A stretch of 64,000 nucleotides of DNA from Blastomonas sp. SL216. Lineage in GTDB: Bacteria; Pseudomonadota; Alphaproteobacteria; Sphingomonadales; Sphingomonadaceae. Positions 1 to 64,000 of the stretch are shown piece after piece. The stretch is from NCBI GenBank assembly GCA_026625625.1, contig CP113055.1:3083001-3147000 (forward strand). The letters are read 5' to 3'. Numbering within the stretch: position 1 is the first letter of the stretch; every line of letters starts with the position of its first letter. The position numbers and the translations under genes are program-made. The notes under the pieces were generated by a model. The model was not told where the DNA came from and did no database searches. It was given only the letters and a program-made list of their open reading frames with translations.

Positions 1-133
1 GCGATCCAATAATCCCGCAATGCGGCTTTACTCAAAATTCGGATTTCATCCCGTGGGTTTACGTAAAGACTATTACCAGGGTTCAGATAGTCGTCGCTAC
101 GATGCGCTCACCATGGCCATGATGTTGCGCTGA
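1..133 (+). CDS. rimI: Ribosomal-protein-alanine N-acetyltransferase RimI (C-terminal end only)
   Basis: The window opens inside a gene whose last 43 codons are readable, ending in TGA at 131-133. The residues include RSNNPAMRLYSKFGF and a later RKDYYQ. This matches the end of GNAT acetyltransferases of the RimI type (Asn and Ala-x-x-LY, GF-x-x-x-G-x-R-x-x-YY), which acetylate the N-terminal alanine of ribosomal protein S18. The catalytic and acetyl-CoA-binding core lies upstream of the window. In sphingomonads this gene usually precedes mucR and fur, as here. Base composition is more AT-rich than in most of the window. RimI is inferred from the tail plus context; another GNAT protein is possible. 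Confidence 0.75.
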   Translation, partial: RSNNPAMRLYSKFGFHPVGLRKDYYQGSDSRRYDALTMAMMLR

Positions 134-139
134 ATATAA

Positions 140-170
140 TTGACAAAAACACTGAAAATGTTAGTTACAA
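140..170 (+). promoter_or_regulatory. Possible promoter of mucR
   Basis: The 161-base gap before mucR is AT-rich at its start and contains TTGACA at 140-145. No convincing -10 hexamer stands at the ideal distance; TAGTTA and TTACAA lie 16-19 bases on. This is only a suggestion of a sigma-70-type promoter. MucR/Ros regulators commonly repress their own genes at AT-rich sites, which would suit this segment. Confidence 0.3.
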
Positions 171-294
171 CTAGCCCATTTCTCTGGAAGCATTAAGGGC
201 GTTGACGTAGCTCAAACACTCTTGCATATCGCGTCGGCCTGCAAACCGGCGGGATTAGTGGTCGCAAATCACAAAAGAAACGGGATGAAGGATT

Positions 295-723
295 ATGGCA
301 GAAGCAGAACTCGACATGCGTGAAACGCTGATTTCATTGACGGCAGATATTGTGGCTGCCCATGTCAGTAACAACAGTGTTGCGGTCTCAGACATTCCCG
401 GACTGATCGAGAACGTTCACCGCGCGCTCAATGGCCTGACGCCGGGCGAAGTTGCTGCCGAAGCAGAGCTGCCCGAACCGGCAGTATCTGTTCGCGCCTC
501 GGTCAAGCCGGACTATATCGTCTGCCTGGAAGACGGCAAGAAGCTGAAGATGCTCAAGCGGCATCTGATGACCCACTATAACATGACGCCGGAAGAATAT
601 CGGGCGCGCTGGAATCTGCCTGCCGATTATCCGATGGTGGCGCCCAATTACGCTGCAACCCGCCGCGAACTCGCCAAGAAGATCGGTCTGGGTCGCAAAC
701 CGGGCAAGCGCCCGGCCAAGTAA
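295..723 (+). CDS. mucR: MucR/Ros family zinc-finger transcriptional regulator
   Basis: A 142-residue DNA-binding protein of the MucR/Ros family, which control exopolysaccharide, motility and cell-cycle genes in alphaproteobacteria. The family signature is plain: KPDYIVCLEDGKKLKMLKRH followed by a His three residues on, then YNMTPEEYRARWNLPADYPM and VAPNYA. Putative zinc ligands are C77, D80, H90 and H94, the C-x2-D-x9-H-x3-H form typical of MucR rather than classical C2H2. The basic tail (GRKPGKRPAK) is usual. The ATG at 295 follows AAGGA. It lies between rimI and fur, each separated by about 160 bases, so it is probably its own transcription unit. Confidence 0.93.
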   Translation: MAEAELDMRETLISLTADIVAAHVSNNSVAVSDIPGLIENVHRALNGLTPGEVAAEAELPEPAVSVRASVKPDYIVCLEDGKKLKMLKRHLMTHYNMTPEEYRARWNLPADYPMVAPNYAATRRELAKKIGLGRKPGKRPAK

Positions 724-886
724 CCGCTGTTCCGGGCGGTCGCGGCGTCGCTGGCGGTTGCATTTGCGGCGTTGCACGATAGATTGGCGGCCATGCGCGG
801 AGATGTTTTTTCCGCGCTGGCCAGCCACCGTGCATCATCGCCCGGCAGGATGGCCTCCACCATCAACGGCATTTTGAAGGGGCAGC

Positions 887-1309
887 ATGCGCCAGAAAAT
901 CGACCTGGAGGCGTTGTGCGCCGATCGTGGTCTCAGGATCACCGATCAGCGGCGCGTGATCGCGCGCGTGCTTTCCGAAGCCGAAGACCATCCCGATGTC
1001 GAGCGGCTGCACGAGCGCGCCTCTGCCATCGACCCGCGCATCTCGATCGCCACGGTCTATCGCACGGTGCGCCTGTTCGAAGAGGCGGGCATTCTGGACC
1101 GCCACGATTTCGGTGATGGCCGCGCGCGCTATGAAGCCGCGCCCGAAGCGCATCATGACCATCTGATCGATGTCGAGACCGGCAAGGTGCTCGAATTCGT
1201 CGATCCCGAGCTGGAAGCGCTGCAGAAGCTGATTGCCGAGCGGCTGGGCTACCGGCTGGTCGACCATCGCATGGAACTGTACGGCGTCGCGCTCGACCGC
1301 AAGGATTGA
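887..1309 (+). CDS. fur: Ferric uptake regulator family protein Fur
   Basis: A 140-residue Fur-family metalloregulator. The N-terminal winged helix contains RGLRITDQRRVIARVL and ISIATVYRTVRLFEEAGIL. The dimerisation/metal domain contains EAHHDHLIDVETGKVLEF. The C-terminal CxxC pairs that bind structural zinc in many Fur proteins are absent (the only Cys is near residue 11), as in many alphaproteobacterial Fur/Mur proteins. It represses iron-uptake genes when bound to metal; a plausible target, a TonB receptor with an upstream palindrome, lies at 34-36.5 kb. The ATG follows AAGGGGCAGC. plsC starts 8 bases after the stop, suggesting one operon from here to phoH. Confidence 0.93.
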   Translation: MRQKIDLEALCADRGLRITDQRRVIARVLSEAEDHPDVERLHERASAIDPRISIATVYRTVRLFEEAGILDRHDFGDGRARYEAAPEAHHDHLIDVETGKVLEFVDPELEALQKLIAERLGYRLVDHRMELYGVALDRKD

Positions 1310-1317
1310 CGGCGCGC

Positions 1318-2163
1318 ATGAGCGAGGCCGAAGCTGCGCCCGTCGCCCCCAAGCCTGTACCGCTTTATCCCGACACGCCGGATATGGCGCATCTGCACTG
1401 GCGCGATCCGGGGCTGATCGGGCGCATCCGGCTCGCCCTGCGGGTGCTGCTGATCGTGCTGATGCTGATCGTGTGCGTGCCGCTCTATTATGTCTGGCGG
1501 ACGCTCAGACTCTCCAATCCCTGGCCCAAATTGTTCCTGCGCGGCGTCGGGCGGGCGTGCGGTGCCAAGGTGCGGGTGGTCGGCACACCGCTCAAGCGCG
1601 ATGTGTTCTATATCGCCAATCATCTGAGCTGGCTCGACATTCCCGTGATTGCCGGGCGCAATGGCAGCGCCTTTGTCGCGCAGGACGGCATCAAGAGCTG
1701 GCCGGTGATCGGCTGGCTGTGCAAGCTCAATGACACCGTGTTCGTATCGCGCACCAACCGTCTGGGGATCGCCGGGCAGATCAACGAGCTGCGCGATGCG
1801 CTCGCCGAAACCTGGGCGATCACCATCTTTCCCGAAGGCACAACCACCGATGGCAGCAAGCTGCTGCCGTTCAAGTCGCCGCTGCTGCAGGTGCTCGATC
1901 CGCCGCCGCCCGGCGTGCTGGTCCAGCCGATGTACCTGGACTATGGCGCGGACGCCCATGACATCGCCTGGGTGGGCGAGGAAACCGCGCCCAACAACGC
2001 GCTGCGGCTGTTCACCCGCAAGCGCAGCTTCTGGGTGACGCTGCACTTCCTCGAGCCGTTCAGCCCCGCCGATTTTCCGGGGCGCAAGGCGATCGCGGCC
2101 GAGGCCAGGGCGCGCATCGATGCGGCGCTTTGTGCTTCCTTGGGGCGCGAACCGGCTGTATAG
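1318..2163 (+). CDS. plsC: 1-acyl-sn-glycerol-3-phosphate acyltransferase (PlsC family)
   Basis: A 281-residue inner-membrane acyltransferase of the PlsC/LPLAT family, acylating lysophosphatidate or a related lysolipid. After a Pro-rich N-terminus there is one strong membrane helix (roughly residues 40-60, LRVLLIVLMLIVCVPLYYVW). The acyltransferase motifs follow: NHLSWLD (the catalytic H-x4-D box), FVSRTNR and FPEGTTTDG. A TTG four codons upstream is in frame, but the ATG at 1318 is preferred because the TTG overlaps the fur stop. The gene sits between fur and miaB with gaps of 8 and 12 bases, so cotranscription is likely. The exact lipid substrate (PA or ornithine-lipid synthesis) cannot be read from sequence. 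Confidence 0.88.
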   Translation: MSEAEAAPVAPKPVPLYPDTPDMAHLHWRDPGLIGRIRLALRVLLIVLMLIVCVPLYYVWRTLRLSNPWPKLFLRGVGRACGAKVRVVGTPLKRDVFYIANHLSWLDIPVIAGRNGSAFVAQDGIKSWPVIGWLCKLNDTVFVSRTNRLGIAGQINELRDALAETWAITIFPEGTTTDGSKLLPFKSPLLQVLDPPPPGVLVQPMYLDYGADAHDIAWVGEETAPNNALRLFTRKRSFWVTLHFLEPFSPADFPGRKAIAAEARARIDAALCASLGREPAV

Positions 2164-2175
2164 CCATTGGCATTC

Positions 2176-3555
2176 ATGACCCACAGCATCGATACACCGC
2201 CCGCGCCCGCCCCCGAATCTGCCGGGGACGCCCCCCGCCGCTATTTCGTCACCTCGTTCGGCTGCCAGATGAACGTCTATGATGGCGAGCGGATGGGCGA
2301 GATGCTGGCCGCGCAGGGCATGACCCAAGCCGAAGCCCGCGAGGATGCCGATCTGGTCATCCTCAACACCTGCCATATCCGCGAAAAGGCGGTCGCGCGG
2401 GTCTATTCGGACATCGGCCGCCTGCGCCGTGACGACGGGACCAAGCCGATGATCGCGGTCGCCGGCTGCGTCGCCCAGGCCGAAGGCGAGGAGATCGCCC
2501 GGCGCGCCCGCAGCGTCGATATCGTCGTCGGGCCCCAGGCCTATCACCGGCTGCCGCAGCTGATCGAGCAGGCGCGCCGGGGTGAAACCGCGATCGATAC
2601 CGACATGCCCGCGGTCACCAAGTTCGGCGCGCTGCCCTCGCGCGCACGCCAGCAGCGGCCATCGGCGTTTCTGACCGTGCAGGAAGGCTGCGACAAGTTC
2701 TGCACCTATTGCGTGGTGCCCTATACCCGGGGGGCCGAGATCAGCCGCCCCTATGCTGATCTGGTCGAAGAGGCGCATGCGCTGGTCGCCGCCGGAGTGA
2801 AGGAAATCACCCTGCTCGGCCAGAACGTCAATGCCTGGACCGGCAGCGACGACAAGGGCCGGGCCAAGGGGCTGGAAGGGCTGATCGAGGCGCTGGCCGA
2901 CATGACCGGGCTGGAGCGGATCCGCTATACCACCAGCCACCCCAATGACATGACCGACGCGCTGATCGCCGCGCATCGCGACATTCCCAAGCTGATGCCC
3001 TATCTGCACCTGCCGGTTCAGGCGGGCAGCGACCGCATTTTGAAGGCGATGAACCGCAGCCATGATGCTGCGAGCTATCTGAAGATCATCGACAAGATCC
3101 GCGCCGCGCGGCCCGATATCGCGATGTCGGGCGATTTCATCGTCGGCTTTCCCGGCGAGACCGAGGCGGATTTCCAGGCGACGCTCGATATCGTGCGCGC
3201 GACCGGCTACGCTCAGGCCTACAGCTTCAAATATTCGTCGCGCCCCGGCACGCCTGCCGCCGATATGGAGGATCAGATCAGCCCCGAGATCATGGACGAG
3301 CGCCTGCAGCGGCTGCAGGACCTGCTGAACAGCCAGCAGCATGGCTTCAACCAGGCGACGGTCGGCAAGCGCATGGCGGTGCTGCTAGAGCGGCCGGGGC
3401 GCAAGCCGGGCCAGCTGGTCGGCAAGTCGCCCTGGCTGCAATCGGTGCATGTCGCCGATGATCGCGCCAGCATCGGCGACCTGATCGAGGTCGAGATCGT
3501 CTCTGCCGGGCCCAACAGCCTGGCGGGCGAACCGCTCAGCCTGGTGACCGCCTGA
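2176..3555 (+). CDS. miaB: tRNA-2-methylthio-N6-dimethylallyladenosine synthase MiaB
   Basis: A 459-residue radical-SAM methylthiotransferase that adds the 2-methylthio group to i6A37 of tRNAs. The order of domains is standard. The N-terminal UPF0004 domain carries cysteines in SFGCQMNVYD, LNTCHIREKA and VAGCVAQAEG, ligands of the auxiliary Fe-S cluster. The radical-SAM core has CDKFCTYCVVPYTRG (CxxxCxxC), and a C-terminal TRAM domain follows. The ATG at 2176 is chosen; an in-frame TTG three codons earlier exists. The stop TGA shares its A with the phoH start (TGATG), so the two genes are translationally coupled. Confidence 0.97.
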   Translation: MTHSIDTPPAPAPESAGDAPRRYFVTSFGCQMNVYDGERMGEMLAAQGMTQAEAREDADLVILNTCHIREKAVARVYSDIGRLRRDDGTKPMIAVAGCVAQAEGEEIARRARSVDIVVGPQAYHRLPQLIEQARRGETAIDTDMPAVTKFGALPSRARQQRPSAFLTVQEGCDKFCTYCVVPYTRGAEISRPYADLVEEAHALVAAGVKEITLLGQNVNAWTGSDDKGRAKGLEGLIEALADMTGLERIRYTTSHPNDMTDALIAAHRDIPKLMPYLHLPVQAGSDRILKAMNRSHDAASYLKIIDKIRAARPDIAMSGDFIVGFPGETEADFQATLDIVRATGYAQAYSFKYSSRPGTPAADMEDQISPEIMDERLQRLQDLLNSQQHGFNQATVGKRMAVLLERPGRKPGQLVGKSPWLQSVHVADDRASIGDLIEVEIVSAGPNSLAGEPLSLVTA

Positions 3556-4655
3556 TGGCGCGCAAACAGGGCAATGGCGGCGGACGCGGCGGCGATAACG
3601 GCAAGCTGCGCGGCAAGCACGATCCGCAATCGACGCGCCTCTCACCGATTTACGGCAGCGACTTCCCGTTCAACCGGCCCGAACCTGCCAACAAGGCGCG
3701 GATCGGGGTGGAGTTCGATGAGCCGACGCTGCTGGGGCCGCTGTTCGGCCAGTTCGACAAGAATCTGGTGGCGATCGAGAACCGGCTGGGCGTCTATATC
3801 CAGGCGCGCGGCAACCGCATCCAGATCGAGGGCGAGGCCGAAGCCGCCGCGCGGGCGCGCGACGTGCTGGTCGGCCTGCACAAGCGGATCGAACAGGGGC
3901 TGGATATCGATGAAGGCGCGGTCGAGGCGCTGATCACCATGTCGGCCGAACCGACGCTGGAGGGCATCGTCCGGTCCGAGGTGGCAGAGCCGCCCGCGAT
4001 CATGATCCGGACGCGCAAGAAGACCATCGTGCCGCGATCGGCGACGCAGACCGAATATATGCGCTCGCTGGTCCGCGACGACGTGATCTTCGCGCTGGGT
4101 CCGGCGGGGACCGGAAAGACCTATCTCGCGGTGGCGCAGGCCGTCAGCCAGCTGATCACCGGCACGGTCAACCGGCTGATCCTGTCGCGTCCGGCGGTCG
4201 AGGCCGGCGAACGGCTGGGTTTCCTGCCCGGCGACATGAAGGAGAAGGTCGATCCCTATCTCCGCCCGCTTTACGATGCGCTCTATGACACGCTGCCTGC
4301 CGAGCAGGTCGAGCGGCGGATTGCCAGCGGCGAGATCGAGATCGCGCCGCTGGCGTTCATGCGCGGCCGCACGCTGGCCGACAGCTTCATCATCCTCGAC
4401 GAGGCGCAGAATACCACGCCTGCGCAGATGAAGATGTTTCTCACCCGTTTCGGCATGAACAGCCGGATGGTCATTTGCGGCGACCCCAAACAGGTCGACC
4501 TGCCCGGCGGCGTCGGTGCCTCGGGCCTGGCCGATGCGGTCGGTCGGCTGGAAGGCGTGCAGGGCATCGGCACGGTACGCTTCACCGCAGCCGATGTCGT
4601 GCGCCACCCGATCGTCGGGCGGATCGTCGAGGCCTATGAGGGCAAGGATGCGTGA
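3555..4655 (+). CDS. phoH: PhoH family ATPase
   Basis: A 366-residue PhoH-type P-loop protein. An N-terminal KH-like segment (about residues 60-110) is followed by the ATPase domain with Walker A GPAGTGKTYLA, the RPAVEAGERLGFLPGD segment that typifies PhoH, and Walker B IILDEAQNT. PhoH proteins are cytoplasmic ATPases thought to act in RNA metabolism; the biochemical role is not settled. The gene overlaps the miaB stop by one base and is followed, after an intergenic palindromic repeat, by ybeY, the usual partner across bacteria. Confidence 0.95.
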   Translation: MARKQGNGGGRGGDNGKLRGKHDPQSTRLSPIYGSDFPFNRPEPANKARIGVEFDEPTLLGPLFGQFDKNLVAIENRLGVYIQARGNRIQIEGEAEAAARARDVLVGLHKRIEQGLDIDEGAVEALITMSAEPTLEGIVRSEVAEPPAIMIRTRKKTIVPRSATQTEYMRSLVRDDVIFALGPAGTGKTYLAVAQAVSQLITGTVNRLILSRPAVEAGERLGFLPGDMKEKVDPYLRPLYDALYDTLPAEQVERRIASGEIEIAPLAFMRGRTLADSFIILDEAQNTTPAQMKMFLTRFGMNSRMVICGDPKQVDLPGGVGASGLADAVGRLEGVQGIGTVRFTAADVVRHPIVGRIVEAYEGKDA

Positions 4656-4660
4656 TCGTG

Positions 4661-4730
4661 CTCCGGCGAAAGCCGGAGCCCAGAGCGGCTACAATGCAAT
4701 CCCGCCCCTGGATTCCGGCTTTCGCCGGAA
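4661..4730. repeat. Intergenic palindromic repeat, family A (copy 1)
   Basis: Between phoH and ybeY the sequence CTCCGGCGAAAGCCGGAG (4661-4678) is itself a hairpin, and ATTCCGGCTTTCGCCGGAA (4712-4730) is its inverted partner 33 bases on. The same unit occurs between tldD and gltX (26892-26964). This is a REP/BIME-like element; it may also act as a transcript-end or mRNA-stability structure. Confidence 0.85.
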
Positions 4731-4754
4731 AACGGCACCTAAAGCGGCACGAGC

Positions 4755-5249
4755 ATGATCGAAACCGAAACCTCTGTCGATGAACTCTGGCCCGGCGATA
4801 CCGACTGGGAGGCGTTGTCGGCGCGCGCGGTGTCTGCCGCGCTGGCGGTCAGCGCGCACGGATCGCTGGCTGAAGCGCGTTTCACGGTGTCGGTCAGCGT
4901 ACATTTCGGCAGTGACGACGAGGTGCAGGCGCTCAATCGCGACTATCGCCACAAGGACAAGCCCACCAACGTCTTGTCCTTCCCGATGATCGACCCTGAT
5001 GACTTTGTCGCGCTGGCGAACACGGATGACGGCGAGGTGCTGCTGGGCGACATCATGCTGGCCCATCAGACCTGCGCGCGCGAGGCCGAGGAAAAGGGCA
5101 TTGCGCTCACCGCCCATGCCACCCATCTGGTCGCGCATGGCATGCTCCATCTGCTGGGCCACGACCATATCGAAGAGGCCGATGCCGAGATCATGGAGGC
5201 GCTGGAGGTGAAAGCGCTTGCCAATCTGGGGCTGGACAATCCATATTGA
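4755..5249 (+). CDS. ybeY: Endoribonuclease YbeY (rRNA maturation factor)
   Basis: A 164-residue UPF0054 metalloprotein involved in 16S rRNA 3'-end maturation and ribosome quality control. The zinc motif HGMLHLLGHDH (H-x3-H-x5-H) is intact near residues 130-140, and RHKDKPTNVLSFP is the usual upstream signature. The length is normal. It stands between phoH and corC, a widely conserved order. The palindromic repeat ends only about 25 bases before the ATG, which leaves a short leader. Confidence 0.95.
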   Translation: MIETETSVDELWPGDTDWEALSARAVSAALAVSAHGSLAEARFTVSVSVHFGSDDEVQALNRDYRHKDKPTNVLSFPMIDPDDFVALANTDDGEVLLGDIMLAHQTCAREAEEKGIALTAHATHLVAHGMLHLLGHDHIEEADAEIMEALEVKALANLGLDNPY

Positions 5250-5312
5250 GGCGACGCAGACGCGGGCTGCCTTCCCAAGACAACCAACAGCGGGGTTAAG
5301 ATTCAGCCAGTC

Positions 5313-6242
5313 ATGGCAGACGGAGACAGTAATGGCGGTGGTAAATCCACCGCACAAGACGACGGTTCGGGGCGAATATGGCGGGGCTTGAAGGCCCTGC
5401 TGTTCGGAGAACAACACGACCAGTCGCTGCGCGCCCAGCTTGAAGAGGCGATCGACGAGCACGAGGAGGACGACGATGCCGATGACGCGTCGTCGCGCGG
5501 CGACCTGTCCCGCGTCGAGCGCGAGATGCTGCGCAACCTGCTGCATTTCAGCGAACATGATGTCGACGATGTCGCGGTGCCGCGCAGCGACATCATCGCC
5601 ATCGATCGCGATGCCAGTTTCGATGCCTTGGTGCAGATCTTTGCCGAGCACGGCCATAGCCGCGTGCCGGTCTATGAAGGCTCGCTCGACCATATTGTCG
5701 GCATGGTCCACATCAAGGATGTGTTCCCGATCATTGCCACCGATGGCCCGCGCCCCGAGCGCTGGGACAATCTGATCCGTCAGCCGCGCTTCGTGCCGGA
5801 AACCATGGGCGTGCTCGATCTGCTTGCCGAAATGCGCCAGACGCGCACCCACCTGGCCATTGTCATCGACGAGTATTCGGGCACCGAAGGGCTGGTGACG
5901 ATCGAGGATCTGGTCGAGGAAATCGTCGGCGATATCGAGGACGAGCATGACGACGAGCCCGAGATGCTGGTCATCCCCGGCGAGAACGGCACATGGGACG
6001 CCGATGCGCGTGCCGAGCTGGACGATGTCGCCAAGCTGGTCGACCCGGCTTTGGGCGAGATCGACCATGATGTCGACACGCTGGGCGGCCTGGCCTTCGT
6101 GCTGGCGGGCGAGGTGCCTGCACCGGGCCGGATGCTGGAACATGACAGCGGCTGGCGGCTGGAGATCGTCGATGGCGACGAGCGCCGGGTCACCCGCATT
6201 CGCCTGTTGCCGCCGATGGAACCCGCCGGGGCAGACGCCTGA
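5313..6242 (+). CDS. corC: CorC/hemolysin C family CBS-domain protein
   Basis: A 309-residue soluble protein with an acidic N-terminus (about residues 45-55, EEDDDADD), two CBS domains (about 75-195; [34 protein letters not shown]) and a C-terminal CorC_HlyC domain. There is no DUF21 membrane domain, so this is the CorC (YbeX) type that works with magnesium/cobalt efflux, not a full CorB-like transporter. Position after ybeY is conserved. In many alphaproteobacteria lnt follows; here a glycosyltransferase gene follows instead. Confidence 0.9.
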
Positions 6243-6304
6243 TCGGCCAGCTGCCCCCGCAAATGCTGGCTTTTGCCGCTCAGCACGCTTAAGGCGGGCC
6301 GATC

Positions 6305-7486
6305 ATGGACATTTCCGATCTTCGCATTGCGCTGTTCAGTGGCAACTATAACTACGTCCGCGATGGCGCAAACCAGGCCCTGAACCGGCTGGTTGGCTGG
6401 TTGCTGGAAAATGGCGCGCAGGTGCGAGTCTATTCGCCGACCACCAAGACACCGGCGTTCGAGCCGGCGGGCGACCTTGTCAGCCTGCCCTCGCTGCCGA
6501 TTCCCGGCCGCAGCGAATATCGCGTGACGACGATCCTGCCGCCCAGGATCAAGAAGGACCTCAATCGCTTCGCGCCCAATATCGTCCATGTCTCCAGCCC
6601 CGACAGCGCCGGGCACAGCGCGGTGCGCTGGGCGCAGCGGCACAATATTCCGGTGCTGGGATCGGTGCACACCCGGTTCGAAACCTATCCGCGCTATTAC
6701 AACATGGCGTTTCTGGAGCCGGTGCTCGAGGCGATCCTGCGCCGTCTGTACCGCAAGTGCGATGCCATTGTCGCGCCGTCCGATTCGATGGCGCAGGTGC
6801 TGCGCGAACAGCGGATGAGCTATGACGTCGGCATCTGGTCGCGCGGCGTCGACAAGCATATCTTCAATCCGCAGATGCGCGACATGGACTGGCGGCGGTC
6901 GCTGGGCCTGGCCGACGACGTTCCGGTGATCGGCTTTCTGGGCCGGCTGGTGATGGAAAAGGGGCTCGACGTCTTTTCCGATTCGATCGACCGGCTGGTG
7001 CGCCGCAAGGTGCCGCATCAGGTGCTGGTGGTGGGCGAAGGGCCCGCCCGTGGCTGGTTCGAATCGCGGCTGCCGGGCGCTGTGTTCGCAGGCTTTCAGG
7101 GCGGGGCTGATCTCGGCCGTGCGGTCGCCAGCATGGACCTGTTCTTCAACCCGTCGATCACCGAAACCTTCGGCAATGTGACGCTGGAAGCGATGGCCTG
7201 CGGCGTGCCCGTGGTCGCCGCGCGCGCGACGGGCAGCGAAAGCCTGGTCGAGCACAATGTCACCGGCCAGCTGGTGCGTCCCGGCGCGACGGTCGAATTT
7301 GCAGACGCGCTGCAGGCCTATTGCGGCAACCCCGACCTGCGCAGCGCGCACGGCCAGGCGGGCCTCAAGCGCAGCGAGAAATACAGCTGGGACCGGATCA
7401 ACCGGGGCCTGGCCGAAACCTATATCCGGCTTATCCGCCAGCGCCAGTCTGGCAGCGGCGGCATTCCCTATCGCGCCATTCGCTGA
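6305..7486 (+). CDS. GT4-family glycosyltransferase
   Basis: A 393-residue GT-B fold glycosyltransferase. The N-terminal acceptor domain begins [20 protein letters not shown] and contains [14 protein letters not shown]. The C-terminal donor domain has [15 protein letters not shown] and the E-x7-E motif in [20 protein letters not shown]. This arrangement is that of GT4 mannosyl/glucosyl transferases acting on lipid acceptors such as diacylglycerol or sphingolipid (family knowledge). In a sphingomonad, synthesis of a glycolipid is an attractive but unproven role. It lies 62 bases after corC and ends at a strong hairpin facing the next gene. Confidence 0.85.
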
Positions 7487-7495
7487 CCTGCATAC

Positions 7496-7521
7496 GGCCC
7501 CCCGGCATCGCGCGGGGGGCC
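7496..7521. terminator. Bidirectional hairpin terminator
   Basis: GGCCCCCC and GGGGGGCC (7496-7503 and 7514-7521) form an 8-bp GC stem with a 10-base loop between the converging glycosyltransferase and PLP-enzyme genes. No U-tract follows on either strand, so it may slow polymerase or protect mRNA ends rather than be a classical intrinsic terminator. Confidence 0.6.
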
Positions 7522-7534
7522 GCCGCAGCCGTCT

Positions 7535-8863
7535 TCAGACCACGTTGAGCGCCTGTTCGAAATCGGCGATCAGATCGTCGGGATCCTCGACGCCGATCGA
7601 GATGCGCACCAGATTGTCGGTAATGCCCAGCGCCGCCTTGCGCGCATCGGGAACCGAAAGGTGTGTCATCGCGGCAGGGTGGCTCGCCAGCGTTTCGGTG
7701 CCGCCCAGGCTCACCGCCAGCTTGGCGAGGCGTAAGGAATCGAGAAAGCGGAAGCTATCCGCCTCACCGCCCTTGATGAACAGCGAGAAGGTCGATCCCG
7801 CGCCGGTGCAGTGCCGGTCGAAAATATCCTGCTGGCGCGCATCCTGGATCATGCCGAGATAGCCCAGCCCTTCGACCTTGGGGTGCTGCGCCAGGAATGC
7901 GCAGACCTTGGCGGCATTCTCGCCCGCGCGGGTCATGCGCAGTTCGACCGTTTCCAGCGAACGCATCAGCATCCAGGCGGTATTGGGGTCGCAGATCGTG
8001 CCGATGGTGTTGCGCAGTGCGCGCACCGGATCCATCCAGCGCTTCGGGCCGGAGAGGCCGCCCGCGACCAGATCGCTATGGCCGCCGACATATTTGGTGA
8101 GGCTGTAGACCACGATGTCCGCGCCATGGTGCAGCGGCTGCTGCCACAGGGGGCCCAGGAAGGTGTTGTCGATCGCGATCGGCGTCGGAACGGCTTCTGC
8201 CCCCAGCACCGCATCGCGCGCCTCGGCCACCGCCTCGATATCGACCAGTGCGTTGGTGGGGTTGGCCGGGCTTTCCAGATAAATCATCGCGACGCGGCCG
8301 CCCTGCCTGGCTGCCATGTCCTTGGCCTGTTCCAGCACCGCGTCGATTTCCGCGCGGGTCGCGCCCGCCGGGAAGTCCATATAGGTGATGCCGAAGCGCG
8401 AGAGGATGCGCGCGATCATCGCCTCGGTCGCGGCATAAAGCGGGCCGGAATGCACGATCACGTCATTGTTGCTGCAATAGGCGAGCAGCAGCGTGGCGAT
8501 GGCCGACATGCCGCTGGAAAACACCAGCGCGTCCTCGGCATCGTCCCAGATGCTCAGGCGATCTTCTAGGATCTCCTGATTGGGGCCGTTGAAGCGCGAA
8601 TAGACCAGGCCTTCGGCGCCGCCGGGGCGCTTGCCCGTCAGCCCTTCGAAATGGCGCTTGCCCGCCGCCGCATTTTCGAACGCGAAGGTGGAGGTGAGGA
8701 AGATCGGGGCCTTGAGCGAGCCTTCGGACAGGGCTGGGTCAAAGCCATGGCCCATCATCAGCGTGGCAGGCTTCAGCTTGCGTCCGCCCAGCATCTCGAC
8801 CTCGGGCTTGGGCTTGCGGCGCGGCGTGGGGGTGGTGATCGGTTTGATCGGGGTGTCGGTCAT
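7535..8863 (-). CDS. Cystathionine gamma-synthase family PLP enzyme
   Basis: A 442-residue Cys/Met-metabolism PLP-dependent enzyme. Visible motifs are SRFNGPNQEILEDRLS, the substrate/cofactor segment SSGMSA, AIDNTFLGPLWQQPLHHGAD, and the PLP-lysine segment YSLTKYVGGHSD. The C-terminus has SLGGTETLASHPAAMTH. Members include cystathionine gamma-synthase, O-acetylhomoserine sulfhydrylase and methionine gamma-lyase; sequence alone does not separate them here. With metX/metW elsewhere in the window, a role in sulphur amino-acid synthesis or breakdown is reasonable. The N-terminus (about 30 residues, Pro/Lys rich) is longer than in E. coli MetB. The ATG follows AGGAACCCC. Confidence 0.88.
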   Translation of the reverse strand: MTDTPIKPITTPTPRRKPKPEVEMLGGRKLKPATLMMGHGFDPALSEGSLKAPIFLTSTFAFENAAAGKRHFEGLTGKRPGGAEGLVYSRFNGPNQEILEDRLSIWDDAEDALVFSSGMSAIATLLLAYCSNNDVIVHSGPLYAATEAMIARILSRFGITYMDFPAGATRAEIDAVLEQAKDMAARQGGRVAMIYLESPANPTNALVDIEAVAEARDAVLGAEAVPTPIAIDNTFLGPLWQQPLHHGADIVVYSLTKYVGGHSDLVAGGLSGPKRWMDPVRALRNTIGTICDPNTAWMLMRSLETVELRMTRAGENAAKVCAFLAQHPKVEGLGYLGMIQDARQQDIFDRHCTGAGSTFSLFIKGGEADSFRFLDSLRLAKLAVSLGGTETLASHPAAMTHLSVPDARKAALGITDNLVRISIGVEDPDDLIADFEQALNVV

Positions 8864-8934
8864 ATGCGGGGTTCCTGCGGTCTGGGCGGAGCTTTTCCCC
8901 GTCCCTTGTCATGCCCGCATCTATGCCCGAGCGC

Positions 8935-10338
8935 TCAATTGATTACAAAGGAAACCATCCAGATCGTGCCGACCATGAGAGGAACGCCCGCAATGTCGAG
9001 CCACAGCCCGGCCTTGAGCTGACGCGGCAGCGCGATATTGCCGGTTGCCCAGGCAATCGCATTGGGTCCGGTGCCCGAAGGCAGCATGAAGCCCCAGCTC
9101 GCCGCCATCGCCACCGGCATGGCGAGCAGCACCGGATCGACCCCTAGGGTGACGATCAGGCTGGCGACGACGGGCATCACCCCGCTGGCCGTGGCGACAT
9201 TGCTGGCAAATTCGGTGACCAGGATGACCAGGGCGGTCAGCGCCAGCGCGATGACGATCAGCGGCACGCCCGCCAGCGGCTCCAGCGCGGTGCCGATCCA
9301 GCGATCCAGCCCGGATTCGCCGATGCCCGCCGCCAGCGCCAGGCCGCCGCCGAACAGCATGATGACGTCCCAGGGCGCGCGATTGGCCTCTTTCCACACC
9401 AGCATCGGCCGCCCGGTGCCATCGGGCAGGATGAACAGCGCGATCCCCGCCATCACCGCGATCGACCCGTCGGTCAGCGCGCCCTTGGGCAGCAGGCCGC
9501 TCAGCCAGGGCTGGATGATCCAGGCCAGGATCACCAGCACGATCACCGGCACCAGCCGCCTTTCGGGCACCGACCATTCGGCCTGGCGCGCAATCGCGCT
9601 GCGCGCGGCATCGACATCGAACGGGTGCGCGGCGAGCTTTTGCACCCTGGCCAGGATGAAGGCCGCGATCGGCACCGACAGGATGACGATCGGCATGCCG
9701 TACGCCGCCCATTCGGCAAAGCCGATCTCAAGCCCGGTGGTCTTGGCGAGCAGCCCTGCCGAAATGGCGTTGGTGGGGGAGCCGACCAATGTGCCCAGCC
9801 CCCCGATCGAGGCGGCAAAGGCAATGCCCATCATCAGCGCGCCGGGCAGCCCTTCGCTCTCGCCCTCCGCGATGCCTCCCGCGACCAGCACCGCGCTGGC
9901 GATTGGCACCATGATGAGCGTGGTCGAGGTGTTCGAGATCAGCAGCGACAGGGTCGCGGTCGCGATCATGAAGGCGAACAGCAATTGCGCCGATGTGTGC
10001 CCCGATCGGTTGACGATGGCGAGCGCGAGCCGCTTGTGCAGCCCGACCCGCTCGATCGCCAGCGCGAGGAACGCGCCGCCCAGGATCAGGAACAGGATGG
10101 GCGAATAGTATTCCGCCGCGATGGCATCGGCGCTCATCACCCCGGTCAGCGGCAGTACGATGAACGGCAGCAGCGCGGTGACGGTGAGCGGCACGGCCTG
10201 CGTCATCCACCAGGCCGCCATCCAGAAGACCAGCCCAGCGGTGCTCCACGCCTGTGCATCCATGCCGACCGGCGCGGGCAGGACAAGCGTGAGCGCGAAA
10301 CCCAGCACGCCGGTGATCAGGCCCCAGATGTTGGTCAA
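8935..10338 (-). CDS. DASS (SLC13) family sodium:anion symporter
   Basis: A 467-residue polytopic membrane protein. Motifs of the divalent-anion:sodium symporter family are present: SNTSTTLIMVPIA (an SNT motif) in the first half, GSPTNAIS, and EFASNVATASGVMPV plus PSGTGPNAIAWATGN in the second half. Substrates in the family are dicarboxylates, citrate or sulfate; I cannot specify which. The start appears to be TTG at 10338, with GAGGGGACA about 9 bases upstream; no ATG gives a full-length first helix. It stands alone between a PLP enzyme and a repeat-filled gap before pgeF. Confidence 0.88.
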   Translation of the reverse strand: MTNIWGLITGVLGFALTLVLPAPVGMDAQAWSTAGLVFWMAAWWMTQAVPLTVTALLPFIVLPLTGVMSADAIAAEYYSPILFLILGGAFLALAIERVGLHKRLALAIVNRSGHTSAQLLFAFMIATATLSLLISNTSTTLIMVPIASAVLVAGGIAEGESEGLPGALMMGIAFAASIGGLGTLVGSPTNAISAGLLAKTTGLEIGFAEWAAYGMPIVILSVPIAAFILARVQKLAAHPFDVDAARSAIARQAEWSVPERRLVPVIVLVILAWIIQPWLSGLLPKGALTDGSIAVMAGIALFILPDGTGRPMLVWKEANRAPWDVIMLFGGGLALAAGIGESGLDRWIGTALEPLAGVPLIVIALALTALVILVTEFASNVATASGVMPVVASLIVTLGVDPVLLAMPVAMAASWGFMLPSGTGPNAIAWATGNIALPRQLKAGLWLDIAGVPLMVGTIWMVSFVIN

Positions 10339-10372
10339 TGCGAAATATGTCCCCTCATTTTCCTCCCCTGCT

Positions 10373-10477
10373 CCCCTCCCTGCAAGGGAGGGGCTGGGGG
10401 TGGGTGGGCCGTTACCGAGCTACCCTCTGCTTTGTTGCGCTTCGACCCACCCCTAACCCCTCCCTTTCAGGGAGGGG
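10373..10477. repeat. Intergenic GC-rich inverted repeat, family D
   Basis: CCCCTCCCTGCAAGGGAGGGG (10373-10393) is a self-complementary hairpin followed by a G-rich stretch. The complementary C-rich stretch and a second hairpin CCCCTCCCTTTCAGGGAGGGG follow at 10457-10477. The whole gap between pgeF and the DASS transporter (10339-10503) is therefore a nested palindrome of the kind scattered in sphingomonad genomes. Confidence 0.8.
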
Positions 10478-10503
10478 AACGTCCACTGACGGGAGGGGAG
10501 ATA

Positions 10504-11271
10504 TTACCCCCTCAGCCCGATCGCGCCCATCTGCCGTCCGTAATCGGGCTCGCCGCGATGTGTCGCGCGGCGGAAGCTGTAATAGCCCTGCTCGTCCGCA
10601 TAGGTATCCACCCCGCTCACATGCACCGTGCCGATGCCGCAGGCGGCGAGGCGCGCGGCGATATAGCCTTCCAGGTCGAATTGATAATGGTCCGCGCGGC
10701 CTTCGCGGAAAAAGCGCTCGTTCTCCGGCTCGGCCTCGCAGAAGCGCTGGAAGAAGCCGCTGTCGACCTCATAGCTTTTCTGCTGGATGCACGGACCGAT
10801 CGCGGCGATGATCCGCGAACGCTGCGCCCCCATGCGCTCCATCGCCGCGACGGTCGCCTCGCCGACGCCGGCAAACGCGCCCTTCCAGCCCGAATGCGCC
10901 GCGCCGACCACGCCTGCGGCTTCATCTGCAAACAGGATCGGCGGGCAGTCTGCGCCGAGCACGCCGAGCAGCAGGCCGGGCCGGTCGGTGACCATGGCGT
11001 CCGCCTTCGGCCGTTCGTCGACCGGAATGGCGGCGTTGACGCGCACGACATCGGCGCTGTGCACCTGATGCAACGTCACCAGAGTGGAGCCGGGCAGGAT
11101 CGCCTCGCCTGCGCGCCTGCGGTTTTCGTGCACCGCTGCCGGGTCGTCGTCCGAGCCCAGCCCGACATTGAGACCCGCGACCAGGCCCGTGGACACCCCG
11201 CCGCGCCGCCCGGTGAAACCGTGCGCGATGCTGCCAAGGGCCGGGGAGGTGAGAAGGGGTACGGTTTGCAT
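10504..11271 (-). CDS. pgeF: Peptidoglycan editing factor PgeF (laccase-domain protein)
   Basis: A 255-residue YfiH/LACC1 family protein, a purine-nucleoside phosphorylase/adenosine deaminase-like enzyme that also removes mis-incorporated amino acids from cell-wall precursors in E. coli. Signature segments: HGFTGRRGGVS near the start, LVTLHQVHSADVV, LGVLGADCPPILFAD, VGAAHSGWKGAF and GPCIQQKSYEV. The metal-binding His, Cys and His residues are all present. The ATG at 11271 lies one base after the pepN stop; an in-frame TTG at 11280 would overlap pepN. It is in one operon with pepN. Confidence 0.93.
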   Translation of the reverse strand: MQTVPLLTSPALGSIAHGFTGRRGGVSTGLVAGLNVGLGSDDDPAAVHENRRRAGEAILPGSTLVTLHQVHSADVVRVNAAIPVDERPKADAMVTDRPGLLLGVLGADCPPILFADEAAGVVGAAHSGWKGAFAGVGEATVAAMERMGAQRSRIIAAIGPCIQQKSYEVDSGFFQRFCEAEPENERFFREGRADHYQFDLEGYIAARLAACGIGTVHVSGVDTYADEQGYYSFRRATHRGEPDYGRQMGAIGLRG

Positions 11272-11272
11272 G

Positions 11273-13903
11273 TCACTCAAGGCTCTTCACCACCTGCTCG
11301 GTTACATCTTTCGAAAGCCCCGGCTGCGCCAGGATCCGTTCCAGACAGCCGCGCATCCTGGCTGCGCGGGCCTCGTCGAACCGGCGCCAGCGGCCCAAGG
11401 GCGCGATGAAGCGCGCGGTGGTCTGCGGGTTGAGCGGATCGAGCTTCACGATCAGATCGGTGAGCAGTTCATAGCCGCGCCCGCTGTCATGATGGAACAC
11501 CGCCTGGTTGGACACGAACGGCCAATAGAGCGCACGCACCCGGTTGGGGTTGGTCAGCGTGAAGTCCTTGTGGCGGATGAGCTCGAGCATCTGTTCGTGC
11601 ACCTGCGGGTGCGCGGAGCCGGTTTGCAGCGAGAACCATTTGTCGATGACCAGCGCATTGCCCTGATAGCGGTTGTAGAAGCTGTCGAGCGCGGTTTCGC
11701 GTTCGTCCGCGCGCATGCTGGCGAGCACCGCCAGCGCGCCCTGGCGGTCGGTCATGTTGTCGGCGCGGGCGAACTGGTCGAACGCGATTGCCGCGGCATC
11801 GCTGGCCTCTGCCGAGGCGATATAGCCGAGCGCCAGCGACTTGATCTTGCGCGCGCCGCGGGCCTCGCGGCTGAGCGAATAGGGCACGGCCGAGGCGCGT
11901 TCGTGCGCAATCCTCCAGGGATCGAGCAGCCGCGATCCGATGGCCTTGCGCAAGGCCCGCCGCGCCGCGTGGATCGCCTCGGGCCGCACCACCAGCATCT
12001 GCTCGCCCAGAAACGCTTCGGTCGGCAGGCTCAGGATTTCCGCGCGCATCGAATCGTCGAGCCGCTGGTCGCTGACCAGATCGCCGAACACCGCGATGAT
12101 CTCGTCGAGCGACACCGCATGCGCCGGGGCTGCGCCGGGGCCGTCCATATCGGCAATATCGGCCATCAGCCGGTCGATGACGAGCTGTTGCAGCGCTTCG
12201 TAGCGCGCAAACGGATCGTCATCATGCCGGACAAGGAACGGCAGGTCGCCGGTCGCGCGTGCGACATCGAGGTTCACCGGCGCAGAGAAGCCGCGATTGA
12301 TCGACAGCACCGGCGCGCGCGCATAGCCGGTAAAGCTCAGCGCCTGCTCGGCCTCGGTCAGCATCACCAGCATCTCGCCGCGATGCGCCTTCATGTCGCG
12401 ATCGATCAGCGCGGTGCGCAGCGGAATGGGCATGACCGGCTTGTCGCTCTGGCCGGGGGTGGCGGCGAAATTCTGGCGCAAGTGCAGCGTCGCGGTGCCA
12501 GTGGCGGCATCATGCTCCAGCCGCGCCTGGACCTGCGGCGTGCCCGCCTGTTCGTACCAGCGGCGGAATTGCGTGAGGTCCAGCCCCGCGCCCTGCTCCA
12601 TCGCGCGGACGAAATCCTCGCAGGTTGCAGCTTCGCCGTCGTGCCGCTGGAAATACAGGTCGCAGCCGGCGCGGAAGCGCTCGGGCCCCGCCATGGTCGC
12701 CATCATCCGGATCACCTCTGCGCCCTTGTTATAGACGGTGGAGGTGTAGAAGTTGCTGATCTCCATATAGCTGTCGGGGCGGATCGGGTGCGCGAGCGGG
12801 CCCGCATCCTCCGGGAACTGCGCGGCACGCAGCATCCGCACATCCTCGATCCGCTTGACCGCTTCCGATCCCATATCGGCGGAGAAGCACTGGTCGCGAT
12901 AGACGGTGAAGCCCTCTTTCAGGCTCAGCTGGAACCAGTCGCGACAGGTGACGCGGTTGCCCGACCAGTTGTGGAAATATTCGTGCGCGACGACGCCCTC
13001 GATCGCGTCATAGTCATAATCGGTCGCGGTGTCGGGATCGGCCAGAATATAGCGCGAGTTGAAGATGTTGAGGCCCTTGTTCTCCATCGCCCCCATGTTG
13101 AAGTCGCTGACCGCGACGATATTGAACACCGGCAGGTCATATTCCAGGCCATAGACCTGCTCGTCCCAGGCCATCGAGGCTTTCAGCGCCTGCATCGCAT
13201 GCGCGGTGCGGCCCTCGTCGCCCGCGCGGACATAGATGGCGAGGTCGACGGGAGCGCCCGATCTGGTGGTGAACTGATCGCGCGTCGCCACCAGATCGCC
13301 CGCGACCAGCGCGAACAGATAGCTCGGTTTGGGGTGCGGATCGCGCCAGCGCGCGTAATGCCGACCCTCGGGCAATTCGCCGGAATCGACCAGCGCGCCG
13401 TTCGAAAGCAGCACCGGAAACCGGCGCTTGTCCGCGCGCAGCAGCACCTCATAGACCGCCATGTTGTCGGGCCGGTCGATGAACGGGATGATACGGCGAA
13501 AGCCTTCGGCCTCGCACTGGGTGCACAGCATGCCGCCCGAGGCGAACAGGCCCATCAGCTGGGTGTTGGTATCGGGCGCGATGCGGGTGGTCAGCGTCAC
13601 CATGGCGCGCTCGCCCTGAACGTCGAAGGCGATGGCGTTGCCCTCATCGCGCCAGTTGACGGGTTGGCCATCGACCATCAGCGTCTGCGGCAGCGCGCCA
13701 TCGCAGTCGAACCGCACCGGGCGATCATGATCGCCGTTGCGCACGATGCCAAGCGTCGCGCTCACTTCGGTTGCGGAAAGATCGAGGTCGAATTCCAGGG
13801 CGACCGTCTCCACCCGCCAGTCGGGCGGCTGATAGTCCGCGCGGTAGATCACCGGGGGTTCCTGGATTGCCGGGCTGGCGGTTGCGGTCTGGATATCGGC
13901 CAT
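11273..13903 (-). CDS. pepN: Aminopeptidase N
   Basis: An 876-residue M1 zinc aminopeptidase of the E. coli PepN type, which removes N-terminal residues from peptides in the cytoplasm. GAMENKG (exopeptidase motif) and VAHEYFHNWSGNRVTCRDW (HExxH with the downstream Glu in LKEGFTVYRD) are intact, and the C-terminal helical domain is full length. The ATG at 13903 (MADIQTATAS) is preferred; an in-frame start 12 codons earlier would lengthen the N-terminus without family support. pgeF follows after one base. Confidence 0.96.
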   Translation of the reverse strand: MADIQTATASPAIQEPPVIYRADYQPPDWRVETVALEFDLDLSATEVSATLGIVRNGDHDRPVRFDCDGALPQTLMVDGQPVNWRDEGNAIAFDVQGERAMVTLTTRIAPDTNTQLMGLFASGGMLCTQCEAEGFRRIIPFIDRPDNMAVYEVLLRADKRRFPVLLSNGALVDSGELPEGRHYARWRDPHPKPSYLFALVAGDLVATRDQFTTRSGAPVDLAIYVRAGDEGRTAHAMQALKASMAWDEQVYGLEYDLPVFNIVAVSDFNMGAMENKGLNIFNSRYILADPDTATDYDYDAIEGVVAHEYFHNWSGNRVTCRDWFQLSLKEGFTVYRDQCFSADMGSEAVKRIEDVRMLRAAQFPEDAGPLAHPIRPDSYMEISNFYTSTVYNKGAEVIRMMATMAGPERFRAGCDLYFQRHDGEAATCEDFVRAMEQGAGLDLTQFRRWYEQAGTPQVQARLEHDAATGTATLHLRQNFAATPGQSDKPVMPIPLRTALIDRDMKAHRGEMLVMLTEAEQALSFTGYARAPVLSINRGFSAPVNLDVARATGDLPFLVRHDDDPFARYEALQQLVIDRLMADIADMDGPGAAPAHAVSLDEIIAVFGDLVSDQRLDDSMRAEILSLPTEAFLGEQMLVVRPEAIHAARRALRKAIGSRLLDPWRIAHERASAVPYSLSREARGARKIKSLALGYIASAEASDAAAIAFDQFARADNMTDRQGALAVLASMRADERETALDSFYNRYQGNALVIDKWFSLQTGSAHPQVHEQMLELIRHKDFTLTNPNRVRALYWPFVSNQAVFHHDSGRGYELLTDLIVKLDPLNPQTTARFIAPLGRWRRFDEARAARMRGCLERILAQPGLSKDVTEQVVKSLE

Positions 13904-13964
13904 GGCGGCAAGTCTAGTGCGCACCGCCAGCCGCGTCACGCCGTTTTCAGAGCGGGCCGTTTTC

Positions 13965-14045
13965 CGTCATTCCCGCGAATGCGGGAATCCCGCTTTTCTG
14001 CCAATCCCGATAGGCAGCGGGACCCCCGCCTGCGCGGGGGTGACG
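13965..14045. repeat. REP-like palindromic repeat, family C (copy 1)
   Basis: The unit begins CGTCATTCCCGCGAATGCGG, continues with GGAATCCCGCTTTT, and after a short variable middle ends GCGGGACCCCCGCCTGCGCG and GGGGTGACG. A closely similar copy lies at 38273-38354 after dapE, where the middle differs but both ends are conserved. It occupies the divergent gap between pepN and the SDR-like gene. Confidence 0.88.
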
Positions 14046-14106
14046 AGCGATTGGCGTACAGACGATCGATCTTGCATCCCCTCTGCCCGCCGCTAGGTTC
14101 GCGGTC

Positions 14107-14910
14107 ATGAGCACCCTCTTCATCTTCGGCATGGGCTATACCGCCGCGCATCTGGCAAACAGGCTTCGCGCCCAAGGCTGGCAGGTGCGCGGAACGGGGC
14201 GTTCCGGCGATGTGGATTTCGCCGACTCTGCCTCGGTCCACGCCGCACTCGCTGAAGCGACACACATTCTTTCCAGCGTCCCGCCCGACCGCACCTCAGG
14301 GCTCGATCCGGTGCTGACCCGCTATGGCGACATCCTGCGCGCTGCACCTGCGCGCTGGATCGGCTATCTGTCCTCGACCGGAGTCTATGGCGATGCGGGC
14401 GGGGCATGGGTGGATGAAACGTCCGTCGTCGGCACCGGACGGCGCAATGCAAGGACCGAGGCGGATCTGGTCTGGCAGGCGCTCGACACCCGGGTGCGGG
14501 TGCTGCGGCTGCCGGGAATCTACGGGCCTGGTCGCAGCGCGCTCGACCGGGTGCGCGACGGGACCGCCAAGCGGATCGACATGCCGGACCAGGTGTTCAG
14601 CCGGGTGCATGTCGAGGATATCGCAGGCGGCATCATTGCGTCGTTCGATGGGCCTGCGGGCGCGTACAATCTCGCCGACGATCTGCCCTGCTCGCAGAAC
14701 CGCGTGATCGAGGCAGCGTGCCGTCTGCTCGCCGCGCCGCTGCCGCCGCTCCAGCCGCTGGAGGAAGCGAACCTCTCACCCATGGCGCTGGGATTCTATG
14801 CCGAGAACCGGCGCGTGGCCAATGGCAAGGCCAAGCGGCTGCTGGGTTGGCAGCTTGCCTATCCCGATTACGAGGCCGGGCTGGCGGCTATCCTCGCGCG
14901 CGGCGGCTGA
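14107..14910 (+). CDS. SDR-family NAD(P)-dependent epimerase-like protein (YeeZ type)
   Basis: A 267-residue atypical short-chain dehydrogenase. The Rossmann start FIFGMGYTAAHLANRL carries a GxGxxxxxL nucleotide motif. GYLSSTGVYGDAGGAWVDE and RLPGIYGPGRSALD are typical of the YeeZ/extended-SDR group. The usual catalytic Y-x3-K is not evident (the YxxxK position reads GRRNART-like), so a standard oxidoreductase activity is doubtful and the substrate is unknown. It faces a GST gene whose stop lies only 4 bases away on the other strand. Confidence 0.8.
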   Translation: MSTLFIFGMGYTAAHLANRLRAQGWQVRGTGRSGDVDFADSASVHAALAEATHILSSVPPDRTSGLDPVLTRYGDILRAAPARWIGYLSSTGVYGDAGGAWVDETSVVGTGRRNARTEADLVWQALDTRVRVLRLPGIYGPGRSALDRVRDGTAKRIDMPDQVFSRVHVEDIAGGIIASFDGPAGAYNLADDLPCSQNRVIEAACRLLAAPLPPLQPLEEANLSPMALGFYAENRRVANGKAKRLLGWQLAYPDYEAGLAAILARGG

Positions 14911-14914
14911 GCTA

Positions 14915-15568
14915 TCAGCGCTCGAAGCGCTCGATCACCCATGTTTCGTCATGCGCGGCCTGGGTCCAGTCGGCCATCCATTCATGGCCCAGCATCGCCT
15001 CGCTATAGGCCTGGGCAAAGCCGGGCAGGGTGATGCCATAGGTCTGGAAGCGGGTGATGACCGGCGCGAACATGATGTCCGCTGCGCTGAAGCTGCCGAA
15101 CAGGAACGGCCCGCCGCGCCCGAACCGTGCGCGCGCCTCGGCCCAGAGCGAAAGGATGCGCATGACATCCTGATGCACTTCGGGGCTGACGCTGAAATCG
15201 TCATAACGCTGGCGCAGGTTCATGCCGCACTCGCGGCGCAGGGGGACAAAACCGGCGTGCATCTCGGCCGCCATCGAGCGGGCGAGCGCGGCGGCGACCG
15301 GGTCCTTGGGCCAGAAGCGGTCGCGGTGCGTGCGGTCCGCCAGCCAGTCGATGATCGCGAGCGAATCCCACACCACCGCCCCGCCATCCCACAGCACGGG
15401 GACCTTGCCGGCGGACGGCTGGAACTCGGGCGCCTGCCGCCGCTCGGGCCAGGCCTCGTCGTACAGCGGAACAACGATCTCCTCGAACGGCAGGCCGGAC
15501 TGCTTGCACGCCAGCCAGCCACGCAGCGACCAGCTCGAATAGTTCTTGTTGCCAATGTACAGCTTCAT
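14915..15568 (-). CDS. Glutathione S-transferase family protein
   Basis: A 217-residue GST-fold protein. The N-terminal thioredoxin-like domain reads KLYIGNKNYSSWSLRGWLAC with the conserved Ser-Ser-Trp near the glutathione site, then GKVPVLWDGGAVVWDSLAII (cis-Pro and the SxAI motif). The C-terminal helical domain contains FGSFSAADIMFAPV, the usual N-capping box. It probably conjugates or reduces small electrophiles; the substrate cannot be told. The ATG at 15568 is preferred over an upstream in-frame ATG because the family starts at MKLYIGN. Confidence 0.9.
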   Translation of the reverse strand: MKLYIGNKNYSSWSLRGWLACKQSGLPFEEIVVPLYDEAWPERRQAPEFQPSAGKVPVLWDGGAVVWDSLAIIDWLADRTHRDRFWPKDPVAAALARSMAAEMHAGFVPLRRECGMNLRQRYDDFSVSPEVHQDVMRILSLWAEARARFGRGGPFLFGSFSAADIMFAPVITRFQTYGITLPGFAQAYSEAMLGHEWMADWTQAAHDETWVIERFER

Positions 15569-15599
15569 ATCTGCCCCAATCAATCGGCTGTCCCACACC

Positions 15600-15663
15600 C
15601 TTCGTGTCTTTGCGTCTTCGCGTGAACCCGAATAATTTCACGCGAAGACGCGAAGGCGCGAAG
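15600..15663. repeat. Intergenic inverted repeat, family E
   Basis: TTCGTGTCTTTGCGTCTTCG with CGTGAA (15601-15626) is the near-perfect complement of TTCACGCGAAGACGCGAAGG with CGCGAAG (15637-15663), separated by 10 bases. A large stem-loop lies between the GST and yihA genes. It resembles repeats scattered in alphaproteobacterial genomes and would be transcribed at the end of the yidC-yihA operon. Confidence 0.8.
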
Positions 15664-15700
15664 CAAAGAAAGAAAATGTGTTCCGGCTGCGCCGTGCTGC

Positions 15701-16351
15701 TTATTCGCTGATGCTGTCCATCACAAAGCCGCGCAGATCGTCAATGCCCATGCGCTTTTCGGACGAGGTGATGATGACATCGGGAAAGGCCGCAGCATGC
15801 TTGCGCGCTTCGGCGCGGGTCAGATCGGCGACGCGCTCCAGCTCGCTCGCCTTGATCTTGTCCGCCTTGGTCAGCACCAGCCGATAGCTGACCGCCGCCT
15901 CGTCGAGCATCTTCATCACATCGAGGTCGACCGGCTTGACCCCGTGGCGGCTGTCGATCAGCACCAGGGTGCGCTTGAGCGCCGCGCGGCCGCGCAGATA
16001 GTCGTTGATCAGGAAACGCCATTTCTTGACGACATCCTTGGGCGCCTTGGCAAAGCCATAGCCCGGCATGTCGACCACGCGAAAGCGCGGCGGATCGCCG
16101 ACATCGAAGAAATTGAGCTCCTGCGTGCGCCCCGGCGTCACCGAGGTGCGGGCGATCGCGCGCCTGCCCACCAGCGCGTTGAGCAGCGAGGACTTGCCGA
16201 CATTCGACCGGCCCGCAAAGGCGATCTCGGGCACCGCAGGCGGCGGCAGGAATTCGAGCGAGGGCGCGGACTTAAGGAAGTTGACCGGGCCGGAAAACAG
16301 CCGGTTGGCTTCCTGCAGCAGCGGGTGAACGGGTGTGTCTTCGCTGCTCAC
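15701..16351 (-). CDS. yihA: Ribosome biogenesis GTP-binding protein YihA/YsxC (EngB)
   Basis: A 216-residue EngB-type GTPase needed for large ribosomal subunit assembly. The G motifs are complete: G1 GRSNVGKSS, G3 DMPGYG, G4 TKAD, and an ITSSEKR segment in the G5 position. The start is GTG at 16351, whose GTGA overlaps the yidC stop by four bases; this is the last gene of the rpmH-rnpA-yidD-yidC-yihA cluster. The order is conserved in sphingomonads. Confidence 0.95.
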   Translation of the reverse strand: MSSEDTPVHPLLQEANRLFSGPVNFLKSAPSLEFLPPPAVPEIAFAGRSNVGKSSLLNALVGRRAIARTSVTPGRTQELNFFDVGDPPRFRVVDMPGYGFAKAPKDVVKKWRFLINDYLRGRAALKRTLVLIDSRHGVKPVDLDVMKMLDEAAVSYRLVLTKADKIKASELERVADLTRAEARKHAAAFPDVIITSSEKRMGIDDLRGFVMDSISE

Positions 16352-18123
16352 GCCTTGCCCTTGCCATCGGCTTTCGCCGCTTTCTCTGCTGCTTCCTTGG
16401 CCGCCAGCTCCTTCAATTGCGGATGGCGGCTGTAGAGCCATTTCTGCTGCGCGATGGTGAGCACGTTCGACATCGCCCAATAGAGCTGCAAGCCTGCCGC
16501 AAACGGCGCCATCACGAACATCAGCACCCAGGGCATGATCGAGAAGACCTGCTGCTGGACCGGATCCATCGGCGCGGGATTGAGCTTGAACTGAAGCCAC
16601 ATGGTGACGCCCAGGATGATCGGCAGCACGCCGATGGCGATCATGCTCGGCGGGTCGAAGGGCAGCAGCCCGAACAGGTTGACCGGGGTCAGCGGGTCGG
16701 GCGCGGACAGGTCCTTGATCCACAGCACGAACGGCTGGTGGCGCATCTCGATGGCCAGCAGCAGCACCTTGTACAGCGCGAAGAAGACCGGGATCTGCAG
16801 GAACATCGGCAGGCATCCGGCGAGCGGATTGACCTTTTCCTTCTTGTACAGCTCCATCATCTCGCTCTGGAGCTTCTGCTTGTCGTCCTTGTAGCGTTCC
16901 TGCAGCGCCTTCATCTTGGGCTGCACCGCGCGCATCGCCGCCATCGAGGCGAACTGCTTCTGCGCGATCGGGAACATCAGGCCGCGGATGATGATGGTCA
17001 GCAGGATGATGGCGACGCCGAAATTGCCGACCTGTTCGAACAGCCAGTTGAGCAGCTTGAAGATCGGCTTTTCGAACCAGATGAACCAGCCCCAGTCGAC
17101 CGCGCGATCGAGCAGCTTGATGTTCTTGGCGTCGACATAATCGTCGAGCAGTTCGGTTTCCTTGGCCCCTGCGAACAGCATCGACTTGGTCTCGATCTGG
17201 CGGCCAGGTGCCACGACCGTCGTGTCGAACAGCAGTTCCGACTGGTAGAGCTTGCCGCCCAGCGCGCGGAAATTGCCCGCTGCCTTGGCGCTCGCGCCCG
17301 GTGCGGGGATCAGCGCAGACAGCCAGTAATGGTCGGTAAAGCCCAGCCAGTCGATATTGCCGTTATACTCGACCAGCTTCTTGGGGTTCTCGTCGAGATC
17401 GTCATAATGCACGTCGAAATCGGCGACATCGTCGAACACGCCCAGCGGGCCATTGCGCACCGTCCAGGTGCTGGGGTCGGCATTGGCGCTGGTCCGGTTG
17501 ATCAGGCCCAGCGGGCGTACGATGGCGGGCGTGGTGCCGCTGTTCACGAAGCGCTGGGTGACGCTGATCAGATAATTGGCGTCGATCGAAAAGCTGATCT
17601 CGAAGCGCTGCCCCGCCGGGTTGGTCCAGGTGAGCGTCACCGGGGTCTGCTGCGTCAGCTTGGTGCCGGTGGCGGTCCAGACGGTCTGGCTGGTGGGGAC
17701 GACAACGCCGTCGCCGATCCAGCCGAACTGCGCGAAATACTGATCCTCGGTGCCGGCAGGCGAGAACAGGTGGACTCGGTCGCTGTTCTTGTCGAGCTTC
17801 TCGCGATAATCCTTGAGCACGATATCATCGAGCCGTGCGCCGGTCAGGTTGATCGATCCGGCGACGCGGGGCGCATCGATGGGGATGCGCGCGGAGCCGG
17901 CGATGACCGCCTTGCGGTCGCGGATCACCTTGGGCGCGGTGCCGGTATCGGGCACGGTGCCCGACACGGAAGGGGCTGCGGCGCTGCTGCTCTTGCCGCC
18001 CGCCTGGGCAGATCCTTCGACAGCAGGCGGCGTGGGATACAGGATCTCCAGCGCATAGGGCCATCCGAACAGGACCAGAGCCATCAAACCGATGGCCAGG
18101 ATGACGTTACGCTGATTCTCCAC
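16348..18123 (-). CDS. yidC: Membrane protein insertase YidC
   Basis: A 591-residue inner-membrane insertase. It has an N-terminal signal-anchor (QRNVILAIGLMALVLFGWPY), a large periplasmic beta-sandwich domain (about residues 60-355), then the conserved five-helix core beginning WGWFIWFEKPIFKLLNW and including PIAQKQFASMAAMRAVQPK and NPLAGCLPMFLQIPVFFALY. The C-terminus is Lys/Ala-rich. It inserts respiratory and ATP-synthase subunits with or without SecYEG. yidD lies 47 bases upstream and yihA overlaps its end by GTGA. Confidence 0.97.
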   Translation of the reverse strand: MENQRNVILAIGLMALVLFGWPYALEILYPTPPAVEGSAQAGGKSSSAAAPSVSGTVPDTGTAPKVIRDRKAVIAGSARIPIDAPRVAGSINLTGARLDDIVLKDYREKLDKNSDRVHLFSPAGTEDQYFAQFGWIGDGVVVPTSQTVWTATGTKLTQQTPVTLTWTNPAGQRFEISFSIDANYLISVTQRFVNSGTTPAIVRPLGLINRTSANADPSTWTVRNGPLGVFDDVADFDVHYDDLDENPKKLVEYNGNIDWLGFTDHYWLSALIPAPGASAKAAGNFRALGGKLYQSELLFDTTVVAPGRQIETKSMLFAGAKETELLDDYVDAKNIKLLDRAVDWGWFIWFEKPIFKLLNWLFEQVGNFGVAIILLTIIIRGLMFPIAQKQFASMAAMRAVQPKMKALQERYKDDKQKLQSEMMELYKKEKVNPLAGCLPMFLQIPVFFALYKVLLLAIEMRHQPFVLWIKDLSAPDPLTPVNLFGLLPFDPPSMIAIGVLPIILGVTMWLQFKLNPAPMDPVQQQVFSIMPWVLMFVMAPFAAGLQLYWAMSNVLTIAQQKWLYSRHPQLKELAAKEAAEKAAKADGKGKA

Positions 18124-18170
18124 GCTTCAAACCTCGTTCCGGCAATTCAAAAAGGGGGCGCATATGTGCA

Positions 18171-18380
18171 TCAGGGCACCGGATCATGGCCGTGCCCGCC
18201 CCATGGGTGACAGCGCAATAGCCGCTTCATCGCCAGCCAGCCACCCTTAATCGCACCGTAGCGCGTCAGCGCCTCGATCGCATATTGCGAGCAACTGGGG
18301 CTGTAGCGACAGCTGGGCGGCAGCACGCGCGAGGGGCCAAGCTGCCAGCCACGGGCGATCAGGATCAGCAGGTGACGCAT
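18171..18380 (-). CDS. yidD: Membrane protein insertion efficiency factor YidD
   Basis: A 69-residue YidD/Haemolytic-family protein. It has the N-terminal helix and the invariant core [22 protein letters not shown], read here as [13 protein letters not shown] with the two conserved Cys pairs partly retained, and [18 protein letters not shown] at the end. It is an accessory to YidC-mediated membrane insertion, as expected from its position between rnpA and yidC. Confidence 0.95.
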
Positions 18381-18474
18381 CGGTGTTCCATCTGCATTGC
18401 CGTCAGCAGCTTGCGACCCGGCGGGCCACCGCGATTAGACGGATGCGCGGGCGGCAGCGACCGGCGACGTCGCA

Positions 18475-18843
18475 TCAGCGCTTGCGCGGCTTGCCGCGCG
18501 GCGGGCGGCGATCGGACGAAGCCTTGCCTTCGCGTACCCGTACCAGCGCACGGGCGAGGTCGCTTTTCATGTCGGCAAAGTCGCGGGTCAGCGCCTCGGT
18601 CCGGCCGATCAGCACATGGTCAGCCCCTGCTATGCCATGATCGGGCAGCACCGCGCGTGCAAGCTCGCGGAAACGGCGCTTGATGTGGTTGCGCACCACC
18701 GCGTTGCCGGTCTTCTTGGTCACGGTATAGCCGATGCGGCGCATGGCATCGGCATCGGCGCGCGGCTTGACCAGCAGCACGAAGCCCGGCGTCCCGACAC
18801 GCAGGCCCCCATTGGCGGCGAGAAAATCGGACCGTTGACGCAT
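18475..18843 (-). CDS. rnpA: Ribonuclease P protein component
   Basis: The protein subunit of RNase P, 122 residues from the ATG at 18843 (MRQRSDFLAANGGLRV). The RNA-binding signature is RIGYTVTKKTGNAVVRNHIK followed by RRFRE. The C-terminus is very basic (RRPPRGKPRKR). An in-frame ATG at 18894 would add 17 residues, but these fall exactly on a strong hairpin between rpmH and rnpA and have no family counterpart. I therefore prefer 18843, although no clear ribosome-binding site is then visible outside the hairpin. Confidence 0.88.
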   Translation of the reverse strand: MRQRSDFLAANGGLRVGTPGFVLLVKPRADADAMRRIGYTVTKKTGNAVVRNHIKRRFRELARAVLPDHGIAGADHVLIGRTEALTRDFADMKSDLARALVRVREGKASSDRRPPRGKPRKR

Positions 18844-18844
18844 G

Positions 18845-18884
18845 ACAACGGGCGCCCCGGAAGGCTCCGGAGCGCCCGTGTTGT
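18845..18884 (-). terminator. Hairpin/attenuator between rpmH and rnpA
   Basis: On the minus strand, ACAACACGGGCGCTCCGGA and TCCGGGGCGCCCGTTGT form a long stem with one bulge and a 4-base loop, directly before the rnpA ATG. It could partially terminate rpmH transcripts, keeping L34 far more abundant than RnpA, or sequester the rnpA translation start. Both are inferences from the structure. Confidence 0.6.
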
Positions 18885-18932
18885 CCTTGTCCATGCTGTC
18901 GTCCGCGCCCGCAATCACGGGCGGCGGCCCGA

Positions 18933-19067
18933 TCAGGCGCTCAGGCGCTTGCGGCCACGGGCACGACGTGCACGCAGCACGGCGCGGCCACCCGGGGTCG
19001 CGCTGCGCGAACGGAAACCATGGCGACGCGCGCGCACGAGATTGCTGGGCTGAAATGTGCGCTTCAT
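18933..19067 (-). CDS. rpmH: 50S ribosomal protein L34
   Basis: A 44-residue, strongly basic protein reading [20 protein letters not shown] at the start, with [20 protein letters not shown] near the end. This is the canonical L34. A good ribosome-binding site (AGGAG) sits 7 bases before the ATG at 19067. It is the first gene of the rpmH-rnpA-yidD-yidC-yihA cluster. No dnaA gene or DnaA-box cluster is nearby, as usual for alphaproteobacteria. Confidence 0.97.
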
Positions 19068-19182
19068 GCGGCACTCCTGAAAAACGGTTATGAATGATTC
19101 GCTGCGGAAACCGGCCGGGCCGTCCCCGCGAAAGCTGGGCGCATAAGGGCGGCAGGGTGCAAAGTCAAGCGCGCGGGCGCGT

Positions 19183-19737
19183 TCAGTCCTGCGGAATCGC
19201 AGGCTCCTGCCGGTCTGCTGCCAGCCATTGCCGCATCGCGGCCGGCGGCGGCGAGGGAATCATCGTCCGTTCGCCCAGCGCCGCGAGCGCGCGCGTCCTG
19301 TCAGCCTCGGAAAACGTGCCGGTGGTCAGGCAGAATTCGACCATATTGCCATTGGGGTCGCGGGTGTAGATCGACCGGCACCAATTGTGGTCGATCTCCA
19401 GCACGTCAAGCCCAGCTGCATTCCACTGGTCGCGGCGCGCGTCGAGTTGCTCGGCGCTGTGCACCGCAAAGGCAAAGTGGTTGGTGCCCGGCGGCATGTG
19501 CGCGGCCTTGTTGAGGTTGAACTCATGGGCGTCTGCCCCCGGCACCTCGTTCAGCTCCCAGAACGCAATGAAGCTGCTGTCATCGCCATCCATCCGATAG
19601 AAGAAATGCTTGCCCCAGCCGCCGCCCATCATCGGCGCGATCTCCACCTTGACCAGCTCGAACCCGGTGATGCGTTCATAGAAATCGTGGATCGCGGCGA
19701 TGTCGCGCGCCGCCATGGCGAGGTGGTGATAGCTCAT
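19183..19737 (-). CDS. VOC (glyoxalase/dioxygenase superfamily) protein
   Basis: A 184-residue vicinal-oxygen-chelate fold protein. The N-terminal beta-alpha-beta module begins [20 protein letters not shown], with His near residue 4 as a possible metal ligand. The second module contains GTNHFAFAV and [12 protein letters not shown], whose terminal Glu is the usual metal ligand. It could be a glyoxalase-like isomerase or an extradiol dioxygenase; the substrate is unknown. It starts one base after the stop of the carboxymuconolactone-decarboxylase-family gene, so the two form an operon and may act in one catabolic step series. Confidence 0.85.
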
Positions 19738-19738
19738 G

Positions 19739-20383
19739 TCAGTCCCGTTTCCGCCGGTCGACCATGCCCATGACATCGGCGGTCGCGCCTTCGGGCGCGG
19801 CAACCTCGGTCACCGGATCGTCGATATCGTCATATTCCAGTCGCAGCGCGCGGCTCATGACGCCGTGCATCATATAGGTCGCAGTGACATAGGTGAGCTC
19901 GAGGATCTCCTCGTCGGAGAGCTCCGCCTTCAGCGCGGTGAACACGCCATCGGGGACCCGCCCGTGCTGCAGCACCAGCGCATCGGTAAAGCTGAGCACT
20001 GCGCGCTGGATCGGCGTGAAGCAATCGGCGACCTGCCAGTGCGCGATCGCCTGGACCTGCTCTTCGGAAAGGCCTGCAAAGCGCGCGGCCTTCATGTGCT
20101 GCGAATAAACGAAGCGCGACCCCACCGCATAGCCCGCCCGGGTCTGGCCGAGTTCGCGCAACACAGGGTCGAGCTTGCGCTTGTCCGAGCGGTAGAAGCC
20201 GAAGCCTTCGGTGGTGTGGCGAAACGCGTCGGGGACCAGCGCGAACACCGTCCACCAGTTTCCTGGCGTACCGGTCGCGGTGCCCGGCTGTTCGACCGGA
20301 TCGCGATCCCCGAACAGCGCGGTATAGAGCTTGCGGACATATTCGTCCGCCTCGTCGCGCGGAACCTGGCGCAGGCGCGGCAT
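19739..20383 (-). CDS. Carboxymuconolactone decarboxylase family protein
   Basis: A 214-residue all-alpha CMD/AhpD-fold protein. The central segment VGSRFVYSQHMKAARFAGLS and EEQVQAIAHW resembles the E/Q-x-x-H core of carboxymuconolactone decarboxylases. The CxxC redox motif of AhpD is absent, so a peroxidase role is unlikely. Such proteins are often encoded with aromatic or ring-cleavage enzymes, in agreement with the coupled VOC gene. The exact reaction is not determinable from sequence. Confidence 0.82.
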   Translation of the reverse strand: MPRLRQVPRDEADEYVRKLYTALFGDRDPVEQPGTATGTPGNWWTVFALVPDAFRHTTEGFGFYRSDKRKLDPVLRELGQTRAGYAVGSRFVYSQHMKAARFAGLSEEQVQAIAHWQVADCFTPIQRAVLSFTDALVLQHGRVPDGVFTALKAELSDEEILELTYVTATYMMHGVMSRALRLEYDDIDDPVTEVAAPEGATADVMGMVDRRKRD

Positions 20384-20424
20384 CTAATGGCTCCTCTGCA
20401 CAGGCGCAGGGGGAGCCGCGCCGG

Positions 20425-21090
20425 TCACTGGGCCGCCTCGCAGGCTTCCAGCACCTTCATCGGATTGCCCAGCGGGCTGATATCGCGCAGCGAGCGCGCG
20501 AAGACCTGTTGCATGGCATTGGCATCGGCAATGCCCGCTGCCTTGGCGCGCTCTTCGGTCAGGCGCGCGGCCAGCGTGTCGGCAAGGGCTGCCACGCGCT
20601 TGCCAAAGGCGCTTTCGCCCGAATCTTCCAGCTCGCTCTCGGCCATGCCGGCCAGATAGCTGGTCAGCGCAAAGCACTGCATTTCACGGGTGAAGGGATC
20701 GGACGGCAGCGTGACCACCCGCTTCGAGCTGATCAGCGGATAGCGGCTGGCGCATTGCGGCACCAGGGCCGGGGCATCGGCGGCCAGCGTGTCGATGTTC
20801 GGCGGGGGAAGGCCGGCCGCCTCTTCGAGCCGATCGACAAAGGTTTCGGGCGAGCCTTCCGTCTGCTTGCGAACAAGGTCGAACAGGAACCAGCTTGCCT
20901 CGGCTGCCGCCTCGATCTTGCCGCCACCGGTAACGACGGCAGCATAGAAGCAGGTCAGGCCCGCCTCCTGCGGATCATTGGACAGGGAGACGGCGCGGGC
21001 CGGGGCTTGCGCCGCCACCATGGGGGCCGCGCCAAGGGCCAGGGCCGCGCTGGTCAGCGCGACAATGGCCCGTGACACGATCGGCTTCAT
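20425..21090 (-). CDS. Secreted protein of unknown function coupled to aconitase
   Basis: A 221-residue protein with a Sec signal peptide ([20 protein letters not shown], cleavage near AQA) followed by a mainly helical, Ala-rich domain with cysteines near residues 47, 111, 136 and the C-terminus. I do not recognise a family. Its ATG overlaps the acnA stop (ATGA), so it is translated from the acnA message. Whether it has anything to do with aconitase or only shares the transcript is unknown. Confidence 0.75.
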
Positions 21091-23759
21091 GCAGCCAGCT
21101 TCCTCAGCACGTAATGCAGGATGCCGCCGTTCATGAAATACTCGATCTCGTTGGCGGTATCGATGCGGCACAAAGCCTCGAAGCTGAAGGTCGAACCATC
21201 GGCGCGCGTCACTTCCACCGTCACCTGCTGGCGCGGCTTCAGATCGGCAATGCCCCGAATCGTGAACGTGTCGTCACCGGTCAGGCCCAGGCTGTCGCGC
21301 GTGTCGCCATTCTGGAACTGCAGCGGCAGCACGCCCATGCCGACCAGGTTGGAACGGTGGATACGCTCGAAGCTTTCGACGATCACCGCCTTGACGCCGA
21401 GCAGGTTGGTACCCTTGGCCGCCCAGTCGCGCGACGATCCGGTGCCATATTCCTTGCCCGCAATCACGACCAGCGGCGTGCCATCGGCCTTGTGACGCAT
21501 CGCGGCGTCATAGATCGGCATCACTTCCTGGCCATAGCGGCTCATGCCGCCTTCGATGCCGGGGACCATCTCGTTCTTGATGCGGATATTGGCGAAGGTG
21601 CCGCGCATCATCACGTCATGATGGCCACGGCGCGCGCCATAGCTGTTGAAGTCGGCCTTGGCGACCTGATGCTCCATCAGCCACTTGCCCGCCGGGCTGT
21701 CCGCCTTGATCGAACCTGCGGGCGAGATGTGGTCGGTGGTGATCGAATCGCCCAGGATCGCGAGCGGCTTGGCCTCGATGATGTCGCCCACGGGGGCGGG
21801 CGTCATGCTCATGCCTTCGAAATAGGGCGGGTTGGCGACATAGGTCGATCCGGCGCGCCAGCTATAGGTTTCCGATCCTTCCACATTGATCGCCTGCCAA
21901 TGCTCGTCCCCGAGATAGACATTGGCGTAACGCGCCTGGAACATTGCGCGGTCCATGCACGACGCCATGGTGTCGGCGACTTCCAGGTTGGTCGGCCAGA
22001 TGTCCTTGAGGAACACGTCCTGGCCGCTCTTGCCGGTGCCGATCGGGGTGGTGGTGAAGTCTTCGATCACCGTGCCCTTGAGCGCATAGGCGACGACCAG
22101 CGGCGGCGAAGCCAGGAAGTTGGCGCGCACGTCGGGCGACACGCGGCCTTCGAAATTGCGGTTGCCCGAGATGACGGCAGCGGCGACCAGGCCGTTCTCG
22201 TTGATCGCCTTGCTGATCGGCTCGGCCAGCGGGCCCGAGTTGCCGATACAGGTGGTGCAGCCATAGCCGACCAGGTTGAAGCCGACCGCATCAAGATGCG
22301 TCTGCAGCCCTGCCTTTTCGAAATAATCGGTGACCACCTGCGATCCGGGGGCCAGCGAGGTCTTGACCCAGGGCTTGGGGCGAAGGCCCAGCTCGTGCGC
22401 CTTCTTGGCGACAAGGCCGGCTGCGACCATCACGCCAGGGTTCGAGGTGTTGGTGCAGCTGGTGATCGCGGCGATCATCACGTCGCCATCGCCGATATCG
22501 AAGTCCTTGCCTTCGACGGCAACGCGCTGGTTGGCCTTCTTGTAGGTTTCGGCCATGTCCTTGGCGAAGACATCGTCGACTTCGGTCAGGTCGACACGGT
22601 CCTGCGGGCGCTTGGGGCCGGCGAGCGAGGGGACGACGGTCGACATGTCGAGTTCGAGCGTGCTGGTGAACACCGGGTCCACGGCATCGGGTTCGATCCA
22701 GAAGCCCTGCGCCTTGGCATAGGCTTCGACCAGAGCAAGCGCGTCTTCATCGCGGCCGGTCAGGCGCATGTAATCGATGGTCTTGTCATCGATGCCGAAG
22801 AAGCCGCAGGTCGCGCCATATTCGGGCGCCATGTTGGCGAGCGTCGCGCGGTCGGCGAGGCTCAGCGAGGCGAGACCCGGGCCGTAATATTCGACGAAAC
22901 GGCCGACCACGCCATGCTTGCGCAGCATGTTCGTGCAGGTGAGCACCAGGTCGGTGGCGGTCACGCCTTCGCGCAGCTGACCGGTGAGCTTGAAGCCGAC
23001 GACTTCGGGGATCAGCATCGAGACCGGCTGGCCGAGCATCGCGGCTTCCGCCTCGATGCCGCCGACGCCCCAGCCGAGCACGCCCAGGCCGTTGATCATC
23101 GTGGTGTGGCTGTCGGTGCCGACGCAGGTATCGGGATAGGCCACGGTTGCACCCGAAGCATCGGTGCTGGTCCACACCGCCTGCGCGATGTTCTCAAGAT
23201 TCACCTGGTGGCAGATGCCGGTGCCCGGAGGGACAGCCTTGAAGTTGTCGAGGCTCTTGGAACCCCATTTCAGGAAGTCGTAACGCTCGCCATTGCGGTA
23301 ATATTCGATTTCCACGTTCTGCTCGAACGCCTTGGGATGACCGAATTCGTCCACCATCACCGAGTGGTCGATGACGAGGTGCACGGGGACGAGCGGGTTG
23401 ATCTTGCTGGTGTCACCGCCGAGCTTGGCGATCGCATCGCGCATCGCGGCAAGGTCGACCACGCAAGGCACGCCGGTGAAATCCTGCAGCAGAACGCGCG
23501 CGGGGCGATACTGGATTTCCGCATCGGACGAGGGGTTCTTCTGCCAGTCGACAATCGCCTGCGCATCGGCCACCGAGACGGTGAAGCCGCCGTCCTCGAA
23601 GCGCAGCATGTTCTCGAGCAGCACCTTCATGCTGAACGGCAGCCGCGAGATATCGCCGAGCTTCTCCGCCGCCTTGGCCAGCGAATAATAAGCGATGGAC
23701 TTGCCGCCCACCTCCATCGTCGCCCGGGTGCCGAGCGTGTCCTGTCCAACAGCGGTCAT
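21087..23759 (-). CDS. acnA: Aconitate hydratase A
   Basis: An 890-residue cytoplasmic [4Fe-4S] aconitase of the AcnA/IRP type, interconverting citrate and isocitrate in the TCA cycle. Cluster cysteines are in [15 protein letters not shown] and [13 protein letters not shown], and the substrate loop is [17 protein letters not shown]. The length is normal for the family. The ATG at 23759 ([10 protein letters not shown]) is preferred; longer in-frame extension exists but is unsupported. The following gene overlaps by ATGA. Confidence 0.97.
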
Positions 23760-23981
23760 GTGGAGTCCCTTCCAGTTCTGTGTGTCCCAGGGCACCGAAG
23801 CGATGCCCAGCCTTTTTCGGTTCGTCACCGACGGGCCGGATGGGGACGCGCGCGACCATTTTTTTGCGCGGAACCGGCGGGCCGATGCATCAACCGATAA
23901 GTCGGCCAAGCCCTTAGCGCAAGGTTATGCGGGGGGGAAGGGGGGACAAGCCTTCGGTGCGGCCGATCCAGCCGGGCCATC

Positions 23982-24362
23982 TCATGTGTTGCCCGCCGCC
24001 GCGTCCCGGGCTGCGTAGTTGCGCATGATCGCCGCCAGATTGCCTTCGATGCACTGCGCCAGCGCCAGCACCTTTTGCGCCACCTCTCGGCCCATCGGGG
24101 TCAGATCATAATCGACATGCGGGGGGACCACCTGGTGCGCGGTGCGCTGGACGAAGCCGTCCTCCTCCAGCAGCCGCAGCGACTGGGTGAGCATCCGTTC
24201 GGACACCCCGCCGATGCGGCGGCGCAGGGCGCTGAACCGCATGGTGCCATCGAGCAGTGCGATCAGCACCAGCGATCCCCAGCGGCTGGTGCAATGGCCC
24301 AGTACCTGCCGCGATCCGCATTTCTCGTTCAGCACATCGGGTATGAATTCCACAAGGCTCAC
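23982..24362 (-). CDS. HxlR family transcriptional regulator
   Basis: A 126-residue winged-helix regulator of the HxlR/MarR-like group. Family features are a Cys near the N-terminus (NEKCGSRQVLGH), the helix-turn-helix FSALRRRIGGVSERMLTQSL followed by RLLEEDGFV, and VDYDLTPMGREV. Such regulators sense reactive electrophiles or oxidants through the N-terminal Cys. It is divergent from an NmrA-type oxidoreductase gene with a 92-base gap, the typical YtfH-like arrangement, and probably controls it. Confidence 0.9.
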   Translation of the reverse strand: MSLVEFIPDVLNEKCGSRQVLGHCTSRWGSLVLIALLDGTMRFSALRRRIGGVSERMLTQSLRLLEEDGFVQRTAHQVVPPHVDYDLTPMGREVAQKVLALAQCIEGNLAAIMRNYAARDAAAGNT

Positions 24363-24454
24363 CTTTTTCCATACTTACAAAAATGTTGGTACTTACGTTT
24401 TGTGCGTATGCTTCTATCTGCTGGCGGTCAATATCTCAAAAGGAAGCATTGCCC
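24363..24454. promoter_or_regulatory. Divergent control region hxlR / oxidoreductase
   Basis: The 92-base gap is AT-rich against its surroundings and holds a direct repeat TACTTAC at 24373-24379 and 24391-24397, 18 bases apart, within ATACTTACAAAAATG and GGTACTTACG. HxlR proteins often bind such TACTTAC-like half-sites, so this is the likely operator. AAAGGAAG at 24439 onward is the ribosome-binding site of the right-hand gene. Confidence 0.55.
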
Positions 24455-25303
24455 ATGACCATCGCGATTACCGGAGCCAGCGGACAGCTTGGCCGCGCCG
24501 CCATCGATTTCCTCAAGGCCCGTGTCGATCCCGCGCAGATCGTTGCGCTCGCCCGCGATCCCGCCAAGGTCGCCAATCTCGGTGTCGAGGCCCGCGCCTT
24601 CGATTACACGCGCCAGCCCGATGCCCTGGCCCCTGCGCTGGCCGGGGTTGAGACATTGGTGCTGATCTCGTCGAGCGATTTCAACGACCGCGTCGGCCAG
24701 CACCGCAACGTGATTGAGGCTGCCAAGGCCGCAGGCGTGGGCCGCATCATCTACACCTCGATCCTCAAGGCGGACGTATCGCCCATGCTGATCGCCGAGG
24801 ATCACCGCGCGACTGAAGATATCATCGCCGAATCGGGCCTGTCGGCGACGATCCTGCGCAACGGCTGGTATACGGAAAACTGGACCGGTACCTTGGACGC
24901 CGCGCTGCAGGCTGGCGCGCTGATCGGGTCGGCAGGCGCTGCCCGGTTTACGCCCGCTACCCGCAGCGATTATGCCGAAGCCATCGCGGCCGTTGCTGCC
25001 AGCGCCGACCATGCAGGCCAGACCTATGAGCTTGGCGGCGATGAAGCCTTCACGCTGACGGACCTGGCCGCAGAAGTCGCGCGTCAGTCGGGCAAGCCGC
25101 TGCCCTATAATGACCTGCCGCCCGAAGTCTATCAGGGCATCCTTGAAAGCTTCGGTCTGCCGACCGGGTTTGCTGCGATGCTCGTCGATGTGGACGTCAA
25201 GGCGCCTGAAGGCTGGCTGGAGGATGGCAGTGGCACTCTGTCACGCCTGCTGGGGCGTCCGACAACGCGCATGGCGCAAGCGGTCAGTGCTGCCTTGGGC
25301 TGA
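24455..25303 (+). CDS. NmrA-type NAD(P)H-binding oxidoreductase (YtfG/QOR2-like)
   Basis: A 282-residue atypical SDR. It starts TIAITGASGQLGRAAIDFLK, with the GxxGxxG NADPH motif, and contains GRIIYTSILKAD and ILRNGWYTENW, which closely follow quinone oxidoreductase 2 (YtfG). These enzymes reduce quinones with NADPH. The divergent HxlR regulator supports an electrophile- or quinone-responsive role. The ATG at 24455 has a strong upstream AAAGGAAG; an earlier in-frame ATG at 24383 lacks one and would overlap the operator. Confidence 0.88.
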   Translation: MTIAITGASGQLGRAAIDFLKARVDPAQIVALARDPAKVANLGVEARAFDYTRQPDALAPALAGVETLVLISSSDFNDRVGQHRNVIEAAKAAGVGRIIYTSILKADVSPMLIAEDHRATEDIIAESGLSATILRNGWYTENWTGTLDAALQAGALIGSAGAARFTPATRSDYAEAIAAVAASADHAGQTYELGGDEAFTLTDLAAEVARQSGKPLPYNDLPPEVYQGILESFGLPTGFAAMLVDVDVKAPEGWLEDGSGTLSRLLGRPTTRMAQAVSAALG

Positions 25304-25312
25304 GCAGGTTAC

Positions 25313-25357
25313 GCATCGTTTGCAGGCAGCCGCTAGGGAGTTGCCTGTAAACGGTGC
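25313..25357. terminator. Bidirectional hairpin between converging genes
   Basis: GCATCGTTTGCAGGCA (25313-25328) pairs with TGCCTGTAAACGGTGC (25342-25357) over 16 positions with two G-U wobbles and a 13-base loop. It lies just between the convergent oxidoreductase and tldD stops and is the likely terminator for both. Confidence 0.65.
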
Positions 25358-25361
25358 GGGA

Positions 25362-26786
25362 TCAGCCCGTTCCCCCCACCGTCAGCCCGCCGACGAGCAG
25401 CGTCGGTTGTCCCACGCCTGCGGGCACGCCCTGGCCTGCCTTGCCGCACATGCCGACGCCTTCGTCGAGCGCGAAATCGTTGCCGATGCCGGTGACCTTG
25501 GTCAGCACGGTGGGGCCGTCGCCGATCAGCGTCGCGCCCTTGATCGGGGCGCCCAGCCTGCCGTTCTCGACCCGGTACGCTTCGGTGCAGGTGAAGACGA
25601 ACTTGCCCGAGACGATATCGACCTGGCCGCCGCCGAAGCTCTTGGCATAGATGCCGTTCTTGACGCGGGAGAGCAGTTCCGCCGGATCGTCGTTGCCGGC
25701 GCGCATGAAGGTGTTGGTCATGCGCGGCATCGGCGCGTGGGCATAGGATTGGCGGCGGCCGTTGCCGGTGGGGGCGACGCCCATCAGCCGGGCGTTCAGC
25801 CGGTCCTGCATATAGCCGCGCAATATACCGTTTTCGATCAGCACGTTTTCTTGGGTCGGGGTGCCTTCATCGTCGATGCTGAGCGAGCCGCGCCGGTCCT
25901 GGATCGAACCATCGTCGACCACGGTCACGCCATCGGCGGCGACGCGCTGGCCGATGCGGCCCGAAAAGGCGCTGGTGCCCTTGCGGTTGAAATCGCCCTC
26001 CAGCCCGTGCCCGATCGCCTCGTGCAGGATGATGCCGGGCCAGCCGGGGCCGAGCAGCACGGTCATCTCGCCCGCAGGCGCAGCGATGCTCTCCAGATTG
26101 GTCAAGGCCTGGGCCAGCGCCTCGTCGATCGCGCGGTTCCAGGTCGCCTCATCGAACAGGCTGTCATAGAGATAGCGCCCGCCCATGCCGAAGCTGCCGA
26201 CCTCGCGTCGATCGCCGTTCTGCGCGACAATCGACACGTTGAGCCGGACCAGCGGACGCACATCGGTGGCGACGAAGCCATCGGCGCGCACCACCTCGAT
26301 TACCGACCAGCTGCCGACCAGGCTCGCGGTCACCTGCGCGACGCGCGGATCGCGCGCGCGCGCGGCGGCGTCGATCTTTTCCAGCAAAGCGATCTTCGCC
26401 TCGAACGGAATGCTCTCGAGCGGATTTCCGTCGGTATAGAGGTGGCGGTTGTTCTGGCGCGGCGGCGGTGCGGTCGCGCCCTTGGCCGGGTCGAGCAGCT
26501 TCAGCGTCTCGGCGGCGCGGCGGATACCGCTGGCGCTGACATCATTGGCATGGGCAAAGCCGGTCATCTCGCCCGAAACGCCGCGCAGGCCGAAGCCCGA
26601 ATCGGTCGAGTAATCCGCCGTTTTCAGGCGGCCATCATCGAACACGAAGCTCTCGCTGGCGGCATATTGCAGGTACAGTTCGCCGTCATCGCAAGCCTTG
26701 AGCGCATCGCGGGTGATGGCCTGCGCGGCATCGGGATCGAGCGCATCGGGGCGGTACAGGAACGAGCGAGGGTCTGGCTGGGTCAT
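25362..26786 (-). CDS. tldD: Metalloprotease TldD
   Basis: A 474-residue TldD/PmbA-family zinc protease; with TldE it processes peptides such as microcin precursors and degrades unfolded peptides. The active-site motif is HEAIGHGLEGD (H-E-x3-H), and the C-terminal zinc-ligand Cys lies within FGGGQVDIVSGKFVFTC. The ATG at 26786 (MTQPDPRSF) or the in-frame ATG 9 bases earlier could be used. No partner tldE/pmbA is visible here. A TldD/E substrate role in peptide processing makes the mini-peptide genes at 44 kb interesting, though no link is visible. Confidence 0.93.
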   Translation of the reverse strand: MTQPDPRSFLYRPDALDPDAAQAITRDALKACDDGELYLQYAASESFVFDDGRLKTADYSTDSGFGLRGVSGEMTGFAHANDVSASGIRRAAETLKLLDPAKGATAPPPRQNNRHLYTDGNPLESIPFEAKIALLEKIDAAARARDPRVAQVTASLVGSWSVIEVVRADGFVATDVRPLVRLNVSIVAQNGDRREVGSFGMGGRYLYDSLFDEATWNRAIDEALAQALTNLESIAAPAGEMTVLLGPGWPGIILHEAIGHGLEGDFNRKGTSAFSGRIGQRVAADGVTVVDDGSIQDRRGSLSIDDEGTPTQENVLIENGILRGYMQDRLNARLMGVAPTGNGRRQSYAHAPMPRMTNTFMRAGNDDPAELLSRVKNGIYAKSFGGGQVDIVSGKFVFTCTEAYRVENGRLGAPIKGATLIGDGPTVLTKVTGIGNDFALDEGVGMCGKAGQGVPAGVGQPTLLVGGLTVGGTG

Positions 26787-26891
26787 GCCTGTCATATGCG
26801 CGCTCAAATACGCTATGGGAAGGGCCTGTCCCACCTCCGCTCGGCTCGCGTTGTTGAACGCTACGCGCTCCCATTTCCCGTGACTCAACCG

Positions 26892-26964
26892 TTCTCCGGC
26901 GAAAGCCGGAGCCCAGGGCGATGTTGTGCGACCTGACTCCTGGGCTCCGGCTTTCGCCGGAGAA
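26892..26964. repeat. Intergenic palindromic repeat, family A (copy 2)
   Basis: Positions 26892-26916 and 26940-26964 are 25-base perfect inverted repeats (core TCTCCGGCGAAAGCCGGAGC and its complement) separated by 23 bases, between tldD and gltX. The core matches copy 1 at 4661-4730. Each arm is itself a hairpin. Confidence 0.9.
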
Positions 26965-26975
26965 CAGGTTAGCGA

Positions 26976-28301
26976 CTAACGGTCCAGCCGCGTCAGGGCA
27001 CGGTCGCGGCCGATCAGGGGCAGCAGCTCGCCCATGTCGGGCCCATGGTCCATGCCGGTGAGCGCGCGGCGGAGCGGCAGGAACAGCGCCTTGCCCTTGC
27101 GACCGGTGCTGGCCTTGAGCGCTTCGGTCCAGTCCTTCCAGACGCTGGGGCCGAAATCGATGCCCTCCAGCGCGGTGCGTGCCTCTGCGAGATACGCTGC
27201 ATCCTCCGGCTCGGGCGCAGGCGCTGCAATCGGCCCAGCGATGATCCGCCAGTAATCGCCGACCTCGCCGAGATGCGCGATATTGGGGCGGATGGCGTGC
27301 CACGCGGCCTCGTTGACCTCCGGCGGCAGCTGATCGGCGACCAGCGCGTGGTCGGCGGTGTGGACCAGCTGGCGGTTGATCCGCTCCAGATCCTCCTCGG
27401 CAAAGCGGGCGGGCGCGCGGCCGAACCGGGCGAAATCGAAGGTTTCGAGCAAGGCGGCACGGTCGTGCAGCGGCTCGACCGGATCGGACGTGCCCAGCCG
27501 CGCCAGCAACGCGACGATCGCCTGGGGCAGGATATGCTTCTCGCGCAGTTCGTTCACCCCCAGCGAGCCCAGTCGCTTCGACAGCTTGCCTTCCGCGCCG
27601 GTCAGCAGCGCCTCATGCGCGAAGGCGGGCGGGGTGCTGCCCAGCGCGGTGAACATCTGCAGCTGCACGGCGGTGTTCGAGACATGATCCTCGCCGCGCA
27701 CGACATGGGTGATGGCCATGTCGATATCGTCGATGGCGGACGGGAGCATGTACAGCCAGCTGCCATCGGCGCGGCGGATGACCGGATCGGACAGGCTGGC
27801 GGCGTCGAATTTCTGCTGGCCCCGGATCAGGTCGTTCCAGGCGATGGGCTCGGCGTGATCGAGCTTGAAGCGCCAGTGCGGGCGAAGGCCCTGCGCTTCC
27901 AGATCGGCGCGCTCGGCATCGGTCAGGTTCAGCGCGGCGCGGTCATAGACCGGCGGCAGCCCGCGCCCCAGCGCGATCTTGCGCTTGAGATCGAGCTCCT
28001 GGGCGGTCTCGTAACAGGCATAGACCCGGCCCGCCGCGCGAAGCTTGTCGAACGCCGCCTCGTAAAGCGCGCCACGCTCGGACTGGCGATATTCGGCATC
28101 GGGGGTGAGCCCCAGCCAGGCGAGGTCGGCGCGGATGCCCTCGACATAGTCCTCGCGGCTGCGCTCGGCATCGGTATCATCGATGCGCAGGATGAAGCGG
28201 CCGCCCGTTTTCTTCGCCCACATCCAGTTGTGCAGCGCGGTGCGGATATTGCCGATATGCAGATGCCCGGTGGGGGACGGGGCGAAACGGGTGGTGGTCA
28301 T
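26976..28301 (-). CDS. gltX: Glutamate--tRNA ligase
   Basis: A 441-residue class I aminoacyl-tRNA synthetase. The N-terminus TTTRFAPSPTGHLHIGNIRT carries the HIGH-type motif (HIGN), and KLSKRLGSLG is the KMSKS-type loop. The shorter length than E. coli GltX fits the GltX2-type copies common in alphaproteobacteria, which often also carry a second gltX; that other copy is not in the window. It may charge tRNA-Gln for the amidotransferase route. The ATG overlaps the nadE stop (ATGA), so the two are co-translated. Confidence 0.94.
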   Translation of the reverse strand: MTTTRFAPSPTGHLHIGNIRTALHNWMWAKKTGGRFILRIDDTDAERSREDYVEGIRADLAWLGLTPDAEYRQSERGALYEAAFDKLRAAGRVYACYETAQELDLKRKIALGRGLPPVYDRAALNLTDAERADLEAQGLRPHWRFKLDHAEPIAWNDLIRGQQKFDAASLSDPVIRRADGSWLYMLPSAIDDIDMAITHVVRGEDHVSNTAVQLQMFTALGSTPPAFAHEALLTGAEGKLSKRLGSLGVNELREKHILPQAIVALLARLGTSDPVEPLHDRAALLETFDFARFGRAPARFAEEDLERINRQLVHTADHALVADQLPPEVNEAAWHAIRPNIAHLGEVGDYWRIIAGPIAAPAPEPEDAAYLAEARTALEGIDFGPSVWKDWTEALKASTGRKGKALFLPLRRALTGMDHGPDMGELLPLIGRDRALTRLDR

Positions 28302-29953
28302 GCGGTGCGGAACCGGTTGGTGATCGGGTACCGCCGGTCGCGGCCGAAATTGCGGATGCCCAGCTTTACCCCCGGCGGGGCCTGGCGGCGCTTGTATTCG
28401 GCCAGGTACAGCAGCCGCTCGATCCGCGTGACGGTCGCCGCATCGAAGCCGCGCGCGACGATCTCGGCAACGCTCAGCTCCTCCTCGACCAGGCCATGCA
28501 ATATGGGGTCGAGAATTTCGTAGGGCGGCAGGCTGTCGTCATCGCGCTGGTCGGGGCGCAGTTCCGCGCTGGGTGGCTTGGTGATGACGCTTTCGGGCAT
28601 CACCGGGCCATCGGGGCCAAGGCCCAGTGGCGGCTTGTGGGCGTTGCGCCAGCGTGAAAGCTCGAACACCGTCAGCTTGTACGCATCCTTCAGCACATTA
28701 TAGCCGCCCGCCATATCGCCATAGATCGTGGCATAGCCGACGCTCATCTCGCTCTTGTTGCCGGTGGTGAGCAGCATCGGGCCGAACTTGTTGCTCAGCC
28801 CCATCAGCGTCACCGCGCGGATGCGCGACTGGATATTCTCCTCGGCAAGATCGGGCGCACGTCCTTCAAAGCTGGGGGCCAGCATCGCATCGAACGCCTC
28901 GACGGCAGGCGCGATCGGAATGCTGTCGAGCCGGCAGCCCAGCATCCGGGCACATTCTGCAGCATCGTCGAGGCTGGACTGGCTGGTATAGCGGCTGGGC
29001 AGCATCACGCACCACACCCGCTCCGGCCCCAGTGCATCGACCGCGGCCGCAGCCGACAGCGCGCTGTCGATCCCGCCCGACAGGCCCAGCACCACGCCGG
29101 GAAAGCCGTTGCTGTTCACATAGTCGCGCAGCCCCACGATCATGGCGTGATAGACGTCCTGCGGGAACGGATCGAGCGCATGGATCTCGCCCGGCGCGCA
29201 ATGCCATCCGGCCTCGCTCTTCGTCCATTCGGTGCGCACCGTCGCGGCTTCCCAGTCGGGCAGCTGATGGCTCAGCGATCCATCGGCGTTGACCACGAAC
29301 GACGCGCCATCGAACACCAGCTCGTCCTGCCCGCCGATGCGGTTGAGGAACACCAGCGGCAGGCCGGTCTCTGCGACACGCGCGCGCGCCACATTGTGCA
29401 GGCGGCGGTCGTCCTTCTCGATCTCGTACGGGCTGCCATGCGGTGCGATCAGCAGCTCGGCGCCCATCGCTTTCAGATGCCCGCACACGGTCGGGTACCA
29501 GATGTCCTCGCACAGCGGCAGGCCCAGCATCACGCCCCGGAACGGCACCGGCGATTGCAGCGGCGCAGAGGCGAACAGCCGCTTTTCGTCGAACGTGCCG
29601 TAATTGGGCAGCTCGTGCTTGAGCCGCACCGCGGCGATCCTGCCGCCGTCGAGCAGGGCGACGCCATTATAGAGCCCGCCCTCACGCTGGAACACGCTGC
29701 CCACCAGCATCGCCGGGCCACCATCGGCGGTGGCGGCGGCGAGCCGTTCGAGCTGCTCTGTGGCGCGGGCGATCAGCGCGGGCTTCAGCACCAGGTCTTC
29801 GGGCGGATAGCCGATCAGCTGCAGCTCGGGAAAGACGATGAGGTCGCAATCTGCAGCCTCTGCGCGTGCCTCGAGCATCGCGTCGGCATTGCGGCCAAGA
29901 TCGCCAATGGTCTGCCCGCACTGGACAAGCGTGATGATAAGCCGGTCGGTCAT
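28298..29953 (-). CDS. nadE: Glutamine-dependent NAD+ synthetase
   Basis: A 551-residue two-domain enzyme making NAD+ from nicotinate adenine dinucleotide using glutamine. The N-terminal nitrilase-type glutaminase domain has the Glu-Lys-Cys triad in FPELQLIGYPPEDL, KHELPNYGTFDE and LPLCEDIWYP. The C-terminal synthetase domain has the ATP-pyrophosphatase P-loop LGLSGGIDSALS. The length is usual. The ATG at 29953 is chosen, where TDRLIITLVQ begins the first beta strand. It is divergent from prs, which supplies PRPP, the other key input to NAD synthesis. Confidence 0.95.
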   Translation of the reverse strand: MTDRLIITLVQCGQTIGDLGRNADAMLEARAEAADCDLIVFPELQLIGYPPEDLVLKPALIARATEQLERLAAATADGGPAMLVGSVFQREGGLYNGVALLDGGRIAAVRLKHELPNYGTFDEKRLFASAPLQSPVPFRGVMLGLPLCEDIWYPTVCGHLKAMGAELLIAPHGSPYEIEKDDRRLHNVARARVAETGLPLVFLNRIGGQDELVFDGASFVVNADGSLSHQLPDWEAATVRTEWTKSEAGWHCAPGEIHALDPFPQDVYHAMIVGLRDYVNSNGFPGVVLGLSGGIDSALSAAAAVDALGPERVWCVMLPSRYTSQSSLDDAAECARMLGCRLDSIPIAPAVEAFDAMLAPSFEGRAPDLAEENIQSRIRAVTLMGLSNKFGPMLLTTGNKSEMSVGYATIYGDMAGGYNVLKDAYKLTVFELSRWRNAHKPPLGLGPDGPVMPESVITKPPSAELRPDQRDDDSLPPYEILDPILHGLVEEELSVAEIVARGFDAATVTRIERLLYLAEYKRRQAPPGVKLGIRNFGRDRRYPITNRFRTA

Positions 29954-30102
29954 CGCTGCGGGATAGGGGCTGGCCGGTTGGGCAGCAACAGCTTTTGACG
30001 CCGCAAATGACGCCCGCCCGAATTTCATCAAAGTTTCATCTTCCGGTTTGCAGGTCATCTGGCTAAGGCAGGCGCGATCGATCAGGGCAACGGGGAAGCC
30101 AC

Positions 30103-31038
30103 ATGAAAATCCTGTCTGGCAACAGCAACCTGCCGCTGGCGCGCTCCATTGCCGCCTATCTGGAAATGCCGCTGACCGATGCCAGCGTCCGCCGCTTTGC
30201 CGACGAGGAAATCTTCGTCGAGATCCACGAGAATGTGCGCGGCGAAGATGTGTTCGTGATCCAGTCGACCGGCTATCCGGCGAACGACAATCTGATGGAG
30301 CTGCTGATCTGCATCGATGCGCTGAAGCGCGCATCGGCACGGCGCATCACCGCGGTCATCCCCTATTTCGGCTATGCCCGGCAGGACCGCAAACCCGGGC
30401 CGCGCACGCCGATTTCGGCCAAGCTGGTCGCCAATCTGATCACCGTTGCCGGCGCTGACCGCGTGTTGTCGGTCGATTTGCACGCCGGGCAGATCCAGGG
30501 CTTTTTCGATATCCCGACCGATAACCTCTATGCCGCGCCGGTCATGGCGGCGGACATCCAGGCGCGTTTTGGCGAACACAAGCTGATGGTCGTATCGCCC
30601 GACGTCGGCGGCGTGGTGCGCGCGCGCGCGCTCGCCAAACGGCTCGACAACGCGCCGCTGGCCATTGTCGACAAGCGCCGCGAACGCCCCGGCGAATCGG
30701 AAGTGATGAACATCATCGGCAATGTCGAAGGGCGCTTCTGCATCCTGATCGACGATATCGTCGATTCAGGCGGCACGCTGTGCAACGCCGCGCAGGCACT
30801 CAAGGATGCAGGCGCGGTCGATGTGGTCAGCTATGTCACGCACGGCGTGCTGTCGGGCGGTGCAGTGGCGCGGGTGAACAACAGTTCGCTGAAGGAACTG
30901 GTCATCACCGATTCAATCCAGGCCACCGAAGCCGTGGCGCAGTCGAGCCATATCCGCAGCCTGCCGATGGCAGCGCTGATCGGCGAGGCAATCCGCCGCA
31001 TCGCCGATGAAAGCTCGGTCTCCAGCCTGTTCGACTGA
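30103..31038 (+). CDS. prs: Ribose-phosphate pyrophosphokinase
   Basis: A 311-residue PRPP synthase, converting ribose-5-phosphate and ATP to PRPP for nucleotide, His, Trp and NAD synthesis. Signature segments: [40 protein letters not shown] (catalytic flexible region), [20 protein letters not shown] and the PRPP loop [11 protein letters not shown]. The length is as in E. coli. It is followed after 4 bases by a cupin lipoprotein gene. Confidence 0.97.
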
Positions 31039-31042
31039 GCCC

Positions 31043-31483
31043 ATGATGGCTCGCCTGCCCGTGCTGCCGCTGCATATGGTGCTGGCGGCGGCGCTTGGCG
31101 GTTGCGTATCCTCCGCCCCGGCCGGACCTGCCGTCTATCAGCCGAGGCCCGGTATTACCGAGCTTCTGTCCGGGCCGATCGAGGCTGCGCCGGGCCATCA
31201 TCTTGTGACCGGCGATCTGAACATTCCCGGCAATGCGCCGATCCCCCGCCATTACCATCATGGCGAGGAATTCCTCACCATCCTGGGCGGCAGCACCGTG
31301 ATCGCGCGCGAAGGCATGGGCGAAGAGGTTCTGCGCCCCGGCCAGGCGATCCGCATCGCACCGGGCACGGTGCATTGGGGCAAGGCTGGGCCCGAAGGTC
31401 TGCGCGCGGTCTCCAGCTGGGTGGTGCCCGATGGCAAGCCGCTGCGCGTCGCCGTGCCGGAAACAGAAGGCGGCGCGCGTTGA
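31043..31483 (+). CDS. Cupin-domain lipoprotein
   Basis: A 146-residue single-domain cupin. It begins with a signal peptide ending in a lipobox (AAALGGC, Cys about residue 18), so it is probably anchored on the periplasmic face. The cupin metal motif is RHYHHGEEFLTILGG (H-x-H-x4-E with G), and the second cupin motif includes RPGQAIRIAPGTVHWG with the fourth His. The function is unknown; cupin lipoproteins may be dioxygenases or binding proteins. It lies 4 bases after prs, and its stop TGA overlaps the TTG start of the following N-acetyltransferase gene. Confidence 0.83.
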   Translation: MMARLPVLPLHMVLAAALGGCVSSAPAGPAVYQPRPGITELLSGPIEAAPGHHLVTGDLNIPGNAPIPRHYHHGEEFLTILGGSTVIAREGMGEEVLRPGQAIRIAPGTVHWGKAGPEGLRAVSSWVVPDGKPLRVAVPETEGGAR

Positions 31484-32280
31484 CCGTTTTTCTGGATCGC
31501 TATCTCGCGCGATTGGGCCTGTCGCAGCGGCCCTCGGTCGATCTGGCCGGGCTGGATGCGCTGCTCTGGGCGCAGCGGCTGGCAATTCCCTATGATGCGC
31601 TAGACGCCCGGCTGGGCCGCGGGGTCGATATCGATCCCGATGCGGTGGCCGACAAGCTGCTCTCCGGAACGCGCGGTGGCTATTGCTTCGAACTCAACCC
31701 GCTGTTTGCGCGCGGGCTGGCAGAGCTTGGCTTTCGCGTCGATCCGCTGCTGGCGCGCGTCTGGTTTCGCCAGCAGCCGGACGACCCGGTGCCGCCGCGC
31801 ACGCATATCGTGCTGGCGGTGTGGCTGGATGGTGAGCGCTGGCTCGCCGATGCGGGCTTTGGCGGCGGGCATGTCCCCGCCATGCGGATCGCCGATGGCG
31901 CCGAGGCAGCGGGCAATGACGGCGCGGTCCACCGGCTGCGCCGGGACGACGCGTTCGGCTGGATGCTCGAACGGCATTTCGGCGGCGACATCCGGCCGCA
32001 GTACAGCTTCACCGATGAACTCGCCCAGCCGTCGGATATCGCCATGTCCAACCACTGGACCGCGACCTCGCCCGAATCGCGCTTCATCCGCAATGTTCTG
32101 GTCAGCCAGGTCACCCGCGACGGGCTCAAGTCCCTCACCAACGATCAGTTCAGCGTCCAGCAGGGGGGAGATACGCAGCGGATGCATGTTACCGGCAGTG
32201 GTCCTCTGCGCACGCTGCTGGCCGAACAGTTCGGTGTTCTGCTGTCCGACGACGAGGTGGTGGCGCTCGGCCTGTTCTGA
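31480..32280 (+). CDS. nat: Arylamine N-acetyltransferase
   Basis: A 266-residue NAT family enzyme with an intact Cys-His-Asp triad: Cys in RGGYCFELNPLF, His in RTHIVLAV and Asp in LADAGFGGGH. It transfers acetyl (or other acyl) groups from acyl-CoA to arylamines and hydrazines; some actinobacterial homologues act in lipid metabolism. The start is TTG at 31480, inferred because it overlaps the cupin stop by TTGA and puts the first residues (LTVFLDRYLARLG) exactly where the family begins. No ATG fits. Confidence 0.88.
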   Translation: MTVFLDRYLARLGLSQRPSVDLAGLDALLWAQRLAIPYDALDARLGRGVDIDPDAVADKLLSGTRGGYCFELNPLFARGLAELGFRVDPLLARVWFRQQPDDPVPPRTHIVLAVWLDGERWLADAGFGGGHVPAMRIADGAEAAGNDGAVHRLRRDDAFGWMLERHFGGDIRPQYSFTDELAQPSDIAMSNHWTATSPESRFIRNVLVSQVTRDGLKSLTNDQFSVQQGGDTQRMHVTGSGPLRTLLAEQFGVLLSDDEVVALGLF

Positions 32281-32328
32281 CGCCATCGCCTCTGGCCAAG
32301 CGTGCCGACAGTCCCTAGCTACTCAGCC

Positions 32329-33114
32329 ATGATACACAGCAAGGATATCGAGCTCGCCCAGCGGCTCGCCGAAGCCGCGGGCGAAGCGATCCGCCCCTTT
32401 TACCGCGCCGATTTCACCACCGACCGCAAGGCCGATGCCTCGCCGGTGACCGAGGCCGACCGCGCCGCCGAAGCCGCGATGCGCGCGATCCTGGATGCCG
32501 AAGCCCCGCGCGATGGCGTGATCGGCGAGGAATATGGCGAGAAGCCCGGGACGACGGGACGGGTCTGGGTGCTCGATCCGATCGACGGTACCACCAGCTT
32601 CATCGCCGGGCGGCCGATCTTCGGCACGCTGATTGCGCTGATCGCCGAGGAATGGCCGGTGCTGGGCGTGATCGACCAGCCGATCGGGCGCGAGCGCTGG
32701 GTCGGCGCGACCGGGCGCGGCACCACCTTCAACGGCAAGCCGGTCAAGGCGCGGCTCTGTCCCGATATCGGCGATGCGGTGCTCGCGACCACCAGCCCGC
32801 ATCTGTTCAGCGACCATGACGCGATGCATTTCATGGCGCTCGCCAAGCAATGCGATACCCGGCGCCTGATCTGGGGCGGGGATTGCTACAATTACGCGCT
32901 GGTCGCGCAGGGGGCGGTCGATCTGGTGTGCGAAAGCGGGCTGAAACTGCACGATTTTGCAGCGCTTGTCCCCGTGGTCGAAGGTGCCGGGGGGCATATG
33001 TGCGACTGGAATGGCGATCCGCTGCACAAGAACAGCGATGGCCGCGTCGTCGCGATGGGCGATCCGGCGCGGCTGGAGGATGTGCTGGAAGCGCTGGCGC
33101 AGCACGATCACTGA
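32329..33114 (+). CDS. hisN: Histidinol-phosphatase (inositol-monophosphatase fold)
   Basis: A 261-residue magnesium-dependent phosphatase. The metal site is seen in GEEYGEKPG, VLDPIDGTTSFIAGRP (D-P-I-D-G-T) and WGGDCYNYALVAQG. Together with CESGLKLHDFAALVPVVEGA this is the HisN type that removes phosphate from histidinol-phosphate in alphaproteobacteria lacking the HisB phosphatase. An inositol monophosphatase remains an alternative. The ATG at 32329 is 48 bases after the nat stop. A bidirectional hairpin follows. Confidence 0.9.
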   Translation: MIHSKDIELAQRLAEAAGEAIRPFYRADFTTDRKADASPVTEADRAAEAAMRAILDAEAPRDGVIGEEYGEKPGTTGRVWVLDPIDGTTSFIAGRPIFGTLIALIAEEWPVLGVIDQPIGRERWVGATGRGTTFNGKPVKARLCPDIGDAVLATTSPHLFSDHDAMHFMALAKQCDTRRLIWGGDCYNYALVAQGAVDLVCESGLKLHDFAALVPVVEGAGGHMCDWNGDPLHKNSDGRVVAMGDPARLEDVLEALAQHDH

Positions 33115-33161
33115 GAAACATCCCCCGCCCCGCCGTGTCCAGTCGGCAGGGCAGGGGAATA

Positions 33162-33191
33162 TCGGCGCTCCAACAGGGGGTGGAGCGCCGA
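33162..33191. terminator. Bidirectional terminator hairpin
   Basis: TCGGCGCTCCA (33162-33172) and TGGAGCGCCGA (33181-33191) are 11-base perfect inverted repeats with an 8-base loop, between converging hisN and the DUF6607 gene. No T-run follows. A second weaker G/C stem (33121-33158) lies just upstream. Confidence 0.7.
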
Positions 33192-33194
33192 CCC

Positions 33195-34205
33195 TTACTG
33201 ACCGGTGCTTGCGACCCGCTTCGCACCTGTCATCCGGGTATTGTCGTCGATCAGCTTGATCGCCTCGGCCGTGGCCTTGGCCTCGGTCAGCTTGCCCTCG
33301 GCAATCTCGTCGGCAATCGTCAGCAACCGGCCGCTGATGATCGTTCCGGCCTGGGCCTCTTCCTGTATGGCAATGCCGCCCTTGGTCGCGGCGACCTTGT
33401 CCCATTCGGCGCGAACGGCCGCCCAATAGCCCTTGGTCGCCGCCCAGTAATCGTCCGCCGCCTTGACGTTATAGCCGTCGAACCGGCTATAGGTGTTCAG
33501 CACATATTCCTGCACGATCGGCTGCAGCGTGCCATCCTTCAGGCCCATCTTGATATTGTCCTGCCAGTGGACCCAGCCATCGGGCGAGGTCTGGTGGCGG
33601 TTGATCGCGTAATAGCGGTCATAGACGGGATTGCGCACCGCATCGCGCCGGGCGAGCGGACGCCAGGTCCAGTTTGACCGCCAGCGGCGCAGGCCGCCCT
33701 GCTGCTCGAACTGGCCCCAGCCGGCATAGCGCGGGCTGTCATCGACCTGCCAGACGGTCTGCGACCAGCGGCCGCGGCGCATCTTTTCGGGCACGTCCTC
33801 CCAGGTCCAGGCGTTGCGGTCCGAATAGACCAGCACCTTGGCGGGTTCATATTCCCAGTCCTGGCGCCAGTGCTTGGTGATGTGCGGCTTGCCGTCGATT
33901 TCGCTGACCAGGATATGCTGCAGCACGATGCGGCGGCCGCTATCCTCGATCACGCGGACGACCTCGTGCCCGCCCGAGATCTTGCGATCGAGCGGGGCAT
34001 AGCCACTCGCCCACGGCGTGGCCTCCTGCATGTCGAAGCGCACCTTGAAATTGCCGGCCATCGCCAGGATGTCGGCGCGGTCGGCCTCGAAGGCGGCGGC
34101 CTCTTCCTGTGCCGGGCGTTCGGCAATCGGCGGATGGGCCAAAGTGGCGGTAGAGACCAGCGCGAACAGGCTGGCGGCGGCAAGCGAGACGATTTTCACG
34201 TTCAT
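33195..34205 (-). CDS. DUF6607 family secreted protein
   Basis: A 336-residue exported protein. A Sec signal (AAASLFALVSTATLAHP) is followed by a Trp-rich domain typical of the family (GNFKVRFDMQEATPWASGYA, WRQDWEYEPAKVLVYSDRNA, WTWRPLARRDAVRN). The biochemical function is unknown. It is encoded directly after a TonB-dependent heme/transferrin-type receptor, an association I recognise from other sphingomonads, so a role in iron or heme acquisition is inferred. The ATG at 34205 has AGGGG upstream; an earlier TTG is possible. A possible regulatory site lies in the 40-base gap. Confidence 0.83.
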   Translation of the reverse strand: MNVKIVSLAAASLFALVSTATLAHPPIAERPAQEEAAAFEADRADILAMAGNFKVRFDMQEATPWASGYAPLDRKISGGHEVVRVIEDSGRRIVLQHILVSEIDGKPHITKHWRQDWEYEPAKVLVYSDRNAWTWEDVPEKMRRGRWSQTVWQVDDSPRYAGWGQFEQQGGLRRWRSNWTWRPLARRDAVRNPVYDRYYAINRHQTSPDGWVHWQDNIKMGLKDGTLQPIVQEYVLNTYSRFDGYNVKAADDYWAATKGYWAAVRAEWDKVAATKGGIAIQEEAQAGTIISGRLLTIADEIAEGKLTEAKATAEAIKLIDDNTRMTGAKRVASTGQ

Positions 34206-34245
34206 GATCAAGACCCCTGCAATGTAATGCTAACGTTGTTGCGAA

Positions 34246-36447
34246 TCAAAAGCGATAAGTCAATGAGACACTGCCGTTGCGGCCCGGCTGGGTAAAGGCA
34301 TCGGCGATGGTGGTGTTGCTGGCCAGGCCGCGCACATCGGACCACCAGGCGTATTTGGCGTTGGTGAGGTTGAACAGGCCTGCGCGCAGCGTCACCGGGC
34401 CCAGCGTCACGAACGCGGTGGCATCGAGGATGGTGAACGCCTCGGGCCGGAAACACGATGGCGTGCACACGCCGGCGCTGCGGTCTTCGGACTTGCGCGC
34501 GCTGTGCGTGGCGATCAGCTGTCCGCCAAACCGGCCCTTCGGATCGCGCCAGCCGATCCCGGCGACCAGCTTCAACGGATCGACGGTGGCCAGCGGCGCG
34601 CGCGTGCCTGCCTGCGGATCGATGACATCGCCCTTGGCATAGGACAGCGCGACCTGGCCGTTCAGGCCGTTGCTGTCGCGCAGCTCCAGCCGCGCCTCGG
34701 CGCCTTCCACTTTCACCCGGTCAAGATTGATGAACTGGAAGACCGCCGGGTTGTTCGGGGTGAAGCCGCCGCCGACCACTTCCTGGCTGATGAAATCCTT
34801 GTAGCGCGCGCTGAACGCGGTGGCGCTGAGGCTCACGGCCTCGCTGGTGAAGCGGATGCCCCCCTCGATGCTCTCGCTGCGCTCAGGCCCCAGATCGGCA
34901 TTGGGCCGCGAGGTATAGCCCTGTGCCAGATTCTCGAAGAACTGGTTGACCTGGCTGGGCTCGGGCGCGCGGAAGCCTTGCGCGTAATTGGCGAACAGCC
35001 GCACCTCGTCGCCCAATTTCAGCACCGCGCCCATTTTGGGGCTCAACCGGTTGCCGGACTGGCCGGTGGTGACGAACGTGGCGGGCAGCAGCGGATCATT
35101 CTGCGACGAGAGCTTGTAATAATCGAAGCGCAGGGCGGGGAACAGGGTGAGCGGGCCGACGCTGATCTCGTCGCCCAGGAACAGCCCGGCCAGCGTATAG
35201 TCGGTCACCGGAAAGGCGGAGGACGGGAAGCGCTCTCCTGCGGGCGGCACCGTGCCGTCGCGCACGCCATCCTGGCGGGTGAAGCTCGCATCGCCGCCGA
35301 ACACCAGCTTGTGCGTCAGAGGCCCGGTCGTGAACGCGGCGCGCGCTTCGGCCGAGGCGCCATAGACGCGGTTGTCGAAGGTGTTGAGCCGGGTGCGGTC
35401 GGCCAGCGGCGTGCGGTCTTCCTGCGTGAACTGGCGATCCTTGGCCGATTGCCAGTACAGGCTCGCCCGCGCCATCTCGATCGTGCCGGTGCCTTCCCAG
35501 ATCCAGTCGCCCGCGACGCGCCAGCGCTTGCCGGTATCGCGCGCGACCAGATTGTCGACGCTTGCCGAACGACCCGACAGCAGATCGGTGACCATGCGGT
35601 TGTCGAGATATTCTCCGGTCAGCCGGAACTTGTGGCCGCCCGCCGGGTCCCAGACCAGCCGCGCGGTCGCGGCATTGCTCTGGCCGTCCTGCGGATTGGG
35701 CGTGGTGCGATTGGCCCCCAGCACATCGTTGGTGCCCCGGTTTTCCAGCTCCTCGAAATCGCGGCGGGTATAGGCGATCATGGCCGACAGCTCGCCGCTG
35801 CGACCGGCCAGGATCGCGGTTTCGGCAAATTCGCTATCGGCGCTGGCATATTGGCCGCGCACCAGCCCGGCGATCTGCTGGCCCTTCAATATGTCCTCGG
35901 GGTCGCTCAGCGTGAAGCTGACCGCGCCCGCCAGGCCGTCGCTGCCATAGAGCGCCGAGGCGGGGCCGCGCAGGATCTCGACCGATTTGACCAGCCCGAT
36001 ATCGACCGAATCGCCCCGGCCCACGCTCTGCGCGCCGAAGCTGAAGCCCATCGGCACGCGCACGCCATCGACCTGGATCAGCACGCGGTTGCCGCCGATG
36101 CCGCGGATGGTGAAATCCTCATTGCCCGCGCGGCCGGTGCTGCCCAGCGCCGCGCCGAAACGCGCAGGCTGGCGGCGGACGCTCACCCCGGGCTCGAAGC
36201 GCACCAGATCCTTGATATCGGTCGCCAGCTCGTCGGCAATTTCCTCGTCGGTCTTGGCCGAGATCGTCGCGGGTGCCTCGTCGATGGTGATCGGGGTGCG
36301 CGTCGCCGAAACGACGATGGTGCGGCCATCTGCGGCCTCGGCCTCGTCGAGCGTTTCGGTGTCGGCGCGCGGTGTTTCGGCAGCAAGGGCCGTCATCTGT
36401 GCGGCCGCCAGGCCGATCAGCGCGACGGAGTTCAACCAGCGGTTCAT
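34246..36447 (-). CDS. TonB-dependent receptor, hemoglobin/transferrin/lactoferrin family
   Basis: A 733-residue outer-membrane receptor. It has a signal peptide (LIGLAAAQMTALAAE), a TonB-box-like TIVVSATRTP, an N-terminal plug (DLVRFEPGVSVRRQ, FTIRGIGGNRVLIQVDGVRV, SVEILRGPASALYGSDGLAG) and a C-terminal beta-barrel ending VSLTYRF. The plug pattern is that of heme/hemoglobin receptors (HmuR/HutR/TbpA group), so heme or another iron complex is the likely cargo. A Fur-box-like palindrome precedes it, and DUF6607 follows after 40 bases in the same direction. Confidence 0.92.
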   Translation of the reverse strand: MNRWLNSVALIGLAAAQMTALAAETPRADTETLDEAEAADGRTIVVSATRTPITIDEAPATISAKTDEEIADELATDIKDLVRFEPGVSVRRQPARFGAALGSTGRAGNEDFTIRGIGGNRVLIQVDGVRVPMGFSFGAQSVGRGDSVDIGLVKSVEILRGPASALYGSDGLAGAVSFTLSDPEDILKGQQIAGLVRGQYASADSEFAETAILAGRSGELSAMIAYTRRDFEELENRGTNDVLGANRTTPNPQDGQSNAATARLVWDPAGGHKFRLTGEYLDNRMVTDLLSGRSASVDNLVARDTGKRWRVAGDWIWEGTGTIEMARASLYWQSAKDRQFTQEDRTPLADRTRLNTFDNRVYGASAEARAAFTTGPLTHKLVFGGDASFTRQDGVRDGTVPPAGERFPSSAFPVTDYTLAGLFLGDEISVGPLTLFPALRFDYYKLSSQNDPLLPATFVTTGQSGNRLSPKMGAVLKLGDEVRLFANYAQGFRAPEPSQVNQFFENLAQGYTSRPNADLGPERSESIEGGIRFTSEAVSLSATAFSARYKDFISQEVVGGGFTPNNPAVFQFINLDRVKVEGAEARLELRDSNGLNGQVALSYAKGDVIDPQAGTRAPLATVDPLKLVAGIGWRDPKGRFGGQLIATHSARKSEDRSAGVCTPSCFRPEAFTILDATAFVTLGPVTLRAGLFNLTNAKYAWWSDVRGLASNTTIADAFTQPGRNGSVSLTYRF

Positions 36448-36465
36448 GGATAATCCCCCAAATGA

Positions 36466-36486
36466 TAATGCAAGCGATTCGCATTA
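36466..36486. promoter_or_regulatory. Fur-box-like palindrome upstream of the TonB receptor
   Basis: Arms TAATGC (36466-36471) and GCATTA (36481-36486) flank AAGCGATTC, giving an inverted repeat inside a locally AT-rich stretch (GATAATGC...GCATTAG). It lies about 20 bases before the receptor ATG. This resembles the GATAATGATAATCATTATC Fur consensus in spacing and AT-rich character, and fits a Fur protein encoded at 887-1309. Confidence 0.6.
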
Positions 36487-36625
36487 GCCTATTAGGGAAA
36501 TAAATGCACAGGTCAACCGGGCATGAACATGCTTCCTGCATCCCGTGCGGGAGCAGGGAGAATAGCCTCTACTCGATCAGATATTGGGTAAAGCCGCCGT
36601 CAGCGGTCCGCGCCGACGGTCCGGA

Positions 36626-37072
36626 TCAGAACGGTGATCCGTCCTTGCGGCGTTTGTCGCCGGCGCCGTTTTCATGCATGTCGACATCGGGATAATGGCA
36701 TGGCCCGTTGACGCTTTGCCCGATGACCAGGAACACGCAGTCCGCATCGCTTTCGTTGATCAGGCAATGCCCATTGGCCTCGCCCTTGGGAAAGGCGGCC
36801 ACATCGCCGGGATGCAGCGGTGTGCGGCCATGGTCGTCAACCAGCACCGCGCTGCCGGACAGGATGACGAGCAACTCGTCTTCCTGCTCGTGCCAGTGAC
36901 GCTGGGCGGACCACGCGCCGGGCTTCAGCACGACATGGCTCGCGCCGAAATCGGTCAGCCCCAGCGCAGGCGACAGGCGGCGATACCAGCGGCCCTGCAC
37001 GACATCGGCCAGATGGGCCGGATATCCGGTGGCATTGGTTGGCGCGATGGCTTGCAGGTCGACTTTGGGCAT
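36626..37072 (-). CDS. Cupin-domain protein
   Basis: A 148-residue single-domain cupin without a signal peptide. Cupin motif 1 is RHWHEQEDELLVILSGSA (H-x-H-x4-E), and motif 2 includes HPGDVAAFPKGEANGHCL, with the fourth metal-ligand His. The C-terminus VNGPCHYPDVDMHENGAGDK continues with a Lys/Arg-rich tail (RRKDGSPF). Close relatives are annotated only as cupin or transcriptional-regulator-associated proteins, so the function is open. It is divergent from dapE, with only about 40 bases between the starts. Confidence 0.83.
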   Translation of the reverse strand: MPKVDLQAIAPTNATGYPAHLADVVQGRWYRRLSPALGLTDFGASHVVLKPGAWSAQRHWHEQEDELLVILSGSAVLVDDHGRTPLHPGDVAAFPKGEANGHCLINESDADCVFLVIGQSVNGPCHYPDVDMHENGAGDKRRKDGSPF

Positions 37073-37113
37073 ATCGCAATGCTAATGCGGCGGCGATCAA
37101 CGAGAAAGCCCCC

Positions 37114-38268
37114 ATGACCGACATTGCCACGATTTCCGCCGACCCGCTCGACTTCGCCAGCCGCCTGATCGCCTGCGAAAGCGTGACCCCGGCCACCGGC
37201 GCAGTGTTCGATTGCCTCGAAGCGATGCTGGAACCGCTGGGCTTTGCGGTGACGCGCTTCGTCTGCGGTGAGGCACCCGATGGACCTGTGGAAAATCTGT
37301 TCGCGATCCGGCGGCCGCTGGGTGATGCGGGGCGGCATTTCGCCTTTGCCGGGCATCTCGACGTGGTGCCGCCGGGCCAGGGCTGGGCGAGCGCTCCGTT
37401 CGAACCGCAGGTGCGCGGAGACCTGCTCCACGGGCGCGGCGCGGTGGACATGAAGGGATCGATCGCGAGCTTTGTCGCCGCCGCCGCCGATATCCCGCGC
37501 GAGGCGGGTACGATCAGCCTGATCATCACCGGCGACGAGGAAGGCCCGGCGGTTTACGGCACCCGCGCGCTGATCGACCGGATGCAGCGCGAAGGCACGA
37601 TCCCCGACCTGTGCCTGGTGGGGGAGCCGACATCGGTCAGCCGGCTGGGCGATATGGTCAAGATCGGGCGACGCGGTTCGGTCAACATGTGGATCCGCGT
37701 GGCCGGCACGCAGGGCCATGTCGCCTATCCGCACCTTGCCGACAATCCGATCCCGAAGCTGGTGGCGATCCTGTCGGCGATCGATGCGATCCGTCTGGAC
37801 GAGGGCACCGACTGGTTCCAGCCGAGCAATATCGAGGTCACTGACCTTGCGGTCGGCAACCCGGCGCACAATGTCATTCCGGCGGCGGCCGAGGCGCGGA
37901 TCAGCATCCGTTTCAACGATCTGCACAGCGGCGAATCGCTGACCCAGCGGATCCGCAGCGTTGCCGAGCCCCTGGGCGGAACGGTCGAGGCGAAGATTTC
38001 CGGCGAGGCATTCCTGACCCCGCCAGGCGAGCTTTCGACGATCATCGCCGATGCGATCCGGGCGGAAACCGGGATCGAAACCGAATTGTCGACCACCGGT
38101 GGCACGTCGGACGCGCGCTTCCTCTCGCGCATCTGCCCGGTGGTGGAATTCGGGCTGTGCAACGCGACGATGCACAAGCTGGACGAGGCGGTGGCGGTTG
38201 CCGATCTGGACGCGCTCGCGCGGATCTACCGCCGCGTGGTGCTGGGGGCTTTGGTGGGGACGAGCTGA
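37114..38268 (+). CDS. dapE: Succinyl-diaminopimelate desuccinylase
   Basis: A 384-residue M20 zinc hydrolase of lysine/meso-DAP synthesis, making LL-DAP from N-succinyl-LL-DAP for peptidoglycan and lysine. Metal ligands are in FAGHLDVVPPG (His), GRGAVDMKGSIA (Asp), TGDEEGPAVYGT (catalytic Glu pair) and VGEPTS, with a C-terminal His in NATMHKLDE. The ATG at 37114 fits the family start; upstream ATGs lack support. A REP-like repeat follows immediately after the stop. Confidence 0.95.
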   Translation: MTDIATISADPLDFASRLIACESVTPATGAVFDCLEAMLEPLGFAVTRFVCGEAPDGPVENLFAIRRPLGDAGRHFAFAGHLDVVPPGQGWASAPFEPQVRGDLLHGRGAVDMKGSIASFVAAAADIPREAGTISLIITGDEEGPAVYGTRALIDRMQREGTIPDLCLVGEPTSVSRLGDMVKIGRRGSVNMWIRVAGTQGHVAYPHLADNPIPKLVAILSAIDAIRLDEGTDWFQPSNIEVTDLAVGNPAHNVIPAAAEARISIRFNDLHSGESLTQRIRSVAEPLGGTVEAKISGEAFLTPPGELSTIIADAIRAETGIETELSTTGGTSDARFLSRICPVVEFGLCNATMHKLDEAVAVADLDALARIYRRVVLGALVGTS

Positions 38269-38272
38269 TCTT

Positions 38273-38354
38273 CGTCATTCCCGCGAACGCGGGAATCCCG
38301 CTTTTCCGTGGACTTTGCGCAGAAGCGGGACCCCCGCGTTCGTGGGGGGTGACG
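38273..38354. repeat. REP-like palindromic repeat, family C (copy 2)
   Basis: It begins CGTCATTCCCGCGAACGCGG, then GGAATCCCGCTTTT, and ends AGCGGGACCCCCGCG and GGGGTGACG. Both ends match the copy at 13965-14045; the middle differs. It starts 5 bases after the dapE stop and could also serve as a 3'-end structure. Confidence 0.88.
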
Positions 38355-38383
38355 GTATAGAATTGCATTAGAAAGCCGTTACC

Positions 38384-38944
38384 TCAATGCGCTGAGTCGC
38401 CGCTCACCCATTCGACCCATTCGGGGAAGAACACCGGTGCGCGCAGCGACCAGCCGGGGGCCGTCGCGGCCGCTTCGCTGATCGACTGGAGCAGCATCTT
38501 GCGCCGTTCGGGCTGGATCTGCGGCAGCGCGGCAGCGGCGCAATAAGCGGACGGCAGCCAGGGGCGCACATCCGCGCCGAGCAGGCGCTCGTAGAGGAAG
38601 CGGAAGGCGGAGAAGCTCTCGATCCGGCCCTGCGCCAGATCGAACGCTGCCAGCCGCACCAGCAGCGCCATGAAATGCTCGAACCCGTCCTCATGCGGCG
38701 CATCGGGCACATTGCCGCGCAGCAGCTTGAGGTCCTGATAGACCAGATAGTGCATGCGGATCGAGGCGGTTTCCTCGGCGTTGCGCGCCCAGCGCTTGAA
38801 CGCGTCCTCGCGCGCCAGCCCGATATCGAGCGCGCGCTTGATATAGCGCTGCGCGCCGGGCGAGAAGCTCGCAAATTCACGCAGTTCGGCAAGCGTCAGT
38901 GCCGCTGCGGAATTGCCGGATGCCGCGCCGGGATGGCTGGCCAT
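38384..38944 (-). CDS. Hypothetical protein
   Basis: A 186-residue mostly helical, soluble protein with no signal peptide, which I do not recognise. Conserved-looking features are LAELREFASFSPGAQRYIKR, the acidic/aromatic IRMHYLVYQDLKLLRG and the tail FFPEWVEWVSGD. The ATG at 38944 is chosen because AAGGAG lies 8 bases upstream; longer frames from a GTG at 39007 or an ATG at 38962 are possible. It stands alone between the dapE repeat and the sulfurtransferase-like gene. Confidence 0.65.
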   Translation of the reverse strand: MASHPGAASGNSAAALTLAELREFASFSPGAQRYIKRALDIGLAREDAFKRWARNAEETASIRMHYLVYQDLKLLRGNVPDAPHEDGFEHFMALLVRLAAFDLAQGRIESFSAFRFLYERLLGADVRPWLPSAYCAAAALPQIQPERRKMLLQSISEAAATAPGWSLRAPVFFPEWVEWVSGDSAH

Positions 38945-39054
38945 GCCCCATTCTCCTTGCATCTCCACCTGCGGATTCGCCGCGGTGGAATGCGCAAGGA
39001 TGGTCACAAGAGGGTTATGATCCGGTTAACCATAAGCCGAGGATTTCGGAATGG

Positions 39055-39654
39055 TTACTCCACCTGGCCCGACAACGCGTCGAGCATCGGGCGGATCGGG
39101 CTCAGGTCATAGCCCGCCTGCGCGGCGATGCGGCTGAGCTCGGCGGGGTTGCCGCCCTGCTTGGCTTGCGCGAGCGACCAGAGCAGGGTCGAGCGGGTGC
39201 CCGAGCGGCAATAGGCCAGCACCTTGCCGCCACCGGCCTCGGCCTTGTCCAATGCTGCGATCATCGCATCGACCTGGGGCGCGGAAAAACCGGCATGGGT
39301 GACGGGAATCGCGACATAGTCGATGCCAGCGGCCTTGGCTGCCGCCTCGATCTCGGCACCCTGCGGTGCGCTCGGGTCTTCACCATCGGGGCGGTTGTTG
39401 ATGATCATCGTCACCCCTTGCGCCTTGGCCGCCGCAACCTGATCGAGCGTGATCTGCGGGGCAACCTGAACGTCCTGGGTAAGCGGAGTGAACATCGGCA
39501 TATCTTTCATGGCTGTAGGGGCTGCGGTCATCGAGGCGAGGATCGGCGGCATCTGCACCGGGGATCGATCGGACTGGTTGCGGTCCTTGCATCCCGCCAG
39601 CGTCAGCAGCGCCAGGCCCAGAATCGCGGTATTGCGGAAAGTTGTGCGGCGCAT
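39055..39654 (-). CDS. TIGR01244-type phosphatase/sulfurtransferase-like lipoprotein
   Basis: A 199-residue protein containing the beta-lactamase-hydrolase-like / TIGR01244 domain (about residues 50-165). VTMIINNRPDGEDPSAPQGA and the PTP-like active loop LAYCRSGTRS (C-x5-R, Cys and Arg present) are clear. The family is linked to sulfur transfer or dual-specificity phosphatases. Here the domain is preceded by a signal peptide with lipobox LTLAGC, which would place it outside the cytoplasm, unusual for the family. The ATG at 39654 lies one base after the preceding gene's stop; an internal ATG at 39510 would give the classical cytoplasmic form. Confidence 0.8.
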   Translation of the reverse strand: MRRTTFRNTAILGLALLTLAGCKDRNQSDRSPVQMPPILASMTAAPTAMKDMPMFTPLTQDVQVAPQITLDQVAAAKAQGVTMIINNRPDGEDPSAPQGAEIEAAAKAAGIDYVAIPVTHAGFSAPQVDAMIAALDKAEAGGGKVLAYCRSGTRSTLLWSLAQAKQGGNPAELSRIAAQAGYDLSPIRPMLDALSGQVE

Positions 39655-39655
39655 G

Positions 39656-40024
39656 TCACTCACGAAATGGCTCCCATGCTGTTTCGACCAGCGCGCGCGA
39701 AGGCGCATCGGTCGTCGGATCGGCCAGGATTGCGGCATAGCGCTCCTTCAACCCGGCGCAGCTTTCGTCCATCATCGCGTTGAGGAACTCGGCCCGCTCC
39801 GCATCATAGGGCTCTTCGCCGGCAAAATGAAGACAGGCCTGCGCGGCATGGACGAACAATCGCACGCGATAGGTCGCGCCAGGATGCTGCGGCTCCCGAT
39901 ACATGTCGTTCCAAGGACCCGATCGGGTCGGCTGCTCGACCTCGACCTTGACCTCGACTGGCTCGGCCTGAGGTGTCGCCACCAGCATCGCCGCAGCGCC
40001 GATCCATTCCAGCCACAGGGTCAT
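39656..40024 (-). CDS. Small exported protein in the Atm1 operon
   Basis: A 122-residue protein with an N-terminal hydrophobic segment (LWLEWIGAAAMLVATPQ) like a signal peptide or anchor, then a short acidic linker (VEVKVEVEQPT) and a helical domain with two cysteines (AAQACLHFAGEE and DESCAGLKERYAAI). The family is not recognised. Its ATG overlaps the stop of the ABC transporter (ATGA), and the next gene starts one base after its stop, so the three are translated together. A role linked to the exporter is inferred from this. Confidence 0.72.
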   Translation of the reverse strand: MTLWLEWIGAAAMLVATPQAEPVEVKVEVEQPTRSGPWNDMYREPQHPGATYRVRLFVHAAQACLHFAGEEPYDAERAEFLNAMMDESCAGLKERYAAILADPTTDAPSRALVETAWEPFRE

Positions 40025-41844
40025 GCCGGCACCCCTTCCTTGGCGCGCTCCTGCGCCTGACGTTCCCACATCGCAGCGTACAGGCCGCCCAGTTTCAGCA
40101 GCTCGCGGTGCGACCCCTGCTCGGCCACCTGGCCCTTGTCGAGCACGATGATGGTATCGGCATGGGTGACGGTCGACAGCCGGTGCGCGATGATCAGCGT
40201 GGTGCGCCCTTCGGCGAGCGAGCGCAGCGTGTCGAGTATCTCTGCCTCGGTGGCGCTGTCGAGCGCCGATGTCGCCTCGTCGAAAATGGTGAGCGGCGGG
40301 TTCTTCAGCAGCGTGCGCGCAATCGCGACGCGCTGCTTCTCTCCGCCCGAGAGCTTGAGGCCACGTTCGCCGACCTCGGTCTCATAGCTGCGCGGCAGCG
40401 ATTCGATGAACGTGCCGATCGCCGCGCCATGCGCCGCCCGGACGATCTCCTCCTGGCTCGCACCCTCGCGGCCATAACCGATATTATAGCCGATGGTGTC
40501 GTTGAACAGCACCGTGTCCTGCGGCACGATGCCCAGGCTGGCGCGCAGCGAGGCCTGCGTCACCCGGGCGATATCCTGTCCGCCGATCAGCACCTGCCCG
40601 CCTTGCGGATCGTAGAAGCGGAACAACAGCCGCGCGATCGTCGATTTGCCCGCGCCCGACGGGCCGACCAGCGCCAGTGTCTGGCCCGGCTCGACCCTGA
40701 AGCTCAGCTTGTGCAGGATCTGCCGGTCGGGATCATAGCCGAAATCGACATTGCGGAACTCGACCGACGGCTGACGAATGTCGAGCTCCGGGGCGCCGGG
40801 GATGTCGACGATCTCTGCCGGGGTATCGATCAGGTCGAACATCGCGGCCATGTCGACCAGCCCCTGGCGGATGGTGCGATAGACCATGCCGAGCAGGTCG
40901 AGCGGGCGGAACAGCTGCATCAGCAGCGTGTTGACCAGCACCAGATCGCCGACGGTGAACTGGCCCCGGCTCCACCCCCAGATGGTATAGGCCATCGCGC
41001 CTGCCATCATCAGATTGGTGATCAGCGACTGGCCGACATTGAGCAGCGCCAGCGAGTTTTCGGACTTCACCGCCGCATTGGCATAGGTGCGCGCGGCATC
41101 GCCATAGCGCTTGGCCTCGCGCGCTTCGGCGGTGAAATATTTGACCGTCTCGTAATTCAGCAACGAATCGACCGCGCGGGCGAGCTGCTTGCCGTCGAGT
41201 GTGTTCATCGTCTCGCGCAGATGGTTGCGCCAGTCGGTCACCGCTCGGGTAAAGGCGATGTAGATCGCCACCATCGCCACCGTCGCCACCACCAGCCCGA
41301 AGCCGAAATTGATCCAGAAGATCACCAGCACCGCCACCAGCTCCAGCACCGTGGGCGCGATGTTGAACAGCAGGAAATAGAGCATCACGTCGATGCTCTT
41401 GGTACCGCGCTCGATCACCTTGGTGACCTCGCCGGTGCGGCGCGCCAGGTGGAAGCGCAGCGACAGCCGGTGCAGCTGGACGAAGACATTTTCCGCCAGC
41501 GTCCGCGTTGCTTCCTGGCCGACGCGTTCGAACACCACGTTGCGCAGATTGTCGAACAGCACCGATCCCAGCCGGGCTGCGCCATAGGCCAGCACCGCGA
41601 TGATCGCGGCCATTGCCATGGTCGTGCCATCGATCGTCATCCGATCGACCGCCGCCTTGTACGCGAAAGGCATGAACAGCACCGCTGCCTTGCCCAGCAG
41701 CACCATCACCATCGCCCCGCAGATGCGCAGCTTCAGATCGGGCCGTTCGGCGGGCCACAGATAGGGCAGGAATCGGCCCAGCGTCTCGCGCATGGCGGGC
41801 GTGCGCCCATTGGCGGCGGAAGACGGAGGGTAAGGGGAGTGCAT
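40021..41844 (-). CDS. Atm1-type ABC exporter (fused permease/ATPase)
   Basis: A 607-residue half-transporter. The N-terminal six-helix ABC-exporter domain is followed by an ATPase domain with Walker A LVGPSGAGKSTIAR, signature LSGGEKQRVAIART and Walker B TIFDEATSALD. TGEVTKVIERGTKSIDVMLY, LLFNIAPT and NYETVKYFTAEARE are typical of the Atm1/HMT1 group, which exports glutathione polysulfide or metal-glutathione complexes. The ATG at 41844 is preferred to a longer in-frame frame. It heads an operon with a small exported protein and a PTP/sulfurtransferase-like lipoprotein, consistent with sulfur or metal detoxification. Confidence 0.92.
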   Translation of the reverse strand: MHSPYPPSSAANGRTPAMRETLGRFLPYLWPAERPDLKLRICGAMVMVLLGKAAVLFMPFAYKAAVDRMTIDGTTMAMAAIIAVLAYGAARLGSVLFDNLRNVVFERVGQEATRTLAENVFVQLHRLSLRFHLARRTGEVTKVIERGTKSIDVMLYFLLFNIAPTVLELVAVLVIFWINFGFGLVVATVAMVAIYIAFTRAVTDWRNHLRETMNTLDGKQLARAVDSLLNYETVKYFTAEAREAKRYGDAARTYANAAVKSENSLALLNVGQSLITNLMMAGAMAYTIWGWSRGQFTVGDLVLVNTLLMQLFRPLDLLGMVYRTIRQGLVDMAAMFDLIDTPAEIVDIPGAPELDIRQPSVEFRNVDFGYDPDRQILHKLSFRVEPGQTLALVGPSGAGKSTIARLLFRFYDPQGGQVLIGGQDIARVTQASLRASLGIVPQDTVLFNDTIGYNIGYGREGASQEEIVRAAHGAAIGTFIESLPRSYETEVGERGLKLSGGEKQRVAIARTLLKNPPLTIFDEATSALDSATEAEILDTLRSLAEGRTTLIIAHRLSTVTHADTIIVLDKGQVAEQGSHRELLKLGGLYAAMWERQAQERAKEGVPA

Positions 41845-42096
41845 GGCCCTGCATCGATAGGAGTGTTCCGTCCCGGTTCCAAGCCCCTCGAAACAAAAAG
41901 CCTGTCCGGACTGATCGGCCAATGTTACCCGTAAAATTGAGTATTTACAGTGCTCCTGGCATTTTCATGTCACGTCTGATTGCAAAGTTACATTTCACTC
42001 TATATCCTTGGTGAGGCAAATGCGGACAGGATAACAGTTCCGGGCGCTTCATCCGTACTATCGACGAACAGCCAACCCCGAAGGGATTTTACCCAG

Positions 42097-43884
42097 GTGA
42101 GTGCGCAACCCGATAGAGGCGCATTGCAGGCAGAACTCGCGCTGGTGATGCAATCGCCGGAGTTCATCCGCTCACCCGTTTTGCGCAGGTTGCTCGAATA
42201 TCTGGTCGAACAGACGCTGGCCGGGAATGGCGAGCGGCTCAAGGCCTATCAGATCGCGGTGGACGGGCTGGGCCGCGACGACAGCTTCGACCCGCAAAGC
42301 GACAGCTATCCCCGCGTTCAGGTCGGGCGGCTGCGCAAGATGCTCGAACTGCATTATGCAGGGCTGTCCGCGCAGGACGCAGCGGGCCGGCACCGGATCG
42401 TGATCCCAGTCGGGCGATATAATGTCGAGCTGGTCAGCATGGCCGGGCCCGAAGCGGCAGCGCCGCCCGCCGATACAGCCGCCAGCCCGGCTGCCGGCTC
42501 CGCAGCCTCTGCCAGTGGTGGCGCGGCCCCTTCCTTGGCGCGCGACGAGCCCCTGGCCGCTCATCATGCCGGTGCAGCGCCGCCCTCGGGCATCGATCGC
42601 GGCTGGATCCTGTGGGTGGTGCGCATCCTCATTCTGCTGGCCGCGCTCTATATCGTCTGGCTGCTCGCCAAGCCCGAATCCGCCGATGAACAGGCCGCCC
42701 GGCGCGACATGCGCGCCGAGCTTTCGCATGTCAGCATTGTGACCGAACCGGCTGAGGGCAGCGACGACCTTGATACCGCCGCGCAGATTGCCGAAATGCA
42801 TCTGCAGCGCTTCGAGATGCTGGCTGTCAGCACCGGGCCGCACAAGGATGTCAGCAAGACCGATATTCCGCGCGAGTATCTGCTGGTCGTGCGCGGTGGC
42901 CGCCGTCGCGGTGGCGGGCCTGGCGCGCCGATCTTCCTCACGCTGCGCCACCAGGCCAGCGGCACGACCTTGTGGTCCTATGAGGTTACCCGCAACGGCA
43001 GCAGCGTTGCGGCACCCGATATCGAGCAATCCATCGGCACCGGTCTGTCGGCGGTGGCGCGCATGGGCGGCGTGATCGCCCAGCATCAGCGCAAGCTGAT
43101 CGGCACTGATCTGACGCCCGGCTATCCCTGCCTGATCGCCTATGACAGCTTCCGCCAGAGCCGCGACGCCGCGCAACGCCCGGCGCTGAAGAAATGCCTC
43201 GAAGCCTCGCTCGAGCGCTATCCCGATGAACCGCTGCTGCTGCAGGCGCTGTCGTTCCTGGAACTGACCCAGCCGCGCAAGGGCAGCCAGGTTCCCCTCC
43301 GGGCCACGCCGCGCGGACGCGAGCTGGCCGAGTCGGCGTTGCGATCGGACGGCAAATCGGCGCTGGCGCAGATCGCCGTGTCGCGTTCGGCGCTGTCGCG
43401 GGGCAATTGCCCGCGCGCGATCGCCTTTGCCCGGCGCGCGGTGGAGAGCAACCCGCTCGAACCCGATACGCTGGGCCTGGCGGGCAGCATCCTGATGTCG
43501 TGCGGCGATTATACCGGGGCAGAACCGGTGCTCGAACGTGCCAGTGCGATGAACGAGCAACCCGGCGGTTATCAGGTCGCATCGCTCGTCATCACCCGGG
43601 TTATCAACGGCAAGCGCGCCGAAGCGCTGCAACTGGCGCTGAGTGCCGACACGCCGGAACTGGAGGCGCAGCCCAATTTCCTGCTCGCCAAGGCGCTGGC
43701 GCTGGCCAGCAATGGCAAGCTGGCAGAGGGGCAGGAAAGCTGGCGCGCGCTGCAAAAGGCGGTGGGTGTTCCTGCCAGCACCCCTGCCGCCGACGTGCTG
43801 GCGCGCTTCACCATCTCGCCCTTTTTCAGCCGCCGCATGCTGGCCGAGGCTGAAGCGACAGGACTGGTCGCTCAGGCGGGCTGA
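42097..43884 (+). CDS. Putative transmembrane regulator: DNA-binding-like N-domain, one TM helix, TPR domain
   Basis: About 595 residues from a GTG at 42097 (AAGGGA upstream; start uncertain). The N-terminal domain (about 1-110) has FIRSPVLRRLLEYLVEQTLA, RLKAYQIAVDGLGRDDSF, DPQSDSYPRVQVGRLRKMLE and HRIVIPVGRYNVEL. I recognise this pattern from the start of many regulatory TPR/TolB-like proteins, where it looks like a winged-helix DNA-binding fold. A Pro/Ala-rich linker leads to one membrane helix (about 170-190, LWVVRILILLAALYIVWLLA). A C-terminal alpha-helical repeat region with TPR-like character runs from about 370 to the end. The topology is CadC/ToxR-like: cytoplasmic DNA-binding end, periplasmic sensor end. 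It lies directly upstream of four mini-peptide genes. Confidence 0.7.
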   Translation: MSAQPDRGALQAELALVMQSPEFIRSPVLRRLLEYLVEQTLAGNGERLKAYQIAVDGLGRDDSFDPQSDSYPRVQVGRLRKMLELHYAGLSAQDAAGRHRIVIPVGRYNVELVSMAGPEAAAPPADTAASPAAGSAASASGGAAPSLARDEPLAAHHAGAAPPSGIDRGWILWVVRILILLAALYIVWLLAKPESADEQAARRDMRAELSHVSIVTEPAEGSDDLDTAAQIAEMHLQRFEMLAVSTGPHKDVSKTDIPREYLLVVRGGRRRGGGPGAPIFLTLRHQASGTTLWSYEVTRNGSSVAAPDIEQSIGTGLSAVARMGGVIAQHQRKLIGTDLTPGYPCLIAYDSFRQSRDAAQRPALKKCLEASLERYPDEPLLLQALSFLELTQPRKGSQVPLRATPRGRELAESALRSDGKSALAQIAVSRSALSRGNCPRAIAFARRAVESNPLEPDTLGLAGSILMSCGDYTGAEPVLERASAMNEQPGGYQVASLVITRVINGKRAEALQLALSADTPELEAQPNFLLAKALALASNGKLAEGQESWRALQKAVGVPASTPAADVLARFTISPFFSRRMLAEAEATGLVAQAG

Positions 43885-43922
43885 CCGCCTGTCCTATCCC
43901 ACAGACGTTCGATCCTGATGAA

Positions 43923-43937
43923 TGGGAAATTTTCCCA
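43923..43937. promoter_or_regulatory. Palindrome upstream of the sigma-54-type promoter (possible activator site)
   Basis: TGGGAAA-T-TTTCCCA is a 7-bp-arm perfect inverted repeat. It is centred about 85 bases before the -24 element, that is near -110 from the predicted start, the usual place for a bacterial enhancer-binding protein. It is the only clear palindrome in the gap between the regulator-like gene and the promoter. Confidence 0.5.
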
Positions 43938-44012
43938 ATTGTCAGCATTCGTTCATCTGCGGCGTAGGGCTGAAATCAACTATCTCTCTGTAAAGCAGCG
44001 ATAATCTCAAAC

Positions 44013-44028
44013 TGGCACGGCCTGTGCA
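44013..44028 (+). promoter_or_regulatory. Sigma-54 (RpoN) -24/-12 type promoter
   Basis: TGGCACGGCCTGTGCA matches the consensus TGGCACR-N4-TTGCW at all but one position (G for the first T of TTGC). The invariant GG (44014-44015) and GC (44026-44027) are exactly 10 bases apart. Transcription should begin near 44038-44040, about 53 bases before the first mini-gene. It is the best promoter match in this region and would need an enhancer-binding activator not encoded in the window. Confidence 0.72.
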
Positions 44029-44042
44029 GTGTATCTGGCATC

Positions 44043-44061
44043 TCCGGACAAACGGTCCGGA
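44043..44061 (+). promoter_or_regulatory. 5' stem-loop of the mini-peptide transcript
   Basis: TCCGGAC and GTCCGGA form a 7-bp perfect stem with loop AAACG just after the predicted transcription start. It may stabilise the message 5' end or bind a regulator. The first ribosome-binding site (AAAGGA, 44079-44084) is outside the stem. Confidence 0.55.
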
Positions 44062-44091
44062 CCCAAGACAAACACTCGAAAGGACAATGCC

Positions 44092-44199
44092 ATGACCCTC
44101 TTCTCGAACGTCCAGAGCCAGATCGTTGCTGCCGCTCTCGCCATCCTGACCTCCAGCGTCTTCCTGGCTGCCAGCGTCGGCCCCGGCACGATCGTCTGA
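44092..44199 (+). CDS. Mini-protein 1 of a tandem paralogous set (35 aa)
   Basis: A 35-residue peptide beginning MTLFSNVQSQIVAAALAILT and ending SVGPGTIV. A perfect AAAGGA lies 7 bases before the ATG. It has no charged side chain at all; after a short polar start (Ser, Asn, Gln) it is one hydrophobic stretch of about 20 residues that could span a membrane. The core A-L-A-x2-T-S-x2-F-L-A-A-S and tail PG-T-I-V recur in the next three genes. No family known to me matches. It could be a membrane micro-protein, a secreted peptide or a toxin; the function is open. It is the first gene behind the sigma-54-type promoter. Confidence 0.75.
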   Translation: MTLFSNVQSQIVAAALAILTSSVFLAASVGPGTIV

Positions 44200-44242
44200 T
44201 CATCCTCCCACCATTCAACCCATATTCGAAAGGACCACCATC

Positions 44243-44326
44243 ATGAACATTCTCGCAACCGCTCTCGCCACCGTCTGCTCGGTCATCCTGATCGCCACCA
44301 GCGTCGGCCCCGGCATGATCGTCTGA
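44243..44326 (+). CDS. Mini-protein 2 of the tandem set (27 aa)
   Basis: A 27-residue peptide, MNILATALATVCSVILIATS then VGPGMIV. GAAAGGACC stands 7-8 bases before the ATG, in a spacer (43 bases) resembling those before the next two genes. No charged residue is present. It lacks the polar N-terminal extension of mini-protein 1 and carries the only Cys of the set. The codons GTC TGA TCA at the end are shared with mini-proteins 1 and 3. Real translation is supported by the ribosome-binding site and by paralogy, not by length. Confidence 0.7.
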   Translation: MNILATALATVCSVILIATSVGPGMIV

Positions 44327-44371
44327 TCACCACCCCCTGACCTCAGCCCATTTCGAACAAGGATCAAGACC

Positions 44372-44455
44372 ATGAACTTCGCAGCTTCCGCCCTCGCCGC
44401 CATCTCGTCGGCCATCTTCATTGCTGCCAGCGTTCTGCCCGGCGTCATCGTCTGA
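44372..44455 (+). CDS. Mini-protein 3 of the tandem set (27 aa)
   Basis: A 27-residue peptide, MNFAASALAAISSAIFIAAS then VLPGVIV. It aligns without gaps to mini-protein 2 and to the last 27 residues of mini-protein 1. AAGGA lies 8 bases before the ATG, after a spacer of 45 bases that again contains CCCATTTCGAA. No charged residue. The many synonymous differences between copies with a conserved hydrophobic core point to selection on the protein rather than on the DNA repeat. Confidence 0.7.
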   Translation: MNFAASALAAISSAIFIAASVLPGVIV

Positions 44456-44495
44456 TCACGTTTCCCGCAACCCATCGAACTCAAGGACCGAAACA

Positions 44496-44597
44496 ATGTC
44501 TCTCCAGCTTCCCAGCCAGATCGGTGCCGCAGCGCTTGCGATGCTGACCTCGGCGCTGTTCCTCGCCGCGAGCATCGCCCCCGGCGCGATCATCTGA
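44496..44597 (+). CDS. Mini-protein 4 of the tandem set (33 aa)
   Basis: A 33-residue peptide, MSLQLPSQIGAAALAMLTSA then LFLAASIAPGAII. It resembles mini-protein 1 most closely: both have a Ser-Gln-Ile polar start (SQI) and the LTS-x-x-FLAAS core. AAGGA lies about 8 bases before the ATG. The gene ends with TGA, and the convergent FAD-oxidoreductase stop begins on the next base, so the set ends abruptly without room for a terminator; a short CGCAGC/GCTGCG stem lies just inside the opposing gene. Confidence 0.72.
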   Translation: MSLQLPSQIGAAALAMLTSALFLAASIAPGAII

Positions 44598-45527
44598 TTA
44601 TCGCAGCATCGCCGCTGCGAGCGCCCGGCCCGAGGCCCAGGCGCTCTCGATCCGGGGACCGATGAGCCAGTCGCCGCTCACCCCCAGCCTCGATCCTTCA
44701 TCCCACAGCATCGTCCGCCCCGCCGCGCCCGACAGCGCGTAACGCCAGCGATGCGCCTGGACGACGAGCGTCTCGGGCAGGGCCGATCCGGTCGCGTGGG
44801 CCAGTTCGGCCAGCAGCGCCGCGATCACCGCATCGGCTTCCTCTTCCAGATGCGTGGCCGACCATTGCGGCGAGCCTTGCACCACCCAGCATTCCGGGCC
44901 GCTCCGCCCTGGCTTGGCGCTGTTGCGCGCCGCCCAGCCGATTGCGCCAGCCTGGCGCAGGCAGTCGTCCGCGAAATCCACCCGTTCGGCAAAGGCCGCC
45001 ATCACCGTCCAGCATGGCTGCGACACGGTTGCCTCGGCCAGCGCCGCCCAGTCGGGCGCATGGGGTCCCAGCAACGGCGCGACCTGTTCGGCCGGAACCG
45101 CGACGATCACCGCGTCGCAATCCTGCTCACCTTCGGCATGGCCGAGCCGCCAGGTCTCGCCGATGCGCTCGATCCGTTCGATCCGGCAGTTCCAGCGGAC
45201 ATCATGATCTGCCGCCTCTGCCTTGATGATCGCGTTCATCCCCGGCGCGCCGACCCAGGCGTTCTCGCCCGCCGCTTCCCACCGGGCTGCGACGCCTGCC
45301 GCTTCCCAGCGGGCCACGGCATCGGCAAAGCCCGGATCGCGCACGGTGAAATATTGGGCCCCATGGTCGAAAAACGCCATGCCCTGCGGCGTTTCGACCC
45401 GGCGCGTCGACATGCGCCCGCCCGGACCGCGCGCCTTGTCGAACAGGCAGACGCTGTGCCCCGCATCGGCCAGCACGCGCGCTGCGGTCAGCCCGGCCAG
45501 GCCCGCTCCGATGATCCCGATCTTCAT
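44598..45527 (-). CDS. FAD-dependent amine-oxidase-like protein (renalase type)
   Basis: A 309-residue flavoprotein. The dinucleotide motif IGIIGAGLAGLTAARVLADA is followed by FDKARGPGGRMSTRR and FDHGAQYFTVRDPGF, a pattern characteristic of renalase-like amine oxidases/dehydrogenases. The C-terminus GLAVSGDWLIG-like GVSGDWLIGPRIESAW completes the FAD-binding fold. The substrate is unknown. The gene follows metW after 4 bases and is probably part of the metX-metW transcript; its end abuts the mini-peptide cluster tail to tail. Confidence 0.83.
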   Translation of the reverse strand: MKIGIIGAGLAGLTAARVLADAGHSVCLFDKARGPGGRMSTRRVETPQGMAFFDHGAQYFTVRDPGFADAVARWEAAGVAARWEAAGENAWVGAPGMNAIIKAEAADHDVRWNCRIERIERIGETWRLGHAEGEQDCDAVIVAVPAEQVAPLLGPHAPDWAALAEATVSQPCWTVMAAFAERVDFADDCLRQAGAIGWAARNSAKPGRSGPECWVVQGSPQWSATHLEEEADAVIAALLAELAHATGSALPETLVVQAHRWRYALSGAAGRTMLWDEGSRLGVSGDWLIGPRIESAWASGRALAAAMLR

Positions 45528-45531
45528 GATG

Positions 45532-46122
45532 TCAGCGCCTCAGCAGGAATACCGCATGTTCAGCCAGCAGGTTGGCCATGCCGCGCGAGGTCGGCTTGCC
45601 CCCTGAAAGGAACCATTCGCCATCGCAGGTCCAGCCGCGCGCCGCGATCAGGTCGCGGAAATCCTCGATGCTGACATGGTGGATATTGGGCGTGTCGTAC
45701 CAGCTTTCGGGCAGCAGCCGGGTGACCGGCATCTTGCCGTGCGTCGCGAGCGACAGGCGGATGCGCCAGTGCGCGAAATTGGGGAAGCTGACAAAGGCCT
45801 GCCGCCCGATGCGCAAAAGTTCTTCGAGCACCTTGTGCGGCGCGCGCGTGGTCTGCAGGGTCTGGCTAAGGATCGCATAATCGACGCTGTCCGATGGATA
45901 ATCGGCCAGGTCCATATCGGCATCGCCCTGGATGACCGAAAGCCCGCGCGTCACCGCTGCGCTGACATTGGCGGGGTCCAGCTCCAGCCCGCGCGCGCGG
46001 ACCTGGCTGTTGTCGCGCAGCGCCGCCATCAGCGCGCCATCGCCGCAGCCGACATCGAGCACGCGCGCGCCGGGCTTCACATTCTCGGCAATGATCTGCA
46101 GGTCGGGACGCAGCGCGGTCAC
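45532..46122 (-). CDS. metW: Methionine biosynthesis protein MetW
   Basis: A 196-residue class I SAM-dependent methyltransferase-fold protein that works with MetX in many proteobacteria. The SAM motif is [16 protein letters not shown], followed by [20 protein letters not shown] and [12 protein letters not shown]. The exact biochemical role is still unclear in the literature, but metXW pairing is well established. The start is GTG at 46122, overlapping the metX stop by GTGA. Confidence 0.93.
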
Positions 46123-47276
46123 GCGTTCGCTCCGGCGCGCAGAAAGCCGTCGACGATGCGGTTCATCTCGGGGCAGTCGAGCAGGAACGCGTCATGGCCG
46201 AAGGGCGAGGACAGCTCGACAAAGCTGACTTCGGCGCCGGCGGCGTTGAGCGCGTGGACGATGCGGCGTGATTCCGCCGTCGGGTACAGCCAGTCGGTAT
46301 CGAAGCTGATCAGGCAGAAGCGCGTCTTCGTGCCCATGAAGGCATTGGCCAGCACGCCGCCATAAGCTTCGGCGAGGTCGAAATAGTCCATCGCGCGGGT
46401 GATGTACAAATAGCTGTTGGCATCGAACCGGTCGACAAAGCTGATGCCCTGATGGCGCAGATAGCTCTGGATCTGGAAATCGGCATCGAAGCCAAAGCTG
46501 CTGCCGCTGCAATCCTGCCCCGTCTTGTCCTGCAGGCGGCGGCCGAATTTCTCGGTCAGCCCCGCTTCGGACAGATAGGTGATGTGCGCGGCCATGCGTG
46601 CCACCGCGAGGCCCGATGCGGGGACGTCGCCATCAGCATAATAGGCGCCCTTGCGCCAGCGCGGATCGGCCATGATCGCCTGACGGCCCACCTCGTGAAA
46701 CGCGATATTCTGCGCCGAATGCCGCGCAGTCGAGGCGATGACCAGAGCGGCGCGCACCCGGTCAGGGTACAGCACCGGCCAGCTGATCGCCTGCATGCCG
46801 CCCATCGATCCGCCGATCACGGCGGACAGTACGGGGATGCCAAGATAGTCGAGCAGCAGCGCCTGCGCGCGCACCATGTCGGCGATCGAGAGCACCGGAA
46901 AATCCATTCCCCAGGGCTCGCCGGTGGCCGGATTCACCGTCGCGGGGCCGGACGATCCCATGCAGCTGCCGATGACATTGGCGCAGATGATGAAATCGCG
47001 CGCCGGATCGACCGGCTTGCCTTCTCCCACCAGCCGCTGCCACCAGCCGGGCTTGCCGGTGATCGGATGGGCCGAGGCGACATATTGGTCGCCGGTCAGC
47101 GCATGGCAGATCAGCACCGCGTTGCTCTTGTCGGCGTTCAGGCTGCCATAGGTTTCATAGGCGATCTGCACCGGCGCCAACGCCGCGCCGCAGTCGAGCG
47201 GCAAGGGCCCAAGCAGCGTGACGCGCCGGTCAAGGCCGAAACGTTCGTCGGAAAGGGGGGCAGATGCGCTCGCCAT
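46119..47276 (-). CDS. metX: Homoserine O-acetyltransferase
   Basis: A 385-residue alpha/beta-hydrolase-fold enzyme activating homoserine for methionine synthesis. The nucleophile elbow is [11 protein letters not shown] (Ser), [17 protein letters not shown] is near the start, and the catalytic Asp and His are in [10 protein letters not shown] and [11 protein letters not shown]. The ATG at 47276 (MASASAPLS) is preferred over an upstream TTG. Its stop overlaps metW (GTGA). A 175-base leader separates it from hemF; see the next entry. Confidence 0.94.
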
Positions 47277-47451
47277 GGGCGGCGGGATTGGCGGCAAGCC
47301 GTGCGGCTGTCAATGGGCCAGAGCAATCCACCCCTGCCCGGCGATCTGAACGACGTGCCAGACCCGCATGCGCCGACATCGGTTGCCTTTTGGCAGAACC
47401 GTGAGCTGTTCGGAGCAAACGAGGGGGGCGATGGGGCGCGTGCCCCTTGCC
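47277..47451 (-). promoter_or_regulatory. Leader/promoter region of metX with a small stem-loop
   Basis: On the minus strand this 175-base stretch contains a stem TGCC-AAAA-GGCA extended by GGT/ACC with a bulge (47381-47400). Otherwise it is GC-rich and has no obvious open frame. metX genes of alphaproteobacteria may carry SAM-II riboswitches, but I could not match the SAM-II core here, so I record only a leader of unknown function. Confidence 0.35.
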
Positions 47452-48306
47452 TTACTCCCAGACGGCTTCGGGCGGCAGGCTCATCAGGATCGCGTCGATA
47501 TTGCCGCCGGTCTTGAGGCCGAACAGCGTCCCGCGATCGTGGATCAGGTTGAATTCGGCATAGCGGCCGCGCCAGACGAGCTGCTGGTGCTTTTCTGCCG
47601 GCGAGAATTCCTGCGCCATGCGGCGGCGGACCAAAGCGGGGAAGATGTCCAGGAACGCGCGGCCGACATCCTGGGTAAAGGCGAAATTCGCATTGAACGC
47701 GGCCTCGTCCGGGCATTCCAGATGATCGTAGAAAATGCCGCCGACACCGCGATGAACGCCGCGATGCGGGATGTAGAAATAATCGTCGGCCCAGGCCTTG
47801 AACCTGGCATGATAGTCCGGATTGTGCGCATCGCACGCCGCCTGCATCCGGGCGTGAAAATCATCCGTATCTTGCGCGTAAGGCAGCGGCGGGTTGAGAT
47901 CTGCTCCACCGCCGAACCATGCCTTGGTGGTCATGAGAAAACGGGTGTTCATATGCACCGCAGGCACGTGCGGATTCGACATATGGGCGACCAGGCTTAT
48001 TCCGGTCGCAAAGAAGCGCGGGTCATCGCCCGCGCCATGGATCGATTTGGCGAATTCCTCGCTGAATCGGCCCTCGACGGTCGATACGTTGACGCCCGCC
48101 TTTTCGAAGACCTTGCCCTTGATCAGGCCGCGCACGCCGCCGCCGCCGGGCGATCCGTCCGCCTCGGTCCGGTCCCACGGGCTGTAGTCAAAGCTCGCAT
48201 CGCTGCCGGCTTCCCGCTCGATCGCGGTGAATTCGGCGCAGATCGCATCGCGCAGGCTTTCAAACCAGGCGCGGGCCGCCAGCTTCTGTTCAGTCCAATC
48301 GGTCAT
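47452..48306 (-). CDS. hemF: Oxygen-dependent coproporphyrinogen-III oxidase
   Basis: A 284-residue HemF enzyme, making protoporphyrinogen IX from coproporphyrinogen III with O2. Conserved blocks are GGGGVRGLIKGKVFEKAGVN, TGISLVAHMSNPHVPAVHMN (the His/Asn signature), WFGGGADLNP, and FYIPHRGVHRGVGGIFYDHL. The ATG at 48306 follows AGGGGAG. Together with hemC/hemD at 56-58 kb it gives three of the heme-synthesis genes of this organism. trmL is 27 bases upstream in the same orientation. Confidence 0.95.
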   Translation of the reverse strand: MTDWTEQKLAARAWFESLRDAICAEFTAIEREAGSDASFDYSPWDRTEADGSPGGGGVRGLIKGKVFEKAGVNVSTVEGRFSEEFAKSIHGAGDDPRFFATGISLVAHMSNPHVPAVHMNTRFLMTTKAWFGGGADLNPPLPYAQDTDDFHARMQAACDAHNPDYHARFKAWADDYFYIPHRGVHRGVGGIFYDHLECPDEAAFNANFAFTQDVGRAFLDIFPALVRRRMAQEFSPAEKHQQLVWRGRYAEFNLIHDRGTLFGLKTGGNIDAILMSLPPEAVWE

Positions 48307-48333
48307 CGCGCTCCCCTTGCCGGTGATGGACGT

Positions 48334-48795
48334 TCATGCCTCACCCAGTTTCCGTGTCTGCCGCAGCGCTTCGCCAAGCGCAATCCCGGTGGCGACCGAT
48401 ATGTTCAGCGATCGGACACCTGCGGTCATCGGAATGGTCGTCTGCAGGTCGCAGGCATCGCGGACATGGTCCGGAACGCCGGCGCTTTCCGACCCCATCA
48501 ACAAAATGTCGTTGTCCTGAAAGGCGGTGCGATAGACACTGTCGCTCGCCTTGCTGCTCATCAGCACCAGCCGCGCGCCGTGTTCGCGGACGAACGCCTG
48601 AAAGCTCGGCCAATCGGCATGACGGCGCATTTCGGCGAGCGGGCCATAGTCCATCGCCGCGCGTTTCAGCCGCTTGTCGTCGAACACGAAGCCGCACGGC
48701 TCGATGATTTCCACCGGCACGGCCATGCACGCGGCAAGCCGCAGGATTGCTCCGACATTCCCGGCAATTTCAGGTTGGTAAAGGGCGATGCGCAT
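48334..48795 (-). CDS. trmL: tRNA (cytidine(34)-2'-O)-methyltransferase TrmL
   Basis: A 153-residue SPOUT-class methyltransferase. Motifs are YQPEIAGNVGAILRLAACM near the start, LLMGSESAGVPDHV, and the knot-forming IPMTAGVRSLNISVATGIAL. It methylates the wobble base of leucine tRNAs. The length and start (RIALYQPEI) agree with the family. The bc1 operon begins 253 bases away on the other strand. Confidence 0.93.
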   Translation of the reverse strand: MRIALYQPEIAGNVGAILRLAACMAVPVEIIEPCGFVFDDKRLKRAAMDYGPLAEMRRHADWPSFQAFVREHGARLVLMSSKASDSVYRTAFQDNDILLMGSESAGVPDHVRDACDLQTTIPMTAGVRSLNISVATGIALGEALRQTRKLGEA

Positions 48796-48871
48796 CGCCC
48801 CTTCATAGCGCGGACGGCGCGGCTGTCACCTGCTCTGCTCGGTCCGGCGCAGGCACGGCACGGCATATCGG

Positions 48872-48936
48872 CGCAAAATCGGCGGAATGATGCCGCAGCG
48901 CGCCAATTTCCCTGTTGGCAAGATGACGATTTTGCG
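48872..48936. promoter_or_regulatory. Spaced inverted repeat upstream of the bc1 operon
   Basis: CGCAAAATCG (48872-48881) and CGATTTTGCG (48927-48936) are 10-base perfect inverted repeats separated by 45 bases, in the 253-base divergent gap between trmL and petA. They may be binding half-sites for a regulator of respiratory genes. The rest of the gap has an AT-rich stretch just before petA (TATCGATAAAAAACG) and no gene. Confidence 0.45.
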
Positions 48937-49048
48937 TCTATCAGGCCCGCAATCATGCGGACGGGCCAGGGGCAAAGCCGTGCCATGCCGCTTCCTATAT
49001 CGATAAAAAACGTATCCTTTTCAATAACTTGAGGGTCAGGTTAGCGAC

Positions 49049-49621
49049 ATGGCAGAACAAGTCACGATGAATCAGGATGGCAGTGCCGCCGTCGAATCCG
49101 ACGGTGTACGCCGCCGCGACTTCATCAACATCGCCGCCGTCAGCTTTGCTGGCGTGGGTGGTGCATCGGTGCTCATCCCGCTCATCACGCAGATGGCACC
49201 CAGCAAGGATGTGCTGGCTCAGGCTTCGACCGAGGTCGATGTTGCGGCCGTGCAACCGGGCCAGGCGATCAAGACCGTGTGGCGAAAACAGCCCATGTTC
49301 ATCCGCAACCTGACGCCGGAAGAGATTGCCGCTGCGGACAAGGTGCCTGTGGACAGCCTGCGCGATCCGCAGTCGCTGGCCGACCGCACCCTGCCCGGCA
49401 AGACCAACTGGCTGGTGACGCTGGGCGTCTGCACGCATCTGGGTTGCGTGCCGCTGGGCGCTGCTGCGGGTGAAGTGAAGGGCGAGTTTGGCGGCTATTT
49501 CTGCCCGTGCCACGGCTCGCATTACGATACGGCCGCGCGCATCCGCAAGGGTCCCGCGCCCAAGAACCTTGAAGTGCCGGAATATGAATTCCTGTCAGAC
49601 ACTGTCATCAAGATCGGTTGA
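49049..49621 (+). CDS. petA: Ubiquinol-cytochrome c reductase iron-sulfur subunit
   Basis: The Rieske protein of the cytochrome bc1 complex, 190 residues. A Tat-type twin-arginine start (VRRRDFINIAAV) precedes a membrane anchor, and the [2Fe-2S] ligands are in GVCTHLGCVPLG and CPCHGSHYDTAA. It passes electrons from ubiquinol to cytochrome c1 at the periplasmic face. It is the first gene of petABC; cytochrome b follows after 12 bases. Confidence 0.97.
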   Translation: MAEQVTMNQDGSAAVESDGVRRRDFINIAAVSFAGVGGASVLIPLITQMAPSKDVLAQASTEVDVAAVQPGQAIKTVWRKQPMFIRNLTPEEIAAADKVPVDSLRDPQSLADRTLPGKTNWLVTLGVCTHLGCVPLGAAAGEVKGEFGGYFCPCHGSHYDTAARIRKGPAPKNLEVPEYEFLSDTVIKIG

Positions 49622-49633
49622 GGAGCATAAGAT

Positions 49634-50929
49634 ATGAGCTTTTCCTGGGCCAAGCACTACGAACCCAAGTCCGATCTGACCAAATGGCTGGATGAGCGCC
49701 TGCCGCTTCCCCGTCTGGTCTATGGTGCGATCGGCGCCGGCTATCCCGTGCCGCGCAACCTGAACTATTTCTGGAACTTCGGCGTGCTCGCCGGTTTCGC
49801 GCTGGTCATCCAGATCGTCACCGGCATCATCATGGCGATGCACTATGCGCCCAACGCGCTGGTCGCCTTCGATTCCACCGAACACATCATGCGCGACGTG
49901 AACTGGGGCTGGATGCTGCGCTATGCGCATGCCAACGGTGCCAGCTTCTTCTTCATCGTCGTCTATATCCACATCTTCCGCGGCCTTTATTTCAGCTCCT
50001 ACAAGGCCCCGCGCGAAATGATCTGGCTGCTTGGCCTGGTCATCTTCCTGCTGATGATGGCGACCGCCTTCATGGGCTATGTGCTGCCCTGGGGTCAGAT
50101 GAGCTTCTGGGGTGCCAAGGTGATCACCGGCCTGTTCGGCGCCATTCCGCTGGTCGGCGAGCCGATCCAGACCTGGCTGCTGGGTGGCTTTGCGCCGGAT
50201 AACGCCGCGCTGAACCGCTTCTTCTCGCTGCACTATCTGCTGCCGTTCGTGATTGCCGGTGTTGTCATCCTGCACATCTGGGCGCTGCACATTCCGGGTT
50301 CGTCGAACCCGACCGGCGTGGAAGTGAAGTCGGAATCGGACACCGTGCCGTTCCACCCCTATTACACCGCCAAGGACGGCTTCGGCCTGGGCGTGTTCCT
50401 GATCCTCTATTGCGCCATGCTGTTCTTCGCGCCGAACTTCCTGGGCCACCCGGACAACTACATCCCGGCCAACCCGCTTTCGACGCCGGCGCATATCGTG
50501 CCCGAATGGTATTTCTGGCCGTTCTACGCGATCCTTCGCGCCTTCACCTTCGACTTCTTCATCGTGCCTGCCAAGCTGCTCGGCGTGCTGGCGATGTTCG
50601 CATCGATCCTGCTGCTGTTCTTCCTGCCCTGGCTCGATCGTTCTCCTGTCCGTTCGGGCAACTATCGTCCGCTGTTCCGCACCTTCTTCATCATCCTGGT
50701 GATCGATGTCCTGGTGCTGGGCTATCTGGGCGGTGCGCCGGCTGAAGAACCCTATGTGATGCTCAGCCAGCTGGCTTCGGCTTATTATTTCGCTCACTTC
50801 CTGATCATCCTGCCGATCATCTCGAAGATCGAAAAGCCCAAGCCGCTGCCCTTCTCGATCACCGAGGCGGTGCTCGGCAAGGACAGCCATGGTGCGGCAG
50901 GCGGCCCCGTGCTGCAGCCTGCCGAATAA
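49634..50929 (+). CDS. petB: Ubiquinol-cytochrome c reductase cytochrome b subunit
   Basis: A 431-residue polytopic cytochrome b with eight expected membrane helices. Heme-ligand His pairs lie in helices B and D, within [20 protein letters not shown] and [20 protein letters not shown]. The Qo-site motif [11 protein letters not shown] is present, with [17 protein letters not shown] on the cd helix. The bc1 length (not a split b6 plus subunit IV) indicates the purple-bacterial/mitochondrial type. It is in operon with the Rieske and c1 genes. Confidence 0.97.
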
Positions 50930-50959
50930 GCCCAGACGCTAAAAGGAAAGTCATTCGAC

Positions 50960-51802
50960 ATGATTCGCATTGGTGCATTTTTGGTCGGGCTGTTCTTCAG
51001 CGGCTGGCTGCTTGTCTCCTTCGGTGTCGGTGCGGCCGCCTATATCAGCGAGCCGCCCCAGCCGACGGCAGAGCATGAATTCCACCTGCATCCCAAGAAG
51101 CTGTCGCTGAGCAGCGACGGCCCGATGGGCAAGTTCGACCGCCAGCAGCTGCAGCGCGGTTTCCAGGTGTACAAGGAAGTGTGCTCGGCCTGTCACTCCA
51201 TGCGCCTTGTCGCGTTCCGCAACCTGTCGGAACTCGGCTATAGCGAGGACGAAGTGAAGGCGATTGCCGCCAACTGGAACGCCAAGGCTCCGTCGATCGA
51301 TCCTGCCACGGGTGAAGCCAGCACGCGCAACCCGATCCCGCAGGATTTCATCCCGTCGCCGTTCCCGAACGAAACCGCTGCCCGCGCTGCCAACAATAAC
51401 GCGCTGCCGCCTGATCTTTCGCTGATCACCAAGGCGCGTCACGGCGGTGCCGCCTATATCTACTCGCTGCTGACCGGCTATCAGGAGCCACCGGCGGAAC
51501 TCGCCAAGAAGTTCCCCGACGCGATGCCGGGACCGGGCCTCAACTATAACCCCTATTTCGCGAACCTGAACATCGCGATGGCCAACCCGCTGGGCAGCGA
51601 CGACATCGTCACCTATTCGGATGGCACCAAGGCCACCCGCGAACAGATGGCCAAGGACGTTGCCGCGTTCCTGGTGTGGACCGCAGAGCCCACGCTGGAA
51701 AAGCGCCACCAGACCGGCTGGGCCGTGCTGATCTTCCTGATCATCGCGACGGGCCTGGGCTATATGGCCTATCGCAACGTCTGGGCGGGCGTGAAGCACT
51801 GA
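50960..51802 (+). CDS. petC: Ubiquinol-cytochrome c reductase cytochrome c1 subunit
   Basis: A 280-residue cytochrome c1. An N-terminal signal-anchor (GAFLVGLFFSGWLLVSFGVG) precedes the heme-binding CSACHSMRLVAF (CxxCH). The sixth ligand Met is probably in NIAMANPLGSDDIVTYSDGT, and the C-terminal anchor is LIFLIIATGLGYMAYRN. It accepts electrons from the Rieske centre and gives them to soluble or membrane cytochrome c. It is the last gene of petABC, followed by a good terminator hairpin. Confidence 0.96.
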   Translation: MIRIGAFLVGLFFSGWLLVSFGVGAAAYISEPPQPTAEHEFHLHPKKLSLSSDGPMGKFDRQQLQRGFQVYKEVCSACHSMRLVAFRNLSELGYSEDEVKAIAANWNAKAPSIDPATGEASTRNPIPQDFIPSPFPNETAARAANNNALPPDLSLITKARHGGAAYIYSLLTGYQEPPAELAKKFPDAMPGPGLNYNPYFANLNIAMANPLGSDDIVTYSDGTKATREQMAKDVAAFLVWTAEPTLEKRHQTGWAVLIFLIIATGLGYMAYRNVWAGVKH

Positions 51803-51832
51803 GCTTCAAACGCTTCGCAGCACTGACAACCG

Positions 51833-51866
51833 ATCCGGCCCGGAAGTGCGAACTTACGGGCCGGAT
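51833..51866 (+). terminator. Terminator of the petABC operon
   Basis: ATCCGGCCCG and CGGGCCGGAT (51833-51842, 51857-51866) form a 10-bp perfect stem with a 14-base loop, 30 bases after the petC stop, followed by TGCGTTTGG, a weak T-rich tail. Confidence 0.72.
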
Positions 51867-51898
51867 TGCGTTTGGGGGACGCGAGCCGCGCGCGATTA

Positions 51899-52027
51899 CC
51901 CCTCTCGCCCACGAGAGAGAGGGTTGCGCAGCCTTATGAGCGAAGCGAATTAGGCGAAGCTGGGAGAGGGGGTGATGCACCCACGCTGGCCGTAGCGCGG
52001 GGCCTTCGACAGGCTCAGGCTGAGCGG
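51899..52027. repeat. Intergenic repeat cluster, family F
   Basis: CCCCTCTCGCCCA (51899-51911) is inverted against TGGGAGAGGGGG (51961-51972). Then CTTCGACAGGCTCAGGCTGA (52004-52023) begins a further small palindrome, a motif I associate with dispersed sphingomonad repeats. The 317-base gap 51803-52119 therefore holds the petABC terminator and repeats but no gene. Confidence 0.72.
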
Positions 52028-52119
52028 AGCTGGGGCCGCTTTGGAGCTTATCTGGAAAAAACTGCCATTCTACTTGCGACCCCTTTGTGGTCATTGCAGC
52101 CTGCGTTAAGATCATTGCC

Positions 52120-52614
52120 ATGAGACGCATTCACGCAGGCATCCTTGTCCTCGTAAGTGGCTTACTTGGGTGCCAGTCGGCCACGCCTAGCGCGGAAACA
52201 ACGCAGCAGGTTGTGGAGGAATCGCAAGCACAGAGCGTTTTTGGTGCAAAACCCAACTGGCTGAGGTTCACCGATAAGCCAGAGCTCTTCGATCGGGTGC
52301 GCGACCAAGCCTATAGCTATTGTCTATCAGGCGGACGGATCGATATGGAATGTGCCTCAAAGCAGGACGAAGCAGTTGAGGCGTCTGTGCTTGCGATACA
52401 GGTTGCTTCCGCTCAGGCGGAGATGACGAACAAGGACGCCCTAGGCACCAAAGAGAGATGGGTCGCCATGAACCCGGATATTGCGCTGCGTGTGGAGAAG
52501 GAATGCTGGTCACTCTACGAGGAGCATGGGGCAGCAGACGCCCGAATCCTGGCGGTATGTCTTGGCAATCTGACAGACTATTCGCCGCTCATTCAGCTGC
52601 CCGTCGCGGATTGA
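52120..52614 (+). CDS. Lipoprotein of unknown function
   Basis: A 164-residue protein with a short signal peptide and lipobox (LVSGLLGCQS, Cys about residue 16), so probably a lipid-anchored periplasmic or outer-membrane protein. The mature part has three further Cys in YSYCLSGGRIDMECASK and KECWSLYEEH. I recognise no domain. The gene is visibly less GC-rich than its neighbours and is followed by a gap and then the convergent PBP1A gene. It may be a recent arrival or a lineage-specific gene. The ATG at 52120 is chosen to put the lipobox at the usual distance. Confidence 0.72.
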   Translation: MRRIHAGILVLVSGLLGCQSATPSAETTQQVVEESQAQSVFGAKPNWLRFTDKPELFDRVRDQAYSYCLSGGRIDMECASKQDEAVEASVLAIQVASAQAEMTNKDALGTKERWVAMNPDIALRVEKECWSLYEEHGAADARILAVCLGNLTDYSPLIQLPVAD

Positions 52615-52697
52615 AGCGGCCATTCAAAAAACCACCCAGTGCCTGCCATTGCCGATAGTCATGCCCGCGCTCGAAACCAAACACACACCGCCCCAGC

Positions 52698-54833
52698 CTA
52701 CTGCCCCTCATCCTCATCGCGCAGTCTCGACGCTACGCGCTCGTCCTGTGCGCCCGGCGGCGGTCTGCGCACCGGGGGCCTGGGTTCGGCCTGGCGGGCC
52801 TGTGGGCGTTGCGGAGCAGAATCGCGGCCCAGCGCGCGGTCGATGAAATTCTCGTCCAACCGTTCGGGCTGTTGCGGGTCGCCGGGAATGCCGCCGGGCT
52901 GCGATGCGCCGGGGCCTTCGCCAGGCTCCACCGCATTGCCGTTTTCGTCGATGAAGATCACATCGTCGGGCGAACCGAAATAGGCCTCGTCATCAGGCTC
53001 CAGCTGCCATTCGGGCAGGGTGAGTTCGGTGTCGAACGGCTCGACCTTGCGCTTGGCAACCGCGACTTTCATGAACGCGGCAAAGGCGCGAGCCGGCGCG
53101 GTGCCGCCCTGCAGGCCGCCCACCGGGCGCGCATCGTCGCGGCCCATCCACACGCCAGTGGTAATGCCGCTCGAAAAGCCCAGGAACCAGCCGTCCTTGT
53201 TGCTGTTGGTGGTGCCGGTCTTGCCCGCGACGGGCCGTCCGATCTGCGCCGCGCGGCCCGTCCCGACATTGACCGCGGTCTGCAACAGGTCGGTCATCCC
53301 GGCGGTGACATAGGGCGGCACGAGCACCTGGCTCAGATCCGCCTCATGCTGGTACAGGACGTCGCCCTTGCTCGTCGTCACCTTGGTGATGCCATAAGGC
53401 GCAATCGCGACGCCGCCCGAGCTGACCCCGGCAAAGGCGCGCACCATGTCGATCACGCGCACTTCCGACGATCCCAGCACCATCGAGGGCAGGGTGGTGA
53501 TCGGCGTGGTGATGCCGAAGCGGCGCGCCATGTTGGCGATGGTGCTGGTGCCGACATCCTCGCCGATGCGCGCGGCGACGGTGTTCTTCGAATAGGCAAA
53601 GGCGGTGCGCAGCGAGATGTCGCCGGCATAGCTGCCGCCGCTGTTGCGCGGGGTCCAGCCGCCGATGGTGATCGGCGCGTCGGTGACGATGTCCTCGGGC
53701 TTATAGCCTGCCTCCAGCGCCGCCATATAGACGAACAGCTTCCACGCCGATCCCGGCTGGCGCAGCGCGCTCGTCGCGCGGTTATAGTTGGAGGTGACAT
53801 AGTCGGTGCCACCGACCATCGCGCGCACCGCTCCGTCGCGGTCCAGCGCGACCAGCGCACCCTGCGCGCCGCCGGGCACATAGGCCTGGATGGCGTTGGT
53901 GCCAGCGCGCTGCATATTCAGGTCGAGCGTCGTCCACACCACGATCGGTTCGTCATTGCCCTCGATCAACGTATCGAGCTGCGGCAGCGCCCAGTCGGTG
54001 AAATAGCGCACCGAATTCTGGCCCTTTTCCGGTGCGAACTTCACGCCTTCCAGATCGGCGTCTGCGGCCTGGGCCGGCGAGATCGTGCCGACATCCTGCA
54101 TCACCTGCAGCACCACGCCCGCGCGGCCGATCGCCGCCTCGCTGTCGGCCGTGGGCGAATAGCGCGACGGGGCCTTGACCAGCCCGGCGATGATCGCCGC
54201 CTCGGCCAGCGACAGGGTGGTCGCATCATGGTTGAAGAACTTGCGCGAGGCGGAATCGACGCCGTACGCGCCGCCGCCGAAATAGACCTTGTTGAGGTAC
54301 AGCTCGAGGATCTGGTCCTTGCTGAACTTCTGCTCCAGCGCCAGCGCCAGAATGCCTTCGCGGATCTTGCGGGTATAGGACCGGCTGTTGCTGAGGAAGA
54401 TGTTGCGCGCGAGCTGCTGCGTGATCGTCGAGGTTGCGCGCAGCCGCCCGCCGCCGGTGGCGCTGGTATAGATCGCGCGGCCGATCCCGATCGCATCGAC
54501 ACCCGGGTGATAGGCAAAGCGCCGGTCCTCGACCGAGACCATCGCGTCCTTCATCACCTGCGGAATGTTGTCAATGTCCAGCCACTCGCCGAAGCTGGGG
54601 CCGAGCTGCATGATCTCGGTGCCGTCCGCCGCCTTGACCAGGATCATCTGGCCGTTGGGCGAGGACTTGAGGTCGTTGAAGCTGGGCAGCGAGCCCATCA
54701 CGGTCGCGACCGCCACGACAAGTGCGATCAGGCCGAACACCGCCGATGCCGCGCCGATCTTCACCAGCCGCCAGAACCACAGCCGGGCGCCGCCACCGGA
54801 ACCGGTCTTGCCGCCCTTGTCTTTCACCGCCAT
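52698..54833 (-). CDS. Penicillin-binding protein 1A (bifunctional)
   Basis: A 711-residue class A PBP from the ATG at 54833; in-frame ATGs further upstream (for example 54869) could lengthen the N-terminus. A single membrane anchor (SAVFGLIALVVAVATVMGSL) precedes the glycosyltransferase domain (VSVEDRRFAYHPGVD, ATSTITQQLARNIFLSN, ILELYLNKVYFGGGAYGVDS). The transpeptidase domain has SAWK (S-x-x-K) in RQPGSAWKLFVY, YSKNTV (S-x-N) and KTGTTNSN. The C-terminal tail is Pro/Arg/Gln-rich. It polymerises and cross-links peptidoglycan. Confidence 0.95.
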   Translation of the reverse strand: MAVKDKGGKTGSGGGARLWFWRLVKIGAASAVFGLIALVVAVATVMGSLPSFNDLKSSPNGQMILVKAADGTEIMQLGPSFGEWLDIDNIPQVMKDAMVSVEDRRFAYHPGVDAIGIGRAIYTSATGGGRLRATSTITQQLARNIFLSNSRSYTRKIREGILALALEQKFSKDQILELYLNKVYFGGGAYGVDSASRKFFNHDATTLSLAEAAIIAGLVKAPSRYSPTADSEAAIGRAGVVLQVMQDVGTISPAQAADADLEGVKFAPEKGQNSVRYFTDWALPQLDTLIEGNDEPIVVWTTLDLNMQRAGTNAIQAYVPGGAQGALVALDRDGAVRAMVGGTDYVTSNYNRATSALRQPGSAWKLFVYMAALEAGYKPEDIVTDAPITIGGWTPRNSGGSYAGDISLRTAFAYSKNTVAARIGEDVGTSTIANMARRFGITTPITTLPSMVLGSSEVRVIDMVRAFAGVSSGGVAIAPYGITKVTTSKGDVLYQHEADLSQVLVPPYVTAGMTDLLQTAVNVGTGRAAQIGRPVAGKTGTTNSNKDGWFLGFSSGITTGVWMGRDDARPVGGLQGGTAPARAFAAFMKVAVAKRKVEPFDTELTLPEWQLEPDDEAYFGSPDDVIFIDENGNAVEPGEGPGASQPGGIPGDPQQPERLDENFIDRALGRDSAPQRPQARQAEPRPPVRRPPPGAQDERVASRLRDEDEGQ

Positions 54834-54961
54834 GCCGTGTTGGCCCCTGTCATCCCTGCGCTCCGGCATTGCAACCACCGGCACAAAAGCGCCGCCTATG
54901 CATCTGACGGCTTTCGCTATGCTGAATAGTGCGTCCACCACCCCGCGCCAAGCCGTTTCCC

Positions 54962-55549
54962 TCAAGCGCGGGCTGCATGCTGCCGCGCCTCTGTCAGGTC
55001 CTCGGGGGTGTTCACGTTCATTAGCGCCAGCGCATCGTCAAACGCGACCGAGCGCGCGCCCAGCATCGTGCCCAGCCGTTGCAGCGACCAGCGCTCGCTG
55101 CAACGTTCCGGCGGCAATGCGGCGAGCACCGCGCGCGCGCTCCACAGCGCGAAAACCGGCTGCACGGCACCCTTCGCCTCGGCCATGGCCACCGGGCCGT
55201 GCGCGGCAAGGCGCGCCACCAGATCGGCGGGGACGAAAGGCGCATCGACCGGGCAGGTGATGAAGGCATCGCCGCCGCGCGCGGACAGCTCAGCCGCCAG
55301 CGCGCGGACCGCGCCGACCGGGCCTGGCGGACCCATGGCGCCATCGGTCACGTGATGCAGCCCGGTGTCATAGTCATGCGGGGCAGAGAGCCAGATGGTC
55401 TCGGCCTGTGCGTCGAGCCGCGCCAGCACGCGGTCGATCATCCTTTGCCCGGCAATCTCCGCCAGCGCCTTGTCCAGCCCCTGCATCCGCCGCGACCGGC
55501 CGCCTGCCAGCAACACGACGACAGGTGCCTTCGGCGGGCCAGCGGTCAT
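54962..55549 (-). CDS. mobA: Molybdenum cofactor guanylyltransferase
   Basis: A 195-residue nucleotidyltransferase-fold protein. LLAGGRSRRMQGLDKALAEI is the MobA P-loop signature (LAGGxSxRMG-D-K), and FITCPVDAPFVPADLV carries the metal-binding Asp. The C-terminus NVNTPEDLTEA is also typical. It attaches GMP to molybdopterin. It is the fourth gene of a run hemC-hemD-Mic60-like-mobA with small gaps, an unexpected partner for heme synthesis. Confidence 0.9.
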   Translation of the reverse strand: MTAGPPKAPVVVLLAGGRSRRMQGLDKALAEIAGQRMIDRVLARLDAQAETIWLSAPHDYDTGLHHVTDGAMGPPGPVGAVRALAAELSARGGDAFITCPVDAPFVPADLVARLAAHGPVAMAEAKGAVQPVFALWSARAVLAALPPERCSERWSLQRLGTMLGARSVAFDDALALMNVNTPEDLTEARQHAARA

Positions 55550-55563
55550 GGTACGCAGCGTTG

Positions 55564-56460
55564 TCAGTTCGCAGGCACAGGCGGGGCGAGCGGTGAGGGC
55601 TGCTCGATCGGCTGGCCGGTCGCATCGCGCAAGCCGCGCGGCTCAAGGATCGCCGCGCTTTCGATGATGTCGAGCGCCCGGCGCGCCTCGGCATAGCTGC
55701 GCGCCCGGGTGATCCAGCTGGCGGCCTTGGCGCGGCCAGGCAGCTGTTCGATCTCGGTCAGCGCCGCTTCGACGCGTCCGGCCTCCAGATAGCGCCTGGC
55801 GCGCTGCACCCGCTGGGTCGGCGTCTGCGATACGGTGCCTTCCTGCTCGATCACGAAAAGCTCGCTCGCCTCGCGATGAAGCGCATCCCAGAAGCCCTCG
55901 TTGGAGCCACGGCCCGACACCAGCGACGGGCCGATCTCGTCAAGCTGCGCGCGCAGCTGGTCCATGGTCACCGGGTTCCTGGACGCCCGAATGATGGTGG
56001 CGACCGCATTGGGCTGCGCCGCGCCGAAGCGAAGCTGCAACTGGCCCTCCAGATAGCCCAGGGCCGAGGCGCGATCGAGCGCGCGGCGCGCGGCAAAGGC
56101 GATCAGCAGCCCCTCGGCGCGTCCGGCATTGCCCGATGCGGCCTGAGCCTGCACGTTGATCAGGGACAGCCGGTTCTCCAGCTCTGCGACCCGGTCATCG
56201 AGCGCGCGGCCCGGCACCGGACCGGTGAGCATGCCGGTCGCCATCGATGGCGGGACCGCAGCTGGCGAAGGGTTGGCCGGATCGGCGGTGATGACATTGC
56301 GGTCAATCGCCGCCTGGGCCGGGGCAGGTTCGTCGAACCAGCCCGACCGGGTGATGATCCAGCCAGACAGGATTGCGCCGCCGACAAAAGCCAGCGCCAG
56401 CAGGATCAGCAGGGTGCGCCCGCTCGGCCCCTGCCCCTGGCGAGAGGTATCCACGTTCAT
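55564..56460 (-). CDS. Mic60/mitofilin-like membrane protein (COG4223-type)
   Basis: A 298-residue protein with one N-terminal membrane helix (TLLILLALAFVGGAILSGWI, cytoplasmic N-terminus), a short coiled-coil stretch (DDRVAELENRLSLINVQAQA) and a helical C-terminal part that contains RARRYLEAGRVEAALTEIEQ and LPGRAKAASWITRARSYAEA. The last blocks resemble the mitofilin C-terminal signature. Alphaproteobacterial Mic60 homologues, which shape membranes, are known to neighbour hemD/hemY, as here. The coiled coil is much shorter than in ICM-forming species. Its ATG overlaps the hemD stop (ATGA). Another helical membrane protein is the alternative. Confidence 0.7.
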   Translation of the reverse strand: MNVDTSRQGQGPSGRTLLILLALAFVGGAILSGWIITRSGWFDEPAPAQAAIDRNVITADPANPSPAAVPPSMATGMLTGPVPGRALDDRVAELENRLSLINVQAQAASGNAGRAEGLLIAFAARRALDRASALGYLEGQLQLRFGAAQPNAVATIIRASRNPVTMDQLRAQLDEIGPSLVSGRGSNEGFWDALHREASELFVIEQEGTVSQTPTQRVQRARRYLEAGRVEAALTEIEQLPGRAKAASWITRARSYAEARRALDIIESAAILEPRGLRDATGQPIEQPSPLAPPVPAN

Positions 56461-57182
56461 TCTGTCTCCGGCTTTCTGGCCTCTGGGCGTGCCGGTGCAT
56501 GCTGGCACAGCGTGGCGACGACGTCCAGCAAGGCGCGGTCGTCGGCCGATGCCGCGACGCGCACTGCGGCCCAGCCCTGGCCTGCTGCATCGACCAGAGC
56601 GGGCGCGAACAGCGCAAGGCTGATCGTGCTGCGGTCGATCCCGGCGCTGTCGACCAGCGCGCCGAAATGCTGGGCCGCGCGCGCCGAATGCAGCAGCACG
56701 ATGGCGGGGTCTTGCAGCGCATCGCGCAACGGATCGGGGAGCGGCAGAGCGCGCGAGCGGTAGACGATGCGCGTATCGATGGCGAGCCGGGTCGCCGGCA
56801 GATCGACATGATCCTCGCCCGCCAGCCGCAGCACGTGCAGATGGCCATCCTCGACCAGCATCGGCAGCATCGCCGCCAGCCCGCCGGTGCCCTGGCCGCG
56901 CACCCGAAAGCCCAGATCGCCCGCCATGCGCGCGGTCTTGCCGCCTACCGCATAGACCGGCAGGCCCTTGAGGTCTGCCAGCGCCGGGCCCCCGTGCCGG
57001 AACACATTGGCACTGCCGACCAGCAGCGCGTCATAGGCTTCCGGATCGGCGGGGGTCCAGGCGACCTGCTCGATCGCGAACAACGGCGTGACCAGCGGCT
57101 CATGGCCTGAGGCGCGCAGCCCCTGGGCCGTCGCGGTCGCGCCGGGCTGCGGCCGCAGCACGATGATGCGCGGAGCCGCCAT
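56457..57182 (-). CDS. hemD: Uroporphyrinogen-III synthase
   Basis: A 241-residue HemD, which cyclises hydroxymethylbilane with inversion of ring D. HemD sequences are divergent; the support here is the start IIVLRPQPGATATAQGLRAS, VGSANVFRH, YAVGGKTARMAGDLG (a KTA segment) and a two-domain length. Context is strong: the ATG at 57182 shares a base with the hemC stop (TGATG), and hemC/hemD pairing is widely conserved. The next gene overlaps by ATGA. Confidence 0.9.
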   Translation of the reverse strand: MAAPRIIVLRPQPGATATAQGLRASGHEPLVTPLFAIEQVAWTPADPEAYDALLVGSANVFRHGGPALADLKGLPVYAVGGKTARMAGDLGFRVRGQGTGGLAAMLPMLVEDGHLHVLRLAGEDHVDLPATRLAIDTRIVYRSRALPLPDPLRDALQDPAIVLLHSARAAQHFGALVDSAGIDRSTISLALFAPALVDAAGQGWAAVRVAASADDRALLDVVATLCQHAPARPEARKPETE

Positions 57183-58162
57183 CAACCCGCCTTGAACAGC
57201 CGCGTGATCGTTTCGGGCGCACGCCCCAGCAGCTCGGCTGCCAGCCGGGCCGGGCCATCGGCATCGGTGGTCGCGAAACGCGCCTCGCCTGCGACATGAT
57301 CGGCGCCGTCCTCGGAATAGAGCATCGCGCGCAGATGCACGCCGTCGCCGTCCATCCGCGCGAGCGCCGCCACCGCCGAATGGCAGTCCCCGCCCAGCGC
57401 GAACAGCAGCGCGCGTTCGGCGCGCACGCAGATCGATGTCGGTGCATCGTCGATGCCGCCAATCAGCGCGCGCATCGCGGCATCGTCGGCGCGCACCTCT
57501 ATGCCCACCGCACCTTGCGAGGGGGCGGGCAGCCAGGTGTCGCTGTCCAGCCGGGCCGAAACCATGCCGTCGAGCGTCTCGCCCAGCCGGTCGAGCCCGG
57601 CAGCCGCGAGCAGCGTGGCATCCGCCTCGCCCGCCTGCAGCTTGCCGATGCGCGTGGCGACATTGCCGCGGAACAAGACCGTGCTGATGTCCGGACGGAT
57701 CGAGCGGATCTGCGCGGCGCGGCGCGGCGAGCTGGTGCCGAAGCGCGCACCTTGGGGCAGTGCCTCGATGCTGACAGCGCCCAGCAGCACGTCGCGCACA
57801 TCGGCGCGTGGCAGCATCGCCGCGATGTAAAAGGCTTCGGGCCGGACCGTCTCGACATCCTTCATCGAATGCACCGACAGGTCGATCGCACCGCCGCCCA
57901 GCGACCAGTCAAGCTCGCGCGTCCACAGGGCCTTGCCGCCGACATCGGCGAGCGGGCGGTCGGTGATCCGGTCGCCGCTGGCCACCACGGGCGACAGTTC
58001 GACCTGATCTTGGTCCAGCCCCCAGCGTTCGCACAGCGCCGCTGCGGTCATCCGCGCCTGCGCCATGGCCAGCGGCGAGGCACGCGTGCCCAGCCGGATC
58101 GGCCTTTGTTCCAGAATTTCCGCTATCCCCTCGGGCAGGCCCGTCGTCATCTTATCCGCCAT
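57182..58162 (-). CDS. hemC: Porphobilinogen deaminase (hydroxymethylbilane synthase)
   Basis: A 326-residue HemC, polymerising four porphobilinogens on a dipyrromethane cofactor. The cofactor Cys is in LGGDCHSAVAAL, and RLGTRASPLAMAQ, VHSMKDVETV and GTSSPRRAAQIR are the usual substrate-binding blocks with their Arg residues. The start ATG at 58162 lies only 40 bases from the divergent tsaD start, so the two promoters are compact or overlapping. It heads hemC-hemD-Mic60-like-mobA. Confidence 0.96.
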   Translation of the reverse strand: MADKMTTGLPEGIAEILEQRPIRLGTRASPLAMAQARMTAAALCERWGLDQDQVELSPVVASGDRITDRPLADVGGKALWTRELDWSLGGGAIDLSVHSMKDVETVRPEAFYIAAMLPRADVRDVLLGAVSIEALPQGARFGTSSPRRAAQIRSIRPDISTVLFRGNVATRIGKLQAGEADATLLAAAGLDRLGETLDGMVSARLDSDTWLPAPSQGAVGIEVRADDAAMRALIGGIDDAPTSICVRAERALLFALGGDCHSAVAALARMDGDGVHLRAMLYSEDGADHVAGEARFATTDADGPARLAAELLGRAPETITRLFKAG

Positions 58163-58202
58163 AGTCTTGTGCTAGCGGCCAATGCCGATAAGGGGAAGCC
58201 TT

Positions 58203-59249
58203 ATGGCAATCATCCTGGGCATCGAATCAAGCTGCGATGAAAGCGCAGCGGCGCTGATCGGGTCGGACCGGACCGTGCTGGCGCACCGGCTGGCGGGGCA
58301 GGAGGACGCGCACCGCCCCTATGGCGGCGTGGTGCCCGAAATCGCGGCGCGCGCGCATGTGCAGACGCTGAGCCCGCTGATCGACGCGGCCCTGAAGGAT
58401 GCCGGGATGACGCTCGATCAGGTCGATGCCATTGCCGCAACGGCAGGGCCGGGGCTGATCGGCGGGGTAATGGTCGGGCTGGTCACCGCCAAGGCATTGG
58501 CGATGGCGGCGGGCAAGCCGCTGATCGCGGTCAACCATCTGGAAGGCCATGCGCTTTCGCCGCGCCTTGCGGATGCTTCGCTCGAATTCCCCTATCTGCT
58601 GCTGCTGGTCTCGGGCGGGCATTGCCAGATCCTGCGGGTCGATGGCGTCGGGCAATATCGCCGCCTTGCCACCACCATCGACGATGCAGCGGGCGAGGCG
58701 TTCGACAAGACCGCCAAGATCCTGGGCCTGGGCTATCCCGGCGGGCCGCGCGTCGAGGCGCTGGCCAGGCAGGGCGATCCCCGGGCCGTGCCGCTGCCAA
58801 GGCCGCTGCTGGGCAGCACGGAACCGCATTTCTCGTTCGCCGGGCTCAAAAGCGCGGTGCTGCGCGCGGTGCAGAGCGGCGCCTATCTGCCCGAGGATAT
58901 CGCGGCGAGCTTTCAGGCGGCGGTGGTGGATTGCCTGATCGACCGGCTGGAAAAGGCTCTGGCGGCAACCGACGACACGATGGGCAGAGCCAGGACCCTG
59001 GTCGTCGCAGGCGGTGTCGCGGCGAATGGCGCGATCCGCGCCGCGCTCGAGGCGCTCGCGGCCCGGCACGCGATGGGCTTTGTCGCCCCGCCGCTCTGGC
59101 TGTGCACCGACAATGCCGCGATGATCGGCTGGGCGGGCGCGGAACGGTTTGCGCTCGGCCTTACCGATCCGCTCGATATCGCCGCGCGTCCGCGCTGGCC
59201 GCTCGATCCTGCCGCCGAGGCCGCGCGTGGTGCGGGGGTAAAGGCATGA
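58203..59249 (+). CDS. tsaD: tRNA N6-adenosine threonylcarbamoyltransferase TsaD
   Basis: A 348-residue ASKHA-fold protein of the TsaD/Kae1 family, forming t6A37 with TsaB, TsaC and TsaE. Metal-binding His residues are in [12 protein letters not shown] (H-x3-H), the nucleotide loop contains [12 protein letters not shown], and [14 protein letters not shown] is near the end. The ATG at 58203 is preceded by AAGGGGAAGCC. The stop overlaps gpsA (ATGA). tsaB-rimI-type genes flank the other end of the window only by rimI. Confidence 0.96.
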
Positions 59250-60241
59250 GCGGCGAAATCGCAAAGCCACGGCTGGGCGTCATCGGCGGCGGCGCCTGGG
59301 GCACCGCATTGGCGCAGATGCTGGCGAGCGATGGGCGCGAGGTCCTGCTCTGGGCATTCGAGCCGCACGTGGTCGAAGAGATCAACAGCGGTCATCGCAA
59401 CAGCGCCTATCTGGCCGGGATCGATCTCAACCCCGCTATCCGCGCCACTGGCCAGCTTGCAGAGCTCGCCGATTGCCCGCTGCTGCTGGTCGTGACGCCA
59501 GCGCAGCATATGCGCCGGGTGCTGGTGCAGCTGCCACAGGGTGCAGGCGATCTGGTGCTGTGCTGCAAGGGAATCGAGGAAGCGACCGGCGACCTGATGG
59601 ACGATGCCGCACGCGCCGCAGCACCCGGCAGGCCGCTCGCCGTGCTGTCGGGCCCGACCTTCGCGCATGAAGTGGCGCGCGGCCAGCCGACCGCCGTGAC
59701 GCTCGCCTGCGAGACCCGGGCGCAATGGGACAGGATCGCGCCGATGGTGTGGCGACCCGCCTTCCGCCCCTATTTCAGCACCGACATTACCGGCGCGGAA
59801 ATCGGCGGCGCGGTGAAGAACGTGCTCGCCATCGCCTGCGGGGTGGTCGAGGGGCTGGGCCTGGGGCAGAATGCGCGAGCGGCGCTGATCGCGCGCGGTT
59901 TTGCCGAAATGACACGCTTCGGCCTCGCCTGCGGGGCGCAGGCCGAGACGCTGTCCGGTCTGTCGGGGCTGGGCGATCTGGTGCTGACCTGTTCGTCGGT
60001 CAGCTCGCGCAACTTCTCGCTCGGCAAGGCGCTGGGCGAAGGGCGCGCGGCAGCCGATGTGCTTGCCGATTGCGCGACCGTCGCTGAAGGCGCGTTCACC
60101 GCGCCGGTGCTGCAGCGCGTGTCCAGGGCGCGTGGCGTGGCGATGCCGATCGTCGATACGGTCTGCGCGCTGCTGGCGGGCGAAGTCGCGGCGGGCGATG
60201 CCGTCGCAGCGCTGCTCGCCCGCCCGCTGACGACGGAATGA
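59246..60241 (+). CDS. gpsA: Glycerol-3-phosphate dehydrogenase [NAD(P)+]
   Basis: A 331-residue GpsA, making sn-glycerol-3-phosphate for phospholipids. The dinucleotide motif is [20 protein letters not shown], and the catalytic Lys region is [20 protein letters not shown] followed by [37 protein letters not shown] is also characteristic. The ATG overlaps the tsaD stop (ATGA), so the two genes are coupled, an order common in sphingomonads. Confidence 0.96.
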
Positions 60242-60261
60242 GCCTCATGGTCCGGTGAGCC

Positions 60262-62205
60262 TCAGGGCGTCACCACCGCGAAGGCCGGGTCGAACGGCGG
60301 ATGCAGCATCAGCCAGCGCAGGAACAGGCCCGAATCGCCGTCGATCTTCATCGCGCCCGATCGCATCAGCGTCGGGAAATCGGTCTCGCCGATGACGATC
60401 GCGTCGAAATCCTTGCGGTTGAGCGTCACGGTGGCGTTGGCATCGGTGAGCGTCGCGCCATAGCGGGGAATCTCGACATCGCCATTGATCATGATGCCCA
60501 GCGTTTCCCTGGTATCGGGCAGAATGAAGTTGATGCGCGCGCGCATATTGCCCGCGCGCTCGGCGGCAAAGCGCGTCGCCAGCGCGTCGAAGAATTCCGC
60601 CGTGGGGATGGCGCTGATGAAGCTGCGGCTCTGCGTGCTGGCGCCCTTGCGCGGCAATTCGGTCCCGCGCAGCGTCGCGGCGCCGGCAAGGTAATAGTTC
60701 CGCCAGATGCCCGATTCGGCGGCAAAGCCCAAGGCCTCGTAGCTGTCGGCCAGCGCCGCCTTGGCTGCGGCATTGTTCGGCTCGGCAAAGACCAGATGGT
60801 TCAATAATTCGGCGGCCCAGCGATGGTTGCCCGCGCCTTGCGCCTTTTTGCCTGCTTCGAGCAGCTTGTCCGCGCCGCCTGCCAGCTCGACATAGCCCTT
60901 GCCTGCGGTGACCGGGGGCAGCGGGTTGAAATTGGCGGGAACGCCGTCCCACCAGCCATAATAGCGCTGATAGGTCGCCTTCATATTGTGGTTGATCGTG
61001 CCGTAATAGCCGCGCGCGCCATAGGCCTGTTGCTGCGCGGCGGGCTCTGCAATGCTGTCTGCGACCTCGTGCAGCGTCATCCCGGCATTGGCGCGGCCCA
61101 AAGTGCGGTCATGGACATAGCGATAGGCATCGCGCTGGTTTTCCAGATAGCTGGCGACGCGCGCCTGGCCCCAGGTCGGCCAGTTGTGCGAGGCGATCTG
61201 CACCTGCGCTTCGCCGCCCCATTTGACCAGAGCCTTGTCGATGATCTTCGACCAGCGCAGCGCATCGCGCACCTGCGCGCCGCGCAGCGTCAGGATATTG
61301 TGCAGCGTCTTCACCGCGACCTCGGTGGTGTGCAGCACCTTGAAATCGGGCAGATAGAACAGGAATTCGGCCGGCGCCTCGGTGCCCGCCGCATCGATAA
61401 AGTCGAAGCGCACCCCGTCGATGACCTTCAGCCCGCCTTCGGGGCCGATCAGCATGCTGGGCGCAAGATAGCCGGTGGTGCCGATCGAAAGCCCGGTGCC
61501 CAGGCCGTTGTCGACGCGGCCCTCGGCCCCCGGCGCGAGCGCGGTGCCGAACATGTAAGCCGAGCGGCGGGTCATCGCGTTGCCCGCGAGCACATTCTCG
61601 CTCACCGCCTCTTCGGCAAAGCCGTGCGGCGCGACGATCGGCACCTTGCGCTTCTTGACCTCGTCGGCGGAGATGATGCCGCCCACCCCGCCGAAATGAT
61701 CGGCATGGCTGTGGCTGAACAGCACCGCAGAAATCGGGCGCTTGCCGATCTTGCTTTCCGCCAGCTGCATCGCGGCGGCGGCGGCCTCTTCGGTCAGCAG
61801 CGGATCGACGACGATCCAGCCGGTCTTGCCCGAGATGATCGTCATCACCGCAATGTCATAGCCGCGCAACTGCCAGACCTTGCCGGGGACGATCTCGAAC
61901 AGGCCGTGGATATGGTTGAGCCGTGCCTGCCGCCACAAGGACGGATGCACCGTGGCGGGCGCGGTCGGATTGTCGAGAAAGTCGAAGGCGGATGCATCCC
62001 ACACCGTCTTGCCATCGGCGGTCTTGATGACGCCGCCGGGAATTTCGGCGATCTTGCCGCGTGTCGCGTCGCTGGTATCGCTGCCATCGTCAGCCGGCAG
62101 CCGCGCCAGCACCGCCGCGCGCTCGGCATCGGTCAGCTGCGCCTGCGCGCTTGCGCCGCTCACCAGCGCCAGCGCCATCGCGCCGGTTTTCAACACCCGT
62201 TTCAT
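60262..62205 (-). CDS. SdsA1-type alkyl/aryl sulfatase (MBL fold), exported
   Basis: A 647-residue metallo-beta-lactamase-fold hydrolase. A signal peptide (VLKTGAMALALVSGASAQAQ) precedes the MBL domain. Zinc motif 1 is LFSHSHADHFGGVGG (H-x-H-x-D-H), with further ligands in HTTEVAVKTLHN and VQIASHNWPTWG. The dimerisation domain contains GYYGTINHNMKATYQRYYGW, and the C-terminal SCP2-like alkyl-sulfatase domain follows (about 530-647). Family members cleave primary alkyl sulfates such as SDS. The ATG at 62205 has a strong AGGAGGG five bases upstream; a GTG two codons earlier is in frame. Confidence 0.9.
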   Translation of the reverse strand: MKRVLKTGAMALALVSGASAQAQLTDAERAAVLARLPADDGSDTSDATRGKIAEIPGGVIKTADGKTVWDASAFDFLDNPTAPATVHPSLWRQARLNHIHGLFEIVPGKVWQLRGYDIAVMTIISGKTGWIVVDPLLTEEAAAAAMQLAESKIGKRPISAVLFSHSHADHFGGVGGIISADEVKKRKVPIVAPHGFAEEAVSENVLAGNAMTRRSAYMFGTALAPGAEGRVDNGLGTGLSIGTTGYLAPSMLIGPEGGLKVIDGVRFDFIDAAGTEAPAEFLFYLPDFKVLHTTEVAVKTLHNILTLRGAQVRDALRWSKIIDKALVKWGGEAQVQIASHNWPTWGQARVASYLENQRDAYRYVHDRTLGRANAGMTLHEVADSIAEPAAQQQAYGARGYYGTINHNMKATYQRYYGWWDGVPANFNPLPPVTAGKGYVELAGGADKLLEAGKKAQGAGNHRWAAELLNHLVFAEPNNAAAKAALADSYEALGFAAESGIWRNYYLAGAATLRGTELPRKGASTQSRSFISAIPTAEFFDALATRFAAERAGNMRARINFILPDTRETLGIMINGDVEIPRYGATLTDANATVTLNRKDFDAIVIGETDFPTLMRSGAMKIDGDSGLFLRWLMLHPPFDPAFAVVTP

Positions 62206-62248
62206 GTGCACCCTCCTGCATCATCGCGCTTGCCGCGCTTCATTTATT

Positions 62249-62263
62249 GGCAGTCATGCTGCC
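62249..62263. promoter_or_regulatory. Small palindrome in the divergent promoter region
   Basis: GGCAG-TCATG-CTGCC forms a 5-bp-arm inverted repeat about 44 bases before the sulfatase start and within an AT-rich patch (CATTTATTGGCAG...CCATATTATGACG). It could be an operator for one or both of the divergent genes. Weak evidence. Confidence 0.35.
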
Positions 62264-62442
62264 ATATTATGACGAGCCTGTCAGCATCGATCGCACTGTT
62301 GGTCAAATCCCCCCCAATTGGGGTGTGGACAGGGTGAAGCCGGGCTTAAGCCTGTTGGCAACGAGGCATCAGCTTTTCATCGCACGCTACCGAACACACA
62401 GCAAACCGCGACCCTGCTGGCCGGTGACACGCGATGGAAAGG

Positions 62443-62475
62443 CGATCCCGGCAGGTTCAGCGCCTGCCGGGATCG
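62443..62475. repeat. Perfect 13-bp inverted repeat before the Tat-exported protein gene
   Basis: CGATCCCGGCAGG (62443-62455) and CCTGCCGGGATCG (62463-62475) form a perfect hairpin with loop TTCAGCG, ending 21 bases before the ATG at 62497. The ribosome-binding site (GGGGACA) lies just outside. It may be a 5'-UTR control structure or end an upstream transcript. The rest of the 291-base gap (62206-62496) shows no gene. Confidence 0.65.
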
Positions 62476-62496
62476 TCGCTTGGGACCAGGGGACAA

Positions 62497-63504
62497 ATGA
62501 GCATGAGTTTCGACCGCCGCAGCTTTCTCATCGCCTCGGCCAGCGCCGCCGCGCTCGCTGCGCTGCCTGTGCCCGCGCTCGCCGCGAAAAAGGCAAAGTT
62601 GCCGGTCGCGCTGAAAAATCCCGCTGCGCTCTCCGGCATGCGCCAGGCGGTGATCGGCTCCTTCGCGGTCGGCTTCCTGACCGAGCGGGTAGACCGCGCC
62701 AAGGCAGGCGGCGGGCTGATGGGCGGCGGATTTGGCGGCAAGTCGACCGCGCGCAGCTATCTGGCGGGCCTTACCGATACCGATTTCAAGGATGCGACCG
62801 AGGCCGCCTATGCCGCCTTTGTCGAACGGCTGACGGCCATGGGCATCACGCTGGGCGACCGGCAGGGGCTGGTCGATGCCTACGGCACCAAGGTCAAGCC
62901 GCTGCCCAATGGGGAAGAGCGCAGCCTGATTACCGGGCGCGACGACAAGGCCAAGGCGCGGCTGTTCAGCCCGGCGGCGCTCGGCGATCCGGTGGTGCTG
63001 ATGGAATGGCTGGGCATGCTCCACGGCGGCAGCTTCGATTTCAGCTTCAACATGAGCGTGGGACAGGCCAGCATGGCCGCCAAGACCTATGCCAAATCCT
63101 CGAGCCAGCCGGTGATCAACGCGCTGCTGCTGGTCGATTTTGCCGATGCCGACAGCTATGGCGGGTTTTTCACCACCAGTTCCGCAGTCAAGGTCAAGTC
63201 CAGCCTCGCGGCGTTCCCCGAGGTGAGCCAGCTCACGGTGTTCGCGCCTGGCGGCAAGACCGGGCAGGTGATCCTGAAGGAACCGGTGGCGATGGGCGGC
63301 GACTATGGCACGATCGAGGATACCACGGGCGGCACCGCCAAGACGGTCGAGACGATCAGCAACGTGATCGGCTTTCTGGGCGGAGTGGGCACCAACAAGT
63401 CGCGCAAATACACGATGACCGCCGATCCGCAGCGCTGGCGCGATGGCGTGGCCGGGCTTTCGCAAGAGGCATTTGCCCGGCTGACAGCGAACCTTTCTGC
63501 CTGA
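62497..63504 (+). CDS. Tat-exported protein of unknown function
   Basis: A 335-residue protein with a twin-arginine signal (FDRRSFLIASASAAALAALP, cleavage near ALAAKK), so it is probably folded, perhaps with a cofactor, before export. The mature part contains MRQAVIGSFAVGFLTERVDR, a Gly-rich GGGLMGGGFGGKSTARSYLA and a later GFLGGVGTNKSRKYTMTADP. I do not recognise the family. It is divergent from the alkyl-sulfatase gene and stands alone. No metal motif is obvious. The ATG at 62497 follows GGGGACA. Confidence 0.75.
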   Translation: MSMSFDRRSFLIASASAAALAALPVPALAAKKAKLPVALKNPAALSGMRQAVIGSFAVGFLTERVDRAKAGGGLMGGGFGGKSTARSYLAGLTDTDFKDATEAAYAAFVERLTAMGITLGDRQGLVDAYGTKVKPLPNGEERSLITGRDDKAKARLFSPAALGDPVVLMEWLGMLHGGSFDFSFNMSVGQASMAAKTYAKSSSQPVINALLLVDFADADSYGGFFTTSSAVKVKSSLAAFPEVSQLTVFAPGGKTGQVILKEPVAMGGDYGTIEDTTGGTAKTVETISNVIGFLGGVGTNKSRKYTMTADPQRWRDGVAGLSQEAFARLTANLSA

Positions 63505-63557
63505 TACCGGCCCGTTAGGCGGTTGACTTGGGGGCAGGCCACCGCTCTTAAGGCGGC

Positions 63558-64000
63558 ATGATCGAACTCTATCTTATCCCCATATTGCTGGGAATCGTCG
63601 AGGGCCTGACCGAGTTTCTCCCGGTCTCCTCCACCGGACACCTGATCCTCGCGACCGAATTGCTGGGCTTCGATGCCCAGGCCTGGGCGGTGTTCAACAT
63701 CGCGATCCAGCCCGGCGCGATCCTGGCGATCGTGGTGCTCTACTGGCGCACCTTCATGGATGTGCTGGCAGGTCTGGTGCGATGGGAGCCGTCTGCGGTG
63801 GCGTTCACCCGCAACCTGCTGATCGCCTTCTTCCCCGCGGTCATCCTGGGCCTGGCCTTTGGCGACCAGATCGACAAGCTGCTGGAAAATGCGGTGGTGG
63901 TCGCCTGGGCGCTGATCATCGGCGGGGTCGCGATCCTGGTGGTGGAAAAGCTGGCCAAGACGAGCGATGCCGGCGGGGTGGCCGGGGTGCCGTTCAAGAC
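63558..64000 (+). CDS. uppP: Undecaprenyl-diphosphatase UppP/BacA (5' part, cut by window end)
   Basis: The first 147 or so residues of a polytopic membrane phosphatase that recycles undecaprenyl diphosphate for cell-wall synthesis. The signature ILLGIVEGLTEFLPVSSTGH (E-x3-E and PVSSTGH) is present at the very start, followed by NIAIQPGAILAIVVLYWRTF. The frame is open to the last base, so the gene continues outside. It starts 53 bases after the preceding stop. Confidence 0.95.
   Translation, partial: MIELYLIPILLGIVEGLTEFLPVSSTGHLILATELLGFDAQAWAVFNIAIQPGAILAIVVLYWRTFMDVLAGLVRWEPSAVAFTRNLLIAFFPAVILGLAFGDQIDKLLENAVVVAWALIIGGVAILVVEKLAKTSDAGGVAGVPFK

Follow-up and report, generated by a model that had tools for sequence, protein, structure and literature searches.

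A tandem array of four hydrophobic micropeptide genes in Blastomonas, probably an orphan member of the phage shock (Psp) regulon

In E. coli, PspA releases PspF upon membrane damage, and the manner in which the Psp response protects a damaged membrane is still debated. PspD and PspB are small membrane-associated components of the response, and PspG is taken to be present in single copy. Tandem tiny hydrophobic peptides are also known as the Ldr/Ibs type I toxins. Production of E. coli YohP (27 residues) dissipates the proton motive force and raises PspA and PspC, according to part of its published account (PMC12719787), and passages of a further paper place a hypothetical gene, ZMO1062, within the Zymomonas mobilis psp cluster (PMC3495753).

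We analysed a 64,000-nucleotide stretch of Blastomonas sp. SL216 (the window; contig CP113055.1 of GCA_026625625.1, the genome being G000 below) that contains four short head-to-tail frames separated by spacers of 43, 45 and 40 bases (Table 1). The first-pass annotation, made from the sequence alone, had recognised frames of 35, 27, 27 and 33 codons with ribosome-binding sites, and this is borne out: an AGGA/AAGG-type Shine-Dalgarno sequence precedes each frame, and the four-peptide alignment has 11 invariant columns, with identities to peptide 1 of 56–64%. D, E, K, R and H are absent from all four window peptides (GRAVY 1.40–1.90), which therefore carry no positive-inside signal for topology. 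The description of the peptides as uncharged thus holds for the window and is not absolute, since in three species (G001, G004 and G006) the fourth peptide is 37 residues long with one Glu. AlphaFold2 models peptide 1 as a single helix (residues 2–29; mean pLDDT 78.6).

The peptides belong to no named family, as had been supposed: none of the four matched any Pfam or NCBIfam family, or any phage or defence family of PHROGs or PADLOC, at E ≤ 1. A PDB sequence search with a 40-row alignment returned chance matches only (best E 0.18), an Rfam search of the window gave no family, and a search of plasmid records with one peptide found none. The array is preceded by a TPR-repeat gene (41980–43884, +) and followed by an amine-oxidase-like gene (44598–45527, −). 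The TPR-repeat gene, whose N-terminal region we take, as an impression, to resemble a DNA-binding regulator, also adjoins the array by alignment in the seven other resolved Blastomonas genomes.

Table 1. Features of the array and its control region (window coordinates).
Feature	Position	Strand	Basis and remarks
Module (enhancer, promoter, leader, peptides 1–3)	43910..44457	+	blastn; recurs at G000:C1:1412744-1413291, 97.8% identical
Predicted PspF enhancer site (UAS), palindrome GAATGGGAAATTTTCCCAATTG	43920..43941	+	93 bases upstream of the −24 box; 19.2 bits
σ54 (−24/−12) promoter TGGCACGGCCTGTGCA	44013..44028	+	11/11 consensus positions
Hairpin near predicted mRNA 5' end (TCCGGAC/GTCCGGA)	44043..44061	+	Pairing and covariation
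Micropeptide 1, 35 aa	44092..44199	+	ORF and alignment; AlphaFold2
Micropeptide 2, 27 aa, most conserved (pN/pS 0.34)	44243..44326	+	ORF, alignment, pN/pS
Micropeptide 3, 27 aa	44372..44455	+	ORF, alignment, pN/pS
Micropeptide 4, 33 aa	44496..44597	+	ORF, alignment, pN/pS

The array is present in eight of the nine Blastomonas genomes searched (the window's own and seven others). At the main locus, each of the four frames is intact in 8/8 resolved assemblies, and the frameshifts or internal stops that would have spoken against the genes were seen in none of these eight. Values of pN/pS for slots 1–4 are 0.64, 0.34, 0.47 and 0.43 (28, 28, 28 and 11 pairs; slot 4 from equal-length pairs only, with G001 left out), in agreement with the earlier proposal of selection on real peptides, with weak codon-level constraint in slot 1. 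Slots 2 and 3 are 27 residues long in all 11 copies read. Frame openness alone is little proof, since the +2 frame is mostly open as well (a stop in 2 of 31 peptides, against 31 of 31 for the +1 frame); it is the codon-level constraint and the conservation of length that speak against a function of the array as RNA only.

The ninth genome, G008, does not represent a loss of the array. Two of its contigs stop inside peptide 1 and two start inside the end of peptide 4 (C3, C5, C12 and C21 are the contigs at the break points), which points to an assembly break and to an array at each of two loci, the middle being unread. Near-identical micropeptide arrays thus seem to break draft assemblies, and their copy number is possibly undercounted in draft genomes.

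A second copy of the module, with nearly the same boundaries, occurs within the same genome in G000 (97.8% identity, 548 bp), G007 (96.8%, 554 bp) and G005 (91.3%, 551 bp). The window module is only 77–78% identical to the second copies of G007 and G005, and in a tree the array copies cluster by genome with support of 97–100. The second loci have in common a flank with a lexA-like and photolyase-like side (read from ORFs). As they can be read, the Blastomonas arrays are orphans that lack pspC, and four species carry them at two loci. On the simplest reading the duplicate is old and gene conversion has apparently kept its copies alike, a possible alternative being separate insertions at a single site.

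All 11 arrays read are preceded by a −24/−12 promoter, scored at 11 positions against what we take to be the σ54 consensus, and by a conserved leader. The exact pattern TGGCACG-N5-TGCA occurs at seven sites in the window genome, compared with two for a reversed control pattern. Four of the seven lie at psp or micropeptide genes: the two arrays, the psp operon (618939) and a third micropeptide locus (2568286). A scan of 43850–44700 on both strands for the strict σ70-type consensus gave no match (~0.1 expected by chance), and no intrinsic terminators were found around the array. In nine sequences, 95% of the cells of the leader hairpin are paired and one pair is changed on both sides, so that covariation lends it weak support; the hairpin may add mRNA stability.

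The window genome encodes PspF (489 bits; cut-off 443.55), PspA and PspC above the NCBIfam cut-offs, PspB above the Pfam cut-off, and rpoN. Its psp operon, divergent from PspF, comprises PspA, PspB and PspC and a short hydrophobic head ORF. At the third micropeptide locus a single 42-residue homologue is followed by a 62-residue protein with a PspC domain, which scores 65.5 bits in Pfam (cut-off 25) and has no match in NCBIfam at 1e-10. The array, the pspF/pspABC operon and this micropeptide-PspC operon are all preceded by an enhancer and σ54 promoter pair at the same spacing. Beyond its pspC, the psp operon of the window genome continues with four small ORFs with membrane and coiled-coil segments (L066:3611-5129; G000:C1:615610-617128) which, as an impression from sequence, resemble PspB duplicates; passages of PMC11237479 note PspB duplication in other operons.

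To define the enhancer we built a matrix by Gibbs search on 35 promoters, none from Blastomonas; the set includes L092, which lies before a micropeptide-pspA operon, and L085, downstream of which we recognised no psp gene or peptide. The resulting motif, with consensus AGTTGGTGAAAATTCCCAACAT, lies 90–94 bases upstream of the −24 box in 35/35 training promoters. Since the sampler forces one site on every sequence, the evidence resides in the fixed spacing and in the scores of held-out promoters. Held-out matches, all 91–94 bases upstream, were obtained for 11/11 Blastomonas array promoters (eight species; 18.5–23.6 bits), for all four psp operons tested (three Blastomonas, one uncultured Sphingomonas; 15.7–18.3 bits) and for the four Blastomonas micropeptide-pspC promoters (17.7–20.3 bits). 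The best of 1694 window control 150-mers reached 11.6 bits and the best of 10,800 shuffles 17.7 bits, the latter exceeding the scores of the psp operon L120 (15.7 bits) and of L222, a micropeptide-pspC promoter (17.66 bits). The fit is not universal: the psp-operon promoters of G017 and G098, two of the five genomes with a head micropeptide, fit the matrix poorly. Among the matches listed from a scan with the promoter pattern (described below), the psp-operon promoters L124, L167 and L176 have the site 82 bases upstream, and the score of L168 is 5.7 bits.

The matrix also finds its way to E. coli. Over the 47,920 positions scored in two E. coli K-12 stretches of 12 kb each, the pspF–pspA palindrome came first, its two orientations giving the two best scores; the second pspA site scored 7.4 bits and pspG 4.9 bits (rank 26). 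Passages of PMC3709507 report a pair of PspF sites at pspA and a single one at pspG, and from their position the bases matched by the matrix would be these sites. The agreement suggests that the E. coli type of PspF site has been kept across classes.

PspF is not the only σ54 activator of the window genome: PrsR and NtrX score above their cut-offs, an NtrC-like protein just under, and there are three more. The PrsR-type PEP-CTERM response regulator, encoded at G000:C1:3460990 (L072:4496-5902), is above its NCBIfam cut-off, so the genome has several σ54 activators besides PspF. Control of the array by another of them is disfavoured, since the matrix marks the pspF-psp promoter and gives no enhancer match at the three other exact σ54-like sites of the genome, one of which is G000:C1:2644419-2644434 (L053). 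A PspF-like enhancer appears common to the array and the psp operon; control by PspF is well supported, with binding itself predicted.

The first-pass annotation had also proposed a search of sphingomonad genomes for copies and neighbours, and this search uncovered a wider family, often beside pspC. With a 16-row alignment, peptides were detected in 70 of 149 genomes of the taxonomic family and in 49 of its 96 genera (E ≤ 0.01). At least 10 of the 11 promoter positions are matched at 29 of the 30 best loci, compared with 0/90 control segments; five of the 30 (L218, L219, L220, L224 and L246) were first found via the promoter pattern, and without them the count is 24/25. Downstream of the peptide, pspC is recognised by regular expression at 25 of the 30 best loci and by eye at three more (L224, L231, L247), with none at L234 and L239. 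Among 20 weaker loci, which include two likely false hits (L287 in G075 and L292 in G108), the promoter is present in 18, the enhancer (≥10 bits, 88–96 bases) in 14, being missing at that threshold and place in six, and pspC by pattern in 13. Altogether, 47/50 homologous loci have the σ54 promoter and 38/50 have pspC downstream by regular expression. Tandem pairs of peptides occur at nine of the 30 best loci and triplets in G143 and Aurantiacibacter marinus, and five genomes have a homologue as the first gene of the psp operon, ahead of pspA and divergent from pspF.

Scanning named genomes with the promoter pattern yielded at least 118 loci, some from genomes already counted. Among the matches listed are 26 Sphingomonadales loci, of which 23 lead into a micropeptide, two into pspA with no peptide seen, and one (L085) into neither. 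Nine of these 26 were training loci; with training loci removed, the enhancer is found, among the matches listed, at 12 of 16 testable Sphingomonadales loci (of the 17 remaining) versus one of 88 testable others. The peptide also follows its presumed regulator: PspF is present in 139 of the 149 family genomes (137 above the cut-off and two truncated at contig ends), and the peptide is detected in none of the 10 PspF-less genomes versus 70/149 overall (p = 0.0013; 0.0017 once the two false hits are removed). The p-value ignores genome kinship, and one of the PspF-less assemblies has a completeness of only 67%.

No credible member from beyond the family emerged at E ≤ 0.001 when the order (118 genomes, many of them from that family) and the class (115 genomes) were searched. 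The sole order hit beyond it lies inside a 299-residue frame, and of two class hits one lies inside a 553-residue frame and one in a frame with stops. Six weak matches from the first 40-genome search, L023 from the same family and L016–L018, L021 and L022 from the order, were inspected and are not homologues (L024–L034 lay outside that inspection).

Intact conserved genes, a σ54 promoter, an enhancer-like site common to the array and the psp operon, and homologues in operons with pspC or pspA can be read directly from the DNA. PspF binding, induction by stress, membrane insertion and an effector role are what we infer beyond them. We consider it probable that the array is an orphan operon of the Psp regulon, encoding PspF/σ54-induced inner-membrane micropeptides that act as effectors. 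Upon damage to the inner membrane, PspA would be expected to release PspF, which would bind the palindrome at 43920–43941 and activate σ54 RNA polymerase at 44013–44028. Translation of a single mRNA would then yield four peptides, each a single helix, which would enter the inner membrane and serve there as effectors of the response, like E. coli PspG, with or beside PspC. Since the Blastomonas arrays lack pspC, partnership with PspC is suggested by the other loci.

The position of the homologues, in an operon with pspC or as the first gene ahead of pspA, would also suit peptides that regulate the response by binding PspC or a PspA/B/C complex, setting its threshold or switching it off, the arrays without pspC then providing feedback. 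The C-terminal tail, with I, L, M, V or F in penultimate and A, V or I in last place in 40/40 aligned peptides, may be a recognition end, which would suit a regulator, although the choice of the 40 could explain part of its conservation. The same kind of end is found in 22 of 23 peptides among the matches listed by promoter pattern alone (the exception is L166; several are also among the 40). We regard a regulatory role as unlikely compared with the effector role proposed above.

Their similar size and single hydrophobic helix would also allow the peptides to lower the proton motive force and lead to dormancy, as is reported for YohP, with Psp control forming a feed-forward switch. Membership in a protective regulon beside pspC argues for a protective role, and we hold this alternative to be distinctly improbable. 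The first-pass annotation had offered secreted peptides or signals alongside membrane-stress micro-proteins. Secreted signals or antimicrobial peptides would fit several similar hydrophobic peptides in tandem and an ABC transporter gene (40021–41922, opposite strand, ~2 kb upstream) that stays near the array in other Blastomonas; the partner genes of the homologues are pspC or pspA, which leaves membrane stress standing among the roles offered and makes secretion very hard to credit.

A more far-reaching form of the effector proposal is speculative, and we put it forward as rather doubtful. Sphingomonad phage shock would work via dedicated transmembrane micropeptides, the first product of most PspF-controlled operons, which would partner PspC by the conserved hydrophobic tail, its last residue A, V or I, and would seal damaged membrane or make it stiffer; the gene-converted Blastomonas arrays would amplify the dose.

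Missing from the first-pass annotation are the σ54 promoter, the enhancer, the two further loci of this genome, the wide family and the phage shock link. The Psp regulon itself is known; nothing that we found describes the peptide family or the orphan arrays. Our search of the open literature, with subscription papers and preprints outside its scope, gave no description of such peptides; the passages of PMC11237479 make no mention of them, and a search of PMC9239133 by term returned no passage. The peptides that head many sphingomonad Psp operons are candidate effectors or PspC partners, few enough to be tested, and the enhancer matrix is a route to mapping PspF regulons in sphingomonads. Genes of 27–45 residues that are otherwise unannotated here gain a likely function from shared control sequences.

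Among known small membrane proteins, PspB is a separate gene in the window genome, and the four peptides match no Pfam or NCBIfam model. The array differs from Ldr/Ibs in its σ54 control and in the pspC and pspA partners of its homologues; a simple strict-consensus scan showed no antisense promoter. Gene numbering suggests that ZMO1062 (PMC3495753, in part) stands immediately ahead of pspA, where sphingomonad psp operons have their head micropeptide, and we liken the two by position alone. YohP, at 27 residues as long as array peptides 2 and 3, is linked to stress and membrane inserted, according to passages of PMC12719787; the likeness is one of size and helix, and its regulation, in the same passages, differs from that of the array. 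E. coli PspG is, as is predicted for the array products, a small inner-membrane protein with its own PspF/σ54 promoter apart from the main psp operon, as described in parts of PMC2763126 and PMC3709507. At 80 residues with two predicted helices (PMC2763126, in part), it is set apart by description from peptides of 27–35 residues with one helix, encoded four in a row.
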